Origin: Yponomeuta sedellus
Lineage: Eukaryota > Arthropoda > Insecta > Lepidoptera > Yponomeutidae
Direction: 5' to 3'
DNA length: 64,000 nucleotides
NCBI GenBank assembly: GCA_934045075.1
Contig: OW203722.1
Location: forward strand, 3,007,001 to 3,071,000
Both the position numbers and the translations under genes were made by a program. Below the pieces are notes generated by a model. The model worked only from the letters and a program-made list of their open reading frames with translations. It did not search any database and was not told the DNA's origin. Below, one piece after another: positions 1 through 64,000 of the stretch (its first letter is position 1; the number at the start of each line of letters is the position of its first letter).

Positions 1-116
1 ATCTGGGCTGTTGTGCCGTACCACGTACACCAGCATCACCGACGATACCTATGGCGAAGCCGGCCGCAAGACCAGAGAAGCCGACAGAAAGACCGGCACC
101 CAGATGGATGAACCCT
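1..116 (-). CDS. Vha16: Vha16 coding exon 3 (runs off the window)
   Basis: Encodes [38 protein letters not shown], the third glycine-rich helix and following loop of subunit c. The acceptor is TTTTTCAG at 124-117. The exon is still open at position 1, so the donor or the remaining coding sequence lies outside. Confidence 0.94.
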
Positions 117-3100
117 CTGAAAAACAAGAAAACACTGCATCACCTATTGTCCGTAATAATAAAATAGTAACTACACTATTTTTATTTTTAATGCACTAAC
201 CCTTGCTAAGTAACAAATTTAAAAACCTATTTAGAGGCTAAAAATTTCACCCATGCCGGGATTCGATTTTTAGCATCTAAATAGGTTTTTAAATAAAATA
301 GTAGTAATTTTTTAACGGTTTTTTTAAAAGGATGGGATATTGATACTGTTTTTCAAAAGTATGTGTATATTACGAGTATATTATATAGAAGTCATTAGCC
401 GCCTTGTTAATTATAATTCTTTGCTATACTTTTCACAAGCATACCCGGAACTTCACGTGATGTGTATAACACCAATTGTTAGGTTCCTTAACTGAGTGCT
501 TAGTGCGAGTATTTTAACCTCGTATGGAAATTAAAATTGCTGGGTGCGAGATGTAATAGTTTACGTTGAGAAGTGAACACGTTTACCAGCCAAAACACGA
601 ATAAACGCGAGTGCGAGTTGTACTGTGACAGCGTTTTGCCAGTTCGAACGGTTAACTTACTCATACTCACTACTCAATGCTCGATTAACGCGGTAGTAAA
701 GTTATTCGATTGGATCTGTCAAACTCGCACTAAGCACTCTAAACTAAGATATAAAAACATGCGAGTATAAAAAAGTCAACGTAAAAACCAAGCCAATTTC
801 GGTTGATGCATTCGTTTTACGTGTAGAGATATAGATCGCAATAGGTATCCCTATGAAAGTGCTGCAATATCAACATGTTTAGTGTTCATTACGAACGAAC
901 TTATCAGCAGAATGATTCTTATCTGGAATATTTGCAAAAATCTTTGTAATCCATTGAAAAAGTGTCCTAGTTTTGCGGCCAGTGTAATCATGGTTATTTC
1001 GACGATTTCAAACGTGGAATAGATGGCTGTTGCAAGGCCTAGAATAAATGCGCTCGTCCGAATCGCTAATGTAGTTTTATTTACTTTCGAATACAATTTA
1101 GTGTACTCTATTTGTGGTGTTCGTGTGTCTGGCCGGATCACTTATGTTTTCCTTACTTTTGTTAGGCAATTCACTAAACCTTTGGCATTTAAAAATATTG
1201 ATGGCAATCATGAAATCTTATCAGATCGTATGGGGGGCAACTAAAGTATTAGATTTAATGACTTGAGAAAAGATGGCCAGAGTGGAGTATTTTTCCCGCT
1301 GCCTTTGCTCCATTACAATACGGCCCGAAGGCAGCGGCTTACATTTTACGTTTACATTAACATTCAGCAAACAGAAAACGTTGAAAATAAATTGATTTAA
1401 TTTTATTTCAATGGATTAGTCACTACCGCACTTGGCTACACTGCATGACTGTTATCTAACTTAAGACATGGCTTTATTAGGCTAGTTGATCTGCTAATCA
1501 GTTCTGCGCTTAGCAGTCGCAAAGTTTGTATTTGTGGAGTCGAAAACATCGACCAATTACACCTTCTGCTCTCCAGCCATATTAAAACATCAGCGTTTCT
1601 TTACCTCTAAGACAGACGGTAATGTGAAAGTTTCGTAGGCTAGAAAGAGACTCAAGGCTGAAAGTAGATGTTTACAGCTCGTCATTTTAGCTCGGTTTGT
1701 TTCAAACTAGAATATTTGGGTACTTTAACCTAACAAAACCATCACAAATATTGCCCAGGCCGTGTGAGTAACTGCCTTGTTGGTCTAGCGGTATAAGGCG
1801 TGATTTCCAACATCGATCATGAGTTGGATTCCCGTTCTGCGGGAAAAGGTCTGTGTTCAATCATGTTTGTGATGGCTTTGTCGGTATAGCACAGGGTATC
1901 TTAGTACGGGATGAGGATTGTATTATGTGGTTGGAAGTTAAAGTTTCATGCGATTAAAAATGTGGAACCAAGCTACTCACTTGTACAGGGTGTAAGTCGC
2001 CGGTGTTTCCAGGGAACCGGCAATCAGGACAGCCACCACCAGCCCGTAAATGGCGATAATACCCGCCATGACGACAGGAATGATGGACTTCATGATGAGC
2101 TCGGGCCTCATCACCGACATGGCGGCGATACCCGTGCCAGACTTGGCCGTTCCATAGGCTGCTCCCAGGGCTGGAAAGAGATACAAAGGAATTGTTATCT
2201 AAAGAGGATTGAATTACTTATGACTAACTGAAAGAAGGAAGATGCGTACTTAAAGCAAATCATACTCTATCTACAAGTATATTCTCGTAAACTCTTTCCA
2301 AGAGATAAATCCTGCTCCAAAACTAGTTTTTCGTTTTAGTTTATCACGTTCCTACAAATCACGTCGTGACTGCAGATCGTGGCAGTTGGTCTTTCAAGAT
2401 TTTGTCTTATTAGTTAATTTAGCAAGTCGCTGACTTGATTATAAATGAACGCGCGCAAGATTAGCGAAAACCTCGCACCATCCCCGCTCTCATCTGCAAC
2501 GTGAGCGCAGGATGGGGCGATTCTTTATACGTATTTAGTTACGAATGAGACGCTTGAAGAGTGCTAGAGGGCTAAACTGCGGTAGTAAATAGGTCTAATC
2601 ACGATTATTATTGAGTTTTATGGGAAGTATTTACGCCTTACCTAATAAATAATCGCGATTTGACCCGTTAAGAAATACTTTTTTAATGATGGAGATTTAT
2701 ATAAAACTGGTGTGATTCTTCCGTGATCTCATCAAAAGGTTATAAATCTGTAGGTTTGCTTTATGCCTGCTAAAGATTTTACCTTCCACCAACGCCCTGT
2801 TTTTTCTGTTTGAATGAGTTAAAGAAAAAATTCAGTGGTGTTTTTGCTCACCCATAGAGGAAGGTTTTGGTGCTCATTGAAGCTTGACAACAAGGTACTG
2901 TTGTAGTTGTGATGTCACAGTTTGTATGGTTTGACACAGGGTCAGTTACCATCTCAAATTGGTGACGAGTTATGCAATTTAAATCGTGTGAAACAATTTG
3001 AATGTGCGATTTTCCATTAGCTACATATCTTAGGGTGTTATTTATAAAAAGACGATTTATTTAAAGCACTCCTTAGAGTATTTATTTAATTTGTGATTAC

Positions 3101-4368
3101 GTATTTTCTTTGTAAAATCATCTCACCACAGACTATTTTAGTAAGCGGTTTTGGAGTGGTTTCAGGAATTGTGTTTTTATAAATGAGGCTGTTGATGTTC
3201 AATAGTTAACTGTTTAACTTTGACTAAGCAGTCACTTGACTATCACTAAGTTAATATAATTTGAGTAAATCTTGAATGAAGTGTTCTCTATCTTTCTGAA
3301 AATCCAAATAGTAAGCATAAGATAATGACAAACCATTGCAGTGTCAGTTGTAACCATATGTTTAGAACTGAGAAATAGTTAAGTGTTATGCGAGTCTGCT
3401 GACTTAATCACATGATGAGTCCAAATCATGTGGTTGTGACAAAAAGTTATGATCAAACTGATCTAAATGATACTTTAAGTAAACCTATCTAAATGTGTGC
3501 TAAAAGCAAAGTAAGTATAGTGTGCTGCATAATTAACATGCCCATAACCTTTTCTAGTATGACAGAAAGTCTTTTGTTCGGTTGATATCTGCTATCACAA
3601 TGACTGCACGGGACTTCATTGTAATCTAGGGTAACAATGAGAATGTGGCTTGATTATGTTCAGTATGTGCTACATAATACGGTTGTGTTTTTAACATAAT
3701 CGTTATGTCTACCTCCTGCTGGTTTTTGTAGCACTTAATATGCAGCTTTGGCCTATTTTCACTTGTGGAATGACATCATAAAATGAAAGAGCGAGAGAGT
3801 GTTATAAATCAATGGCCATGACACCAACCATTATTAACCACGATTTTTGTGGAGGCCTTTTCATTAACAAGGATTCTGTGCTATGCGTGTGGCAGTGCAG
3901 GGCTACCAACATACCTACAATTAATTTAAGTCACATGACATCGATGAACCCGGTGATTCACAGGGTTTTTACGATCTTCCAATTGTTCTCCCTAGACGAG
4001 ACAATGGAGGAGATAATCTTCCCCTCTGAAACTATTATAAAGGTTACTAGCATGTTTCAGTAGACATCGATTTCTTTCATTAGTGTCTAGCGACTATGTA
4101 GGCGTACAAGAGGGAAGGCGCGGCTATCCCTATATTTAGGATGCCGAAAATAACATCACTAGATTCACGCTAACGATAAAATACTTTATGCCCTCAAACT
4201 GATTCTAGAAAGCATGATTCGTAACATAGCCATAGCGAGATCGATATCGCTCGAGACAGCCATTTCGAACAGGCAATGTAAGGGGAAATACATACCACTG
4301 AAGATGATGGCTGAAGCCGCCCCCATAACTCCAAAGAAGGGTCCGTAGATCGGGTTAGCATCCCCCAT
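1..4368 (-). CDS. Vha16: V-ATPase 16-kDa proteolipid, subunit c (5' three coding exons, partial gene)
   Basis: Subunit c forms the rotating proton-carrying ring of the vacuolar H+-ATPase Vo sector in endosomal, lysosomal and apical membranes. Three minus-strand exons join in frame: 4368-4296, 2170-1981 and 116-1, giving about 126 residues that begin [20 protein letters not shown] and continue through [34 protein letters not shown] and [20 protein letters not shown] to GTAQQPR. This covers transmembrane helices 1-3 of the usual four. Helix 4, with the proton-binding glutamate, would be in a final exon beyond position 1. The introns (117-1980 and 2171-4295) have GT-AG ends. The start is the first ATG in the frame, in the context CAAAATGG. 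Introns contain MITE and SINE debris. The family call is near certain from the almost invariant sequence; which Vha16 paralogue it is cannot be told. Confidence 0.96.
171..300. repeat. Fold-back fragment of the 308-bp tRNA-like repeat
   Basis: The left part reads from the AT-rich end (TTTTTAATGCACTAACCC) through CCTATTTAGAGGCTAAAAAT into the T-arm-like GCCGGGATTCGA, then turns and returns through TCTAAATAGGTTTTTAAA. It is a short palindromic copy of the family described at 6414-7621 and lies in Vha16 intron 2. Confidence 0.8.
494..739. mobile_element. MITE with GAGTGCTTAGTGCGAG ends, copy 1
   Basis: Begins GAGTGCTTAGTGCGAG and ends CTCGCACTAAGCACTC, perfect 16-bp terminal inverted repeats, with several further internal copies of GCGAGT or ACTCGC. 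The interior is shared with copies at 58460-58766 and 59101-59401 in the opposite orientation. No coding capacity. The superfamily is uncertain because no clear target duplication is seen. Confidence 0.85.
851..1141 (-). other. Unrecognised 96-codon open frame in Vha16 intron 2
   Basis: An open frame on the same strand as Vha16, rich in hydrophobic stretches (for example [16 protein letters not shown] and [12 protein letters not shown]), as in a piece of a membrane protein. I do not recognise a family. It lies inside an intron next to a MITE and has no visible companion exons, so it may be chance or a pseudogene fragment. It is listed because the opposite strand also stays open here. Confidence 0.2.
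1256..1410. repeat. Interspersed repeat shared with 27745-27925
   Basis: Contains AAGATGGCCAGAGTGGAGTA, CCCGCTGCCTTTGCTCCA and ATTCAGCAAACAGAA followed by an AT-rich tail with TTGAA repeats. A diverged copy lies at 27745-27925. It looks like a short retroposon tail; no coding sequence. Confidence 0.7.
1981..2170 (-). CDS. Vha16: Vha16 coding exon 2
   Basis: Encodes residues 25-88, from [12 protein letters not shown] to TPATYTLYK, which is the end of helix 1, the cytosolic loop and helix 2. The acceptor is TTTCCAG and the donor GTGAGT. The lysine codon is split 2+1 with exon 3. Confidence 0.95.
4296..4368 (-). CDS. Vha16: Vha16 coding exon 1
   Basis: Encodes residues 1-24 plus one base, [20 protein letters not shown] and IIFS. 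It ends ...AGTG before a GTATGT donor, and the split alanine codon is completed by exon 2. The 5'UTR and promoter lie between about 4369 and 4650; a 10-bp palindrome GTCATATGAC (4496-4505) and an ATTGG box lie in this stretch, but no core promoter can be fixed. Confidence 0.94.
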
Positions 4369-5235
4369 TTTGTATAGAAGTGTAGGGTTATTACAGGTCC
4401 CAAAAAACTGTGATGACTATCTGCACACACTCACTCCACGAAACTACTTTAGCACAGACAAATACGGCCCAAGCTTTGCCGACTCGATAGAATGGGTCAT
4501 ATGACGATTGATGTTCAAGGCAGTGCTCGATATGCCCTAACTTCTCATTGGCTTTGATTTGTCACTTCCGTTATGCGCAACCAATCCTGAGCTGGAGATT
4601 TCGCAGATTCGTGACGTATATCATTGATGTGGATCGCTGGCCAGCAAACTTCATCTGCGCATGTACTTTTTTGTCATTTCAATCCTTTTAAAAGTATAAT
4701 TGGTCATCCAAATATTTATTCATCAATTAAAACGACCCATAAATATTTACAGTTTTATTTCTTTATTTGTAAATTGGATATTTGTGTTTGATAGCAGGAA
4801 GGTAAAAATATCTAAAAAATATTCGTTTTGACTTCACTAAATCATTGCCAGAGCTAAAAAAGAATAACATTTCTATAATATAAATTCTATACGGGTCACC
4901 CTAAAACGTAGCTTTAATTAGGGTAAAGTGTGATGTTTTTGACTCTCCCCTATGTCTCAACTAAACTAGTTTTTAGCGTCTGTGTTAACATTGTGTTTGG
5001 AGTAATTAATTCATTACGATTTTATATTGCTGCTCCCTAGTTTCCTCAGGTTGTCCATTTTATTTATAAATGTATGACATGCATTTTGTATGACATTAAT
5101 TATTGCTATAGGTTTATTAATACAATCATTATTAAATATATTTTTTCAAAATGACATATGTCGCGTACACGTTGTAACGTAGCCTACTTTGCAGTTAGGT
5201 TTTACATCGGAACGATATCACTGTACCCACATGAT

Positions 5236-5346
5236 TATACTATTTTTATTTTTAATGCACTAACCCGTGCTAAGGACAAATTTAAAAACCTATTTAGAGG
5301 CTTTGTCCTTAGCACGGGTTAGTGCATTAAAAATAAAAATAGTATA
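5236..5346. repeat. Perfect 45-bp-arm hairpin made from the end of the 308-bp repeat
   Basis: Arms 5236-5280 and 5302-5346 are perfect reverse complements (TTAATGCACTAACCCGTGCT and its complement inside). The 21-nt spacer is the CCTATTTAGAGG motif normally found just inside the element. It has the form of a snap-back copy of the repeat terminus. Confidence 0.92.
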
Positions 5347-5397
5347 ACAGACCAAAAAGTTAATACTTTGCGTTATATAATATATTTATGTGTGTGG

Positions 5398-5401
<4 letters not shown>

Positions 5402-5433
<32 letters not shown>
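5402..5433. repeat. (TG)n microsatellite
   Basis: An uninterrupted GT dinucleotide tract of about 16 repeats, close to the 3' end of the LINE remnant that follows on the minus strand. Confidence 0.95.
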
Positions 5434-5436
<3 letters not shown>

Positions 5437-5489
5437 ATGCAGTGTATATATTTTTTTATCGTATATTGCATTTTCAGGGAGTACTCAAC

Positions 5490-6160
5490 TGTTATTTAAA
5501 TAATTTTAAAAGATTTTCTGACTCCTCATAAGTCCAGCCCATAAGACATTTAGAAATTATCAATTTAGTTTCTAAGGTGGAACATTGCCTAAAGTTGTAG
5601 AGATATACCATTTTGTTGTATATTCGCGGAAAAAGGTAGAATCTGAAACGTCTTGCAAACGCTGTATTTACTGATGGTGTAGGAAGTTGGAAGACCCTTT
5701 TCTTGAGCATTTTATCATAGTTGGCAGAACTTAAAACTGACTTATGTGCTAAGGCCACTAGTCTCATATAAAAAGTCTCCTAACTAAGGACTTGAGCATC
5801 TTGGTAGAGTGCAGTAGTTGGGTACCTGAAAGGTTTTTTGAGAACAACTTTCAGAACCCCTCTCTGAGCTCTTTCTAATATAATAAGAACGGATACCGCC
5901 GCACCTCCCCATGCCAAAATACAGTAATTTATAAATAACTGATTGACAGAGCGCAAAGTATATCATTTTGACAATCTTTCTATCGTTAATGTCTCGTAGA
6001 TTTTTTAAGGTATAAAAAAGTTTCCTAACTCCTTTTGACACAGAGATCATGTGTTCTTTGAAAGTTAGTCTGTCATCAATTATCACTCCTAAGTACTTAA
6101 GAGATTCGGCTCTTTCAATCTGGTCACAGCTACAACTAGAAGTGCCTATACTTTGAAATT
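5490..6160 (-). pseudogene. LINE reverse-transcriptase C-terminal remnant
   Basis: Two minus-strand frames, 6086-5784 and 5767-5492, read as consecutive pieces of the end of a non-LTR retrotransposon ORF2: IIDDRLTFKEHMISVSKGVR (the palm/thumb region following the YxDD motif), an ALCQSVIYKLLYFG stretch, then RFRFYLFPRIYNKM. They are joined by a frameshift, so the copy is dead. The style resembles CR1/Rex-type insect LINEs, but the clade is not certain. The reverse-transcriptase core and endonuclease are missing. Confidence 0.7.
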
Positions 6161-6413
6161 ATATAATCTATACCTATTATGCAATCATGAATTAATGCCG
6201 ATTTTGACATAAAATACCCAATAAACCAACACTTTGCTGCAAGTCGGTGCGCTACCGTTTACTGACGGAAGACAAGCACTGGAGTGGTCAGCCTCTCCAG
6301 CATAATATGCTGAGTCAGAACCCCTTTGCGTCTGCCACCATCGCAAACTGCTCTCTTGTATCGTCAGCTGCTTGTACTTATTTCTGTTACTTTTCTTGTG
6401 TGTTTATTTATTT

Positions 6414-7621
6414 GATTAAAATAAAAATAGTGTAATCATGTGGGTACAGTGATATCGTTCCGATGTTAAACCTAACTGCAAAGTAGGTAGTCGGGGCTGT
6501 AAGTAATGCAATTTGTTTAAGTCAGATGTCGCTGCCTGTACGTAATACAGAGAATATTGTAAAGAGGTTCGAAATTTCACTGATGCCGTGAGTCGCCCAT
6601 TGGCTCAATTGGTAGAGCGCTGGTACGGATAGCCAGAGGTTGCGGGTTCGAATCCCGGCATGGGTGAAATTTTTAGCCTCTAAATAGGTTTTTTAAATTT
6701 GTTCCTTAGCACGGGTTAGTGCATTAAAAATAAAAATAGTGTAATCATGTGGGTACAGTGATATCGTTCCGATGTTAAACCTAACTGCAAAGTAGGTAGT
6801 CGGGGCTGTAAGTAATGCAATTTGCTTAAGTCAGATGTCGCTGCCTGTACGTAATACAGAGAATATTGTAAAGAGGTTCGAAATTTCACTGATGCCGTGA
6901 GTCGCCCATTGGCTCAATTGGTAGAGCGCTGGTACGGATAGCCAGAGGTTGCGGGTTCGAATCCCGGCATGGGTGAAATTTTTAGCCTCTAAATAGGTTT
7001 TTAAATTTGTTCCTTAGCACGGGTTAGTGCATTAAAAATAAAAATAGTGTAATCATGTGGGTACAGTGATATCGTTCCGATGTTAAACCTAACTGCAAAG
7101 TAGGTAGTCGGGGCTGTAAGTAATGCAATTTGCTTAAGTCAGATGTCGCTGCCTGTACGTAATACAGAGAATATTGTAAAGAGGTTCGAAATTTCACTGA
7201 TGCCGTGAGTCGCCCATTGGCTCAATTGGTAGAGCGCTGGTACGGATAGCCAGAGGTTGCGGGTTCGAATCCCGGCATGGGTGAAATTTTTAGCCTCTAA
7301 ATAGGTTTTTAAATTTGTTCCTTAGCACGGGTTAGTGCATTAAAAATAAAAATAGTGTAATCATGTGGGTACAGTGATATCGTTCCGATGTTAAACCTAA
7401 CTGCAAAGTAGGTAGTCGGGGCTGTAAGTAATGCAATTTGCTTAAGTCAGATGTCGCTGCCTGTACGTAATACAGAGAATATTGTAAAGAGGTTCGAAAT
7501 TTCACTGATGCCGTGAGTCGCCCATTGGCTCAATTGGTAGAGCGCTGGTACGGATAGCCAGAGGTTGCGGGTTCGAATCCCGGCATGGGTGAAATTTTTA
7601 GCCTCTAAATAGGTTTTTAAA
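6414..7621. repeat. Four-unit tandem array of a 308-bp repeat with a tRNA-like module
   Basis: Four nearly identical head-to-tail units. The landmark GTCGCCCATTGGCTC starts at 6592, 6901, 7209 and 7517, giving periods of 309, 308 and 308. Each unit has an AT-rich start (GTGCATTAAAAATAAAAATA), a unique middle, then a tRNA-like stretch with A-box-like GGCTCAATTGGTAGAGC, an anticodon-like stem-loop and B-box-like GGGTTCGAATCCC, then CCTCTAAATAGGTTTTTAAA. CGCCCAT pairs with ATGGGTG as an acceptor stem. The anticodon loop has C at the usual U33 site, so a working tRNA is unlikely. The same family is scattered through the whole window. Confidence 0.93.
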
Positions 7622-7641
7622 TTAATATTTAAATTTTTGGA

Positions 7642-7656
7642 TTGTCTTGAGGACCA
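7642..7656. repeat. Target site duplication, left copy
   Basis: TTGTCTTGAGGACCA, repeated exactly at 8412-8426 on the other side of the GC-rich retroposon. It abuts a poly-T run, so the element is inserted in minus orientation with a poly-A tail. Confidence 0.93.
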
Positions 7657-8411
7657 TTTTTTTTTTTTTCACCCAGGAGAAACCCCAATTACGGGTACCA
7701 CCGGCTCGGGGGAGCACAGTGGTTATGTCGGACTCCCCGCCCTGAAAAGGGCGGTATACCGACTAAAACTCCTGGGGTGTTCCTCCGCACCGCAAAGGAC
7801 GGGGCCACGGGGACGCTTGCGCACACTTCCGCGACCCCGTCTGCGGGCGCCCTTTCGGGCACTCCTTCGGCGGCGCTTCTGCCCCGTCGGTGCTCGACGA
7901 CGGGGCTAGAAAACGCCGCATCTCTTCGTTGGAGATCACACGCCCCACACGCGAGGCCCGTCGCGTCGCCCACCTGCGCCTCTCTGAAAGCAGAGAAGGC
8001 GGAGAGCGACCGCGCGGGCCCCCTCCGTGCCAGAAGGCACCCTCGGAACACGCAAAGGCGCCTTCCGGCCCGCCGTGATGTAGGCGGAGGGTCCCCCGAC
8101 CCTCCGCGTCCCGGCGGCCACTCTGGTCCGACTGGTATGAGGCGCGCGCGCTTCCGCGCAGCGGCGACCCCCCAAGCCGGTCTTTCATTCGGTTGGTCGC
8201 CTGGGTCCCGCTCCACAAAGTGAAACAGGGCCCACGCGACCCCTCCCGCCAGATTTTTCGCCGCTGGCCAGCAAGATCCCATAAAGAGAAGTTACTGACC
8301 AGCGCCCAGGGTGCACCGGCCCTTGCCACTTACCCTTCCCACTGGTTCAAGATGAATCAGTAGGAATGGAAGCGGAAGGGCACACGGGGAGGTAATCTAG
8401 CATCGCACCCC
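7657..8411 (-). mobile_element. GC-rich retroposon with an R1-like 3' tail and poly-A
   Basis: A 755-bp GC-rich insertion in AT-rich DNA, bounded by 15-bp direct repeats. Read on the minus strand it ends in GGAACACC, then GTTTTAGTCGGTA, GAGTCCGACATAACC and poly-A. The same order of motifs occurs at the 3' end of the R1-clade LINE at 63027-63146. Several overlapping open frames (for example 8282-7689 and 8329-7763 on the minus strand) show no recognisable domain and probably reflect GC-rich composition. It is either a non-autonomous element that borrows an R1-type tail, or an internally deleted R1-clade LINE in which a 5' region is joined to the 3'UTR. Confidence 0.8.
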
Positions 8412-8426
8412 TTGTCTTGAGGACCA
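8412..8426. repeat. Target site duplication, right copy
   Basis: Second exact copy of TTGTCTTGAGGACCA, at the 5' end of the minus-strand retroposon. Confidence 0.93.
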
Positions 8427-9842
8427 GTAACAACCTTAAGAATTTTCTCATATTTATTTACAGATATTTTAAGTCAGAAGTGCGCGCGGCGCTATGTGTG
8501 CGTGCGCTTGTAATATACAGCTTTCATTTGTGTGGCAGTGACGCGACAGTCGTCGTCCGAGCAAAGCGTCCGGCGTACAGTGAAGTCATTGACAATAATG
8601 TCTAGTTCTTCACGAAGAAAATGTTTAAGGATTCAGGTATTTTTTAATTTTGAATTTAGATATAAAAGATATTTATTATAATTCTATATACGAAAAGATA
8701 TATAATAAGTTTTCAATTCATGGATCAGTTAAAACAAACGTGTTGCCCTGTAAACAAAGGTTTTTATTGACAATTTAATAGCTAATTTACAGATTCCATA
8801 ACACGCTAGGTACTTAAATTTATTAAACATACCTGTTAACAAAGAAACGACATTGAATGTCCTTAACTGCATTTCTTCTTATTAACTCATCAATTACATA
8901 TTTTATCTAATCAACATACATTTCCTCTATTTCGAATTTTCATAAAAATCCGCCACCAAAGAAAAATAGGACTAATAGGATAAATAGCTGGGCGTTGATG
9001 AGTGAGTCAGTCAGTCGGGACTTTAAATTTTATTTAAATAAATAGATGAGACCACAAATTTCTTCAAAACATCGAAGTCACGAAAAAATATCAGCTGTCC
9101 CAAAGTTTTAAAGCCACCCACCTCAGATGGTAACATCATTATGGAATACTTTATAGAGTAGGTACGTGATATTTATTACCATTTTTAAGTTTTTTACATA
9201 CGAAAGTATTTCTTATAGATGGCTATAGTTATCGAATGCAAGTACGCGACATTTTCAAATCTCTTTATAAAGTGTGTATAACCCCCTAACCACGGGGATT
9301 TTGTTTGGGGATTTTGTTGTACACTGTATACAGGGTTACATATTTCTAATATCTTCTCGTGCTACATTAGTTACCCTTCAACAGCATTTAGCAATATCGG
9401 GACGAATAAATGTATCCTTGACAGCACCTAAAACTTAAACTGTACGGTTGTTAATTTGTTCGGCGTTAAGCTCTAAATAATCTGTCCTTGTACAGCGCTC
9501 TTACCCTAAGAATAAACACGTGTTACATTAGTATGATTACATGTCCACGCCTTCTTACGCGAATGCCTGCTTATCTTCTGTTTCACTCTTGCACATAGTA
9601 AAGATAGAGATGGAGGAATCAAATACCGACTTATTCGTGGCGATAGCGCTTTTAGTGTAGGCAAGCCACTTAACCGTCATAGTTCTGTCAAAGTGACAAT
9701 TCTGAGTAAATTTGTGTTGTGATCAGCATGTTGTTTTTGTTTTTCTTTACTTCTAAAATTTTTTAGAAGTAGAATTTAGTTAAGTTATAAGTCGTAACTC
9801 AAGCTCTTTGAATTCACGGATCAAATCATTGCTCTCCAAAAA

Positions 9843-9860
9843 ATGAAATTTAATTACAAG
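9843..9860 (+). CDS. PWP2: PWP2 exon 1 (18-nt coding part)
   Basis: Encodes only MKFNYK, followed by a GTTTGT donor. With exon 2 it reads MKFNYKFQNLLGTVYKKG, matching the conserved animal N-terminus MKFAYRFSNLLG. The first intron is 226 bp. The 5'UTR and promoter lie upstream; no TATA box is evident. Confidence 0.93.
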
Positions 9861-12800
9861 GTTTGTGTTATTGTAGTGTAATAAATGTTGAGTTTGACCT
9901 ATTAGAGAACTGTAGTAATAAGGTTAACCATACAGGAAACATTTTTACTATACAAAAAAGTAGATTTTAACAATTTGACCGTGTTCTACAAACACTAACT
10001 GTAAAAGCTAATGTTAAAATAATAGTGTTAGTCCAACATGCTAATACAGACCCGCACGATATAACCTCAAAATGTGTCTATTTCAGTTTCAAAACCTTCT
10101 AGGGACCGTCTATAAAAAAGGGGATATTATATTTACAAATGATGGGAACTGTGTTATCAGCCCTGTTGGTAACAGGATCACCGTGTATAACCTAAAACAG
10201 TAAGTACATACAAAAAGTTATAACAATCCTTGATATAGCATTACCATCTCTAAAAATAACTTTTGGTTCCCTTAATAATGTAGCCTTTTTTATTCTGAAT
10301 TCCCTCCAACATTCACATTTCAAAGTACTACATATTTCAGTAAAGGTTATAGTATGTCTTGCAAATTTGCATGCCTTTTGGCATAGGCCTCATTTCAATC
10401 TCTTTGGTTCCAATAGCCGGACATTAAGAAAATGATTTTAAAAGTCTGACTTTTGTAAACTTTTATTTAGTTGCGAGTCAGCAAATCTTGTCTCACTCGC
10501 CTGTTCTCAACTGACTGAAGTGATTGTTCAACGTTAGTCTAAAAACCTTAACTGTAGCTTAGTAAGTTAAGTGTAACTTAGAAATCACTAACATGGGTAT
10601 GCTTCTTTTTATTTGAATCTATATAGAAATTTAATATTAAATTTCTATAGGTATAGATTTTAATAAAAAAATACCCTCAGACCACATCTGATTATGGCTA
10701 GAAGAGCCGATGGCAGATAAGAAAGGGAAAAAAAAAGAAATTCATATTAAAAATGGAGTCTCAGGCACAGATAGTTTGTTCATAAACAGTACATGTTATT
10801 TTATAAGTCTCCTAAGTAATCCTTGGTGTACATGCAATAAAGAATATTCTATCTATCTACATTATACCATTGGATAAATGGAATTAGGCTATGGGGCTTA
10901 GTGTGAGACTCAAATTTAATTTGCCTTTATATTTCAGGAACAAGAGCAACACACTCTCAGTTGAAAGTCATTACAACTACACAGCCATAGATGTGTCTCC
11001 AAATAGTTCAGTGTTACTTGCTGTCAATGAGAGTAAGTTTTATCTTTATCTGTTTCTCAAAACAGGTTTTAATAGGGGACTTACGTCGAACATAGATTGG
11101 AGTGACTTTGCTTTTGCACCACTTATTCCATTCTTTTTTCACTATCGATTCTATATCAACCCTATTATTTTATACTTTATTGCACACGAAACATTTAATA
11201 GGACATTACATAACAAATAAGGCAAGCTTATCTCTGAAAGAGATTTCTTCCAGCAAACCGTAGAGAGTCAGCAACCCTGGTATGTCCCCACTGCTGGGGC
11301 ACGGGTAGGCGGGAAGGCCATACTCCACCACAGGGGCCAAGACCGGGTTGGTGGAGGATTGTAAGACAGTGGTCTGCCTCACTGTCGAAGTTACCAAGCC
11401 ACCCATAAGCCCTCTGACATGGCTTAACGACTGCCAACTGACACATGACAACTGGCACCTTTTTTTATATAAGAATAATAAATCATAATAGAAATTAAAC
11501 AATATAATCCTATTGTAACATATTTTAAAGGTTTATTTTCATATATTTTACTTTCAGAGGGTGAGGCACAGATGATAAGTTTGCTAACATGTACCGTTAT
11601 ACACCGGTACAAGTTCAAACAGCAGGTGAATGCTGTGCGATTCAGTCCGGATGGCAAATACTTTGCAGCTTGCTGTGATGACACTGGTATGTACTACCTT
11701 CTGCAAAGAAGTAATGCAGTTGCATATCAATACATGTATGTATGTTAGAAAAATATCAGAAGGTACCCAATATATTGTTAATACTAAGAATAAACATAAG
11801 TTATCATTTCCACGGTTTGGACTTGCAAAAATTTATACATGCTTAAATTTATACATGCTTAGTGCCTGCAGTATTATTCGGTTTATTTAGAAGACAAAGA
11901 TGATTGACTAGTGCTCAACTCGTTCATGAGTAATAAGTTAAAAACAGCTTTATCGATAATTAAGCAAAGATTTACTACCAACTAACTACCAATAAACTTA
12001 GAATTAGGATGAAAATTATCTGGTTTTATTTAACCTAGGCCCTAGATCAGTGGGTTTTAACGTTTTAGTTTAGAGATTTCTGCACATAGTCTCATAGTTG
12101 GCCATTGTATGTAGCATGCCACTGGGTTTTCCTTATGATATTTTACTTCATCATTAGCGAGTGGTATTGCTACTTAAGTTAACAAATGTACATACCTTAG
12201 AAAACAAAGTAATTGGTATGTACATGCCATGCTGGGATTCGAACCCTCGACCTCCCGATTGAGAAGCCGGTGATCTACTGCTCCGCTCTGTTGAAAAAAT
12301 TTATATTCAGTTTCGACTATTCTAAGAAAAAACATGAATTGACTATGTTAGTAGCTATACTATCATGAAGAAGATTCTGAATGCACTGAATAATATTACA
12401 ATGTTAAATTAAAAAGTTTCATACTTAAAAACTTCTATTCCAGTTTTTATAATGACTGCGCCCTGCACATTTACTGGAGAATACCGTTCTTTTGTCATGA
12501 AGCGAGTCTTCAAGAAGGCCCATGATGAGACAACCTGCTTGGACTGGTCGGCTTGCTCCAGACTCTTAGCTGTAGGCTCCAAAGACACGACAACCAAAAT
12601 CTACACTGTTGACTACTTGGATAACCTAAACATGTACTCGCTGAGTGGACACACGGACAAAATTGTCGGAGTATTCTTTGAGAACAAAAGTCTGGATCTG
12701 ATCAGCGTTAGTAGGAATGGACAGGTATGTTGTTTCTTTTTTCTCTTCCTATCTTTCTTATTTCTTAACCGCCTCTGTCCTAACCTTGAGAATAACTAGA

Positions 12801-15800
12801 ATACCATTGTTATCATCAAGGTCAGGACTGAGGACGTCAATTTAGGCATGGACTCTTAAGACTATTTGCCAATTACAACTACCTTACTGCCTCATCTAAG
12901 ATATTATGTTGGTAGTAATATTATTAATGTAATTTTGTATACTACATTCTGACATTGAATTTTAAAATTCAATGATTCCGTTTTATACACTAGATTCTGA
13001 TAACATATCAGAATCTAGTGTATAAAAATCATTATTTATGCTGCATAATATAATCTAATATGTAAAATCTTTTGCTAGTGTTTGTTATCGAACTCTTCTA
13101 AAACGGCTTCACCGATTTTTAAGTTATTTGGTGTGTATTTGATGTTTTTTTTTTCAAATCCTGTAGGTCTTAGTTAATGTGTATGTCAGTTGATTATTGT
13201 ATTTCATCTTTATTCTTGCACTACCCGTTGCTAATTACTCCAACATCAAAAGTTTGCTGGAAGTGTTTTTTGCATTAAGCACGCCCTTGTACACTTATGT
13301 AATTATGTAGTGCAATAAAGACTAAAAAATGTAAGTCTAGAATAGGATAATGAATATGGCAAGACAACGCTTTGTGAGTCCAGCTAGTAATATGTGGATA
13401 TTGTAAATAATTTCTGAATCGAAACTAGCTCAAAATTTCTGAGTCACAATGAGCATAATTCGATTTTTTTTTGCAGTAGCCCTAATCTATGACCTCGATG
13501 CTTTGCAGGTCTGCTTGTGGGAGTCGAATCTGGGGCCGGATGATTTAGTGACGTCAACAGTGCAAATATCGCACGTCAAGAGGCGGAAACTGCAGAAGGA
13601 AGAGGACGACAGCGAGGATGACGTCAATGAAAAGCAGGTCATCGAGAAGGACGCCGAAGATGTGAGTATTAGAAGTGTAAGAAAGAAACGAGTATGAGAA
13701 AATGTAGAAGGAAGATAATGACCGCCAGAATTACGCCAATGAGAAGCACGTCATTGACAAGAACGATAAAGATGTTGGTATTAGAATGTATTATGATTAC
13801 AAAAATCCGTAGAAAGAAGAGTTTGACAGCGAGAATGACGTTAATGAGCAGTGAATCCTTGAGAATGACGATAAAGATGTGAGTATTAGCAGTATAGCTA
13901 TAAGAAACTGCAGAAGGAAGAGGACGGACTTTTGGCACATAGTGCAAAAAGGCCTACTATTACGCAAAATATTATTTACATAGCAATTATGTCTCGAATT
14001 AAAGCCAGTACAGTTGCATTTTAGCCTCTAAATAGGTTTTTAAATTGTCCTTAGCACGGGTTAGTGCATTAAAAAGAATATAATGAGTGATCTTAAACGA
14101 TCACGAAGGCTAAGCAACATCGGCCGCGTTCAGTGCATGGATGGGTGACCGTCTATGACTAACGCTAGTAGTATAGCTATGAGAAACTGCAGAAGGAAGA
14201 GGACGACAGTGAGGATGACGTCAATGAATAGCAGGTCATCGAGAAGGACGCCGAAGATGTGAGTGTTAGAAGTGTAAGAAAGAAAGAAGTATGAGAATTA
14301 CGTCAATGAGAAGCACGTCATTGAAAAGAACGTTAAAGATGTTAGTATTAGAATATATTATCAGAGTTGCACTTAGTGTAAGTAAGCTAACTCCTAATCT
14401 TAGGACTCTGACTAACAGAATATTTACTCTCTCAAGACTTATTTTATTGTTACAAATAAACATTTTCATTTCATTTCATTTCATATTATGATTACAAGAA
14501 TCCGTAGAAAGGACAGCGAGAATGACGTTAATGAGAAGTAGGTGCTTGAGAAACATGATAAAGATGTGAGTAGTAGCAGTATAACTATAGGAAGTTACAG
14601 AAGGACGATGATCACAGTGAGGATGACGTAATTGAGAAGGATGTCATTAAAAAGGGTGGCTGAGGACGATAGCGGTGATGACAGCAATATGCAAATTCTT
14701 TGAAAGAAACGATAAAGATTGAGTATTAGATATGTAAGAAAGTGTCGGTACGAGTATGAGAAACTGTGGTTCAAAAAATGTGTAAATAGTAGTAGGCCTT
14801 TTGGCATAAAGTGCAAAAAGGCCTACTATTACGCAAAATATTATTTACATAACAATTACGTATCGAATTAAAGCCAGTACAATGCATGAGTTCTAGGTTT
14901 TAGAAAAATTATGGAAAAGTCTGTTGATTAGGGATATTTAAAAAAATTGGTTTAAAGTTTTTTGGTCCAGTTTTTCTCCAAAATGGATTTAGATTTCTAG
15001 ATTTTGACGCCTTAAATTGACAGGAAGAGCGCGTCATAGAAGACCTAAAAGTTGAAATCAAGACAGAGGATGACATGAGGCTTCACTACAAGAAGCTAGG
15101 CAGACATTACATCGGAGACGCGATCCGGAACGCCAGCCATAAAGTCAAGTTGACAGCCGCACAGTATCATAAGGCGACAAAGATCTTAGTTACAGGTACA
15201 TAATATTGTAATTCGGACTTTAATTATTAAAAAAAATCCAGATCCGTTATGGGCCAGTGTATAAACGATTATACGCTTGCCCAGACTGACAGCTTTTCGT
15301 GATCCATTTTGATATTTTTGTTCAACCAGTTTGTACTTATGTGTTAAGGACATTTTAGATTGCATTCGATTAATACTCATTATTGCGCACCATACATTTT
15401 GAGAGTACCTATATGTAAAACATTTTACACTGTCTGTAACGTTTATTATAGAGTTTCAACAAGATTGCCAACATTTTTTAGACGTTCCTATTTGCGCAGC
15501 GCCATGTGAACAAAAGAATTAATTTCACCATTACATTTTAATTTTATGGTTTTTTCTCACTACATACATCTAACCTATAGCTGTCTCTGTCAGAGTTCCT
15601 TTTGCCATGATCCTTTTACTTTTCTCATCACAGAGTTCTAAACCAACACCTGCATTCATTCAATCGGAGACGGGGCCAATTGAATGAATGATTTATTTTG
15701 CCACAAACAAATATGCCTAAATGACAATAATTATAAAATAAGGTGTTCGTGTGACAATTATACTATTTCAGCGTTTGCTGTTTCTTTTCGAAACAGCGCT

Positions 15801-18800
15801 GATTTTCAAATAGCACCTTCACACCAAAAGAGAAATAGCTTATTTATATTATTTTTATATATATTATTGCTGTAGTAGATAACAACATTTATACAACACT
15901 TAGAATAAAATTGATTTAGCAATTGATTACTCATCCATATTAAAATGTACTTTTAGTTAGGTATTATTCGAGATGGTCAATAATGCCTCCTGTTGAATAA
16001 AGATGACATACTTATTAAAATAATAACAAGACTGTCTATTGTTATTCTGTTGTTCGTCAATAAGAACGCGGCGAAATTTATGTTTAAAAGAGATTGTTGT
16101 CATTAATTGGCGCAAAGGTCTAGGTTAATCGTTCCATATTTTTGTGGCTGCATATTTAAAGCCACTCCTACAACCTGTCGTTCTGTCCTTTGGTTATAAC
16201 ATAACATTTACATACAAGCACATACATTGCTTCTGGCCCCACACTAGGATACCCTGTGTCGTGGGAACCAGAAACAACGACATCACAAACATGTAAACAT
16301 CCAAGACCTGGGCTTTTCATTTTGTCCCCAGCCGGGATTCGAACTCCGGACCTCTTGCATGGTAGGTAGACGCGCTACCGCTACGCCACAGAGGTCGTCG
16401 AATATATAAAGAGATAAACTTATATATTACGTGTGAACTATACATATTGAAGCCGTTTTCCCGTGTAGTTTTCTACAGTCGCTATTTTCAAGGCCCAACC
16501 CTTGCTCTCATAGCTCTGTTACTTTCGCTCGTGCAGGCTTCTCCACGGGCATATTCTTCCTGCACGAGATGCCTGACGTAAACCTGATCCATACGCTGAA
16601 CATCTCGGAGCACCGCATCAGCAGCGTCGCCGTCTCGCCGCCCGGCGACTGGATAGCCTTCGGCTGCCCCAACATCGGGCAGCTGCTGGTCTGGGAGTGG
16701 CAGAGTGAGTTTACTTGTAATCCGACCGCGATCAGAGTGGCATGGCATGGAACATCTATTTAAAGATGATATAGTATATTTCATTACAAGTGCGGAAAGG
16801 CTGTCATTGCAAAGTGTTCCGACAAAATAATGTCTACAGTCGGAACAAGTTGCAATGACGGTTCCGCACGTGTACTGAACGACTACTTTTAATACAGTTG
16901 CGAAAAAAATAAGCAATCTAATAAAGAAAAAATATTTGGAAAATGGCGCCAACCGTAAAAGAATATAAGCAGAGATTTTTTTTTTCACCCATTCTGGTAG
17001 GCAAAGGGTACTATGCCCATACAGCCAAGTCTTCAGTAGATTTTTTTTATTGATATGAACTAAAAATGAAATTATTAATTATTAATAAAGTAATGAAACA
17101 AATTAGTAGCTTCTTTTTAGAAATATACGTATTTACATGAATCATAAAAACTTCTATGATTTTTTTAGTAAAAACTTTTTGGTTGGTTTTTTTTAATATA
17201 CATTATTTTGACAGTTAGCATAACATAACATTTTACATACTGGCACATACATTGCTTCTGGCCCCACACTAGGGTTGGGAAAGAGAACGCACGAGTGCGG
17301 GAAAGGTAAAAAAAGCACGAGTATGTAATAGCCCACATCCCGAACGCTATACGTCCCTGCAATACGCCACTTTTTGAGCAACTGTATTAAAAAGACTATT
17401 TATTTAATGCCACATAGTAATTTGTACAGGAAAAGGATTAGGATTAAAGACGAACGAAGAAGCCGCTATTAGGCCTTTGACACAGCTTAAAGACTGCCAC
17501 CTCAACAACATCACATCTCTATAATTTAAGAATACAGTGTAAAGCAATGTAAAAGGTTTCTTCTTCTGCCAAATAATTTCATTTCATTACAAGACAGCCG
17601 GCACCAGCGCCTGATCGTGCCTTGCGAAGCACGGAAACGCTCGGAAAAAATGCCACTAGCGGTAATCACTGGACGGTCACGAAGTGATTGATTCCTGATT
17701 CCAATCACTCAGTTCGACTAGGTCACTAGCGCTTCCACTGTGGATGTTACAACAAAGTTATACCGTCTGCATTGCAGGCGAGCGAAGCGCTCGTGGCCTA
17801 GTCGAACCGAGTGATTGGGATCAATCACTTGTCAAATTGTCCTTAGCACGGGTCAGTGCATTAAAAAATATCTATCACTTGGTTAAGCAACAACAGGCGC
17901 GGTCAGGTGCGGCATGGGTGACCGTTCCGCGACTACCGCTAGTGACATTTTTTCCGAGCGCTTTCGTGCTTCGCAAGGCACGTTAAGCCGTTGGTTGTCA
18001 TGTAATGGCAGTCGTTAAGCCAAGTCAGAGGCCTTACGGGCGGCTTGATAACTTCGGACAGTAAGACCTACCGCCGTCTTACAATCCGCCACCAACCCGG
18101 ACTTGGCCTCCGTGGTGGAGTATGACCTAACCTTCCTGCGATGCAGGTAGAGGCCCGTGCCCCAGCAGTGGGGACATACAGGGGTTGATACCTATACCTA
18201 TTCCAGGCGAGCAGTACGTGATGAAGCAGCAAGGCCACTCGCTCGACATGACTTGCCTCGCATACTCGCCCGACGGACTCTACATAGTGACAGGGGGTCA
18301 CGATGGCAAGGTCAAAGTGTGGAACACATCGAGCGGCTTCTGCTTCGTCACCTTCACGGAGCACAAGTCTGCGGTCACCAGTGTCGTGTTTAGTGCCAAC
18401 AAGAAGTTCTTCGTGTCCGCTTCGCTGGATGGGACCGTGCGGTGCTATGATTTGACTCGGTGAGTTCTTAGCGTGAAGATACACATCTCTTCGTGGTACA
18501 GACTATTTATTCTTACTTTTCCAATGTAGTAAACAAGATTCTAACCTTAAAATTGAGATTGGATGCCTAAACTAGACATTTTTTCGCAAATTCATGAACT
18601 ATCATGAACTATGTTTATAAAATTCGCAGCGTGTTATCTAAAAGAGTGTTCAAAGTTACTTCATTTAAGGAAATATGGCAGTTTCGGACTAAAAAGTCAC
18701 AGTTTGAGGGTAGAATCTTGTTTACTAAATTGGACAAGTAAGAATAAATAGACTGTAGTTTGTAGAACGCTGGTCTCATAATATACTTTAGACACTGAAC

Positions 18801-21800
18801 GCCTTGTAATGGTGCAAACCTCATTTTTTATATTTCTTTTTCTATCTAACATTATCAAATATTTAAATTATAAAAACCTATTTAGAGGCTAAAAATTCCA
18901 CCCATGCCGGGATTCGAACCCGCGACCTCTGGCTATCCGTGCCAGCGCTCTTTCCAACTGAGCTAATGGGCGACTCACCGGCATCAGTGAAAGGATGATG
19001 GGCACAAATGTATGGAACCTGGTCCTGGCACCAATCGGAATGAGTAATACGTCGTTGGAAAGGTATTTTTTTGTAGAATAAGAATAATCGAAGCGCTAGT
19101 CCCGATTTTCTGTCCAATTTGAGTAATCATACGTTAAAAGTTTTTTTTTATTTAATTTTTTTTCTGTTGTTTTAATTCTTTTTGATATTTTTTCGACATT
19201 GTATATCGATTTTAATTACAAATGATCAGCATTGATTATTATATTATCATTGTTTGTTTATTATCGAAGTAAATAAAACAAGTTCAGAGTAAGTTTTATC
19301 GTTTAATGTGTTTCATCCATGATAATGTTATTTAAAAATAGTGCTGGTTCAGTAAAGCCTTCATGTCTAGCATATCCTAAATACCACACAATAGATATAA
19401 TATGCGCACAGGAACCTATCGTGCGGCGTCCTGTCAAACATGTGCAATAATGTTGTAATATGTTTCTACTATTTCTGTCTAATAATATATAGCAAAAATA
19501 TTGTTTTGATCGTACATGTCGGGACTGTATGCGTGCACGCAACAGCCACGCATCTTCGTGGATCCCATATTCATGGATATCCTCCAAAGCAGCTTCTCTA
19601 TAAGTTTCTATAAGATATAAGCCGTTGTTGAGGTGCTCGCTGCAATATGATTTTGCCAGTTTTAACTGATATGTCCCCAATGACAGCAAAATCACGTCCT
19701 GTTCCCTCAATCGTGGAAAGTCTTGAATGTCATTTGCTTCCAATCTCTGGAAATTGGCTTTTCTGTTGTTTAATCTTTTTGCTTCTACATAATCATATAA
19801 AACGTTTGGGGTTTGCCTTCTTTCAACAATTTTTTGTAAAAAAGCTTCTGCGTGTTGGCCATCGACAATAGGCCTGTGGAAGTGATTTGTAATTGCTGCT
19901 GCAATCATAAAATCCCCGAACATATTAGGCATTGTGTTATTAAAATATTTTTGGCGCAACAGCTTGAAATCTCTTTTGAAACGCCCGTTAACCACTTCCA
20001 CTACCCATCGGCACATTGTCACCAGCCGGGAATCATTTGCTTGAGAAGTCGTGAGCTGCGACTCTTCCCGGTTCTTCGTCGGGGGGACGTGAAATTCGTA
20101 GCCACATGCTTCTATATGCTGCAGACTATCCCTGAACCCGCGGTCCAAAATAAATACGTCATTCGGCTGAAGCAATATATGAAGGGGATTTTCCTCGTCA
20201 GTCATTAAGTCGCTCATTATCTGCGCATCAGTTTTTGTTGCAGCGTATGGTCCTTTAACATCTATAATGTATCCGTCAGTGGTTACGATTAAAAATGGTT
20301 TCAACAAGTTTTGGAACTTGTGTAAACTGTAGGATTGCCTCTGAAACAAAAAGTTTGAACTCTTGTATATATAAATATACGTACCATCGCAAATAATAAT
20401 GGCTTTATTGTTGTCTTCATTTCCATACAGTGCTTTTGGAATCCTCAAGTTTCTCTCCAATATATCTTCTCTATTCATGTGATCCACTCCCAAGTGTCGC
20501 ACAACGTAGTCAGTGCTAAGACACTCTCGTGCGATGGCCAACTGGCGTTCGAGTTTTCTCCGAGACATGTTAAACAACGTCGCAAGTCTCGCGTTGGGTT
20601 CTCCTGTGCGTAGTTTCGTTAGTAAAATGCCCAAAGTGGTTCTGGGATCTGCACTTCTATTTCTTAATAATGGATTTTGCTCTAAGATGGCATTAAATTC
20701 ATCATTAGTACGTCCAGTCCAAAAGTGCATTTCTTCTTCATTCATGCCTCGGTCGCTAAAATGTAATCTGGGTGAGTTTAAGGCATTTCGCATTAGGTCA
20801 CAAACATCCCTGAAGTGGGCAGCCGTAAAGTCATGGGAAATGTTGCAATGTTGGGGCAAATCATCCCAATCATTCCCATTAAGGTGATCGTGACATACTC
20901 TGGCACTGTCGGGGATATACAATTTATGTTGAGAAAATACGTGGATTTTAACAACATTTGGAATTCGATGGCGGGTTTCATTAGCGCAGCCATGAAAGAT
21001 ACAATGCGTCGCGGTATTAGGTGCTCTCATATATTCAGGAATATGAAGCATTTCTTCTAATTGCGGTTGTAGTTGTTCTTGCGGTTGTAGTTGTTCTTGC
21101 GGTTCTGCTTGTTCTTGCGGCTCCGGCTCGGGTTGAGGGTTTGCATGACCTCTAGTCGCATTTTCGGCTCTTTGCCAGCATCGGTAACATACTCTTCGGG
21201 TGTTGTCAAACACGACCTGAAAATGATATATGAAAATGTAAGGAAAAGAAAAACAACTTTGGTTTCCGAAAAATACCTAACAAAATAACGCATTGGGGGT
21301 CATTTGTGGGAGGGATTTGTTTTTCTGTCAGAAGGTGTGCGAATCGTCAAATATATGCCACAGATTCACAGATTTCTCAGAGATCTGGTTGCGGTTTTCT
21401 GTAGTTGTGTGTACGAAAACAAGGCATACACACAACCACACAAAACCGCAACCACAGTAATTGGTTGTGGTTTTGTGTAGGCCTTGTTTTGGTGGTAAAT
21501 ACATCGTGGAAGACGTAAAAGTGAAAAAGGAATCACTTGAATGTTCTTTAAGCGACCAGAATCACTTATCAATCGGTTTTCACTTTTACGTCTTCGTTAC
21601 CTCATTTACTACTAGAATAGATCTGGGATGCAGTTGCACATGATTTCAATTGGTTTCCTTTTATATCGAAGGTTCAGTGAGGATCGAGTGGAAAAAAAAA
21701 GTGCAATAGGTACAAACCTCCAGAGCAGCGTTTTCTCGTATAAATGTTACTAGCTCCACGTGTGTTCTTGTCAAGGCTTCCGACAGAACGCGTACTTGAT

Positions 21801-24800
21801 ATCTGCCTCGGTATAGCCCTCTTCGGCACATTACACAGTTACGGTAACGTTCCATTGCAACGAAACAATCCAATCGTTAAGCACCCAAGTCCAATATAAA
21901 GCCACGGTCAACAAATAAAACGGGTAACAGAGTCCAAAATGATGCCAAGGTCAAAGTCGATGTGAACAATGAGGAGCGTAATAACGTAGCACTTAACACA
22001 ATATCAGCAAACGACTGACTACCTGCGCAAGCGGCCAAGCGTTCCTCACCCTAACATACCTGCCCCCGCGCCGTGTCCCGGAGCGCGAGAGGGGTCAAAA
22101 CCGAATTCCAGCGTTACCCGTGACCGTGAGTGGGAGAGAGAGCGCAATGTCGCTGTCTCGCTCTAATGATTTATGACAGAGTATGCATAGATGTGATTTT
22201 CGTAAAAATCATGAGCATCGGTTGAGTTAAACCAGAGATATGAATTTTTCTAATTTCTATTTAGAGCAAAAAATGGTACTTTCCGACGAGCATATTTCAA
22301 AATGGACAATTCATACGGATTCGTCTTCATAGAATTTATTTTTTCACTTGAAAAGAGCTATCAAACGACATATGACTCATCTTGATTGGACATAAGGACC
22401 AAAACGCCCATCACCTTTCGAACCTCTTTACAATATTCTCTGTATTACGTACAGGCAGCGACATCTGACTGAAGTAATTTGCATCACTTGCAGCCCCGAG
22501 TACCTACTTTGCAGTTAGGTTTTACATCGGAATGATATCGCTGTACCCACAAGATTATATTTTTTTTAATGCACTAACCCGTGCTAAGGACAATTTAAAA
22601 ACCTATTTAAAAATTCTAAAAATTCCACATTCTAAATAGGTTTTTAAATTGTCCTTAGCACGGGTTAGTGCATTAAAAAAATAATATAATATTTAAATTA
22701 TGTCACACATTGCGAAATTTCCCTCACTTTACATCTTGACTAGAATAGAATAGAATAAATTTATTTGCTAAAGCATGGTAATTACATATCATGTAGGTGG
22801 TAACTTAATATTATGGTACAAGCATGCTCTACCCGTCAGGGTATTAAAATATGACTATTTTACCTGCTTATCCGATTTTGTCCAATTTTCTGTTTTTATT
22901 TTAAATATAAACTAAATAAAACAGTAGAAATAAACCACAAAGTTAAAGTCGTTCGAGTTTTATTATTAATTAAAAGATATACAACCTTAGAGCCTTAGAA
23001 AACAAAAATATTCATTTGTATAATATGTCAGTATCAAAACCAAGATAACGGGGGTTAGAAGGTGGCATTGATTCAATTTATAAATATCTGAGGTGTTCAG
23101 CGTCTCAAGTTCTCAATACCTTGAAATCTTCAATGCATAGTCGGTTCGTTTATTAAATCTATACTTTCTCTCTCTGAGAGGAAACTTGAGTGTCTGAGGT
23201 GTTCAAAATCCTTTAGCGCTTGAACATGCTAATCCGCGTTGGGCACACGTGGAAATTAAGCCCATACTTTCTCTCTCTCACTGAAAGAGTATAAACGTCC
23301 CACTGCAGGGTACAGGCCTATCCTGCCGCAACTACGTTTATACTACAACAAAAAATGAGGATAGTTAGGTAAAGAACACTGTATTGCATAACCAAAAAAA
23401 TATTACATGTATAATTTCTTAAATGTATGTATGTTATTTGCCAATTCATTGGCAGTCAAATCGCTCAGAGGGGTCTCTTCCAAACTACCTTTTGATGGAG
23501 TGGATTGCAGGAAGAATATATTCAGTCGGTATGTACGTGTCTTATTCTGATGGTGACGCTTTATCCTTACGTTTCAGGTACCGTAACTTCCGCACACTGA
23601 CGTCACCGAGTCTAGTGCAGTTCGGGAGCGCCGCTCTGGACTCCAGCAGCGAGCTGTGCGCCGCCGGCGGTCAAGACGTGTTCGATATATTCCTCTGGTC
23701 CGTTAAGTTCGGGAAGCTTCTAGACGTGAGTGTGCCACCATTCCATACTATATGACTAAGATGAATGGGCTATCCGTGCTGAAGGATAATACCCGAAATT
23801 CTGAGACTAATACCAAGAAACTAAGGGCGCCTGCCAACAAACTTTTAAAAACTGTGTTTGCACGGATTTTACTCGTTGAATTTCGCCTTTTTACAATTTT
23901 GCGACGTTACGGCACTTTTTGAAGTACCGCGGTCTCGGAAGACTGAGGTGACAGGCGTCTTTTTGAAATCATTAACTGTTAGTTTACAACCCTCGGCAAA
24001 AATTACAAAAGAAATCCTGAAGATACATTCCAAAATAGGCAAACCAATTAATTATTATTTTATATAAAATCAACAATATTGACAAATTTTTATGCAATTT
24101 GGCAGAAACAACTTCTATATTTCTCTGTGTTTTTGTTTGAATAGACATCCTCAATCAATCATCAATCAATAGACCGGAAATTCATTTTAAAACTCTTCCG
24201 ACAGTTATCATGTTCGCATAATTATCTCAAAGAACGATGGGTAATTCTGAGTGGATCCTGTACCCACCCTGGTACCTTATAGATTACGTGTTACATAAAA
24301 AAGGTTTTAAAAATTAACGCTACGAACGAACGAATGAATTAAAGAATGAATGTATGAAAGAATGATATAAGATAACATTTTTATTGAGATTATTAAACAA
24401 CAATCAGTATAACATTATGTAGGTACGTATAAGCTATTATTTTATTACAATGAACGAATGAATCAATGAATTAGAAATTAGAATGAAGTTATGATCAATT
24501 TTAGCGCGAATTCACGAAAGAAAAATTACGAGGGTACCCCCAAAATTTTTGTAATTTTACAGGTACTAGGCGGTCATGAGGCTCCCGTAGTATCTCTCTC
24601 ATTCAGTCCATCCCCTGGCAGTTCCCGTCTCGTCTCCGCCAGTTGGGACAAGACGGTCCGAATGTGGAACTGTATGGAGACTAGCGCCGAGAGCGAACCT
24701 ATACAACTGACATCGGATGCTTTACAAGCTGTGTTTAGACCTGACGGGGAAGAAGTGAGTGTATTCTTTCTCTTTTAGTCCGTCCCCAGGCAGTTATCCT

Positions 24801-27800
24801 CTAGTCTGAATACTGAAGTGCATGAAGAGAAGTGCCCATACGACTGACGTCAGACGCTCTACCTACAAGCTGTGTTTAGCCCAGACAGAGAACAAGTCAG
24901 TGTATTCTTTCTCTTTTAGTCCGTCCCCAGGCAGTTATCCTCTAGTCTGAATACTGAAGTGCATGAAGAGAAGTGCCCATACGACTGAAGTCAGACGCTC
25001 TACCCACAAGCTGTGTTTAGCCCTGACGGAGAACAAGTCAGTGTATTCTTTCTCTTTTAGTCCGTCCCCAGGCAGTTATCCGCTAGTCTGATTACTGAAG
25101 TGCTTGAAGAGAAGTGCCCATACGACTGATGTCAGACGCTCTACCCACAACCTGTGTTTAGCCCAGACGGAGAACAAGTGAGTGTATTCTTTCTCTTCTA
25201 TTCAGGCTGTAAACCTCTAGCCTGAACATGGAATTGCATGAAGAGCAGTGCTGAGAACGAACCCATGCAACGTCAAGCGATTTACAAGCGGTCTTCTGAT
25301 GGGGGAAGAGGTGAGGGTTTTCAGTACGTGCCCTGGCAGTTTCCGTCTGGTCTCGGCCAGTTGGGGCATGGTGGCGGGAAGTGCATGGAGAGTGAGCCTA
25401 TACAACTGGCGTCGGGCAATCTACAAGCGGTGTTTAGTCCTGATGGGGAAGATGTGAAGATATTCTCTCGTTTGTAGCCTGTCCACTGGCAGTTTTCGTT
25501 TGGTCTTCGCCAGTTGGTACAATATGGTCCTAATGTGAAAGTGAGGCCATACAAATGGTGAAGAGGTGAGGATTTTTCTGGGTATTTTCGAGGACAGGGA
25601 AATGGCGTGCCTTGCGGGAAGCCTATGTCCATCAGTGGACGTGTAAAGGCTGATTGATTGATGTTCTTTTGACCAAAACGTTATTTTTCGATATCGTAGT
25701 TCGTTTCAATTTACATCACGGTACCTATTAATTGTATGATGACTTGATATCAACCCTTTGTATATCCCCCCTTTAATTGTATCGTTATCGCTATCAACCC
25801 TTGTATGTCTCCACTGCTGGGGCACGGGTCTCTCGGGTCCTGCATAGCAGGAAGGTTAGGCCATACTCCACCACGGGGGCCAAGTCCGGGTTGGTGGAGG
25901 ATTGTAAGACAGTGGCGGGCCTTACTGTCAGAAGTTATCAAGCCCCCCATAAGGTCTCTGACGTGGATTAACGACTGCCGTTGCATCACAGCCGGCACCA
26001 ACGGCTTAACGTGCCTTGCGAAGCACGGAAGCGCTCGGAAAAATGCCACTAGCGGTAGTCACGGGACGGTCACCCATCCTGCACCTCCATTAATTGTATA
26101 CTATTGTTCTATTCGTAACAGATCGCAGTGTCAACTCTCGACGGCAACATTTCCTTCTTCAACGTGCAAACGGGGGATCAGTGCGGCAGCGTGGAAGGCC
26201 GGAACGATTTAGGCTCCGGACGGAGCGACACCGATCTTGTCACGCCCGAGACTATGCTGAAAACCAAGTAAGTTAAACATAAATAACATAACAATTACAT
26301 ACAGGCACATACATTGTTTCTGGCCCCACACTAGGATACCGTGTGTCGTGGAAACCAGAAACAAAGACATCACAAACATGTAAACATCCAAGACCTGGGG
26401 TTTTTTTTTTGTTCCGAGCCGGGATTCGAACGCGGGACCTCTTGCATGGTACAGTCTATTTATTCTTACTTGTCCAATTTAGTAAACAAGATTCTACCCG
26501 TAAACTGTAACTTTTTAGTCCAAAACTGCCATATTTTCATAAATGAAGTAACTTGGAACACTCTTTTAGATAACACGCTGCCAATTTTATAAACATAGTT
26601 CATGATAGTTCATGAATTTGCGAAAAAATGTCTAGTTTAGGCATCTAATCTCAATTTTAAGGTTAGAATCTTGTTTACTAAACCGGACAAGTAAGAATAA
26701 ATACTCGTAGACTGTAGGTAGATGCGCTACCGCTACGCCACAGAGGTCGTCACAGAGGAAGTTGGGAACGGCCATCTCTGTACAATTTTTTCCGTAATTA
26801 TTTACGTCATTCTAACAATTTAAGCCATTACATTATAGAGCCTAACATACAGGTTTATTCCTAGTTTAGGGTACATTTTTACTCTAACGTGTGTTAAAAA
26901 TTCTGTTGTTATGTGGTTAAGGCAGGGTGCGGTTACCAGTGACCTACATGGCGTTTAACAAGATATTAATTGTTATGCATAATATACTGTGATTATATAA
27001 ATTACATCTTATGTTATCTTTTGCTGCCTTAGAATAAGAAAAACATCTTCTGTTTATACCAAATTTGGTGTGTATTCCTAATACACGCGCTCTTGTGAAG
27101 AAACCTGGAGTGACTCAGCAATGTGGAGAGTTGTAATCTCCATTTAGCAAGGACACCATGTTAAAGACCCCAATGTCATCCTATTTCTAATATCTCGTTC
27201 CTATTCGTCCTATTTCGAACAACTGTTTATTTGCAATTTCTCACACCGTATTAGCTATTTCTCACTCTCTATTTGCAATATCTCACTCCTATTAGCTACT
27301 TCTCACTCGCTATTCGCAATATCTCACTCCCTATTCGTAATATCTCACTCCTATTAGCTACTTCTCTCTGCCTATTCGCAATATCTCACTCCTATACCCA
27401 ACATCTCACTTCCTATTCTCAATATCTCACACCCTTTTCGCAATCCTCAGAGCGTTCACGACGATCTGCTATTCGGCGGACGGAACCTGCATCCTGGGCG
27501 GCGGCAACTCCAAGCACGTGTGCCTTTATAGTGTCAGCGAAGGCATACTGATCAAGAAATTCGTCATCACACAGAATAGGTCGTTGGACGCGGTCAATGT
27601 GAGTTTCATTGTGTTTCGAAAAGAATAAATGTAGAGTTTCTTTGTTAGCTTTTTCTCCACATAATATTTTAAGGCAAAATTTTCACTTAATGAAGTGCTC
27701 GTTCAGTGAACTCATTTATAAAACAGACTAGATAAAAATGTAGTGGACTTGAGGAAAGATGGTCAGAGTGACGTTTTTTCCCCGCTGCCTTTTTCTCCAC

Positions 27801-30800
27801 TACACTACGGTCCGGGGGCAGCGGCTTTCACTTTCATGTTATATTGTACTTTGACATTCAGCAAACAGAATGAGAATTCTTTACGTTGAAATAAGATTGA
27901 ATCGAATTGAATTGATGACCAAACACATAATTACATAATTCAGCAAATAGAATGTAAATTGTTTACGATGAACTAAACTGAATTGAATTGAATTGAACAA
28001 GTGCACGGAAGTGATATACACGCACCAGCTAAAAGCTGCTTGTGTATTATATAATAATAATATTAATGAACGTCTAAGATGTTAGTTTAAAATTATCTAG
28101 TGCCGCTTTCCGTTGGTATAAAAATCATACCTTCGTTTGTAACGCGTCTTTAGAAAAAGTGGACATTAGAAATCTCAAAAAACATAGTAGCACTTTTTAG
28201 AATCTAATGACCTTTTTTTGAATAACCTTTTTTTGTCAAAAACGGTCGTTTTAGTAAAAATTGATTAAAGTTCCAGATTGTTGATCCTACTTTCTAGACT
28301 GTAGACTGATTCCAACTGCCAAATTAGTGTGAAATTTGACAGTTAGACGATTAGAATCACTCAGGATTTGGCGCATAATTATATATTTCCGAACAGCACT
28401 TCATAAACTGTTGGTGGCTAATTCCTATCTTAAAACTGTCAACTGTATTAATCTCCCAACACGACTCCATAAACCGTCGTTTTCTAATTCCCATCTTGAA
28501 ACTGACAACAGTATTTATTTCCCAACAGGACTTCATAAACTGTTGGTTGCTAATTCCTATTTTGAAACTGACAACTGTATTTGTCTCCCAACAGGACTTC
28601 ATAAACTGTTGCTTGCTAATTCTAATCTTGAAACTGCCACTGTATATATCGCCCAACAGGACTTCATTAATTGTTAATTCCTATTTTGAAACCGACAACT
28701 GTATTTATCTCCCAATAGGACTTCATAAACCGGCGGTTGCTAAGCGAGTTCGGCAACATGGCGCTGGTGGAAGAGAGAACAGAACTGGAGGGAGGAAATG
28801 TCTCTATCGGCCTGCCTGGAGTCAAGCAGGGCGATATGGCGGACAGGAGAGTCAAACCAGAAGTGAGTTGTAAAGAGAAGCTCTAAAAGCTGCCAATCTT
28901 ATAAAGATAAAAAACACTCTTTAGATGCAGCAACAATCTGTGTAACATATTGTGTACACTGCCTCTGAGGACTGTTTCAGGGGAATCGTGTTTTTATAAA
29001 TAAGATTGTGTTATTCAATAAGATGCTTAACTATTGTAGCCCATTTCCACATCTGCCTGTAGTGTATGTTGTGCACGTGCATAGACCCGTTTCACATCCC
29101 CACTCCAACTCCCCAAGGTTTGCTGGAAGAAATCTCTTACAGAGATAAGCTCGCCTTTGTACATGTATTTTCTTTAATTGTATTTCTTTTATTGTGTTTT
29201 TCGTGTACAATAAAGTATAAACTAAACTAAACTGCCTCATGGGACAGCTCTAATACATGCTGTGTTTTGGACGCACCTTCCAAAACCCATTCAACCTCCT
29301 TGCTAGGGGTTCAAACTTATTCTTTCGTTTTTATTCTTCCAAAAATATTAGTGTAAGCAACACTATCAATAGGCGTGACGACAGTATCAAATCATCAAGC
29401 CGCCCATAAGGCCTCCGACATGGCGGCACCGACGGTTTACCATTCCTGGCGGAGCACGGAAGCGCTCGGAAAAATGCCACTAGCCGCAATCACGGGACGG
29501 TCGCCCATCTCGCGCCTGACCGCGTGATTGATTCCAATCACTCGGTTCGACTAGGCCACGAGCGCTTCTCTGCCCATTTGCACTTTATTTATTTATTCAC
29601 TGTTCCCACTAGGTGCGAGTGCACTGCGTGAGGTTTTCCCCGACGGGCGACAGCTTCGCGGCGGCGGCCACTGAAGGGCTGCTGGTATACAGCCAGACTG
29701 CCGGATTCGATGGAACCTTCCGGTGAGTGCCCACTTAAAGGCTCCTTTACGGGCCTTAAGGCCGCCATACTAGATCTGGGCCTCCATTCTATTAGTGCAT
29801 TACAGTAGTGTTCTTGAGTGGAGACCGCGACTCGGCAAATGTAGCGTAGGTAAACGTAATGACGATCTGTGTAAAACTGCAGGCAGATGCTCGATGCTGC
29901 AATCTGAAAACAGGGCGCCATTGTGCTCATTAGGGGATTGCTATATCCAGCAGCGGACTAATATAGCTTGAAGAACAAAAAGAAGAGAAGAAGAAGAATA
30001 TACTACTATAACGATACTTCTTTATAATAGCTCGCCGGCTCAGCCGCCCAGTCAAGTGAATATGAAATGTGCGACAAACTTATCTGACCCGGTGAACGCG
30101 TCACTTCTCATAGTAAACTTGACGTTTCCATACAAAATTTGACACCTCCAGCGGGTCAGATAACTTTGTGGCACTATACGTTGTTTAGGTGTCAGTCGTG
30201 TCGAGACCCGCAGCTAGGCTAGGGTTTCGATAAAAAGGTATTAGTATCTTTTTTTAGAGTTAGTGCATTAAAAATAAAAATAATATAATCATGTGGGTAC
30301 AGGGATATCATTCCGATGTAAAAACCTAACTGCAAGATAGGTAGTCGGGGCTGTAAGTGATGCAATTTACTTGAGCCGGATGTCGCTGCCTGTACGTAAT
30401 ACAGAGAATGGTGTAAAGAGGTTAGAAGTTTCACTGATGCCGGTGAGTCGCCCATTACCTAGCTCAGTTGGAAAGAGCGCTGGCACGGATAGCCAGAGGT
30501 CGCGGGTTCAAATCCCGGCATGGGTGGAATTTTTAGCCTCAAAATAGGTTTTTTAAAATATTAGTATCGCTAAGTCAGCGTTTCAATAAGTAGATCATTA
30601 TATTACCATGACAGATCGCCATGACATGGTCACTTGAGGTGTTTTTCCATACCATTGACACCTAGAAGGTTCGATGTATGTGCGCGCGTAGACTTGAAGC
30701 AGAAACGCAATATGCTATTTGACAGCATAGTATTTTCTAAGGTTAACACGAGCAGTAGACATAATTAAAACTGTTTATACGGATTTATGCTCGTTTATTA

Positions 30801-33800
30801 CATTTTTTACAATTTTCCAACGTTTCGGAACTTTTTCAGGTGCCGTGGTTCCGGATGACACTCCGGGACCACGGCACCTGAAAAAGTGCCGAAACGTTGG
30901 AAAATTGTAAAAAATTTAATAAACGAGCATAAATCCGTATAAAAACAGTTTTAATTATTTGACAGCATTTTGACAGCACTGAATAGAATAGAATGCATTT
31001 ATTGACATATTAAGACAAAGGGTCGAAGCTCAGCATTGCAACCAAGTAAGTCCACGCAGTGATCTTGGCAGCGCTGATTTTCAGCAACGACCCGTAACAA
31101 CTAAAACTAAACTTAAATTTAGGAGAAGGCTGACAAATTTACAATACACTGCACACTGCCTGTCCATTCACCTTGTGCCTTTCGGTGGATGTTGCTAAAT
31201 AATGCTTAACAGATTTTTGTTTAATTACAACTGCGGTATTCCCTTTTTAAAATCCGCAAACTTATTATATTTAATTCAGTGAGAACAAGGACGAGATGAA
31301 AATCACCGCTGTGACGATGCATGCACTCGCAGCACTAAGCTGAGCCCTATCCTTTTTATCACATATTTGTCTCTAATTTCTTGTCATAGTATGCATAATT
31401 ATGTTCTCTGATCTGTGTGTGATAAATAAACATAGCACAGATAACCAGAGGTCGCGGGTTCGAATCCCGGCATGGGTGGAATTTTTAGCCTCTAAATAGG
31501 TTTTTTAAAATTGTCCTTAGCACGGGTTAGTGCATTAAAAAATAATATAAATAAACTTTTTTTCACAATTTCAATTATATCATAGAACTAAAATAAATTT
31601 CGCAGACCGTTCCGCCTGGAAATGAGCTCGACGCCCTACGCAGTGAAGCAGTACTTGCAGCAAGGAGAGTGGGGGCCCGCTCTGCTGGCGGCCTTGCAGC
31701 TCAACGAGAAGACATCCGTCCAGGAGGTCGTGGAGACTATACCGCCTTCTGACAGTAAGTAGAAATCTTCCTAATGATTCGCGATACTCATACATAGTTA
31801 TATATTAAACGGGTCAAATCGCGATTATTTATTAGGTAAAACGTAATTACCTTATTTCCCGACGTTTCGGCAGCGTTACAGTTGCCGTGGTCTCTGTTTG
31901 CCTAATAAATAATTGCGATTTGACCCGTTTAATATATAACTATAATATAATATATAGAAAAGGTATGGGATGTTCAAGTGGGTTTTAGAAAGGGAATGGT
32001 ATGCTTGGATCAAATCTTCTCCTTGAGACGTGTGGTGGAAAAGTTCTTGGCCAAAAGTCAAAGGGTTTTCTGTGCGTTCGTAGACCTGGAGAAGGCTTAT
32101 GATGGAGTTGTGAGTAATGACTTGTGGTCGGCACTGTCTGTGTATGGGGTGGACAGCATCTTGCTGCGAGCTCTGAAGTCTCTATCAAGACCAGGGCTTG
32201 CGTTAGAATAAATGGGGCGTATACTGACTGGTTTACACAACCCTGTCTCACATCCGCAAGGGTGTGAGACAGGGTTGTGTCGCATCCCCGTGGTTGTTCA
32301 ATTTATTCATGGATAGTTGCCTGACTGATCTGAAAGAGAATGAATGTGGGATAAGGATGGGTGAGCTACTTGTGAAATGCTTGTTGTACGCCGATGATCA
32401 AGTGTTGTTTGCATCGTCAGTCGAAGATTTGCAGACACAAGTCACGGTAATGGATGAGGCTTTTAAAAGGAAAGGTATGAACATGAATGTGAGTAAGACG
32501 AAAGTACTGGTGTTTGAATAAGATGATGAAATGACCGAGTGCAAGATAACGATTAGAGGCGAAAGAGTGGAACAAGTAAAAGAATTTGTCTATTTGGGGA
32601 GCCTGTTTACGAGAGATGGAAAGTGTGAAGGTGATATACAAAGAAGAGTAAAAGCGGGAAATTGTGTAAACGGTGCCTTGCACTCCATTGTGTGCAGCCG
32701 AAACATCTCTAAAAGAGCTAGATTGGCTATTTAGCGTGCCGGTCCCAACACTTATGTATGGTAGCGAGACTTGGGTGTGGCAAAAGAAGCAAGAAAGTAG
32801 AATTAATGCAGTTGAAATGAGGTCGTTGAGAAGTATGTGTAGTGTTACTTTTAATGACAGGATACGCAATAGTCTGACTAGAGAACGTTGTGGACTGAAA
32901 GAGGACATCCTCTTTCAGTCCAAACATTTTTTATTATTATATTCTTTTTTTTAATGCACCCGTGCTGGAGGTAATTAAAAAAAACCTATTTAGAGGCTAA
33001 AAATTCCGCCCATACCGGGACTCGAACCCGCGACCTCTGGCTAACCGTACCAGCGCTCTCTCAACTAAGCTAATAGGCAAGTTCCGGCATCAGCGAAATT
33101 TAACCTCTATACAATATTCTCTGTATTATTTTTAGCCTCTGGTATATAAAAAAAGGTTTAAAAGGTCTAATAGGTTTTTAAAAAAAATGTATTTAAATAC
33201 AATTAAAATCTCTGATACTGATATAATATATATACATATAGGACATGTTGACATGGTATGCCCAGTAAGAAATCCTCTAGAAGAATTAACAAATACTTTC
33301 CCTTCCAGTCCAACTGACAGTGACATCCCTCGACGAAGAGTTCACGGACAGACTGCTGGACTTCCTAGCGCATCTTCTAGAAGAGAGCCGCCATCTTGAG
33401 CATCTTCTGCTATGGGTCCGCTCCATAGTCACCGTGAAGAGGCGAAAGTTCCCGCCCAGTGTGCTACTGGCCTTGGAGAAAGTACTCACTGTCAAGTACT
33501 CGCAGCTGTCTAAAATGTAAGTGGAAATGTTTGATATCAAACCTTCGTATGTACCCACTGCTGGGGCACGGGTCTCTTCCTGCATCGCTGGAAGGTTAGG
33601 CCATACTCCACCACGGGGCCAAGTCCGGATTGGTGGAGGATTGTAAGACAGTGGCGGGCCTTACTGTCTGAGGTTATCGAGCCGCTCTTATGGCCTCTGA
33701 CATGGCTTAACGACTGCGATTACATGGCAGGCGGCACCAAAGGCTTAGCGTGCCTTGCGATGCTCAGAAGCTCACGGAAAAAACGCCACTAGCGGCAGCC

Positions 33801-36800
33801 ACGGGATGGTCATCCATCCAGCACCTGACCAAGCTTCTGTTGTTTAACCCCGAATAATTGAGTCCAATCACTCGATGTCACTAGGTCACGAGGGCTTCAT
33901 AAGGATGTTTTTGTTTATATTGTTTTTAATGCACTATAACCCGTGCTAAGGACAATTTTAAAAACCTATTTAGAGGCAAAAAATTCGAACCCGCGACCTC
34001 TGGCCATTCGTGCCAGCGCTCTTTCCAACTGAGCTAATGGGCGACTCACCGGCATCAGTGAAATTTCGAACCTCTTTACAATATTCTCTATATTAGCACG
34101 GGTTAGTGCAATAAAAATGATATAATCATGTGATGTAAAAACCTAACTGCAAAGTAGGTACTCGGGGCTGCAAGTGATGCAAATTACTTCAGCCAGATGT
34201 CGCTGCCTGTACGTAATACAGGGAATATTGTAAAGAGGTTCGAAATTTCACTGATGCCGGTGAGCCGCCCATTAGCTCAGCTGGAAAGAGCGCTGGCACG
34301 GATAGCCAGAGGTCGCGGGTTCGAATCCCGGCATGGGTGGAATTTTTAGCTTCTAAATAGGTTTTTAAAATATATAGTTTTTTTTGTAGCCTATAAACGT
34401 TTCACTACAGGGCACAGGCCTTCTCTCAGAGAGAGAATATGGGCTTAATTACCATGCGTGGGCATCGCGAATTGGCAATTTCAAGCGCTGGGGTATTTGA
34501 ACACCTCAGGCACACAGGTTTCCTCACGATCTTTTCCTTGTTGAGCCAGTGGACATTGATTATTATAGGACTTACATCAAAGTGATCTTCACGTAAATAC
34601 ACTCGAGTTTCAGTCGATTAAGTATCGTGGTCTCTTTTGGCAAGTTTGTGCCAATTTTTTCGTATGTTTATTTCACTGGGTACACGAATCCACAACTTCC
34701 CGGGGGTCTTTATTGACATGTTTTTGCATTCTCGAACAATGCCATAATGATGATTGCTATATTTTGCATGTAAACTCGATGAAATCATGGAAGCGTTGTT
34801 GTTATTTCACTATGCTCACAAATCACTTACAGATGTTGAATGTCAATTTGTTTACAAGGCTTCAGGTCTTCAAACCATAGACAAAAATCGCTGACCGCGT
34901 TTTTGGCTGTTTAGCAAAGCAAAGTTGTAAAATAAATTTTTTTGTTGCTTTCTGAGGGTTGTTCTGATAGACGGAATTCACACGTACTATCTGGCGTTAG
35001 TCAATTCCATCAGTCTGGTTAGACTGACGGCAGACTGATTGTATATTCAGTGGTCCGATGGACCAGATTGATGGATATTCGACTTGTTCATCAGTCTGGC
35101 ATCAATCAGAGCTTGATCAAAGTCACGGACTGAATTGACGTCAGTCTGAAATTGTAAACTCCGTCATTTGGAGAGACGAATTGTTGTTCGCGAATTTTTA
35201 CACTAGTCTCGGAACTAATTAGGATATCGGATATAAACACGGGTCTCGGAACTAATTAGTGTATCGCTTACGGGCTAGTTGGATCCCTGATCTAATTCCT
35301 AGCAGTTCAGGGGCTAAATCAAAGCTGTCACTTAAACAGGGTTTATTTTTATATTATCGTTTAATGTAGAAAGATCAATAAATCAATCATTGATGTTGTG
35401 TAACATAGGACATTCGTGTTGGTGTTAAACCTATTTTAGGTATCTCTTTTGCTTGTACAAAAAATATGCACACAGCAAACACAGCAAAAAAATAATTATT
35501 ATGTAAGCCAACTCCTTTACACTATAGAAATTTGATTGAGAATCATCGTAGGGTTACTTGATGAACGCCCTGAGGTCTCTTCCCTGAGGAAGGCATGTCG
35601 TGGTCGTTAAAGATTACTTCGGCAGCCGGGACTACGAGTGCCCACTTAAAGGCTCCTATAAAGGCCTCAATGAAATGGCTTTATTCGAACTAGCGCAGAA
35701 ACTGCGGCTTAAAGAACGTAACAAACTAGGTGTCCATTTTAAAATCTAAATCATTTGGAGAAAAAAGTCTACGAGCGATTCTAGCTAATAGTCCAAATTT
35801 ATAGCATTTTTATTACTAAATAGCTGACCCAGCGATCTTCGTACCGCCTAACAGTCGATTCTTTATTTTTTTCCCTTCGTAAGAACCATCCTCGTACCTC
35901 AAGGAATATTGTATAAAAAGAATTAGCGAAATCGGTTCAGCTGCTCTAGAGATTTGCGCTTACCAACACATTCAGCGATTCCTTTTTATATTATTGACTA
36001 GCTGACCCAGCGAACTTCGTACCGCCTAACAGTCAATTCTTATTTTTTTTTATTTTTCTCTCCGTAAAAACCATCCTCGTCCTTCAATGAATATTCTAAA
36101 AAAAGAATCAGCAAAATCGGTTCAGCGGCTCCCGAGATTTGCGCTTACCAACACATTCAGCGATTCATTTTTATATTATAGATTATGTAACCGCGGCTTT
36201 CATGCCACACAGATTTCAACGTGTATGTTGAACAAGAGCCATATTTTAACGACTGATAGTCTCTTAAATAACAGCCTATCTAGAATTCTAGATCAGCCGG
36301 GTTTTATCTGGCACGTGACCTTTAAAGATAACAAAAGATAGATTCCCTTGTATATTTTAGCTCGAGCGGTTTCCGATTAGGGTATCTATTCTCGAGTTCT
36401 CGATTCTGATTCGTTGTTTCTACCCCCGTCGCGTCGCTGGATGCGGACGGCACAAGACCGTGAAGCTTAAAAAACCTTGAGCAACCCATAATATTAATAA
36501 GATGATTTTAGCATTAAAAAGTTAAAATAACTTTGCTCAATTCCGCCAAAAATCCCACAAGCACCATGCGGTTAGCTAATGCACCGCCCTCCCTCCCACT
36601 TTTTCAAGCAGAAGACACGAACACACCACCACCAATACTTGTGTGAGAAAACACGCGACGCGTTTCGCCTCTAACACGAGGCATCCTCAGGCTCCCTAAT
36701 GCAAGTGACCGTCTCCGCAAAAACGCTCCGTATTTATAGGCTAGGCCGCCCCTCCCCCCTATGACGCAATGTAACCGTTAAACTGGTGACCGTTAAACCG

Positions 36801-39800
36801 TTTCAACCGCCTATGGGCTATTGTTGTTTTGTGCAAATATATCGATTAATGGGGAAATAGAGGAGCTGCCCACCTGTTCATTCAGCATTGTAAACAACCT
36901 ATCCCTAGATAATTTGGAAATTTCCAGCTGTTCAAGTATAGACAATCTCAACCCCTTACTGCAGGTGTGTAAAATTTCCAAATTATGGTTATTATTAAGT
37001 ACATGACCCGTATCCAAAAGGTGTTTGGCAAAATGAGATTTATCCGGATGATTGTTTCGGAAAGCCGCCACATGCTCCCTATACCGAGTTATAAAACTCC
37101 TACCGGTCTGGCCAATATACACTCCATTACATTCCGGACAAGCAACTCTATACACCCCAGACCGCTGGAATCTATCCACCCTCTCTTTTTGATTGCACAG
37201 ATTTCTAGCCAAAGAGTTGCTCGTCCTGAACGCAACCCGTATCCCAGATCTTTTTAACGTCCGGTGGATTTTTTCAGAAATTGGACCTACATAGGTAATA
37301 CTTGACTTCATTTTTTGAGGCCTTTCAGGTGGCACTGCGTATAAAAGCCTACTAACCATACCGTTCCGCTTCCTGACCACCAGCCTATCAATCATTCGCC
37401 TGCTATATCCGTTTGCAACTGCTATTTGATAGATGGTATTTAGTTCCTTGTTGTAATTAGCAGAAGACATTGGCACAGTTAGCAAACGGTGAATATAGCA
37501 ATGGAATGCTGCCATTTTGTGTTGCCACGGATGACAAGACGTTATTGGGATAACAGTGTCAGTCTGTGTTGGCTTTCGGTAAATCTGAAACTCATGCTTG
37601 TTACCCACCCTAGTTCTTTTTAGATCTAGGAAATTAAGCGATTCGTTCTGTTCTTTCTCTAGTTTGAAATTGATTTTAGGGTGTTTTGTGTTCAAGGTAT
37701 TGACAAATGAGTCTAGTTGTCTAAATGTACCTGTCCAGCATATAATGATGTCATCTACATACCGGTAATAATAAAGTATGTTTCTCTTCCCAACTATATG
37801 ATTACGTTCAAAATTATCCATGAAAATATCAGCTAGCAAAGGACTCAATGGTGAACCCATTGCTAAGCCTTCCTTTTGTTGGTAAAATGCACCATCAAAC
37901 ATGAAATAATTTTGACGCACGCATACTGTTGTTAATTCCAATAATTATAATTTTTCCCCTGGATGAAGACGTTGCATGTCCATGAAGTCTGAAATGAACT
38001 GAAGACATTCATTTCAGACTTCATGGACATGCAACGTCTTCATCCAGAAAAATTAATAAAGGCTTATATTATATATTGTTGTAACGCATATAGTCTTTTC
38101 CCTTTTGTTATTTTACCTAATATTTATTTTCCATAACCACACATGGCATAAGTTGCAGTTTCGGTTTTTAGAGCGAATGCTCTAAAAACCGAAACTGGAA
38201 CAACAAAAAATATAGGTGTTCGGAACACATCCGATCATAGATTTAGCTGATTATTTTGTATAGTGTTGGCAAGACTGTTTCCGTTATCCATATTTGGTAC
38301 TTTGCTGTGTCTATAACACGTTAGAATAAAAGCTGTGAATATAATTCATTCCGGCCTTTTTACTTATGTTTTCCCTAATATTGTGTGAAACATAAGTTTG
38401 GTCCTTCGTAAAGAAATTAAAACCAGTGCGAACAGTTCGTCATAAGTGTATCCATATTACACAACCTTAACCTTGCTTGGACAAGCACTGCTGTCAGGAG
38501 CGAAAAAGCTTACCTATTCTACTTTCCGCTTTGTTCTGTGCTATACGGAATTCTTCGAGTGTGTAAGCCTTCGCAGGACAACCAGATTCGTGCAAAAGCC
38601 AGCTGCAGTCCTTGAAAGGACAGTGCTTTGTCATCGCGAGCATTCAGATATTTGCGGCTGGGAGGGTCTCCAGATCTACAGTGATTGAAGAAAACAATTG
38701 CGCCATCATAATCAAGCGATAAAGTCTAACATCCATTGTTCATCGTGATCGAAGTTGCTGCATTTCTTCTACGACAAGGTACATAATTACGTAACATAAC
38801 CTAAAAGAAATTTTACAACTCATCAACATCAGTGTCGTCAAATACGTGTGCCGCAATACATGTCATCACGTCCGTTATGCTTAAGTTGGCACTCTGCTAA
38901 TTACAACGTTATCTATCATGCGGGCACAGCGGGTATTGGAACGCACCTGACTGCAAGATTTTGACCAATCAGTGCCGCGAAGCGAGTGCGCAGAGTGACG
39001 AAGTTATCCGACAACAACCGGAAGATACCGATCGACGACACAGGATTTCACGGGAATTAACGCATCGCCTGACGCCTCGCCATATTGTTTTCCGCCATTG
39101 TAATTGATTTGCACAATATAATTATAGTTTTTGCAAAAATTAATGCATAATTAGAAAATTTTACGCTCAATAGTGTATAATCACAATTTAAAGCTAATTA
39201 AGCTGTTATTTAAGTTGGAGGTTACTGGTAAGGAGTGATTTGTTGCATCAAATAGGTCAAATCAAACTGTTCTTTTCTATAGCGCGATAGGTATACCTAT
39301 TTTGTTTGCTTTCGTAATCTCGTTTGTTTCTGCAGCCTAGCTCAAAATGTCGCTAACTCGGTTAGTAAGTGACCGAGGTTACGTTAAGGGGTGTCTCACT
39401 CGTATGGAAACGTTCTGTGCGTCGGAAGATATAGAAAAGGCAAGCTATGAGGCTCTTTTAGCAAAACGTCAACGAATCTTCGATTCCTTTCGAGACTATG
39501 AGACCCTCAACAAGGAAATTCTATTCCTTAACGCCGCTGACCAGGAAGATTACGAGGAGTATGAACGTAAGTACTCAAATTGTTTGACGTTGTTAGATTG
39601 TGCTATAGGCAAACTAAAAAAGGAACAAAACACTTCATCTCCTGATTGCTCCAAAAATGGATTTAAAAAGTTACCACCGATCGATATTAAACCGTTCGAC
39701 GGTAAAAACATAGAAGATTTTATTCCTTTTATAAACATCTTCAAAGCTGTCTTTCATTCAGACTCCAATATAAGTCCTTGTCAAAAACTTTACTACTTAC

Positions 39801-42800
39801 GTACCTATTTACACGGCGAGGCGCTTGACATCATAAAAAATTTGCCATTGACTGATGATAACTATTTATCAGCTCTTGAGTTGTTAGAAAAACGCTATAA
39901 TAACATTCCCATGATAGTAAATCACCATGTAAACAGCTTGCTTGACTTGCCGACTTTCACAAAGTGTACTGCGCAGAATCTTCGCTCTCTTGTATCTAAA
40001 GTAAATCAGCACACTGCGGCTCTTAAAAACCTAGACTTACCTGTGGGGCAGTGGGATGCAATCTTAGTAAATATTTTGTCTCGCAAGGTTGATGGCTATA
40101 CAAACAGGGGGTTTCACTTGGAACGAAATGAGAAAAAATTACCAGGGTTATCAGAGTTCCTTGAATTTATAGAAAAGCGTGCTGTTGCAATGGAGAATAC
40201 TGCCAGCGAGAAGCCGTCACCGGCGCCGCCGGCTCCAGCAAAACTTGTGAAGTCTGGCAAGGCCAGCTTAGTATCGGCCATGAACCAGCTGTCATGTAAG
40301 TACTGCGACCAATCACATAAGCTTTATGAGTGTGCCCAATTTAAACTGCTGACAGTTCAAGGCAGGTGTGAATTTGTAAAAAGCAGGAAATTGTGTGTCT
40401 TGTGCATGAATCAGCATCAGGGAAAATGTATGCTCCGCTTAAAATGCAATATCTGTCGCAAGAAGCATAACACGCTTATTCACACTGACGCTGAGTCAGA
40501 CTCTGATACAAATGTAAGTAATGCTGCTACAAGCTCAGCTGGTGCTACTTCTGACAATGCTGTGGTGATGACTAACACTTCGCAAGAGAGAGATGTTTTG
40601 CTGCCTACTGTGGTGGTAAGGTTAATAAACAAAAATGGGAAATTTATTTATGCCCGTGCCTTGTTAGACAGCGGGAGCCAAGTGTCATTTGTTACACAAA
40701 AACTTGCTGAAAAAATTAACTGTAATATTTCCAAGGCTGATAAGACTATTACAGGCATAATAGATGGCACCAATAGTGTCACACAAAAGACTGAGTTTGA
40801 TGTGTATTCCACGGTGAATGATTTTAATTTAAAAGTGACATGCTTTGTTGCTAAAAATATTACGTGCAACTTACCTCAACAGTCGTTAGATGTAACAAAA
40901 CTGGACATTCCCTCATATGTCATGTTAGCTGACAAAACATTCCATCAAACGGGTGAGATAAACATGCTTTTAGGCTGCGAAATATTCTTCCAGGTGCTTC
41001 AGAGGGAGACCCTACCGCTGACACTGACTGGGCCCTACCTGGTGAATACTAAGTTCGGGTATGTTGTGGCGGGGAGTCTGCCAGTATCTGCTGGCGCAGT
41101 TTCTACGTCTAACCTATGCATAACTGTCAGAGGTAACCCATTTCATAATAAAAATAATACACACATCAGTGGCGAAAAATGTAATTATTTGCAGCAGAAT
41201 AAGTCTTCCCTTGATACACAAAATCAGTCTTCTCTTTTGCTTGACAAACAGACTCAATTCACCTTCGAAGAACAAATTGATCACACCATTTCACAACTGT
41301 GGGAGTGTGAGAAAGTACCAAATATCTACAAGGAGGGCACAACCGAGCATCATCTTGCGGAAGAAAGTTTTATAAACTCTGTCAAGCTGGAAAACAAAAA
41401 GTTTTCTGTAGCTTTACCATTAAAGCTTCAGCTGGATGATGTTAATTTGGGCGACTCATTTGGTAGAGTTTTGCAAAGGTTCTATAATCTTGAAAAACGT
41501 TTTTCCAAGGATAATAAGTTGTATGAAAACTATAAAGCTTTCATGCATGATTATGTTAGTCAGGGTCACGCAAAAATATATGATATATCTAATTATGATA
41601 TCAATGCAGGAAATATTTATTTCATTCCGCACCACCCGGTGTTAAACCCTAATAGTAAGACTACACCGGTCCGCGCTGTTTTTGACGCGAGTATGAAAAC
41701 AACAAATAATTTATGTTTAAATGACATCATGCTTAATGGTCCCACTGTGCAAAATGATCTTTTTGACATTCTAACTTTATTCAGAACATTCCAATATGTG
41801 CTACTTTGCGATGTCAAGGCTATGTATCGTGGGATTCTGGTAGATAATGACTATCGCTGTTTACAAAACATTCTTTGGCGAGATTCCCCTACGCAACCTG
41901 TTCAATGTCTACAATTGCAAACTGTCACCTATGGTCTAAAAAGTTCTGCGTTTCTAGCCACCCGCTGCCTAATTGAACTGGCTGATAGGTATAAAGATGA
42001 GTACCCACTAGCTTCGTTTGTCTTAAAAAACACAAGTTATGTTGATGATATCCAGTGCGGTAGCAATAACTTGCTAGAGCTTGCAGAAACAAAAAGGCAA
42101 CTGATAGAGCTTATGGATAAAGCTAGTTTTTCCCTACACAAATGGTGTTCGAATTGCAGTGAACTTTTAAGTGATATTCCTGAATCTATTCATCAGTTAA
42201 GCAGTAAAAGTTTTGACAAAGTAAATAATACTTACATAAAGACTCTAGGACTTTCCTATGATGTACATACTGATACTTTGAATATGAAATGTCCAGTAAC
42301 TGAAAAACAAGAAAGCTTCACTAAGAGAGAAATGCTAAGTTTTATTAGTAAGTTCTTTGACCCTTTAGGCCTAGTAGGACCTGTTTTGGTTCAGGCAAAA
42401 TATTTGATGCAACAAGTTTGGTTTGAAAATTTAAAATGGGATGATGTGTTACCAGAATACCTTAATACCAAAATGGTTGACTTTACTCATAATTTGATAG
42501 ACATGTGTTATATTTCTGTACCGAGAAATATTAATGTACCATCGCCTGTCAAAATGGAACTGGTTGGGTATGCTGATGCCTCAAATATTGCTCATGGCTG
42601 TTGTTTGTATTTGAGAGTAGTTAGCCATGACAATCAAGTGAATGTCAATCTTTTATGTTCAAAGTCCCGTATCAATCCAAAGGACAAAATTCTCACCACA
42701 CCCAGACTCGAACTAAATAGTGCTGTGTTATTGGCTATGTTAGCCAGAAAAGTATATAACACTTTGTCACTTAAATATGACAATATCAATACAGTTTTGT

Positions 42801-45800
42801 ACTCAGATTCAAAAATAGTTTTGTCTTGGCTAAATACAGAACCAGTAAAACTCACTGTTTATATTGCCAACAGAGTGGAGAAAATTAGGCAGCTTTGTGA
42901 TAATTTTCAGTGGAGTTATGTAAACACAAATGAAAACCCAGCCGACTGTCTGTCGCGTGGCGTAGAACCTCACGAACTTAAAGGGAATTCTTTGTGGTTT
43001 CATGGTCCTCAATATTTACAAAATATAAATTATGTACATTGTGCGCTAGAAAGTACAAAACCAATAGATTTTGAACTTCCTGAACTCAAAAAACCTTCAC
43101 CTGCGTCCTATGTATGTAGTAAGGTAAATAATCACTTTCAAGATTTCATTGAAAAATATTCAGATGTAGAAAAAATTACTAGAATATTAACTTATATAAA
43201 ACGATTTTTGTTTAATTGTAAAAAACAAAATGTAACCAAGAAAAAAGGTACTCTGTGCCCAGAAGAGTTAACTTCTGCACTAAATGAATTGATCAAACTT
43301 GAACAAAGGAAGCATTTTGAAAAGGAATTTAAATTTGCTGAGTTTAAAACAAATGAAAAATCAAATTTAAGTAATTTAAATCCGTTCGTTGATGGTTTTG
43401 GTCTCTTAAGAGTGGGTGGTAGATTGCAAAATGCAAATCTCACATTCGATCAAAAACACCCTATTATATTGCCCAAAGGTTCAACCTTGACCAAATTATT
43501 AATTATTCATGAACATATTAGACTCAAACATGCGGGACAAAAGTTAACTCTGAGTAGTCTACATGAAAGATACTGGTTGATTAATGCTAACAGAGAAGTC
43601 AAGTCAGTTTTACATAAGTGCGTGCTATGTTTCAGGTTAAAGGCAAAGAATGCGAGTCAACTTATGGGTTCTCTTCCCCTTGATAGAGTCAATATGACAC
43701 GGCCATTTCAAATTGTTGGCACTGACTATGCCGGTCCCTTCAGCGTGAAGCAAACTAGAATTAGGAAACCTGTAATAACTAAAGCCTACGTCGTTATGTT
43801 TATTTGTTTTCTTACAAAAGCCATTCATATTGAATTAGCCTCCGATATGACAACCAATACCTTTTTGGGCTGCTTAAAACGGTTTATCAGTCGCAGAAAT
43901 AAACCTACTAAAATATATTGTGACAATGCTAGTTACTATAGAGGCGCCAATAGCGTACTGAACGAATTGTATGAGTCACTGAATTCCACAGAGCACCAAA
44001 ATGAAGTAATAAATTTCAGTAATTCAGAAAGAATTTCTTTTCATTTCATACCGTCTTACTCACCTGTTTTTGGTGGCTTGTGGGAAGCAGGGATCAAGAG
44101 TATCAAATATCACATAAAACGTGTGATAGGTAACCTTGTACTTACCTATGAGGAAATGTACACGGTTTTAGTTCAGATTGAGAGTATTTTGAACTCTCGA
44201 CCACTTACCCCTATATCTAGAGACTCAGATGACATGACGTACCTCACACCCGGGCATTTCCTCACAGGTGCGCCATTGACTTCATATCCGGAATTAAACT
44301 TAACTGATATTAATATTGGAAAACTTAGCTTCTGGAAACAATGTACTAAACTACAACAAACCTTTTGGATCCAATGGCACAAGCAATACTTAACAATGCT
44401 GCAGAGCAGACCTAAATGGCATACCGCCCAGCCTAATCTGCAGGAAGGTACTATGGTACTAATTAAGTCTGATAATGTTACTCCTCTTCAGTGGCAAGTA
44501 GGTAGAATTGTAAAGGTGATACCAGGCAACGACGATTTAGTTCGCGCGCTTGATGTAAAGACTCCTAAAGGGTTTGTCATTAGGACTAGTGTAATGAAAG
44601 TTTGTCCACTCCCTATTGATTATAACTAGTTTGTATAATTACTACTTTGTTTTGGGCCGACTCTTACTTAGTGTAAGCTAAATAATTTAAACTATAAGTG
44701 AACTAAAGTTAATTAAAATTTTAAACTTAAGTTATGTGTAACCTAAATACCTAGTCTTTAATAAGAACAATATGTATACCAATTTAAGCAATAAAAAAAA
44801 TTACTTACCTATGTTCAATTTGCTATTTTTGCTTTTCAATTAGGTATTTTCTTAGTGAAACCATGTTGTTACTTTTCATTTTGGTTTCAGCAGTTACTGA
44901 AAAGACATGTTATTTGTTTTCTTTTATAGGTATTAAGTTTATAAGTGAAAATAGGTCTTAACGTTTTGGCTGAGGCCCGAGCATGTTCGGAACACATCCG
45001 ATCATAGATTTAGCTGATTATTTTGTATAGTGTTGGCAAGACTGTTTCCGTTATCCATATTTGGTACTTTGCTGTGTCTATAACACGTTAGAATAAAAGC
45101 TGTGAATATAATTCATTCCGGCCTTTTTACTTATGTTTTCCCTAATATTGTGTGAAACAATAGGTACGATGTAGCGCGTAGCGAGCATGTTAGGTTCAAC
45201 ATGTAAGACCAAAAAAATAAAACCGACTTCAAATGCGTGAACACAAAAAAAAACTAATAATTAAAAAATAATTCCTAATATCTATTACCTAATACTATAA
45301 TTTTCCTAAACTATGTCAAAGTAATTAAAGTTAAACCAGCTATATATCTTACAATAGTTATACTTATATACCTATTGCTTTTTGGAGTCGGTGCCAGCCG
45401 TATTAAGTTTAGCCGCGAACAAGAGACGTGCGGCGCGGTGGCGGGGGACGCAAGGCGCGAGGCGGGGCCGCGCGGTGCTGCGGGGGACGCGGGATATTTA
45501 GCTGGTTTAACTTTAATTACTTTGACATAGTTTAGGAAAATTATAGTATTAGGTAATAGATATTAGGAATTATTTTTTAATTTTTAGTTTTTTTTGTGTT
45601 CACGCATTTGAAGTCGGTCTTATTTTTTTTTAAAAGTTAGTTTATTTTATTTTAAATATTTTAGTGTTACTTTTTTGTAGATACCCTTAGTGCATTTAAT
45701 ATGGGTAGGCCTACTAAACGCGCAGCTCTAATGAGACAGCGCCGTTCGGAGGAAACAAAAGAAGAAAGGGAAGTGCGTTTAAAAGAAAGTAGAGAAAGAA

Positions 45801-48800
45801 ATGGTAATAATATTGCTTTGTCCGATTTGGATGCTAATAAATTATTAAATCGACCACACGACGACAAAGCTCTCACTGAAATGATGAGGTTGCGTAATCT
45901 TAGTGAATAGAATGGAATTAGTAAGATTTGTCAAACTATACGCACGCCGCTCAGCACTCCCAGTGCCATTAGATATCTCGTAACAACTAACGTTCTATTC
46001 TTGGGGGTGAAATATTTTCTTCAAATTCACATGGGACCACCCTTGTGATTACCTATGTAACAAAAAAAGAATTGTTCAAATCACCCACAAGGTTACACCC
46101 CTAAAGTTCTACCCTTGGGGGTGAAATATTTTCTTCAAATTCGCATGAAACCACCCTTTTGATAATACCTATTCAACAAAAAAATAATCGTTCAAATTGG
46201 TTTATAATCAGCGGAGATATTGCGTATAAAAAAGTTCATCCCCAATTTTCCACCCTTGGGGGTTGTTTTTTTATTATTCAATTTAAATGGGACCACCCTT
46301 GAGGTATTACCTATACGCCGAAAAAAGATTTGTTCAAATCGGTTCATAATTGGCGGAGTTTACATACATAGAACATAGAAAAAAAACATACGGGTCGAAT
46401 TAAGAACCTCCTCCTTTTTTTAAAGTCTGTTGAAAACAGACTCAACTTTGTTGGGTAGGTACATATTGTAAATTAAATTAACAATTTAATTTTTATGTCG
46501 TTTGATGTTTATGCCGATGATCATTATGCTATGCTGTCGTTATGCTTTTCTCAATCTATGCCTTAAAATATCATGATTTGTTATCCGTATGCCACTTTTA
46601 TTTATGCTTGTCAAAATTATGCGAAAACAGTTATGCGTATAGTTTTTATGGGTAAATATAATTATGCGTGAAAACGTTATTCCTAATAAAATTATTACAA
46701 AAGTCGTTATGCGATCGAATATGGACCGAAAAATACAGCTTAAATTAAAGGGCCATTTTATAACAATAGTTGATCAACCTTGACCGCTAGAATACTGCAA
46801 AATCTACTAAGTGCATCTATAAACAACTGCTAAAGAAAAACAGATAAAATTTAAATATTTATCTACTCGTATAATATAAAAATGAACCGCTGAATGTGTT
46901 GGTAAGCGTAAATCTCGGGAGCAGCTGAACCGATTTCGGTAATTCTCTTTTTAGAATATTCCTTAAAGTACGAGGATGGTTCTTACGGTGAAAAATAAAA
47001 AAAAGTAAAGAATCGACTGTTAGGCGGTACGAACTTCGCTGGGTCAGCTAGTTGTTCATAAAAAAGATACAATTTTCTTTATAACTAATAACATGGGGCG
47101 CACTAAAAGTTGAACTATTTAAATATCGAATGTTATATTTTTTGAAACGTTGCAACCTTCTTAGTAATAAAAAAACGTCGCCGTCAAATAGATGATGATG
47201 ATATTGCCACCAACGTTGCGCTAAGTATTTCCTTAAATTAGTTAAATTTTTTTTAACGCTTTCATGAGTCTGTAATAGTACATTACACAACTAGGGTGGT
47301 AATACAAAGAAAGGCCGAGATCGCAGAAGTTTGCGGCCCGAGCTGCAAGCGAGGGACGTAAATATGCGATCGAGAGCATAAAAGTATTTATGCCACACCT
47401 GGCAATAAAGTGGCTTTTCCCGCACGCTGCGCGTACGGAAAAAGCCGCTTTCTGGCCAAGTGTAGACAAAAAGATGTACACAACACGGGAGGTAATAAAG
47501 AAAGCTCTCGATCGCATATTTACTTCCCTCGCTTGCAGCTCGGGCCGCAAACTTCTGCGATCTCGGCCTTTCTTTGTATTACCACCCTAGTTGTGTAATG
47601 TACTATTATAACATATTTGCTCGTAAAGTGGTTGTAATTACACCAATTTCAATATCGTAATGTATCTCATTACGTACTTGTGCGATGATGTAATGTAAAA
47701 GGCACTAGCCTTGGGTAACTCAAGAGCCAGATATGAGTGGACACACAACTCCCTCACCGTCAAGTGTATCCCACTCATATCCCAGAGATGTCAATTATAT
47801 CTTACTCCCTACAACTCTCAGCTCAGTATGGTAGTCATTTCCTGCTACTTTATCCAGCTCACACACAATGCGCGAGAGCGAGATCAACATCGTCTGTGAA
47901 ACTGAGAAACGCGGCCGAATGTAACATCGGTTACATTCGGCCGCGTTTCTCGTCGTAGCCAACGAGCGATGAGAGAAAGTTCACCAAAAAAAAACGTTTG
48001 ATCTGGATAAAGTAGGGAATAGGTAAGACTAGACTGACTCACCACTTGTCTCTTGTTTCCACACGCACTTAGTTCGTTGGACGTCGTCGTATGAGCTAGG
48101 ACACAAGTGGTGAGCGAGATATGATCGAGATATAGTGTGTCTCGGTGAGTAAAGATATGAGATATAACAACTCCCTCTAAGGACACACTTTGCCCAAGTC
48201 TAAAAGGCACGTGTTTTTTTTAAATAAAGTTTTAAGATACTCCGTCTAAAAATGAACGAACTTTTAAAAATCTTAGCAAAGAGGTTTTATGTCAAGAAAG
48301 AGGTCAATATTTTATGAATAAAATTAACTTTGGGAAATAAAATATAACAAATAAACATTTAATTTTTTAATTTAATTAATTTTGACAACAAATTACAACC
48401 TGTAACAAAAACACAAAAATATTATTACACTATTTTTTATTTTTAATGCACTAACCCGTGCTAAGGAACAAATTTAAAAACCTATTTAGAGGCTAAAAAT
48501 TTCACCCATGCCGGGATTCGAACCCGCAACCTCTGGCTATCCGTACCAGATAGATCTGGTACGGATAGCCAGAGGTTGCGGGTTCGAATCCCGGCATGGG
48601 TGAAAATTTTTAGCCTCTAAATAGGTTTTTAAACAAAAATATTAATTTACTTTATTAGTAATACTGGCTGTTTTTGTACCTTTGCCTAAAAAAAAAAAGT
48701 TGATGCGCGCGCATCGCTTATTTGTGGACAAGTAAAAATAAATCCGCGCGCTTTTTCTTTTCGATGTATTTTTTTTATTTGAAAATGTCGTCAAGTAGTG

Positions 48801-51800
48801 ATGATAACCAAGTCAGAGTTTTATTAATTTCCTCGTAAATATGTTATAAAACGTCGTATGACATACGTGCGCTTTGAAAATTACAGCCTCTGCTTCCTTA
48901 TAGCCCTCGCCGATGGCTCGGGCTAGTAATATCGCGTCGGCTGTAATTTTCAACTTACCGCACTTATATCATAATGTACTGTTATTACTTTCTAGCCAGC
49001 TGCAGTGTTGCCAGACAGGCCTTGTGAAAAGTCACCGGAAATAGGCAAAAAAGTAACCTTTTGGTGTAAAAAGTCACCTCACCCAAAAAAAAGGTACTAA
49101 AACATACCTAATACTTGTGAATACTCACATGCCAATTTCAGTATTTTATCGTACCTTTTATCTACATGTACCTACCTGCTAAGTCGGTTTACATTTTTTG
49201 TTTAAATTTTTTTTCTATAGCTCCGCTTGCTTTCCCGTTCACCTAAAATATGTCATGTCATACATAAAACTACTTAATTCAGCCGTCAGTTTCAATACTT
49301 GCTTTAACCTGTTAGATTACTAATTTATTAACTAAGGCCTTTGCATCTATTCCTGATGATTTATACAGCATCTAGTGGCACTGTCATCTACACTAGATAG
49401 ATGGGTAAAGTAACCACTAGACGGTGCAGTGCCCGGGACAATAGAATTTTAATTGTTATCTGTTCGCGCGACCAGGAAAATAAAATATATATACTACATA
49501 AACACTAAATGAAATTAAATAAAATAATCAATAAATTATACCTTTATCTTAAAATTAACTTTAGTTTTAAGCATCAATTTTGAAGGCTCAAATGTTATCG
49601 CATTCTTGCATTGCTTTTTTTTAGTAGCTATAGGTAAGTGCTGATATTGTGTCAATACCAAGCAGAGTTCTGTGATCGGATTTTAAGACTAAAATCAAAA
49701 AGACATTATAATACAGCAAAAACACAAAAACGATTAAAAAAATTTAATTTTTCCTGTCAAAACCGTGCTCTCGAGGCCTTGTCTTCATATCTCGTATCCA
49801 GACATATCTCGGTCTCATATGTCAAAATTAGTGTCTAAATCGGCCGATCATCTCGGCAATGGCGCCATTTTACCCAGTTGTAGAAAAGTTTAGGTCGACT
49901 CCATCTCGGTCGCGGTAACCTTGTTAGCGTCGAGACATTTCGGGCTCGTCAGAGAAATTGTCATTTTTGCATAGATAAGGGCATTTCTCGAGCGCGGTCT
50001 GGATGGAGCAAGAAGACCAAAACAAAGAGAGAGAGAGACATGGAGGGAGTAAGTGAGTGAGGTGTTGAATATTATGAATGAACGAAGAAACGAAACAATG
50101 CTGCCAACAAGCAAAAGACCTTTGCGTTCCGTTTTTCAAAATAAGTAAAAAAAACTTCACAAAAAAGTAACCAAAAGTAACCTTTTGTATCATGTAACCT
50201 CAAAGTAACCTGACTTAGTTAAAAATCACCTAAAAGGTTACAAAAGTAACCTTCTGGCAACGCTGGCCAGCTGGTTAGTTAGTTAGACCACAGATTACTG
50301 CACTTAGTCTCATAGTTGTGCCATTGTACGTAGCAAGCGCCGAGGTATGTTAAGGCGCACCATGGTGCTACCTAGCGGCCCCAATAGAAAAAAAAATCAC
50401 AGCTAGTTTTATAATACGTTTTTTATCTATATGTGAACATGAGAAATCTTAACAACAGTGACAAGTGTTTTTAGAACCTATAGTCTAGAACTTAGGATCA
50501 ATAGACTAGATTTTTAATAGATTTCCGCTAAAAACGGCCGTTTTTGGCGAAAAGCTATTAAAATCTTTAGTTGTTGATTCTAGGTTTTAGACTATTGGCA
50601 CCATTAGTGGCCCTAGTTAGCAACCCGAAGCGCCTTGATACTAGGGTTTACTCGCGATGTTTTCCTTCACAGTTAGCGAGTGATACTGCGACTATAACTT
50701 CACAAATGTACATAACTTAGTTTAAAACGAAGTCATTGGTACTCAATGCTTAGTCGATGCTTGGATTCGAACCCAGGACCACCCGAATAAGAAGCCGCCG
50801 TTCTACCGCTCCGTTACCACCGCACTTTTCTACCCAGCTAGGAAAATATCGTGAGAAAACCCTGGTTTGGTAGGCTCCGCACGTACTTACTAGTCTTTCC
50901 TGTGGCCTAGTCCGACTAAGCTGTCAGGATGGTATAAGTTATGGGCAAGTCCATTCCATCTAAAAAACAATGTCCTGGCTCTGTAGCAGGTAGTGGTCCC
51001 TTCACCCATCTAGGGTGTTTGTAGGTGCCAATGGAGGTTGTGTCGATAAGGCATAGGCAATTCATCACGGCGGCCAAGTCCGAATTGGTGGAGGCTTGCA
51101 AGACTAGTGGCTGGTCTTACTGTTAGAAGTTTTCAATCCGCCCTAAGGCCTCTGACTTGGCTTAACGATTGCCATATATCATCGACGGCAGCCGGCACCA
51201 AGGGCTTAACGTGCGTTGCGAAGCACTGAAGCGCTCGGAAAAAATGCCCCTAGCGGTAGTCGCAGGATGCCCACCCATCCTGCACCTGACCGCGCCTGTT
51301 GTTGCTTAACCCAAGTGATTGATTCCAATCACTCGGTTCCACTAGGCCAAGCGGACATTGTATAAATCATCTAATGACGTAGATGCAAAGGCCAAAGTTC
51401 TAGCTACCAATGTATTATTTGCTACCGATTAGAAAAAAGAAAGAATTTTTTTCTGTCGACACAATACTCGAAACGCGAAACACTAAACACATACACAAAA
51501 CCATTACAAAATGCATACAATTGTAAAAAATTACATAGAATGCATAAAAACAGGTAAAAAATTAATAAAGTGTACAACACGTATGGTAAGTGTATGGGTT
51601 GCCTGGAAGAAATTGCTTTTAGTAATAAGGCCGCCATTTGTACTATATTTTTATATAAGTTCTGTTACTGTAATTTCTGTGTACAATAAAGAATATTCTA
51701 TCTATCTATCTATCTAACACGAAAACAATAATAAAATACATAGGTTTTAAGTATTTCAGCCCCCAAAATGGGCCCCAGTCAGCATGATGTTCCAACAGAG

Positions 51801-54800
51801 AGAACTGTTGCAACGCTGATTTTCAGTCGGGTCAAATATAACGGGAAAATTTAGCCAATATGAAATAAGCCCGATGGAGCTGCTCGTTTATCTCTAAAAA
51901 CTAATGAAATCTATACAAAGTCGTGCCAAGTCGAAGGTTACTTACTGCGATTTCTTTATTATTTTATTTTTATTTTATTATAATAGGAAAACTTGCAGCT
52001 ATGAACAAAACACATTGCGATTGAAATAATGACTGAGAGCAAATTACAAGTATAGTTAATTATACTATTTTTATTTTTAATGCACTAACCCGTGCTAAGG
52101 ACAAATTTAAAATTTAAAAACCTATTTAGAGGCTAAAAATTTTCACCCATGCCGGGATTCGAACCCGCAACCTCTGGCACGGATAGCCAGAGGTTGCGGG
52201 TTCGAATCCCGGCATGGGTGAAATTTTTTGCCTCTAAATAGGTTTTTAAGTATTGTTAATGTTGTGCGACTTGGCCATGATTAGAAGTCCGTCTGTACTG
52301 GAAATATTTTTTAAAGAAAATATCTACCATCTGCGAGAATAGCTCGCAGATGGTAGATCACTTATCACTTATCGTCATATTTTGCACAATTCACACAATA
52401 TCGTTATACATTGCAGCCTATGTATTATTCTGATGTGCAAGCTATATCATTCTAAAGTTTCATTAAAATCCATTACTAATAAAGTAACAAACATCCTTCC
52501 GTTCACACTTAGAAACATTTGCGTTTATTATAATATTAGTAGGATGTCGGTTTCGCGACCGCAGTAATTATTATTCTGAATAAGTGGCACAAGTTGTAAA
52601 CATTTAATAAATTACTCGTTTACTTTGCAATCAAGGTTAACTTGATTTCAAAACCAATTCCAAGTCAGTTACCGACAGGAACAAGAGAAGTTAATTGGAT
52701 CCAAAAATCATTTTGAAATCGTCAAGATAAGAGGATTATTATTTACAATATTTGACTAGCGGCCGTAGCGCAGTGAGCAGAACAATGGACGCCGAAGCGG
52801 GAGCCCAGGTTCGATGCCCAGTGCGGGCATGTTTTCTAAGTTATGTACATTTGTGAAGTTAAAGAAGCAATACCACTAGCTAACAGTGAAGCAGCGAAGG
52901 AAAACATCGTGAGGAAATCCTGGTGTCTGAAGTTTTAACATACCTCTGCGCTTGCTCCGTACAATGGCCCAAATATGGGGCTAAGTGCGGAAATATCAGG
53001 TTAAACGAATTAACTACCATTAGGCTCACGAGAATAGACGCCCAGATAAATCCCTGACAGCCTTCAGTAACTCGAAACTGTTCGATGATAAATCGAGCAA
53101 TGTCACAAATCTCCGATAAAAGATAAATCCACAAAACTATCGGCCAGCTTAGAAAAGTTTTCATCGCCTTTTTGTGAATGAATGGGCTTTACAGGTTTCA
53201 AGAAACGAATTATGTAGATTGCTAGATTATGTCTGAGAAGTTTTAAGAGATTTTTAGGGTTCCTTAACTCTAAATGAAAAACGGAAACCTTATAACATAA
53301 CATAGACGTGACGTAGCGTAACCTAACGTAACGTAGCGTAACCTAACGTAACTTTACGTTAACATAACATTTACATACAGTCACATACTCGTACATTGCT
53401 TCTAAACTAACTAAGTATTTAACTTAGTCTATTTTATGTTGTTTTTGTATTTTTTGCGATAAGTTTATTTTATGTTGTATTTTTTTGTCAGAGGCCTTAT
53501 GGGCGGCTTGATAACTTCTGACAGTAAGGCCCGCCACTGTCTTACAATCCTCCACCAACCCGGACTTGGTCCCCGTGGTGGAGTATGGCCTAACCTTCCT
53601 GCGATGCAGGAAGAGACCCGTGCCCCAGCAGTGGGGACATAGAAGGGTTGATAACGATTGTATTTTTTTGCGATAAGTAAACCATTTTTAATTTCAATTT
53701 CTGGCCCCACACTAGCGCCACAGAGGTCGCCACTTCATAGGATCACTTCGTTGTCCACACGTCCGTCCGTTTGTCTGTCACCACCACTTGCCGTCTTCCC
53801 CCCTCACTAGGGTCTAGATTCTGCTAATGCATTGCGGTACAATGACCATTGCATGAACATTTTTATTTTTATTTTATTTTATTTATTCAAGGAGAAAAAA
53901 CAGAATGGACCAACTTATAGATAAAAAATATTAAAATTAATAAATACACTTTGCCAATTCCTCAGCATTTCCCACAGATAGATAATCACAGTATAATAAA
54001 TTATATTGTGATTCTCTGTGGGAATAAGAGGCGCAATACACGATATTTATTTATTTATTTATTTATTTATTTATTAGACACAACCAACAGATATTAGATA
54101 CATCACTTAAAATAGCATTGTGTAGATAATTATGTTCTAGTCTAACATCCAATTACAGGTGTGCAACAACTCTCTTGACTTAAAGTAAATAATTTCTGTA
54201 ATAACATAAATAACAATTTTTTTTTTTTTATTAGACTTTTTCAAATGCTATAGTTGTGATATAGTTGTGATATAAACATAAACAAGCAATAAGGCAACCG
54301 TTTCAGAGAAAAACATATAAATACATACAATTATTATTATTTTTACAACATGGCGATTTCATTTCGTCGCTGCTTCAAGTCTAGGCGCGCACATACATCG
54401 AACCTTCTAGGCGTCAATGGTATGAAAAACTCGTCACGCGACCCGGGTATGGTTGGTGCTATAATGCACTAACTTTATGGAGGCCCAGGGACCCAATTCT
54501 CACTTCATTAACAAATAATTCGTATAAGACTAAGGCGACTTGAATTCTAGATAAAAAGTTGAGCGACAGCCAAAATCTGTATTCTGAACGCTATTACATT
54601 GAATTCGAATGAGAAATAATAAATATACTATTTTTAATGCACTTACCCGTGCTAAGGAACAAATTTAAAAACCTATTTAGAGGCTAAAAATTCCACCCAT
54701 GCCGGGATTCGAACCCGCAACCTCTGGCTATCCGTGCCAGCGCTCTACCAATTGAGCCAATGGCTGTAAGTGATGCAATTTGCTTAAGCCAGATGTCGCT

Positions 54801-55560
54801 GCCTGTACGTAATACAGAGAATTGTGTAAAGAGGTTCGAAATTTCACTGATGCCGTGAGTCGCCCATTGGCTCAATTGGTAGAGCGCTGGCACGGATAGG
54901 CAGAGGTTGCGGGTTCGAATCCCGGCATGGGTGGAATTTTTAGCCTCGAAATAGGTTTTTAAATAATAAATATTCATGGACATATTACGCAGATCTCGTT
55001 AGCCCTATACTAAGTACAACTAAATGACTTGTGTTATAGGTGCTAACTCGGCGATAGATTTAATACAATAAATACGTAGACAACATCTGGCACGGATAGC
55101 CAGAGGTCGCGGGTTCGAATCCCGGCATGGGTGGAATTTTTAGCCTCTAAATAGGTTTTTAAAACATCCAAGACCCGAGACACACTAGAAAAGTTCGTTT
55201 CCTAGTTTGACCCGGCCGGGGATCGAACCCGAGAACTTCGGTTTTACAGTCAGCGTGCCAAACCGCTGCACCACCGAGGCCGTCTCTGACTCTGTCGAGT
55301 TATCCTATATTATTTTTAAAGCGACAAATGTGTATTCCTTCGAATATTTTGACGCTTTCAATTCGCATAGGGTAAAATCGGCTCCCAGGTTTCCTGCCCA
55401 ACCGAACCTAACTTTACTATTTTCTCATTGCAGTTGCGACTTTAATAAGTATACGATAAGGTGCATCCGAAGTGTCGGCGAGATGGCGCCCAAGCAAGAA
55501 ACCGACAGCGATATGGAATCCAGCGAAAAAGGCAGCGGATCAGATTCTGATGATGAATAA
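9843..55560 (+). CDS. PWP2: PWP2 / Utp1, WD-repeat protein of the SSU processome (complete, 18 exons)
   Basis: PWP2 is a nucleolar scaffold of the UtpB subcomplex, which binds the 5' external spacer and U3 snoRNP during 18S rRNA maturation. Coding exons: 9843-9860, 10087-10199, 10938-11032, 11558-11686, 12444-12724, 13509-13661, 15024-15195, 16537-16704, 18207-18459, 23578-23725, 24563-24754, 26122-26267, 27451-27598, 28719-28862, 29613-29722, 31606-31754, 33309-33516, 55434-55560. They sum to 2754 nt (917 residues plus stop), against about 919 in mammals, with no frameshift or internal stop. Two WD40 propellers span roughly residues 7-740 (for example GHTDKIVG at 187, GGHDGKVKVWN at 406-416, SASWDKTVRMWN at 535-546), an acidic linker follows W216, and a Utp12-type helical domain occupies about 740-870. 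The tail ends in SGSDSDDE. The gene spans 45.7 kb because of transposon-filled introns. Confidence 0.96.
10087..10199 (+). CDS. PWP2: PWP2 exon 2
   Basis: Residues 7-44 (last codon split), FQNLLGTVYKKGDIIFTNDG then NCVISPVGNRITVYNLKQ, the first WD blade. Acceptor ATTTCAG, donor GTAAGT. Confidence 0.95.
10938..11032 (+). CDS. PWP2: PWP2 exon 3
   Basis: Residues 44-75, NKSNTLSVESHYNYTAIDVS then PNSSVLLAVNE. Acceptor ATTTCAG, donor GTAAGT; phases fit exon 2 and exon 4. Confidence 0.95.
11558..11686 (+). CDS. PWP2: PWP2 exon 4
   Basis: Residues 76-118, KGEAQMISLLTCTVIHRYKF then KQQVNAVRFSPDGKYFAACC and DDT. This is a WD blade with the typical VRFSPDGKYFA strand. Acceptor CTTTCAG, donor GTATGT. 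The intron before it contains a partial 5S-SINE. Confidence 0.95.
12444..12724 (+). CDS. PWP2: PWP2 exon 5
   Basis: Residues 119-212. Contains AHDETTCLDW (144-153), VGSKDTTTKIY (162-172) and SGHTDKIVGVFF (from 186), the most PWP2-specific part of the first propeller. Acceptor ATTCCAG, donor GTATGT. Confidence 0.96.
13509..13661 (+). CDS. PWP2: PWP2 exon 6, with acidic linker
   Basis: Residues 213-263. VCLWE closes a WD blade; then a lysine- and acid-rich segment (KRRKLQKEEDDSEDDVNEKQ and VIEKDAED) forms the linker found in PWP2 proteins. Exactly 51 codons, phase 0 at both ends. The downstream intron contains several decayed copies of this exon's 3' part (see 13690-14740). Confidence 0.95.
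13928..14018. repeat. 90-bp direct repeat, copy 1 (copy 2 at 14799-14883)
   Basis: Shares AAAAAGGCCTACTATTACGC, ATTATTTACAT and GAATTAAAGCCAGTACA with 14799-14883. It brackets the pseudo-exon array and shows that a block of about 0.9 kb in intron 6 was duplicated. Confidence 0.85.
14085..14160 (+). repeat. 5S rRNA-like fragment
   Basis: CGATCACGAAGG, CTAAGCAACATCGG and ATGGATGGGTGACCG match the internal promoter half of animal 5S rRNA in the correct order. The flanks do not complete a 5S gene, so this is a dead copy or a 5S-derived SINE head. Confidence 0.75.
15024..15195 (+). CDS. PWP2: PWP2 exon 7
   Basis: Residues 264-320 (last codon split), EERVIEDLKVEIKTEDDMRL and HYKKLGRHYIGDAIRNASHK, then VKLTAAQYHKATKILVTG. 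It ends the linker and starts the next WD blade; LTAAQYH matches the conserved LTAAAFH. Donor GTACAT is weak but the phase is exact. Confidence 0.94.
16198..16398 (-). mobile_element. tRNA-derived SINE (family A), intact-looking copy
   Basis: Read on the minus strand it starts with a tRNA-like head: A-box-like GTGGCGTAGCGGTAGCG and B-box-like GAGTTCGAATCCCGG, then a body containing AGGTCTTGGATGTTTACATG and GTGTGGGGCCAGAAGCAATG. Related copies lie at 26278-26760 (interrupted), 57300-57485, 17205-17275 and in pieces at 53345-53735. Confidence 0.85.
16537..16704 (+). CDS. PWP2: PWP2 exon 8
   Basis: Residues 321-376, FSTGIFFLHEMPDVNLIHTL, NISEHRISSVAVSPPGDWIA and FGCPNIGQLLVWEWQ. It is almost colinear with mammalian PWP2 (GDWIAFGC..GQLLVWEWQSE). 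Acceptor GTGCAG, donor GTGAGT. Confidence 0.96.
17577..18195. mobile_element. Inverted pair of 5S-derived SINE copies
   Basis: 17577-17720 carries the family in one orientation (GTGCCTTGCGAAGCACGGAA, GCCACTAGCGGTAATCAC). 17775-18195 carries it in the other, including TTAAGCAACAACAGGCGCGG and ATGGGTGACCG, which resemble the 5S rRNA internal promoter. A 30-bp piece of the 308-bp repeat (17838-17868) sits inside the second copy. The array ends 11 bp before PWP2 exon 9. Confidence 0.85.
18207..18459 (+). CDS. PWP2: PWP2 exon 9
   Basis: Residues 377-460, two WD blades: QQGHSLDMTCLAYSPDG, then GGHDGKVKVWNTSSGFCFVT, then FTEHKSAVTSVVFSANKKFF and SASLDGTVRCYDLTR. Acceptor ATTCCAG, donor GTGAGT. Intron 9 (5.1 kb) follows. 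Confidence 0.96.
18499..18755. mobile_element. Mariner-type MITE, copy 1
   Basis: 257 bp, CAGACTATTTATTCTTACTT to AAGTAAGAATAAATAGACTG, long terminal inverted repeats, flanked by TA at both ends. The second copy, 26452-26714, is in the opposite orientation. No transposase. TA duplication and TIR form fit the Tc1/mariner superfamily. Confidence 0.85.
18993..22415 (-). mobile_element. Spy-type DNA transposon, apparently complete
   Basis: 3423 bp. The ends are GGATGATGGGC at the left and, reading the other strand, GGTGATGGGC at the right, followed by imperfect TIR sequence (TGGTCCT, CCAATC, GATGAGT/AATGAGT, GTCGTT in the same order). The element sits exactly between AAA (18990-18992) and TTT (22416-22418) of a 308-bp repeat whose intact copies read GAAATTTCG, so no bases are duplicated or lost. 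Precise insertion between AAA and TTT without duplication is the known signature of the Spy group, whose transposases are related to IS5, ISL2EU and PIF/Harbinger. The transposase gene inside is intact. Confidence 0.88.
19303..21873 (-). CDS. Spy-type DDE transposase with THAP-like and SWIM zinc motifs (two exons)
   Basis: Exon 1 is 21873-21718 (52 codons, donor GTTTGT) and exon 2 is 21216-19303 (acceptor TTTTCAG), in phase 0, for about 689 residues. CxxC pairs at 13/16 and 62/65 bridge the splice and suggest a ZAD-like finger. A PEPQEQ-type repeat follows. CIFHGC...CHDH (C124, C129, C160, H163) looks like a THAP C2CH site. An HTH-like segment is near 245-285. The DDE_Tnp_4-type catalytic core shows DGTY (D329), LDRGF (D410) and WVVEVVNGRFKRDFK (E459). 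A C-terminal SWIM-type CxC...CxH lies at 643-657. No internal stops, so it may still be functional. It lies antisense within PWP2 intron 9. Assignment to Spy rather than PIF/Harbinger or ISL2EU rests mainly on the insertion site. Confidence 0.87.
22555..22688. repeat. Palindromic end of a 308-bp repeat
   Basis: TTTAATGCACTAACCCGTGC ... CCTATTTA turns around a short AT-rich centre and returns as TAAATAGG ... GCACGGGTTAGTGCATTAAA. Arms are about 53 bp and nearly perfect. Confidence 0.88.
23095..23330. mobile_element. SINE family B remnant
   Basis: Contains GAGGTGTTCA, CGCTTGAA, GCCAATCCGC-like sequence (here ATGCTAATCCGCGTTGGGCA) and ACTTTCTCTCTCTGAGAG. Related full copies lie at 59707-60018 and 63425-63780. 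No coding sequence. Confidence 0.65.
23578..23725 (+). CDS. PWP2: PWP2 exon 10
   Basis: Residues 461-510, YRNFRTLTSPSLVQFGSAAL then DSSSELCAAGGQDVFDIFLW and SVKFGKLLD. Matches the conserved RYRNFRTFTSP segment. Acceptor GTTTCAG, donor GTGAGT. Confidence 0.96.
24563..24754 (+). CDS. PWP2: PWP2 exon 11
   Basis: Residues 511-574, VLGGHEAPVVSLSFSPSPGS, then SASWDKTVRMWN (535-546) and SEPIQLTSDALQAVFRPDGE. Phase 0 on both sides. The 3' part of this exon has been copied repeatedly downstream. Confidence 0.96.
24755..25580 (+). repeat. Tandem array of decayed exon-11 copies in PWP2 intron 11
   Basis: Six degenerate copies of the exon-11 3' half plus the start of the intron follow the real exon. 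The donor-like positions are 24755 (real), 24896, 25037, 25178, 25311, 25454 and 25566, so the first three copies have an exact 141-bp period. Copies 1-3 are very alike (GTGTATTCTTTCTCTTTTAG, CCAGGCAGTTATCC), while copies 4-6 resemble the real exon in other ways (SEPIQL, LQAVFSPDGED in the copy near 25390-25453). Stops and frameshifts make them non-coding; two of the donors read GTCAGT. Confidence 0.92.
25789..26093 (+). mobile_element. 5S-derived SINE copy
   Basis: TATCAACCCTTGTATGTCTC, CCACTGCTGGGGCACGGGT, TTGGTGGAGGATTGTAAGAC, then CGTGCCTTGCGAAGCACGGA and CGGTCACCCATCCTGCACCT, the complement of the 5S-like box. It ends about 30 bp before exon 12. Confidence 0.85.
26122..26267 (+). CDS. 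PWP2: PWP2 exon 12
   Basis: Residues 575-623 (last codon split), IAVSTLDGNISFFNVQTGDQ and CGSVEGRNDLGSGRSDTDLV, then TPETMLKTK. Corresponds to AVATLNSQITFWD..GSIEGRHDL in mammals. Donor GTAAGT. Confidence 0.95.
26278..26760 (-). mobile_element. SINE family A copy split by a mariner-type MITE
   Basis: The SINE body (26278-26451) and its tRNA-like head (26715-26760, GCGCTACCGCTACGCCACAG) are separated by the MITE at 26452-26714. Removing the MITE and one TA restores the sequence CTTGCATGGTAGGTAGA seen in the intact copy at 16198-16398, which dates the SINE before the MITE. Confidence 0.9.
26452..26714. mobile_element. Mariner-type MITE, copy 2 (nested in a SINE)
   Basis: 263 bp from CAGTCTATTTATTC to the GACTG end, TA on each side, inverted relative to copy 1 at 18499-18755. 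One arm carries a small insertion (ACTCG). Confidence 0.9.
27240..27450 (+). repeat. Pyrimidine-rich minisatellite leading to the exon 13 acceptor
   Basis: About ten degenerate repeats of the theme CTATTCGCAATATCTCACTC and CTATTAGCTACTTCTCACTC run without a break into CAATCCTCAG, the exon 13 acceptor. The array acts in effect as a 200-nt polypyrimidine-rich 3' intron end. Confidence 0.9.
27451..27598 (+). CDS. PWP2: PWP2 exon 13
   Basis: Residues 623-672, AFTTICYSADGTCILGGGNS then KHVCLYSVSEGILIKKFVIT and QNRSLDAVN. Matches FTALCYSADGHSILAGG..KFVCIY in mammals. Acceptor ATCCTCAG, donor GTGAGT. Confidence 0.96.
27745..27925. repeat. Interspersed repeat shared with 1256-1410
   Basis: AAGATGGTCAGAGTGACG, CCCGCTGCCTTTTTCTCCA and ATTCAGCAAACAGAATG with a GAATTGAATTGAA tail (further copies of the tail near 27960-28000). 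Confidence 0.7.
28390..28718 (+). repeat. Tandem copies of the exon 14 acceptor and exon start
   Basis: Units of 59-66 bp containing CTCCCAACAGGACTTCATAA then GTTGGTTGCTAATTCC. Exon-start-like positions are 28397, 28463, 28529, 28595, 28660 and the real one at 28719. Those at 28529, 28595 and 28660 keep a pyrimidine tract and CAG, so they are plausible acceptors. Use of any of them would add 190, 124 or 59 nt, none a multiple of three. Confidence 0.92.
28719..28862 (+). CDS. PWP2: PWP2 exon 14
   Basis: Residues 673-720, DFINRRLLSEFGNMALVEER and GNVSIGLPGVKQGDMADRRV then KPE. Matches MEEFLNRRKMTEFGNLALID and PLPGVRKGDMSSR in mammals. Exactly 48 codons, phase 0. Confidence 0.95.
29395..29575 (+). 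mobile_element. 5S-derived SINE fragment
   Basis: AAGCCGCCCATAAGGCCTCC, GCGGAGCACGGAAGCGCTCG, GCCACTAGCCGCAATCACGG and GATTCCAATCACTCGGTTCG. It ends 37 bp before exon 15. Confidence 0.8.
29613..29722 (+). CDS. PWP2: PWP2 exon 15
   Basis: Residues 721-757 (last codon split), VRVHCVRFSPTGDSFAAAAT then EGLLVYSQTAGFDGTFR. This is the last WD blade, matching VTSLRFSPTGRCWAATTTEG in mammals. Acceptor CCCACTAG, donor GTGAGT. Confidence 0.95.
30245..30557 (+). repeat. Solo copy of the 308-bp tRNA-like repeat
   Basis: One unit from GTTAGTGCATTAAAAATAAA to CCTCAAAATAGGTTTTTTAAAA. It helps define the unit ends. The tRNA-like part has a small internal insertion (CCATTACCTAGCTCAGTTGG). Confidence 0.9.
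30761..30958. repeat. 198-bp near-perfect palindrome
   Basis: ATAATTAAAACTG ... TTTATGCTCGTTTATT ... CCAACGTTTCGG ... GGTGCCGTGG turns at about 30860 and is repeated inverted to 30958 with few differences. The GTTTCGG / CCGAAAC and CCTGAAAAAG motifs recall Penelope-type terminal sequences. Confidence 0.9.
31440..31550 (+). repeat. Half copy of the 308-bp repeat (3' half of the tRNA-like module plus tail)
   Basis: ATAACCAGAGGTCGCGGGTT, CGAATCCCGGCATGGGTGG, CCTCTAAATAGG and GTCCTTAGCACGGGTTAGTG. It begins in the anticodon-like stem and lacks the 5' half. Confidence 0.88.
31606..31754 (+). CDS. PWP2: PWP2 exon 16
   Basis: Residues 757-806, PFRLEMSSTPYAVKQYLQQG, EWGPALLAALQLNEKTSVQE and VVETIPPSD. 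It opens the Utp12 domain; ALRLNES..VQEALEAVP is the mammalian counterpart. Acceptor TTCGCAG, donor GTAAGT. Confidence 0.95.
31795..31942. repeat. Palindromic repeat with about 46-bp arms
   Basis: TAGTTATATATTAAACGGGT, CAAATCGCGATTATTTATTA and inverted counterpart at the right; the core has GACGTTTCGG and GCCGTGG. A degraded relative lies near 2640-2665 (AATAAATAATCGCGATTTGA). Confidence 0.88.
31960..32925 (+). pseudogene. RTE-like LINE reverse-transcriptase remnant
   Basis: Consecutive plus-strand fragments in shifted frames: VGFRKGMVCLDQIFSLRRVV and FCAFVDLEKAYDGV (31978-32211), then RQGCVASPWLFNLFMDSC and YADDQVLFASS (32264-32521), KEFVYLGSLFTRDGKCEGDI (32531-32734) and LMYGSETWVWQKKQESRINA (32673-32954). 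The catalytic YADD is present but frameshifts and stops kill the copy. An 18-bp inverted insertion (32235-32252) interrupts the motif before RQGC, and the copy ends in a fold-back at 32891-32922. The style fits RTE-clade elements. Confidence 0.82.
32947..33140 (-). repeat. Diverged 308-bp repeat fragment
   Basis: TTTAGAGGCTAAAAATTCCG, GGGACTCGAACCCGCGACCT and ACAATATTCTCTGTATTA in minus orientation, with more substitutions than other copies. Confidence 0.82.
33309..33516 (+). CDS. PWP2: PWP2 exon 17
   Basis: Residues 807-876 (last codon split), IQLTVTSLDEEFTDRLLDFL, AHLLEESRHLEHLLLWVRSI and KFPPSVLLALEKVLTVKYSQ. This is the Utp12 domain helices; VEKVLEFLASSFEVSRHLEF is the mammalian counterpart. 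Acceptor CTTCCAG, donor GTAAGT. Confidence 0.95.
33550..33905 (+). mobile_element. 5S-derived SINE copy
   Basis: TATGTACCCACTGCTGGGGC, TTGGTGGAGGATTGTAAGAC, GTGCCTTGCGATGCTCAGAA and CATCCATCCAGCACCTGACC, ending in ACTAGGTCACGAGGGCTTC. It is the most complete plus-orientation copy. Confidence 0.85.
33927..34371. repeat. Two 308-bp repeat copies joined head to head
   Basis: A minus-orientation part (33927-34090) with CGACCTCTGGCCATTCGTGC is followed by a plus-orientation unit (34093-34371) with GCCCATTAGCTCAGCTGGAA and CGGGTTCGAATCCCGGCATG. The two share sequence in inverse order, so the pair can fold back. Confidence 0.9.
34385..34530 (-). mobile_element. SINE family B 3' part
   Basis: ACGTTTCACTACAGGGCACA, GGCCTTCTCTCAGAGAGAG, AATTGGCAATTTCAAGCGCT and AGGTTTCCTCACGATCTTTT, in reverse orientation to the copies at 59707 and 63425. 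Confidence 0.8.
34970..35170. repeat. Imperfect inverted repeat (MITE-like)
   Basis: GACGGAATTCAC at the left and AACTCCGTC at the right, with repeated, mutually inverted CAGTCTG motifs inside (TCAGTCTGGTTAGACTGA). No coding sequence and the ends are not secure. Confidence 0.5.
35819..36185. repeat. Tandem pair of a common repeat (GCTGACCCAGCGAACTTCGT family)
   Basis: Two units of about 180 bp: TAGCTGACCCAGCG, ACTTCGTACCGCCTAACAGT, AACCATCCTCGT, AATCGGTTCAGC, GATTTGCGCTTACCAACACA. A reverse-orientation copy lies at 46865-47050. Confidence 0.85.
36811..37941 (-). pseudogene. Penelope-like RT/GIY-YIG polyprotein, N-terminally truncated
   Basis: 376 codons with no stop. GLAMGSPLSPLLADIFMDNF (25-44) and YRYVDDIIICW (59-69, catalytic VDD) are the last reverse-transcriptase motifs. 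FQIYRKPTQTDTV and SCHPWQHKMAAFHCYIHRLL follow. The C-terminus is a GIY-YIG endonuclease: GVYRVACPECNGVYIGQTGR (262-281, with the CxxC pair usual in Penelope), TRYREH (285-290) and ILEQLEI (335-341). The first RT motifs are missing and no ATG precedes the frame, so the copy cannot make a full protein. It lies in PWP2 intron 17, antisense. Confidence 0.9.
37959..38047. repeat. Perfect 40-bp inverted repeat, 9-nt spacer
   Basis: GAAGACGTTGCATGTCCATG within arm 37959-37998 is mirrored at 38008-38047 with no mismatch; spacer CTGAAGACA. It sits at the truncated 5' end of the Penelope-like element. Confidence 0.95.
38156..38197. repeat. Perfect 19-bp inverted repeat, spacer GAAT
   Basis: CAGTTTCGGTTTTTAGAGC and its complement, 14 bp before the BEL target duplication. 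Confidence 0.95.
38217..38392 (+). repeat. BEL/Pao 5' LTR
   Basis: 176 bp, TG...CA ends. It contains AATAAA within GTTAGAATAAAAGCTG, the expected polyadenylation signal. Confidence 0.95.
39347..44629 (+). CDS. BEL/Pao Gag-Pol polyprotein, intact
   Basis: 1760 residues, uninterrupted. Order: Gag-like DUF1759 region (about 105-250, IKPFDGKNIEDFIPFINIF), cysteine knuckles (CKYCDQSH..C and CVLCMNQHQGKC..CNICRKKH, near 320-375), aspartic protease with LLDSGSQVSF (D441), reverse transcriptase with YVDD (898-901), RNase H region (GYADASNIAHG), integrase zinc site (H..H..CVLC near 1425) and catalytic core D1460, D1526, E1580 (TDYAGP, CDNAS, GLWEAG), then a C-terminal DUF5641-type segment. The start is an ATG in the context TCAAAATGTCG, 955 bp after the 5' LTR. 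No envelope-like ORF follows. All catalytic residues I could locate are present, so the element may be active. Confidence 0.96.
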   Translation: MSLTRLVSDRGYVKGCLTRMETFCASEDIEKASYEALLAKRQRIFDSFRDYETLNKEILFLNAADQEDYEEYERKYSNCLTLLDCAIGKLKKEQNTSSPDCSKNGFKKLPPIDIKPFDGKNIEDFIPFINIFKAVFHSDSNISPCQKLYYLRTYLHGEALDIIKNLPLTDDNYLSALELLEKRYNNIPMIVNHHVNSLLDLPTFTKCTAQNLRSLVSKVNQHTAALKNLDLPVGQWDAILVNILSRKVDGYTNRGFHLERNEKKLPGLSEFLEFIEKRAVAMENTASEKPSPAPPAPAKLVKSGKASLVSAMNQLSCKYCDQSHKLYECAQFKLLTVQGRCEFVKSRKLCVLCMNQHQGKCMLRLKCNICRKKHNTLIHTDAESDSDTNVSNAATSSAGATSDNAVVMTNTSQERDVLLPTVVVRLINKNGKFIYARALLDSGSQVSFVTQKLAEKINCNISKADKTITGIIDGTNSVTQKTEFDVYSTVNDFNLKVTCFVAKNITCNLPQQSLDVTKLDIPSYVMLADKTFHQTGEINMLLGCEIFFQVLQRETLPLTLTGPYLVNTKFGYVVAGSLPVSAGAVSTSNLCITVRGNPFHNKNNTHISGEKCNYLQQNKSSLDTQNQSSLLLDKQTQFTFEEQIDHTISQLWECEKVPNIYKEGTTEHHLAEESFINSVKLENKKFSVALPLKLQLDDVNLGDSFGRVLQRFYNLEKRFSKDNKLYENYKAFMHDYVSQGHAKIYDISNYDINAGNIYFIPHHPVLNPNSKTTPVRAVFDASMKTTNNLCLNDIMLNGPTVQNDLFDILTLFRTFQYVLLCDVKAMYRGILVDNDYRCLQNILWRDSPTQPVQCLQLQTVTYGLKSSAFLATRCLIELADRYKDEYPLASFVLKNTSYVDDIQCGSNNLLELAETKRQLIELMDKASFSLHKWCSNCSELLSDIPESIHQLSSKSFDKVNNTYIKTLGLSYDVHTDTLNMKCPVTEKQESFTKREMLSFISKFFDPLGLVGPVLVQAKYLMQQVWFENLKWDDVLPEYLNTKMVDFTHNLIDMCYISVPRNINVPSPVKMELVGYADASNIAHGCCLYLRVVSHDNQVNVNLLCSKSRINPKDKILTTPRLELNSAVLLAMLARKVYNTLSLKYDNINTVLYSDSKIVLSWLNTEPVKLTVYIANRVEKIRQLCDNFQWSYVNTNENPADCLSRGVEPHELKGNSLWFHGPQYLQNINYVHCALESTKPIDFELPELKKPSPASYVCSKVNNHFQDFIEKYSDVEKITRILTYIKRFLFNCKKQNVTKKKGTLCPEELTSALNELIKLEQRKHFEKEFKFAEFKTNEKSNLSNLNPFVDGFGLLRVGGRLQNANLTFDQKHPIILPKGSTLTKLLIIHEHIRLKHAGQKLTLSSLHERYWLINANREVKSVLHKCVLCFRLKAKNASQLMGSLPLDRVNMTRPFQIVGTDYAGPFSVKQTRIRKPVITKAYVVMFICFLTKAIHIELASDMTTNTFLGCLKRFISRRNKPTKIYCDNASYYRGANSVLNELYESLNSTEHQNEVINFSNSERISFHFIPSYSPVFGGLWEAGIKSIKYHIKRVIGNLVLTYEEMYTVLVQIESILNSRPLTPISRDSDDMTYLTPGHFLTGAPLTSYPELNLTDINIGKLSFWKQCTKLQQTFWIQWHKQYLTMLQSRPKWHTAQPNLQEGTMVLIKSDNVTPLQWQVGRIVKVIPGNDDLVRALDVKTPKGFVIRTSVMKVCPLPIDYN
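44984..45159 (+). repeat. BEL/Pao 3' LTR
   Basis: 176 bp, matches the 5' LTR throughout by eye. Followed directly by ATAGG. Confidence 0.95.
45211..45632. mobile_element. Fold-back MITE with about 130-bp inverted repeats and a GC-rich core
   Basis: AACCGACTTCAAATGCGTGA, TAATATCTATTACCTAATAC and CTAAACTATGTCAAAGTAAT in the left arm return inverted at 45492-45630. The core (about 45383-45490) is strikingly GC-rich (GGCGCGGTGGCGGGGGACGC). No coding sequence. Confidence 0.9.
45701..45910 (+). other. Small basic/acidic open frame, possible transposon fragment
   Basis: 69 codons, MGRPTKRAALMRQRRSEETK then EEREVRLKESRERNGNNIAL. The R-x-R-rich, charged helical pattern resembles the N-terminal segments of some Helitron-type helicase ORFs, but it is too short to assign. 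It begins soon after a MITE and is followed by repeats, so a truncated transposon ORF is likelier than a host gene. Confidence 0.3.
46000..46425. repeat. Degenerate tandem repeats (GGGACCACCCTT / TTGGGGGT family)
   Basis: Three irregular units of about 110-130 bp share ACCCTTGGGGGTGAAATATT, CATGGGACCACCCTTG, and TTGTTCAAATCGGTTCATAA. The end of the block contains GGGTCGAATTAAGAACCTCC. Confidence 0.8.
46490..46720. repeat. Dispersed TTATGC motifs
   Basis: About a dozen copies of TTATGCN or TTATGTN spaced 10-30 bp apart (TTTATGCCG, GTTATGCTTTTC, ATTATGCGAAAAC, GTTATGCGAT). Low-complexity in feel but not a simple satellite. No gene seen. Confidence 0.6.
46865..47050. repeat. Reverse copy of the GCTGACCCAGCGAACTTCGT repeat
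   Basis: TGTGTTGGTAAGCGTAAATC, ACTGTTAGGCGGTACGAACT and CGCTGGGTCAGCTA, the reverse of the units at 35819-36185. Confidence 0.85.
47273..47608. mobile_element. MITE with nearly identical 104-bp terminal inverted repeats
   Basis: TAATAGTACATTACACAACT, GGCCGAGATCGCAGAAGTTT, GCGGCCCGAGCTGCAAGCGA in the left arm are mirrored at the right with one mismatch that I can find over about 104 bp. The central 130 bp has no long ORF. Recent origin. Confidence 0.93.
47904..47951. repeat. Perfect 22-bp inverted repeat, spacer ATCG
   Basis: GAGAAACGCGGCCGAATGTA in the left arm, mirrored at 47930-47951. Confidence 0.95.
48429..48633. repeat. Palindromic copy of the 308-bp repeat
   Basis: Arms of about 79 bp meet at CCAGATAGATCTGG. 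Each arm carries the 3' half of the tRNA-like module (GTTGCGGGTTCGAATCCCGG) and the CCTCTAAATAGG tail. The AT-rich repeat end (48429-48472) is attached on the left only. Confidence 0.93.
48855..48975. mobile_element. Short MITE
   Basis: GAAAATTACAGCC and GGCTGTAATTTTC are perfect 13-bp inverted repeats, extended imperfectly outward (TACGTGCGCTTT / AACTTACCGCAC). Core contains GCCCTCGCCGATGGCTCGGG. Confidence 0.7.
48995..50273. mobile_element. Non-autonomous hAT transposon with 8-bp target duplication
   Basis: The element is 49003-50265, with ends CAGTGTTGCCAGA and TCTGGCAACGCTG (13-bp TIR, one mismatch) and direct repeats GCCAGCTG at 48995-49002 and 50266-50273. CAGNGTTGCCA ends and 8-bp duplications are typical of the hAT superfamily. 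Subterminal motifs AAAAGTAACC and GTAACCTTTTG recur near both ends. No hAT transposase is recognisable in the 1263 bp. Confidence 0.92.
50280..50822 (-). mobile_element. SINE family B copy interrupted by a palindromic insert
   Basis: The tRNA-like head (TTGGATTCGAACCCAGGACC ... CGTTACCACCGC, about 50755-50822) and body (ACAAATGTACATAACTTAG, TAGCGAGTGATACTGC) are minus-oriented. An inverted-repeat piece at about 50460-50600 (GTCTAGAAC ... GTTTTAGACTATTGG, core AAAACGGCCGTTTT) lies within; a relative is near 28195-28312. Confidence 0.75.
51060..51352 (+). mobile_element. 5S-derived SINE copy
   Basis: CGGCCAAGTCCGAATTGGTG, CGGCACCAAGGGCTTAACGT, GGTAGTCGCAGGATGCCCAC and TGCACCTGACCGCGCCTGTT, GTTGCTTAACCCAAGTGATT. 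It is the fullest 5S-like end in the window. Confidence 0.85.
51580..51717 (+). repeat. LINE 3' tail with CTAT repeats
   Basis: TGCCTGGAAGAAATTGCTTT, GTGTACAATAAAGAATATTC then (TATC)n. Similar tails at 10795-10860, 29150-29232 and 57590-57705 indicate one insect LINE family (CR1-like 3' end). Confidence 0.75.
52065..52250. repeat. Palindromic copy of the 308-bp repeat folded at the anticodon-like hairpin
   Basis: The arms meet at CTCTGGCACGGATAGCCAGA, exactly the anticodon-like stem-loop of the tRNA-like module. Arms are about 65 bp (52113-52249). The AT-rich end is attached on the left only. Confidence 0.93.
52322..52358. repeat. Perfect 16-bp inverted repeat, spacer AATAG
   Basis: ATCTACCATCTGCGAG mirrored as CTCGCAGATGGTAGAT. 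Confidence 0.95.
52755..52960 (+). mobile_element. SINE family B copy
   Basis: AGCGGCCGTAGCGCAGTGAG and AGGTTCGATGCCCAGTGCGG form the tRNA-like head; TTATGTACATTTGTGAAGTT, AATACCACTAGCTAACAGTG and GTGAGGAAATCCTG follow. Confidence 0.8.
53345..53735. mobile_element. SINE family A pieces around an inverted 5S-derived SINE fragment
   Basis: CATAACATTTACATACAGTC (family A) at the left, then 53488-53655 with GGCGGCTTGATAACTTCTGA, CACTGTCTTACAATCCTCCA and TGCCCCAGCAGTGGGGACAT (5S-SINE, reverse), then CTGGCCCCACACTAGCGCCA (family A, internally deleted). Confidence 0.75.
54050..54078. repeat. (TTTA)n microsatellite
   Basis: TATTTATTTATTTATTTATT, about seven units. Confidence 0.95.
54624..54964. repeat. 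Inverted 308-bp repeat pair with long spacer
   Basis: The left half (54624-54765) runs from the AT-rich end through the tRNA-like module in minus orientation to TTGAGCCAATGG. The right half (54766-54964) runs in plus orientation from GCTGTAAGTGATGCAATTTG through GCCCATTGGCTCAATTGGTA to GGTTTTTAAA. The two tRNA-like modules are inverted relative to each other. Confidence 0.92.
55082..55162 (+). repeat. Half copy of the 308-bp repeat
   Basis: CTGGCACGGATAGCCAGAGG then CGCGGGTTCGAATCCCGGCA and CCTCTAAATAGG. It starts at the anticodon-like stem, like the copy at 31440. Confidence 0.9.
55434..55560 (+). CDS. PWP2: PWP2 exon 18 with stop
   Basis: Residues 876-917: CDFNKYTIRCIRSVGEMAPK then QETDSDMESSEKGSGSDSDD and E. 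The acceptor TCATTGCAG completes the isoleucine codon left by exon 17. LSK-ICDFNKYTIRCI matches LSKLCSWNHYNMQYA in mammals. The acidic serine-rich tail is typical. Its stop codon lies within AATAAA (55556-55561). Confidence 0.93.
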
Positions 55561-55744
55561 ACGATGAAGTGATGGTGCTATTTTATTGTTCTATTTTATT
55601 GTTCTACTAATTTCATCTACGAGATTGGTCACAGGTGGCGCTGGAGAGAACGGAATGGAGAAATAGGGGGGAGGCCTTTGCCCAGCAGTGGGACACAAAA
55701 CAGGCTAAGTAAAAAAAAAAGTTCTTTTAAATGCTTAACTACTT

Positions 55745-56130
55745 GATTATATTATTTTTGTTGCACTAACCCGTGCTAAGAACAATTTTAAAAACCTATT
55801 TAGAGGCTAAAAATTCTGCCCATGCCGAGACTCGAACCCGCGACCTCTGGTTAACCGTACCAGCGCTCTCCCAACTGAGCTTATGGGCAAGTGCCGGCAT
55901 CAGTGAAACTTCGAACCTCTTTACAATATTCTCTGTATTATTTACAGGCAGCGACATCTGGCCGAAGTAATTTGCATCACTTACAGCCCAGAGTACCTAC
56001 TTTGAAGTTAGATTGTTACGTCGGAATGATATCGCTGTACCCACATGATTATATTCTTTTTGTTGCATTAACCCGTGCTGGGGACGATTTTAAAAACCTA
56101 TTTAGAGGCTAAAAGTTCCGCCCATGCCCT
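55745..56130 (-). repeat. Two diverged 308-bp repeat units in tandem (second truncated)
   Basis: TTGCACTAACCCGTGCTAAG, CGACCTCTGGTTAACCGTAC, ACAATATTCTCTGTATTA and GCATTAACCCGTGCTGGGGA. These units carry more substitutions than the 6414-7621 array and end at CGCCCATGCC. Confidence 0.88.
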
Positions 56131-56404
56131 CTCTGCATGCATACTCTTTAAAAATCGTAGATGTATTGTAAAATAAGAATAATTAATTAAGTAAAACAAG
56201 TGGAGGGCTCAAACTTGCTTTTTTAAATACTCGAGGGCGAAGAAAAATGCGAAAATGGTTCAGAGGCTACAGGATATTTTTTTTATGTATGAAGTCACCT
56301 ATTAGATACAACTTTGATCGTATTTAGGGATTGAAAGGGATAACTTCACCTTCACAGACAAAACATCACGTTGCTTCCACACTATAGGCTAATTCCATAA
56401 TGTT

Positions 56405-56680
56405 CTTCTTCTTCAGGCTATATTAGTCCACTGCTGGACACAGCCCTCCCCTAATGAGTGCCATAGCACAAGATTGTGCCATCATTGGAGGGTAATGCCC
56501 ATAATCCCCACGCTGGGCATGCGGGTTGGGGATCGCAGATTGGTGGAATTGTACTGCAGGGGGCGCTGCTGCCCACCTCCCGGTTTGTATCCCTTAGTCG
56601 CCTTTTACGACACCCGCGGGAAGAATTTGGGTTGGTGCTATTAAGGCCGAAACCACACAGCAAATAATGTTCCAACATTA
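56405..56680. repeat. Interspersed repeat (CCACTGCTGGACACAGCCCT family)
   Basis: GGCTATATTAGTCCACTGCT, CCTCCCCTAATGAGTGCCAT, TAGTCGCCTTTTACGACACC. Shorter relatives at 29890-29975, 59570-59665 and 63335-63412. Non-coding. Confidence 0.75.
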
Positions 56681-56954
56681 CCAAATATAAGGACAAGGGA
56701 TTGTGTTGTGTGGATATTATTATTATTGACTAGCTGGTGCCCGCAACTTCGTCTGCGCAGGATCAGTATCTCGAAGAGCATATACCTATTAGCGTGGCGT
56801 AAAAGTGCACTAACATTATGACATTATAATTGTCACATAAATAATTTTAAAACATAACAGGCTGACAATACTGACATTAAATGTTGTATAGAATCAGGCG
56901 TTACATTGCGAAAATCCATAATAGCATTAAAATTATTAGCATTATTATAATTTG

Positions 56955-57155
56955 GCATTTGGGAGCCTGAGGATGCCTCGTGTTAGAGGCGAAACGCGTC
57001 GCGTGTTTTCTCACACAAGTATTGGTGTTGGTGGTGGTGTGTTCGTGTCTTGCTTCTGCTTGAAAAAGTGTGAGGGAGGGCTGTGCATTAACTAACCGCA
57101 TGGTGCTTGTGGGATTTTTGGCGGAATTTAGCAAAGTAATTTTAACTTTTTAATA
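56955..57155 (+). mobile_element. Solo 3' region of the Penelope-like element
   Basis: GAGCCTGAGGATGCCTCGTG, TTAGAGGCGAAACGCGTCGC, CAAGTATTGGTGTTGGTGGT and GTGGGATTTTTGGCGGAATT match the reverse complement of 36530-36695. No coding part. Confidence 0.85.
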
Positions 57156-57299
57156 CTGACATGTTACAGTCGCACTAAAATAACTTTAGCGGTTTTGGTA
57201 GCGTACGCCCAGATGGTAGATTTTTTCCTACTTACTTGACACTTGTCGTCATGTGTTAGCATCGATAAAATTACTTTAGTAATATTTTATCGATGGTGT

Positions 57300-57485
57300 T
57301 AGTCATATGCGTAACTGCCTACCATGCAAGAGGTCCGGTTCGAACCCCGGCGGTGACAAAAAACCCAGGTCTTGAATGTTTAGGTACATGTTTGTGATAT
57401 CGCTGCTTTTTGGTCTATGCCACGACACAGGGTATCCTAGTGTGGGGCCAGAAGCAATGTATGTGCCTGTATGTAAATGTTATGT
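57300..57485 (+). mobile_element. SINE family A copy, head truncated
   Basis: CTACCATGCAAGAGGTCCGG, TTCGAACCCCGGCGG, CCAGGTCTTGAATGTTT and GTGTGGGGCCAGAAGCAATG. Confidence 0.8.
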
Positions 57486-57589
57486 TATTATTTCGACAAA
57501 GTACCTATGGTGTTCGTATATGAAGCAATGGAGGTCTTCCAAGATCGTGATAGTCTCTTATTTCCTTCAGCAACTTTCCGTAATAAGGT

Positions 57590-57705
57590 TGTCTGGAAGA
57601 AATTGCTTTTAGCAATAAGGCAGCCAATTGAATTTATTAACTACATGTTGTATAATCTGTGCTCTGATGTACAATAAAGAATATTCTTATCTTATCTTAT
57701 GTTAT
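57590..57705 (+). repeat. LINE 3' tail
   Basis: GTCTGGAAGAAATTGCTTTT, AGCAATAAGGC and ATGTACAATAAAGAATATTC followed by (TTATC)n. Confidence 0.75.
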
Positions 57706-58459
57706 CGTGACATGTGGCAAATTCTAGTTCCCTACCCCTTTGGGACACATGCGTGAGTTTATGAAATGTTATTTGTGCCATCGTAATCATAATAAATCAG
57801 CTGTGTAGGCGGAATTTCGTGACATACATAATTACAATGATTTCCCCAACGCTAATATCGGAATATTAATGTAACCCTACTGTTTACCAATATCTCATCG
57901 ATTAGATACACAATGAAGGCAGATATTTGGGTCAGGTGGTGATTAGATAAAGGGTTATGTAACACTAACGAGATAGGCAGGACAGATGGGTAAGAAACAA
58001 GGTAGATTCTCTGCCCAGAGGAATTATCTCGTGTCCGTGGAAAAAAAAACTGAATAGGCAACACTCATACTAGTTAAGTATGAGTATAAAATACGCTTAG
58101 AGTACCTACCTACATTAATTAAACCTAAACCCATAAAGAATTTTCCCTAGATTACTATGATCTAGACAAGTAGGTAAACATAATGCAAATACAACATATT
58201 TCAGTCAGATTACGGAAAATAACATACCCAGATTTAGCATTGGGCCCTGCACTATAAGAATGCAGATTGTGCAGTTATGCTGGAATGCATTCGATTACGC
58301 TGGAATGATATTGTACTGCTATTGCTTTAAAGACTACCCAATTAGGGGAAATACGACCATTGTTGTGCTTATATCCCCCTGTTGAAAATCTATGTAAGTA
58401 TTACCTTTGGAAGTTATTATTATTCTTGACCTGAGCAAGACAGTTCCCAGGTATTATCT

Positions 58460-58766
58460 GAGGGCTTAGTGCGAGTTTGACAGATCCAATCGAATAACTT
58501 TACTACCGCGTTAATCGAGCATTGAGTAGAGAGTATGAGTAAGTTAACCGTTCGAACTGGCAAAACGCTGTCACAGTACAACTCGCACTCGCGTTTATTC
58601 GTGTTTTGGCTGGTAAACGTGTTCGCTTCTCAACGTAAACCATTACAACTCGCACTCAGCAATTTTAATTTCCATACTTGTCGCTAGGTGGCGCTTCCTC
58701 GATGCCATAGAAATATGAGTTTACGTTAACGCGATCGAGTAGTTAAAAAACTCGCACTCAGCACTC
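58460..58766. mobile_element. GAGTGCTTAGTGCGAG MITE, copy 2
   Basis: Starts GAGGGCTTAGTGCGAGTTTG, ends AACTCGCACTCAGCACTC. Interior shared with the other two copies (GTAAGTTAACCGTTCGAACT, GCGTTTATTCGTG, TTGTCGCTAGGTGGCGC). Confidence 0.88.
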
Positions 58767-59100
58767 TGGGCGATACTTTTTGCGAATACCTAATAGCGAA
58801 TAGGTTCAATTCCCAAAAGCTAGACTGTCAGGGGTATAGATTAGCTACTTATTACAGCGTTAGCCAGTGACACGGTTTATTCCTGGTATATTCTTCGCAG
58901 GCTTCAGTCCCTCAAGGTTGTTCCAATAATTGAGAGCGCACGTCGCAAACAAAATGTAACACAATTTATTTGCTCAAATTATTATTGTAACAGCCCGGCG
59001 TTGTTACCACACGGTTGAGAAATGAAGAAATGATGAAATGAGAAAAGTCACAGTCGCATGTGAAAAAGTGAAAGCCTTCGCTTTTCTTTCGTTTTCGTCG

Positions 59101-59401
59101 GAGTGCTTAGTGCGAGTTTGACAGATTCAATCGAATAACTTTACTACCGCGTTAATCGAGCAGTGAGTATGAGTAAGTTAACCGTTCGAACTGGCAAAAC
59201 GCTGTCACAGTCACAGTACAACTCGCACTCGCGTTTATTCGTGTGGCTGGTAAACGTTCATTTCTCAACGTAAACCATCACAACTCGCACTCAGCAATTT
59301 TAATTTCCATACTTGTCGCTAGGTGGCGCGTCATCGATGCCATAGAAATATGAGTTTACGTTAACGCGATCGAGTAGTTAAAAAACTCGCACTAAGTACT
59401 C
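59101..59401. mobile_element. GAGTGCTTAGTGCGAG MITE, copy 3
   Basis: Starts GAGTGCTTAGTGCGAGTTTG, ends AACTCGCACTAAGTACTC. Same orientation as copy 2 and only about 330 bp from it. Confidence 0.9.
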
Positions 59402-59706
59402 GGATCTTTGCGTTAGGTTTATAGAGTAGAACACACTTTGTTCTTTAAAAGGAAGATTATGTAACTTCCATACATGGCAACACTTCTCGTGGTTCCAGAG
59501 TACCTACAAGAACCAGATACGTACTGACAAATAAATAATGCAATATCTATAAGCATCTACCTATCAGCATCTGCAAGCAGTTCGGCAAGCTGAAAACAGG
59601 GGGCTATGGCGCTCATTAGGGGAGGGCTGTGTTCAGCAGTGGATTATAGTATAGCCTGACGACGATAATGAGGAATACCTATAAGTATGTTATAATTTAA
59701 TACAGT

Positions 59707-60018
59707 AAGAGCGGTGGTAGCGGAGCGCAGAAACACTAGGTTCTCAATCAGGAGCTCGTGGGTTCGAATCCCGGCATTTACTATGACTTTTATTTCGAAG
59801 CTATGTAGGTACCTACCTTTGTGACGTTATACTTAATAGCAATACCACTCGATAACTGCAAATAAAAATATCGTGAGGAAACCTGAGTGCCTGAAGTGTA
59901 CAACTACCTCAGCGCTTGAAATTGCCAATCCGCGGTGGACACGCTTGGTAGTTCCACCCATACTCTCTCTTTCTAAGAGAAAGCCTGTGCCCGCAGTGAG
60001 ACGTATATAGGCTAATAA
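59707..60018 (+). mobile_element. SINE family B, full-length copy
   Basis: The tRNA-like head has GAGCGGTGGTAGCGGAGCGC (A-box-like) and GTGGGTTCGAATCCCGGCAT (B-box). The body has AGCAATACCACTCGATAACT, CGTGAGGAAACCTGAGTGCC, ATTGCCAATCCGCGGTGGAC and ends at ACGTATATAGGCTAAT. Confidence 0.85.
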
Positions 60019-60224
60019 AAAAATATATAAGTACCTAGGTATCTTGATGGTCTCTTTTGATACCTAGGTAGGTACCACGAACAACATATGTGTAACGATA
60101 GATTTTGTTACTGTAAAAGTAAGTTTAATGTAATTTTTCTGTCAATTACAACGCCTGAATATTATATTATAGCAATTAAGATTATTTTAAACATCACCGA
60201 TGCGTTATATATTACGCAAGTAAT

Positions 60225-60490
60225 AGTCTTGCGCTCAAGAACCAAAATTGGCAATGCTGGAGCTGCAACCGCTAAGCTAAAGTGGAATTGGGCGGGCCAC
60301 CTAAGCCGTATGGGCCCAGAGAGGTGGGCAAAAATTGACGCTGACTGGGTTCCGCGCGACGGATATCGCAAACGGCCGACCCAAGCAGAGACGGCGGGAC
60401 GACCTCGCGACCTTTCCTCCTGCCGGACTGGCAGGAGGTGGCCATGAACAAGGAGTGGAAGGCAAAAGGGGAGGCATTGGTCTGTCGCGA
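60225..60490 (+). pseudogene. RTE-like LINE C-terminal remnant
   Basis: KIGNAGAATAKLKWNWAGHL then SRMGPERWAKIDADWVPRDG, followed after a frameshift by DDLATF and an EVAMNKEWKAKGEAL-like reading. This GH...R..RW...W pattern is the C-terminal tail of RTE-type ORF2. Short and frameshifted. Confidence 0.7.
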
Positions 60491-60769
60491 GCACATTTCA
60501 ACTCTGCGCGCGCACTATACACTCCAATATTCCTGCATGGCGCAATCAAAGTTTTTCAATGACATACCACAAATATAATGTCCGACTAACAACAGTTCGA
60601 CCGGCTGTCCACAGGCATACGATCTGCCTGGCGGGAAATTTCCCTTTATAGTGGAAGAGCACGATCACCCGCTCTTCCGAGCACGCTCACCCGCTCTTCC
60701 CTATTATGTCCATTAGTGGTACACAATCGAGGCTAGATAAAAATAAATAGTTCTGCGCCTGACATTATA

Positions 60770-60910
60770 TTCCGGAGGTCGTGAGTTTGAATCCCGGCAT
60801 CTACCAATGAGTTTCGTACATTTGTGGAGTTGTATTATCAAAAATAACATTCGCTAACTGCGCAGGAAAACATCGCGAGGAAACTTGTGTCTCGTGTGAG
60901 GTTTTCACAC
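60770..60910 (+). mobile_element. SINE family B fragment
   Basis: CCGGAGGTCGTGAGTTTGAA, TCCCGGCATCTACCA, TTCGTACATTTGTGGAGTTG and CATCGCGAGGAAACTTGTGT. Confidence 0.75.
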
Positions 60911-61252
60911 ATGCTATTATTATTTCTATTGAAAACTTGACTTGAATATTCCTAACATTAGAACAAACATAATACCTATTCACATCATTCACTCTCAGCG
61001 TTGACATAGTAAAGTTACAGAATTCGGTCTGAAAGCTTTTCTAATGAACAGCTACCTGTTCAATGGAATTATTATCTATTCAATGGAATTGTTAAGATGG
61101 TTCCGAAACAGAAATTCTCAAGAGAGTATCTACCTACCTACAATGATATTAGTGTTGACACTCTCAGTAAAGTTGTACTAGTGTCAAAACTAGGTATTTT
61201 CATAAGTTAGCAGAAGTTATAAGTTGAGCAATTTTGAAACAATGATAGTGGA

Positions 61253-63161
61253 GGGCAAACGTCCTTGCACCACCCTTGCAAACGGGCACCTGCGCGAAGT
61301 CGGCCCCGACCTAGCTGAATGCCAGTATGGCTTTCGCTGGGGTCGCTCGACCATCGACGCCATCCAACGCGTGAGGGACCTGTCGGACGAGGCAACCGGG
61401 GCGGGCGGGATAATGCTAGCGGTGTCCCTGGACATAGCCAACGCCTTCAACTCTCTGCCCTTCGGGTGCATACGGGAGGCGCTCCGATTCCATGCAGTGC
61501 CCGACTACCTGCGGCGCATGATCGGAGACTACCTGAAGGACAGAGAGGTTGTGTACCAGGGACGAGACGGCGGCATGCATCGCCGACTCATGAGATGCGG
61601 TGTTCCACAGGGATCGGTCCTAGGACCGCTCCTGTGGAACATCGGATACGACTGGGTCCTACGTGGTGCGCTGCTGCGCGGGTTGCACCTCGTCTGCTAT
61701 GCAGACGACACCCTCGTCACGGCGCGGGGGCGCAACTTCGAGGAGGCGGCCCGTCTGGCCACGGTGGGAGCCACCCACGTGGTCGGGCGTATTGAAGCGC
61801 TAGGCCTCAAGGTGGCCTTAAGCAAAACCGAGGCGATCTGCTTCCTCGGCCGTCGAAGAGCGCCTCCTGCAGGTTCCGTGGTGAGGGTGGGTGATGTCCA
61901 CGTCGAGGTCAGGTCCCATTTGAAATACTTGGGCCTGGTCCTTGACAGCCGGTGGAACTTCGAGGAGCACTTCAGACGTCTGGCGCCGAAACTTATCGGC
62001 ACAGTGTCTGCCCTCGGAAGGCTCCTTCCGAACACTGGTGGACCCGACGTGACCTGCCGCCGCCTTTATACCGGCGTTGTGAGGTCGATGGCGCTGTATG
62101 GTGCACCTGTCTGGGCGGACGCTCTGAACGCCCGTAATATCGCTCAGCTGCACCGACCACAGCGAGTGATGGCGATCAAAGCGATACGCGGATACCGGAC
62201 GGTGTCACACGAGGCGGCATGCGCTCTGGCTGGCACGGTGCCATGGGACCTCGATGCCCACTTGCTGGCGTCGGTGTACTGGCGGCGCGTGGATGCACGC
62301 CACCGAGGTGTCTTCCCACCACCCGAGGTGGAGCAGCAGTGGAGGAGGGATGCACGTCGCAATCTCCTGTGCCAATGGCAAAGGCGGCTCCAGGAGCCGA
62401 AGGCGGGCCTGCGGACCGTGGAGGCGGTTCGTCCTCTTCTAAAGAAGTGGGTGGACCGTCGACACGGCTCGCTCACCTTCCGGCTGGTGCAGATCCTCAC
62501 AGGACACGGGTGTTTCGGGAGGTATCTGTGCCGCATAGCCGGAAGAGAGACGACTGCGGCGTGTCATCACTGCAATAGTGATGAAGACACGTCGCAGCAC
62601 ACCCTGGAGGTCTGCCCGGCTTGGGCGCAGGAGAGAGCGACGCTGCAACAGGCGGTAGGCTGCAACATCTCGTTGCCAGCCCTAATAGGCGCAATGCTAC
62701 AGGGAGAGTCCTCGTGGCAGGCAGTGGTGTCCTTCTGCGAAAACGTCATTTTGCGGAAGGAGGCGGCGGAGAGGCTGAGAGAAGACGACCCTTCGTCTCA
62801 GCCGATCCGTCGCAGGAGGACGGGACGGAGAAGGAGAGCGTATGCTCACCTCCTTCCGGCCCCGTGAGGAAATAGCGGATTGGGGTATCCGGCCTCACGA
62901 AGCGGAGCGGAGTGCTACGTGTTTCTAGCATTCCGCTCATACCTGGAGGATAATGGGCAATGGAGGGGTCCACCAGGACTGACGCTGGCGGAGTTGCGGA
63001 AGATTGCGAGGGCGTTCCCGCGACTCCGTCGTACGGCGTGAGAAGGAACACCATGGGGTTTTAGCCGGTAAGAGTCCGGCATAACCCTGTCGCCATCCCC
63101 AGCGACAGGGTATCCATGAGGATTTCCCCATGAAAAAAAAAAAAAAGGGCAAACGTCCTTG
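61253..63161 (+). mobile_element. R1-clade LINE, 5'-truncated, with 15-bp target duplication
   Basis: The element is 61268-63146, ending in a 14-nt poly-A. GGGCAAACGTCCTTG occurs at 61253-61267 and again at 63147-63161. The 3'UTR has GGAACACC, GGGGTTTTAGCCGGTA and GAGTCCGGCATAACC, as in the retroposon at 7657-8411. The 5' two-thirds (ORF1, endonuclease, first RT motifs) are absent, as expected of incomplete reverse transcription. Confidence 0.93.
61268..62867 (+). pseudogene. R1-clade ORF2, C-terminal part (RT and zinc knuckle)
   Basis: Open for about 530 codons to the stop at 62867. QYGFRWGRSTIDAIQRV, VSLDIANAFNSLPFGCI (RT motif A, D), GVPQGSVLGPLLWNI, CYADDTLV (motif C, YADD near 61699-61710), HLKYLGLVLD and a thumb region are followed by the R1-type C-terminus with HGCFGRYLCRIAGRETTAAC and HHCNSDEDTSQHTLEVCPAW. 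The first about 14 codons of the open frame upstream of 61268 are host sequence, so the frame has no true start. No internal stop is present, indicating a fairly recent insertion. Confidence 0.92.
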
Positions 63162-63244
63162 GGGGCAGGCCTCAGTAGGTACAGTCGAAAGTAGGTCACC
63201 CTTTGCTATTTTTGGCAAAGTAACTGATTAAATGACATCGACAT

Positions 63245-63325
63245 CAACCCTTGTATGCCCCCACAGCTTGGGGCACGGGTCTCTTTCTGCATCGCAGGAG
63301 GGTTAGGCCATACCCCACCATTGAT
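63245..63325 (+). mobile_element. 5S-derived SINE 5' fragment
   Basis: ATCAACCCTTGTATGCCCCC, TTGGGGCACGGGTCTCTTTC, GGAGGGTTAGGCCATACCCC. Confidence 0.8.
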
Positions 63326-63424
63326 TAAAGTGCATGTATTGTAAACCTTGCGCTATGGCGCTCCTTAGTGGAGGGCTATGTCCAGCAGTGGACTAATATA
63401 GCCTGCAGAAGAAGAAGATGTAAA

Positions 63425-63780
63425 GGTGGACCAGCGGGGGTAGTCCAGTGGGTAGAACAATGGACTCAGAAAACAGAGACCCAGGTTCCAGACCCAGTGC
63501 GGGCACGTACCAATTTTCCACCAGTCTTTGTTTTCTTAGTTATGAACATTGGTGCGTGCGTACCAATGTCTTTGTTTTCTTAGATGAACATTTGTGAAGT
63601 TATAATATACTCGTAGTTGCAATACCACTCGCTGAAGTGAAGGAAAACACAGTGAGGAATACATCTGAGGTGTTTAAATAGCTTAACGTTTGAAATTGCC
63701 AATCCGCGGTGGGCACGCGTGGTAATTAAACCTCTCTGAGAGAAGGCCTGTGCCCTGCAGTGGGACGTTTATTAGCCTCT
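63425..63780 (+). mobile_element. SINE family B copy with an internal duplication
   Basis: AGCGGGGGTAGTCCAGTGGG and GGTTCCAGACCCAGTGCGGG form the head. A 40-bp stretch (TACCAATNTTNNNCC..GTCTTTGTTTTCTTAG) is repeated at 63507-63540 and 63560-63583. The body ends GTGGGACGTTTATTAGCCTC. Confidence 0.8.
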
Positions 63781-63794
63781 CATCATCACCAACC

Positions 63795-64000
63795 CATTAT
63801 GTCCCCACCGAGGGGCACGGGTCTCTTCCCCGAGAAAGGTATAGGCCATAGTCCACCACGGGGGCCAAGTCCGGATTGGTGAAGGCTTGCAAGACTAGTA
63901 GCTGGTCTTACTGTCAGAATTTTTCAAGCCGCCTTAAGGGGTCTGACTTGGCTTAGCGACTGTCGCGACGCTCTAGCGACGGCAGCCGTGCCTTGCGAAC
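63795..64000 (+). mobile_element. 5S-derived SINE, runs off the window
   Basis: TTATGTCCCCACCGAGGGGC, CACCACGGGGGCCAAGTCCG, AAGGCTTGCAAGACTAGTAG and GCAGCCGTGCCTTGCGAAC at the edge. Confidence 0.85.

Follow-up and report, generated by a model that had tools for sequence, protein, structure and literature searches.

How a DDE transposase inserts an element without duplicating its target is an open mechanistic question, for which Spy is the published eukaryotic case. The locus studied here poses it in the genome of Yponomeuta sedellus, where a 3423-bp element with a minus-strand gene (positions 18993-22415) interrupts a repeat within the 64,000-nucleotide stretch of DNA that we analysed, hereafter the window. 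A sequence-only reading had proposed that a complete Spy transposon sits here exactly between AAA and TTT with no target duplication, that it is young and perhaps active, and that the surrounding repeat provides a pre-insertion reference. As set out below, the element is very probably a Spy-group DNA transposon of the PHIS superfamily that inserts at AAA/TTT, carries one predicted two-exon gene for a DDE transposase and whose examined copies fit a single recent burst.

The element and its target site

The coordinates proposed from the sequence, the ends GGATGATGGGC / GGTGATGGGC and the flanks GTGAAA / TTTCG were reproduced exactly. The left terminal inverted repeat, GGATGATGGGC, occupies 18993-19003 on the plus strand and the right one 22406-22415 on the minus strand, and within the window TGATGGGC is found only at the two ends of the element. 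Beyond these short repeats, the terminal 200 bp form a degenerate inverted repeat with an alignment score of 75 that none of 500 shuffles reached. At least 40 near-identical full-length copies, the window copy included, are present in the genome of the same species; these 40 are the ones scored, all of them confirmed, out of 373 candidates. This choice has probably biased them towards low divergence, intact frames and clean ends, and private changes per copy are under-dispersed (mean 3.25, variance 1.34). The usual full-length copy measures 3424 bp and has perfect 11-bp inverted ends; the right inverted end is 11 bp long in the 39 other scored copies and one base shorter, at 10 bp, in the window copy. 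That inverted ends and a transposase pseudogene merely happened to meet in a repeat break is practically inconceivable and can be ruled out, as the same two ends recur in 40 genomic copies, 37 of which match perfectly along all 11 bp.

The halves of the target lie at 18990-18992 (AAA) and 22416-22418 (TTT). Once joined, the two flanks have counterparts that run through the junction at ten further positions of the window, and at none of the ten are junction bases added or lost. Seven of these empty sites are identical over the 24 bases around the junction; eight retain AAATTT and two read AAACTT. Note that one of them contains a 2-bp gap, located three bases from the junction. The repeat serves as the pre-insertion reference that had been suggested, and the site closes cleanly in all ten cases. 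Among the 40 scored copies, AAA is found on the left in 38, TTT on the right in 39 and AA/TT in all, with one outer target base deviating at three of the 40 sites, and a direct duplication of 1-12 bp was detected in none (0/40), so that the expectation of AAA/TTT flanks without 2-3 bp duplications holds beyond the window copy. An A preceding AAA or a T following TTT is avoided at the insertion sites of these copies. Junction-spanning matches of the joined flanks were obtained for 11 of the 40 copies, 265 matches in total, and 54 of the 265 are gapped within 8 bp of the junction; the six of these 54 that we inspected resemble misalignments between diverged repeats, and the junction matches of L010 and L006 were too poor to count. 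The empty sites and the 40 copies together demonstrate the absence of a duplication and the AAA/TTT rule. A further idea, that the element avoids AAATTT within itself, was dropped: the hexamer is absent from the element, against a shuffle mean of 4.4 and with zero occurrences in 3 of 500 shuffles, yet the same holds for 36 of the 303 stretches of equal length in the window.

A predicted two-exon transposase gene

In our splice model the transposase comprises 683 amino acids encoded by two exons on the minus strand. Exon 1 (21718-21855) contributes 46 codons including the first CxxC and shows homology to the N-terminal part of P0010, at E 6e-6 in a set of 360 proteins, while exon 2 (19303-21216, stop codon included) matches Pfam DDE_Tnp_4 at 6e-15. 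The predicted GT..AG intron of 501 bp (21217-21717) contains DNA hairpins at 21386-21595, and its removal is suggested by an acceptor signature that recurs in many relatives; with this shared acceptor, the intron would split a CxxC/CxxC finger. An intact DDE transposase had been claimed before, and both the predicted frame and the catalytic triad bear this out, but the length of 689 residues given for it could not be reproduced. The full two-exon frame is kept in 36 of the 40 copies. Three further open reading frames of at least 80 amino acids lie in the element, all of them antisense inside exon 2, and no further sense frame of that size, as a companion gene would supply, accompanies the transposase.

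The triad consists of D323 (20386-20388), D404 (20143-20145) and E453 (19996-19998), each invariant in its column among 100 aligned proteins. Three putative zinc-ligand motifs surround it: the intron-split N-terminal CxxC...CxxC finger, residues 7-59 (21178-21837), a C2CH module of the form C-x4-C-x30-C-x2-H with THAP-like spacing, residues 118-157 (20884-21003), and a C-terminal SWIM motif, CxC..CxH, residues 637-651 (19402-19446), all encoded on the minus strand. The latter two are nearly invariant among relatives, as evidenced by the C2CH ligands in 98, 100, 100 and 100 of the 100 aligned proteins and the SWIM ligands in 99. Binding of zinc by the three motifs is presumed. Pfam SWIM matches were weak and under the cut-off in three of ten relatives scanned, and Pfam THAP matched neither the exon 2 protein nor the ten relatives. 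The C2CH region reached an E value of 0.0067 against a THAP profile, a level attained by one of 100 column shuffles, and may represent a diverged THAP finger. An assignment to ZAD (zf-AD) was abandoned, the matches in two of ten relatives being weak (E 1 and 3.8).

Exon 2 found no match in a sequence search of the PDB, the only two hits of a profile search were at chance level (E 1.4 and 2.4), and Foldseek alone yielded none at E 0.001 or better against the PDB, the best being Mos1 at 1.6e-3. The AlphaFold2 model of exon 2 from the single sequence had a pLDDT of 35 and was unusable. The PDB structure matches listed lie mainly over residues 284-483, and THAP, ZAD and SWIM structures are not among them, which excludes nothing.

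Placement among related families and a probable recent burst

In a phylogenetic tree the transposase falls into a clade of 41 rows with support of 98/99, outside both PIF/Harbinger (20 rows) and ISL2EU-like proteins (17 rows), as the sequence-only reading would lead one to expect; this tree holds no named published Spy sequence, and because likeness to a query or bait decided which proteins entered each of its three groups, these hold together partly by construction. The transposase is filed as Spy because of this position. No relatives were confirmed in viral contigs or in bacterial and archaeal genome contigs. The Spy elements described from Lepidoptera and other invertebrates share with the present one the AAA/TTT target, the absence of a duplication, a DDE transposase of about 700 amino acids and short inverted ends, and their length range of 1165-5910 bp covers it (PMC4482050; PMC11304231). 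A solitary open reading frame is reported for them in print, whereas here the gene has a predicted intron common to many relatives and encodes three putative zinc-ligand motifs; the main text of PMC11304231 mentions no SWIM motif, zinc finger or intron. The same source describes cgSpy of Colletes gigas, which also inserts with zero duplication, and for which about 60% of sites in human cells were AAWTT; by that description it is set apart by 467-bp inverted ends (PMC11304231), those of the present element being 11 bp long and followed by a degenerate stretch.

PIF/Harbinger elements share the DDE_Tnp_4 superfamily but are described as duplicating TWA and carrying a Myb/SANT gene (PMC4482050); neither trait was seen here, the duplication in 0/40 scored copies. 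An alternative is an ISL2EU element, with an A/AT/T target and a 2-bp duplication that was lost or misread. By profile, ISL2EU-like proteins stand closer than PIF/Harbinger (E 2e-15), their elements are similar in having ends that usually begin with GG, the spacing of their THAP finger is similar to that of the C2CH module, and Repbase places Spy under ISL2EU (PMC12730594). Nevertheless, we regard this reading as very improbable. The tree separates Spy-like from ISL2EU-like proteins, with a long branch leading to the Spy-like clade and weak support (78/62) for the ISL2EU-like one; the AT duplication, the second gene with a YqaJ domain and the canonical THAP reported for ISL2EU (PMC4482050) were not seen, in keeping with the negative Pfam result; and the 40 scored copies contain no AT duplication, nor do the empty sites show extra bases at the junction. 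The flanks refute an ISL2EU origin, unless AT duplications occur in other copies.

The assignment to Spy leaves the question of age. Pairwise divergence among the 40 scored copies averages 0.19% and does not exceed 0.29%, which agrees with the proposed youth of the element. The 40 copies form a star: a single one carries no private change, where a simple star of this mean predicts 1.6, no more than two variants are shared, and the coding changes are neutral. This pattern fits one recent burst without a sign of continuing activity, and together with the shortened right end of the window copy it weakens the suggestion that the element is perhaps active. That the family is still transposing today is unlikely in our view, even though divergence is very low, most copies retain the full frame and a single genome would hide most new insertions if these are rare: when copies are selected for similarity, a steadily active family should contribute numerous ones without any change.

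Proposed mechanism and significance

We envisage an autonomous element whose two-exon gene gives rise to a single DDE transposase. The protein would bind the GGATGATGGGC ends, excise the element, and transfer the two 3' ends to phosphodiester bonds that lie exactly opposite each other at the centre of AAA/TTT; with no gap left to fill, no target duplication would arise. We infer blunt excision and zero-stagger strand transfer, and the three zinc motifs may act in DNA binding or assembly. The copies examined would descend from one source sequence through a short, recent burst and would since have drifted neutrally.

A broader proposal is offered tentatively, and we consider it rather less probable than its alternatives. 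It holds that the transposase genes of this particular Spy lineage have two exons and a shared, finger-splitting intron, a THAP-derived C2CH module from an ancestor common to ISL2EU, and a C-terminal SWIM finger, that A3T3, with no additional A before and no additional T after, is read by DNA shape prior to zero-stagger joining, and that annotation limited to a single open reading frame drops exon 1. The last point might be one reason why two lepidopteran Spy clones, with transposases of about 700 amino acids, are reported to show no activity in human cells (PMC11304231). Given this length, however, exon 1 may have been present in those clones.

What this locus adds to the known Spy is the gene anatomy, the refinement of the target and the burst. 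The genome of Y. sedellus supplies at least 40 insertions that are nearly identical, several of them with clean empty sites among paralogous repeats, besides a source-like copy without changes and a gene model whose first exon is easily overlooked. This opens the rule of target choice, the burst and the zinc motifs to direct tests.

Insertion site and target preference

The Spy element extends over window positions 18993-22415, with GTGAAA closing its left flank and TTTCG opening the right one. Its ends read GGATGATGGGC and GGTGATGGGC inwards, and the terminal 200 bp can also be aligned as a degenerate inverted repeat with a score of 75, which none of 500 shuffles reached (their mean was 34.6 and their maximum 61). 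The repeat around the insertion carries a tRNA-Ser-like gene, and the flanks, once joined, align across the junction with ten further places in the window. AAATTT is kept in eight of these and AAACTT is found in two, the 24 bases around the junction are identical in seven, and a 2-bp gap lies three bases off the junction in one. As no bases were gained or lost at the junction itself in any of the ten, the insertion consists of the element only, with nothing duplicated.

The 308-bp tRNA-Ser repeat is scattered through the window and is where Spy inserted, both in this copy and in several others; at 6418-7623 the unit forms a nearly perfect tandem array (3.9 copies, 99% matches) with tRNA-Ser(GGA)-like genes. 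Upstream of the insertion, an exon with WD40 repeats lies at 18218-18463 (plus strand); it resembles PWP2, and the element may lie in an intron of that gene. A 1762-aa single open frame at 39341-44629 (plus strand), with Pao peptidase, integrase and related domains, is the reading frame of a BEL/Pao retrotransposon. Two reverse-transcriptase ORFs are located at 36811-37944 (minus strand, 377 aa), with a C-terminus that we take to resemble the GIY-YIG stretch of Penelope-like elements, and at 61206-62867 (plus strand, 553 aa), presumably a fragment of a non-LTR retrotransposon.

A copy search covered the species' own genome (657.5 Mb, 57 contigs) and gave 373 candidates at first look, 40 of which were scored and all used, the window copy included. 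All 40 are near-identical and full-length, so that the genome holds at least 40 such copies. Their length is 3424 bp in 36 cases, 3423 bp in two, and 3425 and 3427 bp in one each, and both 11-bp ends are perfect in 37; the left end is changed in copies L022 and L038, and the window copy, L001, is one base short at its right end. The element is preceded by AAA in 38 copies and by TAA in two, and followed by TTT in 39 and by TTA in one; AA|TT is found at the junction in 40 of 40. Direct duplications of 1-12 bp were found at the flanks of none of the 40. The sequence-only reading had placed the insertion between AAA and TTT without duplication and suggested the flanks of other copies as a check; the empty sites in the window and the 40 copies both agree with it. 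When the window and the flanks of other copies were searched, 11 of the 40 joined flanks found a spanning match; those of L006 and L010 were discounted for their poor quality, while the best three empty counterparts, of L012, L015 and L025, were 100% identical across the junction. Four insertions, one of them opposite in orientation to the other three, hit the identical site of one repeat family, and another single site is common to two more.

The target rule extends beyond the hexamer. A is found at -4 in just two of the 40 sites and T at +4 in just one, while A precedes 21 and T follows 19 of the 74 AAATTT words in the window (pooled binomial P = 5e-8, with this window as the background). 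The preferred target is thus A3T3 with exact limits on both sides, a hint that DNA shape may be recognized. Published target logos may show this bounding already; according to PMC11304231, cgSpy in human cells prefers AAWTT, at about 60% of sites.

Relatives of the transposase

A protein search with the Spy transposase gave 248 matches, and the best 120 include Colias, Euphydryas, Melitaea, Maniola, Cydia, Spodoptera, Bombyx, Parnassius and others, the named organisms among the matches listed being all Lepidoptera, which makes a lepidopteran host probable. An ISL2EU-like set of DDE_Tnp_4 proteins, most with THAP, and likewise a PIF/Harbinger-like set (best 120 each) were gathered with bait sequences. 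A usable DDE stretch was present in 337 of the 360 proteins, leaving 157 non-redundant ones. At most 40 per group plus the window transposase gave a first set of 98 rows; removing two PIF rows with long branches and reducing that group to 20 left 78 rows for a more careful tree. This tree contains a Spy-like clade with the window transposase (41 rows, support 98/99), a PIF/Harbinger clade (20 rows, 100/99) and an ISL2EU-like clade (17 rows, 78/62), the unity of the three being partly by construction, as each group was gathered by similarity. A long branch sets the Spy-like clade apart from the remaining rows. Judged from these DDE stretches, the window transposase falls in neither the PIF/Harbinger nor the ISL2EU-like group; the sequence-only reading, which had called for such a tree, was right in recognizing Spy. 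The Spy-family profile matched ISL2EU-like proteins at 2e-15 and PIF/Harbinger at 6e-5; by profile ISL2EU is thus closer to this family than PIF/Harbinger, in agreement with the sister relation of Spy and ISL2EU stated in the main text of PMC11304231. The element is ordinary in kind and belongs to the known Spy transposons, of which that text reports 182 from 172 species.

A two-exon gene model

On the minus strand, exon 1 (21855-21718), a predicted GT..AG intron of 501 bp and exon 2 (21216-19303) give a predicted protein of 683 aa; with one alternative donor the product would be slightly shorter. All 30 copies checked keep the GT donor and the spacing of 501 bp, and the N-terminus of the Colias protein P0010 is homologous to exon 1 (41% over 41 residues, E 6e-6 against 360 proteins). 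The intron position was assessed in 120 relatives (the best 120 of 248 matches), for which a second CxxC and at least 10 preceding residues were required. Q stands exactly at -10 of this CxxC in 24 of 30 contig-ORF relatives versus 1 of 22 named, mostly modelled ones, Q being the residue that a CAG acceptor would encode if it were read through; by a looser measure (Q then V/I/L within the last 13 residues) the counts are 28 of 30 and 8 of 22. Many contig ORFs start with short F/L-rich stretches just ahead of this Q, which fits a polypyrimidine tract read as protein. Indirectly, from protein sequences, this suggests an intron position common to relatives. At least one contig protein, P0079, spans the whole N-terminal finger unbroken, so the intron is not necessarily in every relative. 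Note that strong DNA hairpins are found in the intron at 21386-21595 (z -8.0; 0 of 200 shuffles as stable), and that their inverted stretch is also present in other copies.

PMC11304231 describes Spy as having a solitary ORF, and its main text does not mention SWIM, zinc fingers or introns. Among the papers found in literature searches, none had a title or opening of the abstract that dealt with SWIM or introns in Spy.

Proposed mechanism and history of the copies

It is established that the insertions duplicate nothing, follow the AAA|TTT rule and can have either orientation at one site, and that the predicted DDE enzyme is intact. In the mechanism that we propose, the intron would be spliced out of the transcript, the element would be excised by double-strand cleavage at its ends, and the 3'-OH groups would attack directly opposite bonds with zero stagger, while the N-terminal finger, the C2CH module and the SWIM motif might bind ends or target. 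PMC11304231 likewise has Spy insert blunt ends in a non-staggered manner; it reports that neither the two lepidopteran clones, from Hedya and Lymantria, nor a clone from a wasp showed activity in human cells, and that short-ended donor plasmids also failed. An absent exon 1 is, as a guess, one possible cause of the inactive clones, but the size of about 700 aa given for the clones' transposases (PMC11304231) weakens it.

The 40 copies differ in 131 variable columns, with 0-6 private changes per copy (mean 3.25), two shared variants alone, each in two copies, and a mean pairwise divergence of 0.19%. Variability is alike in coding and noncoding parts, at 3.7% of sites in both. Of the 75 substitutions in coding sequence, 52 are nonsynonymous, 19 are synonymous and 4 create stops; the first and last classes together, set against the synonymous one, give a ratio that is 0.99 of the neutral expectation. 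The whole transposase frame is intact in 36 copies; it is broken in L005, L021, L025 and L029. This divergence pattern bears the mark of a single short burst from one source sequence and of neutral decay since then. At a lepidopteran mutation rate of about 3e-9 per site and generation, 3.25 changes per 3424 bp date the burst to about 3e5 generations ago. The true age is probably greater, since the copies scored appear to be those most alike (private-count variance 1.34). Copy L002 has no private change (30-copy set), so a source-like sequence is still present in the genome. Less probably, Spy may still be active here; few rare new insertions would be visible in any one genome. The single-burst copy pattern, the two-exon gene model, the zinc-ligand anatomy and the bounded A3T3 target are the additions made by this analysis.
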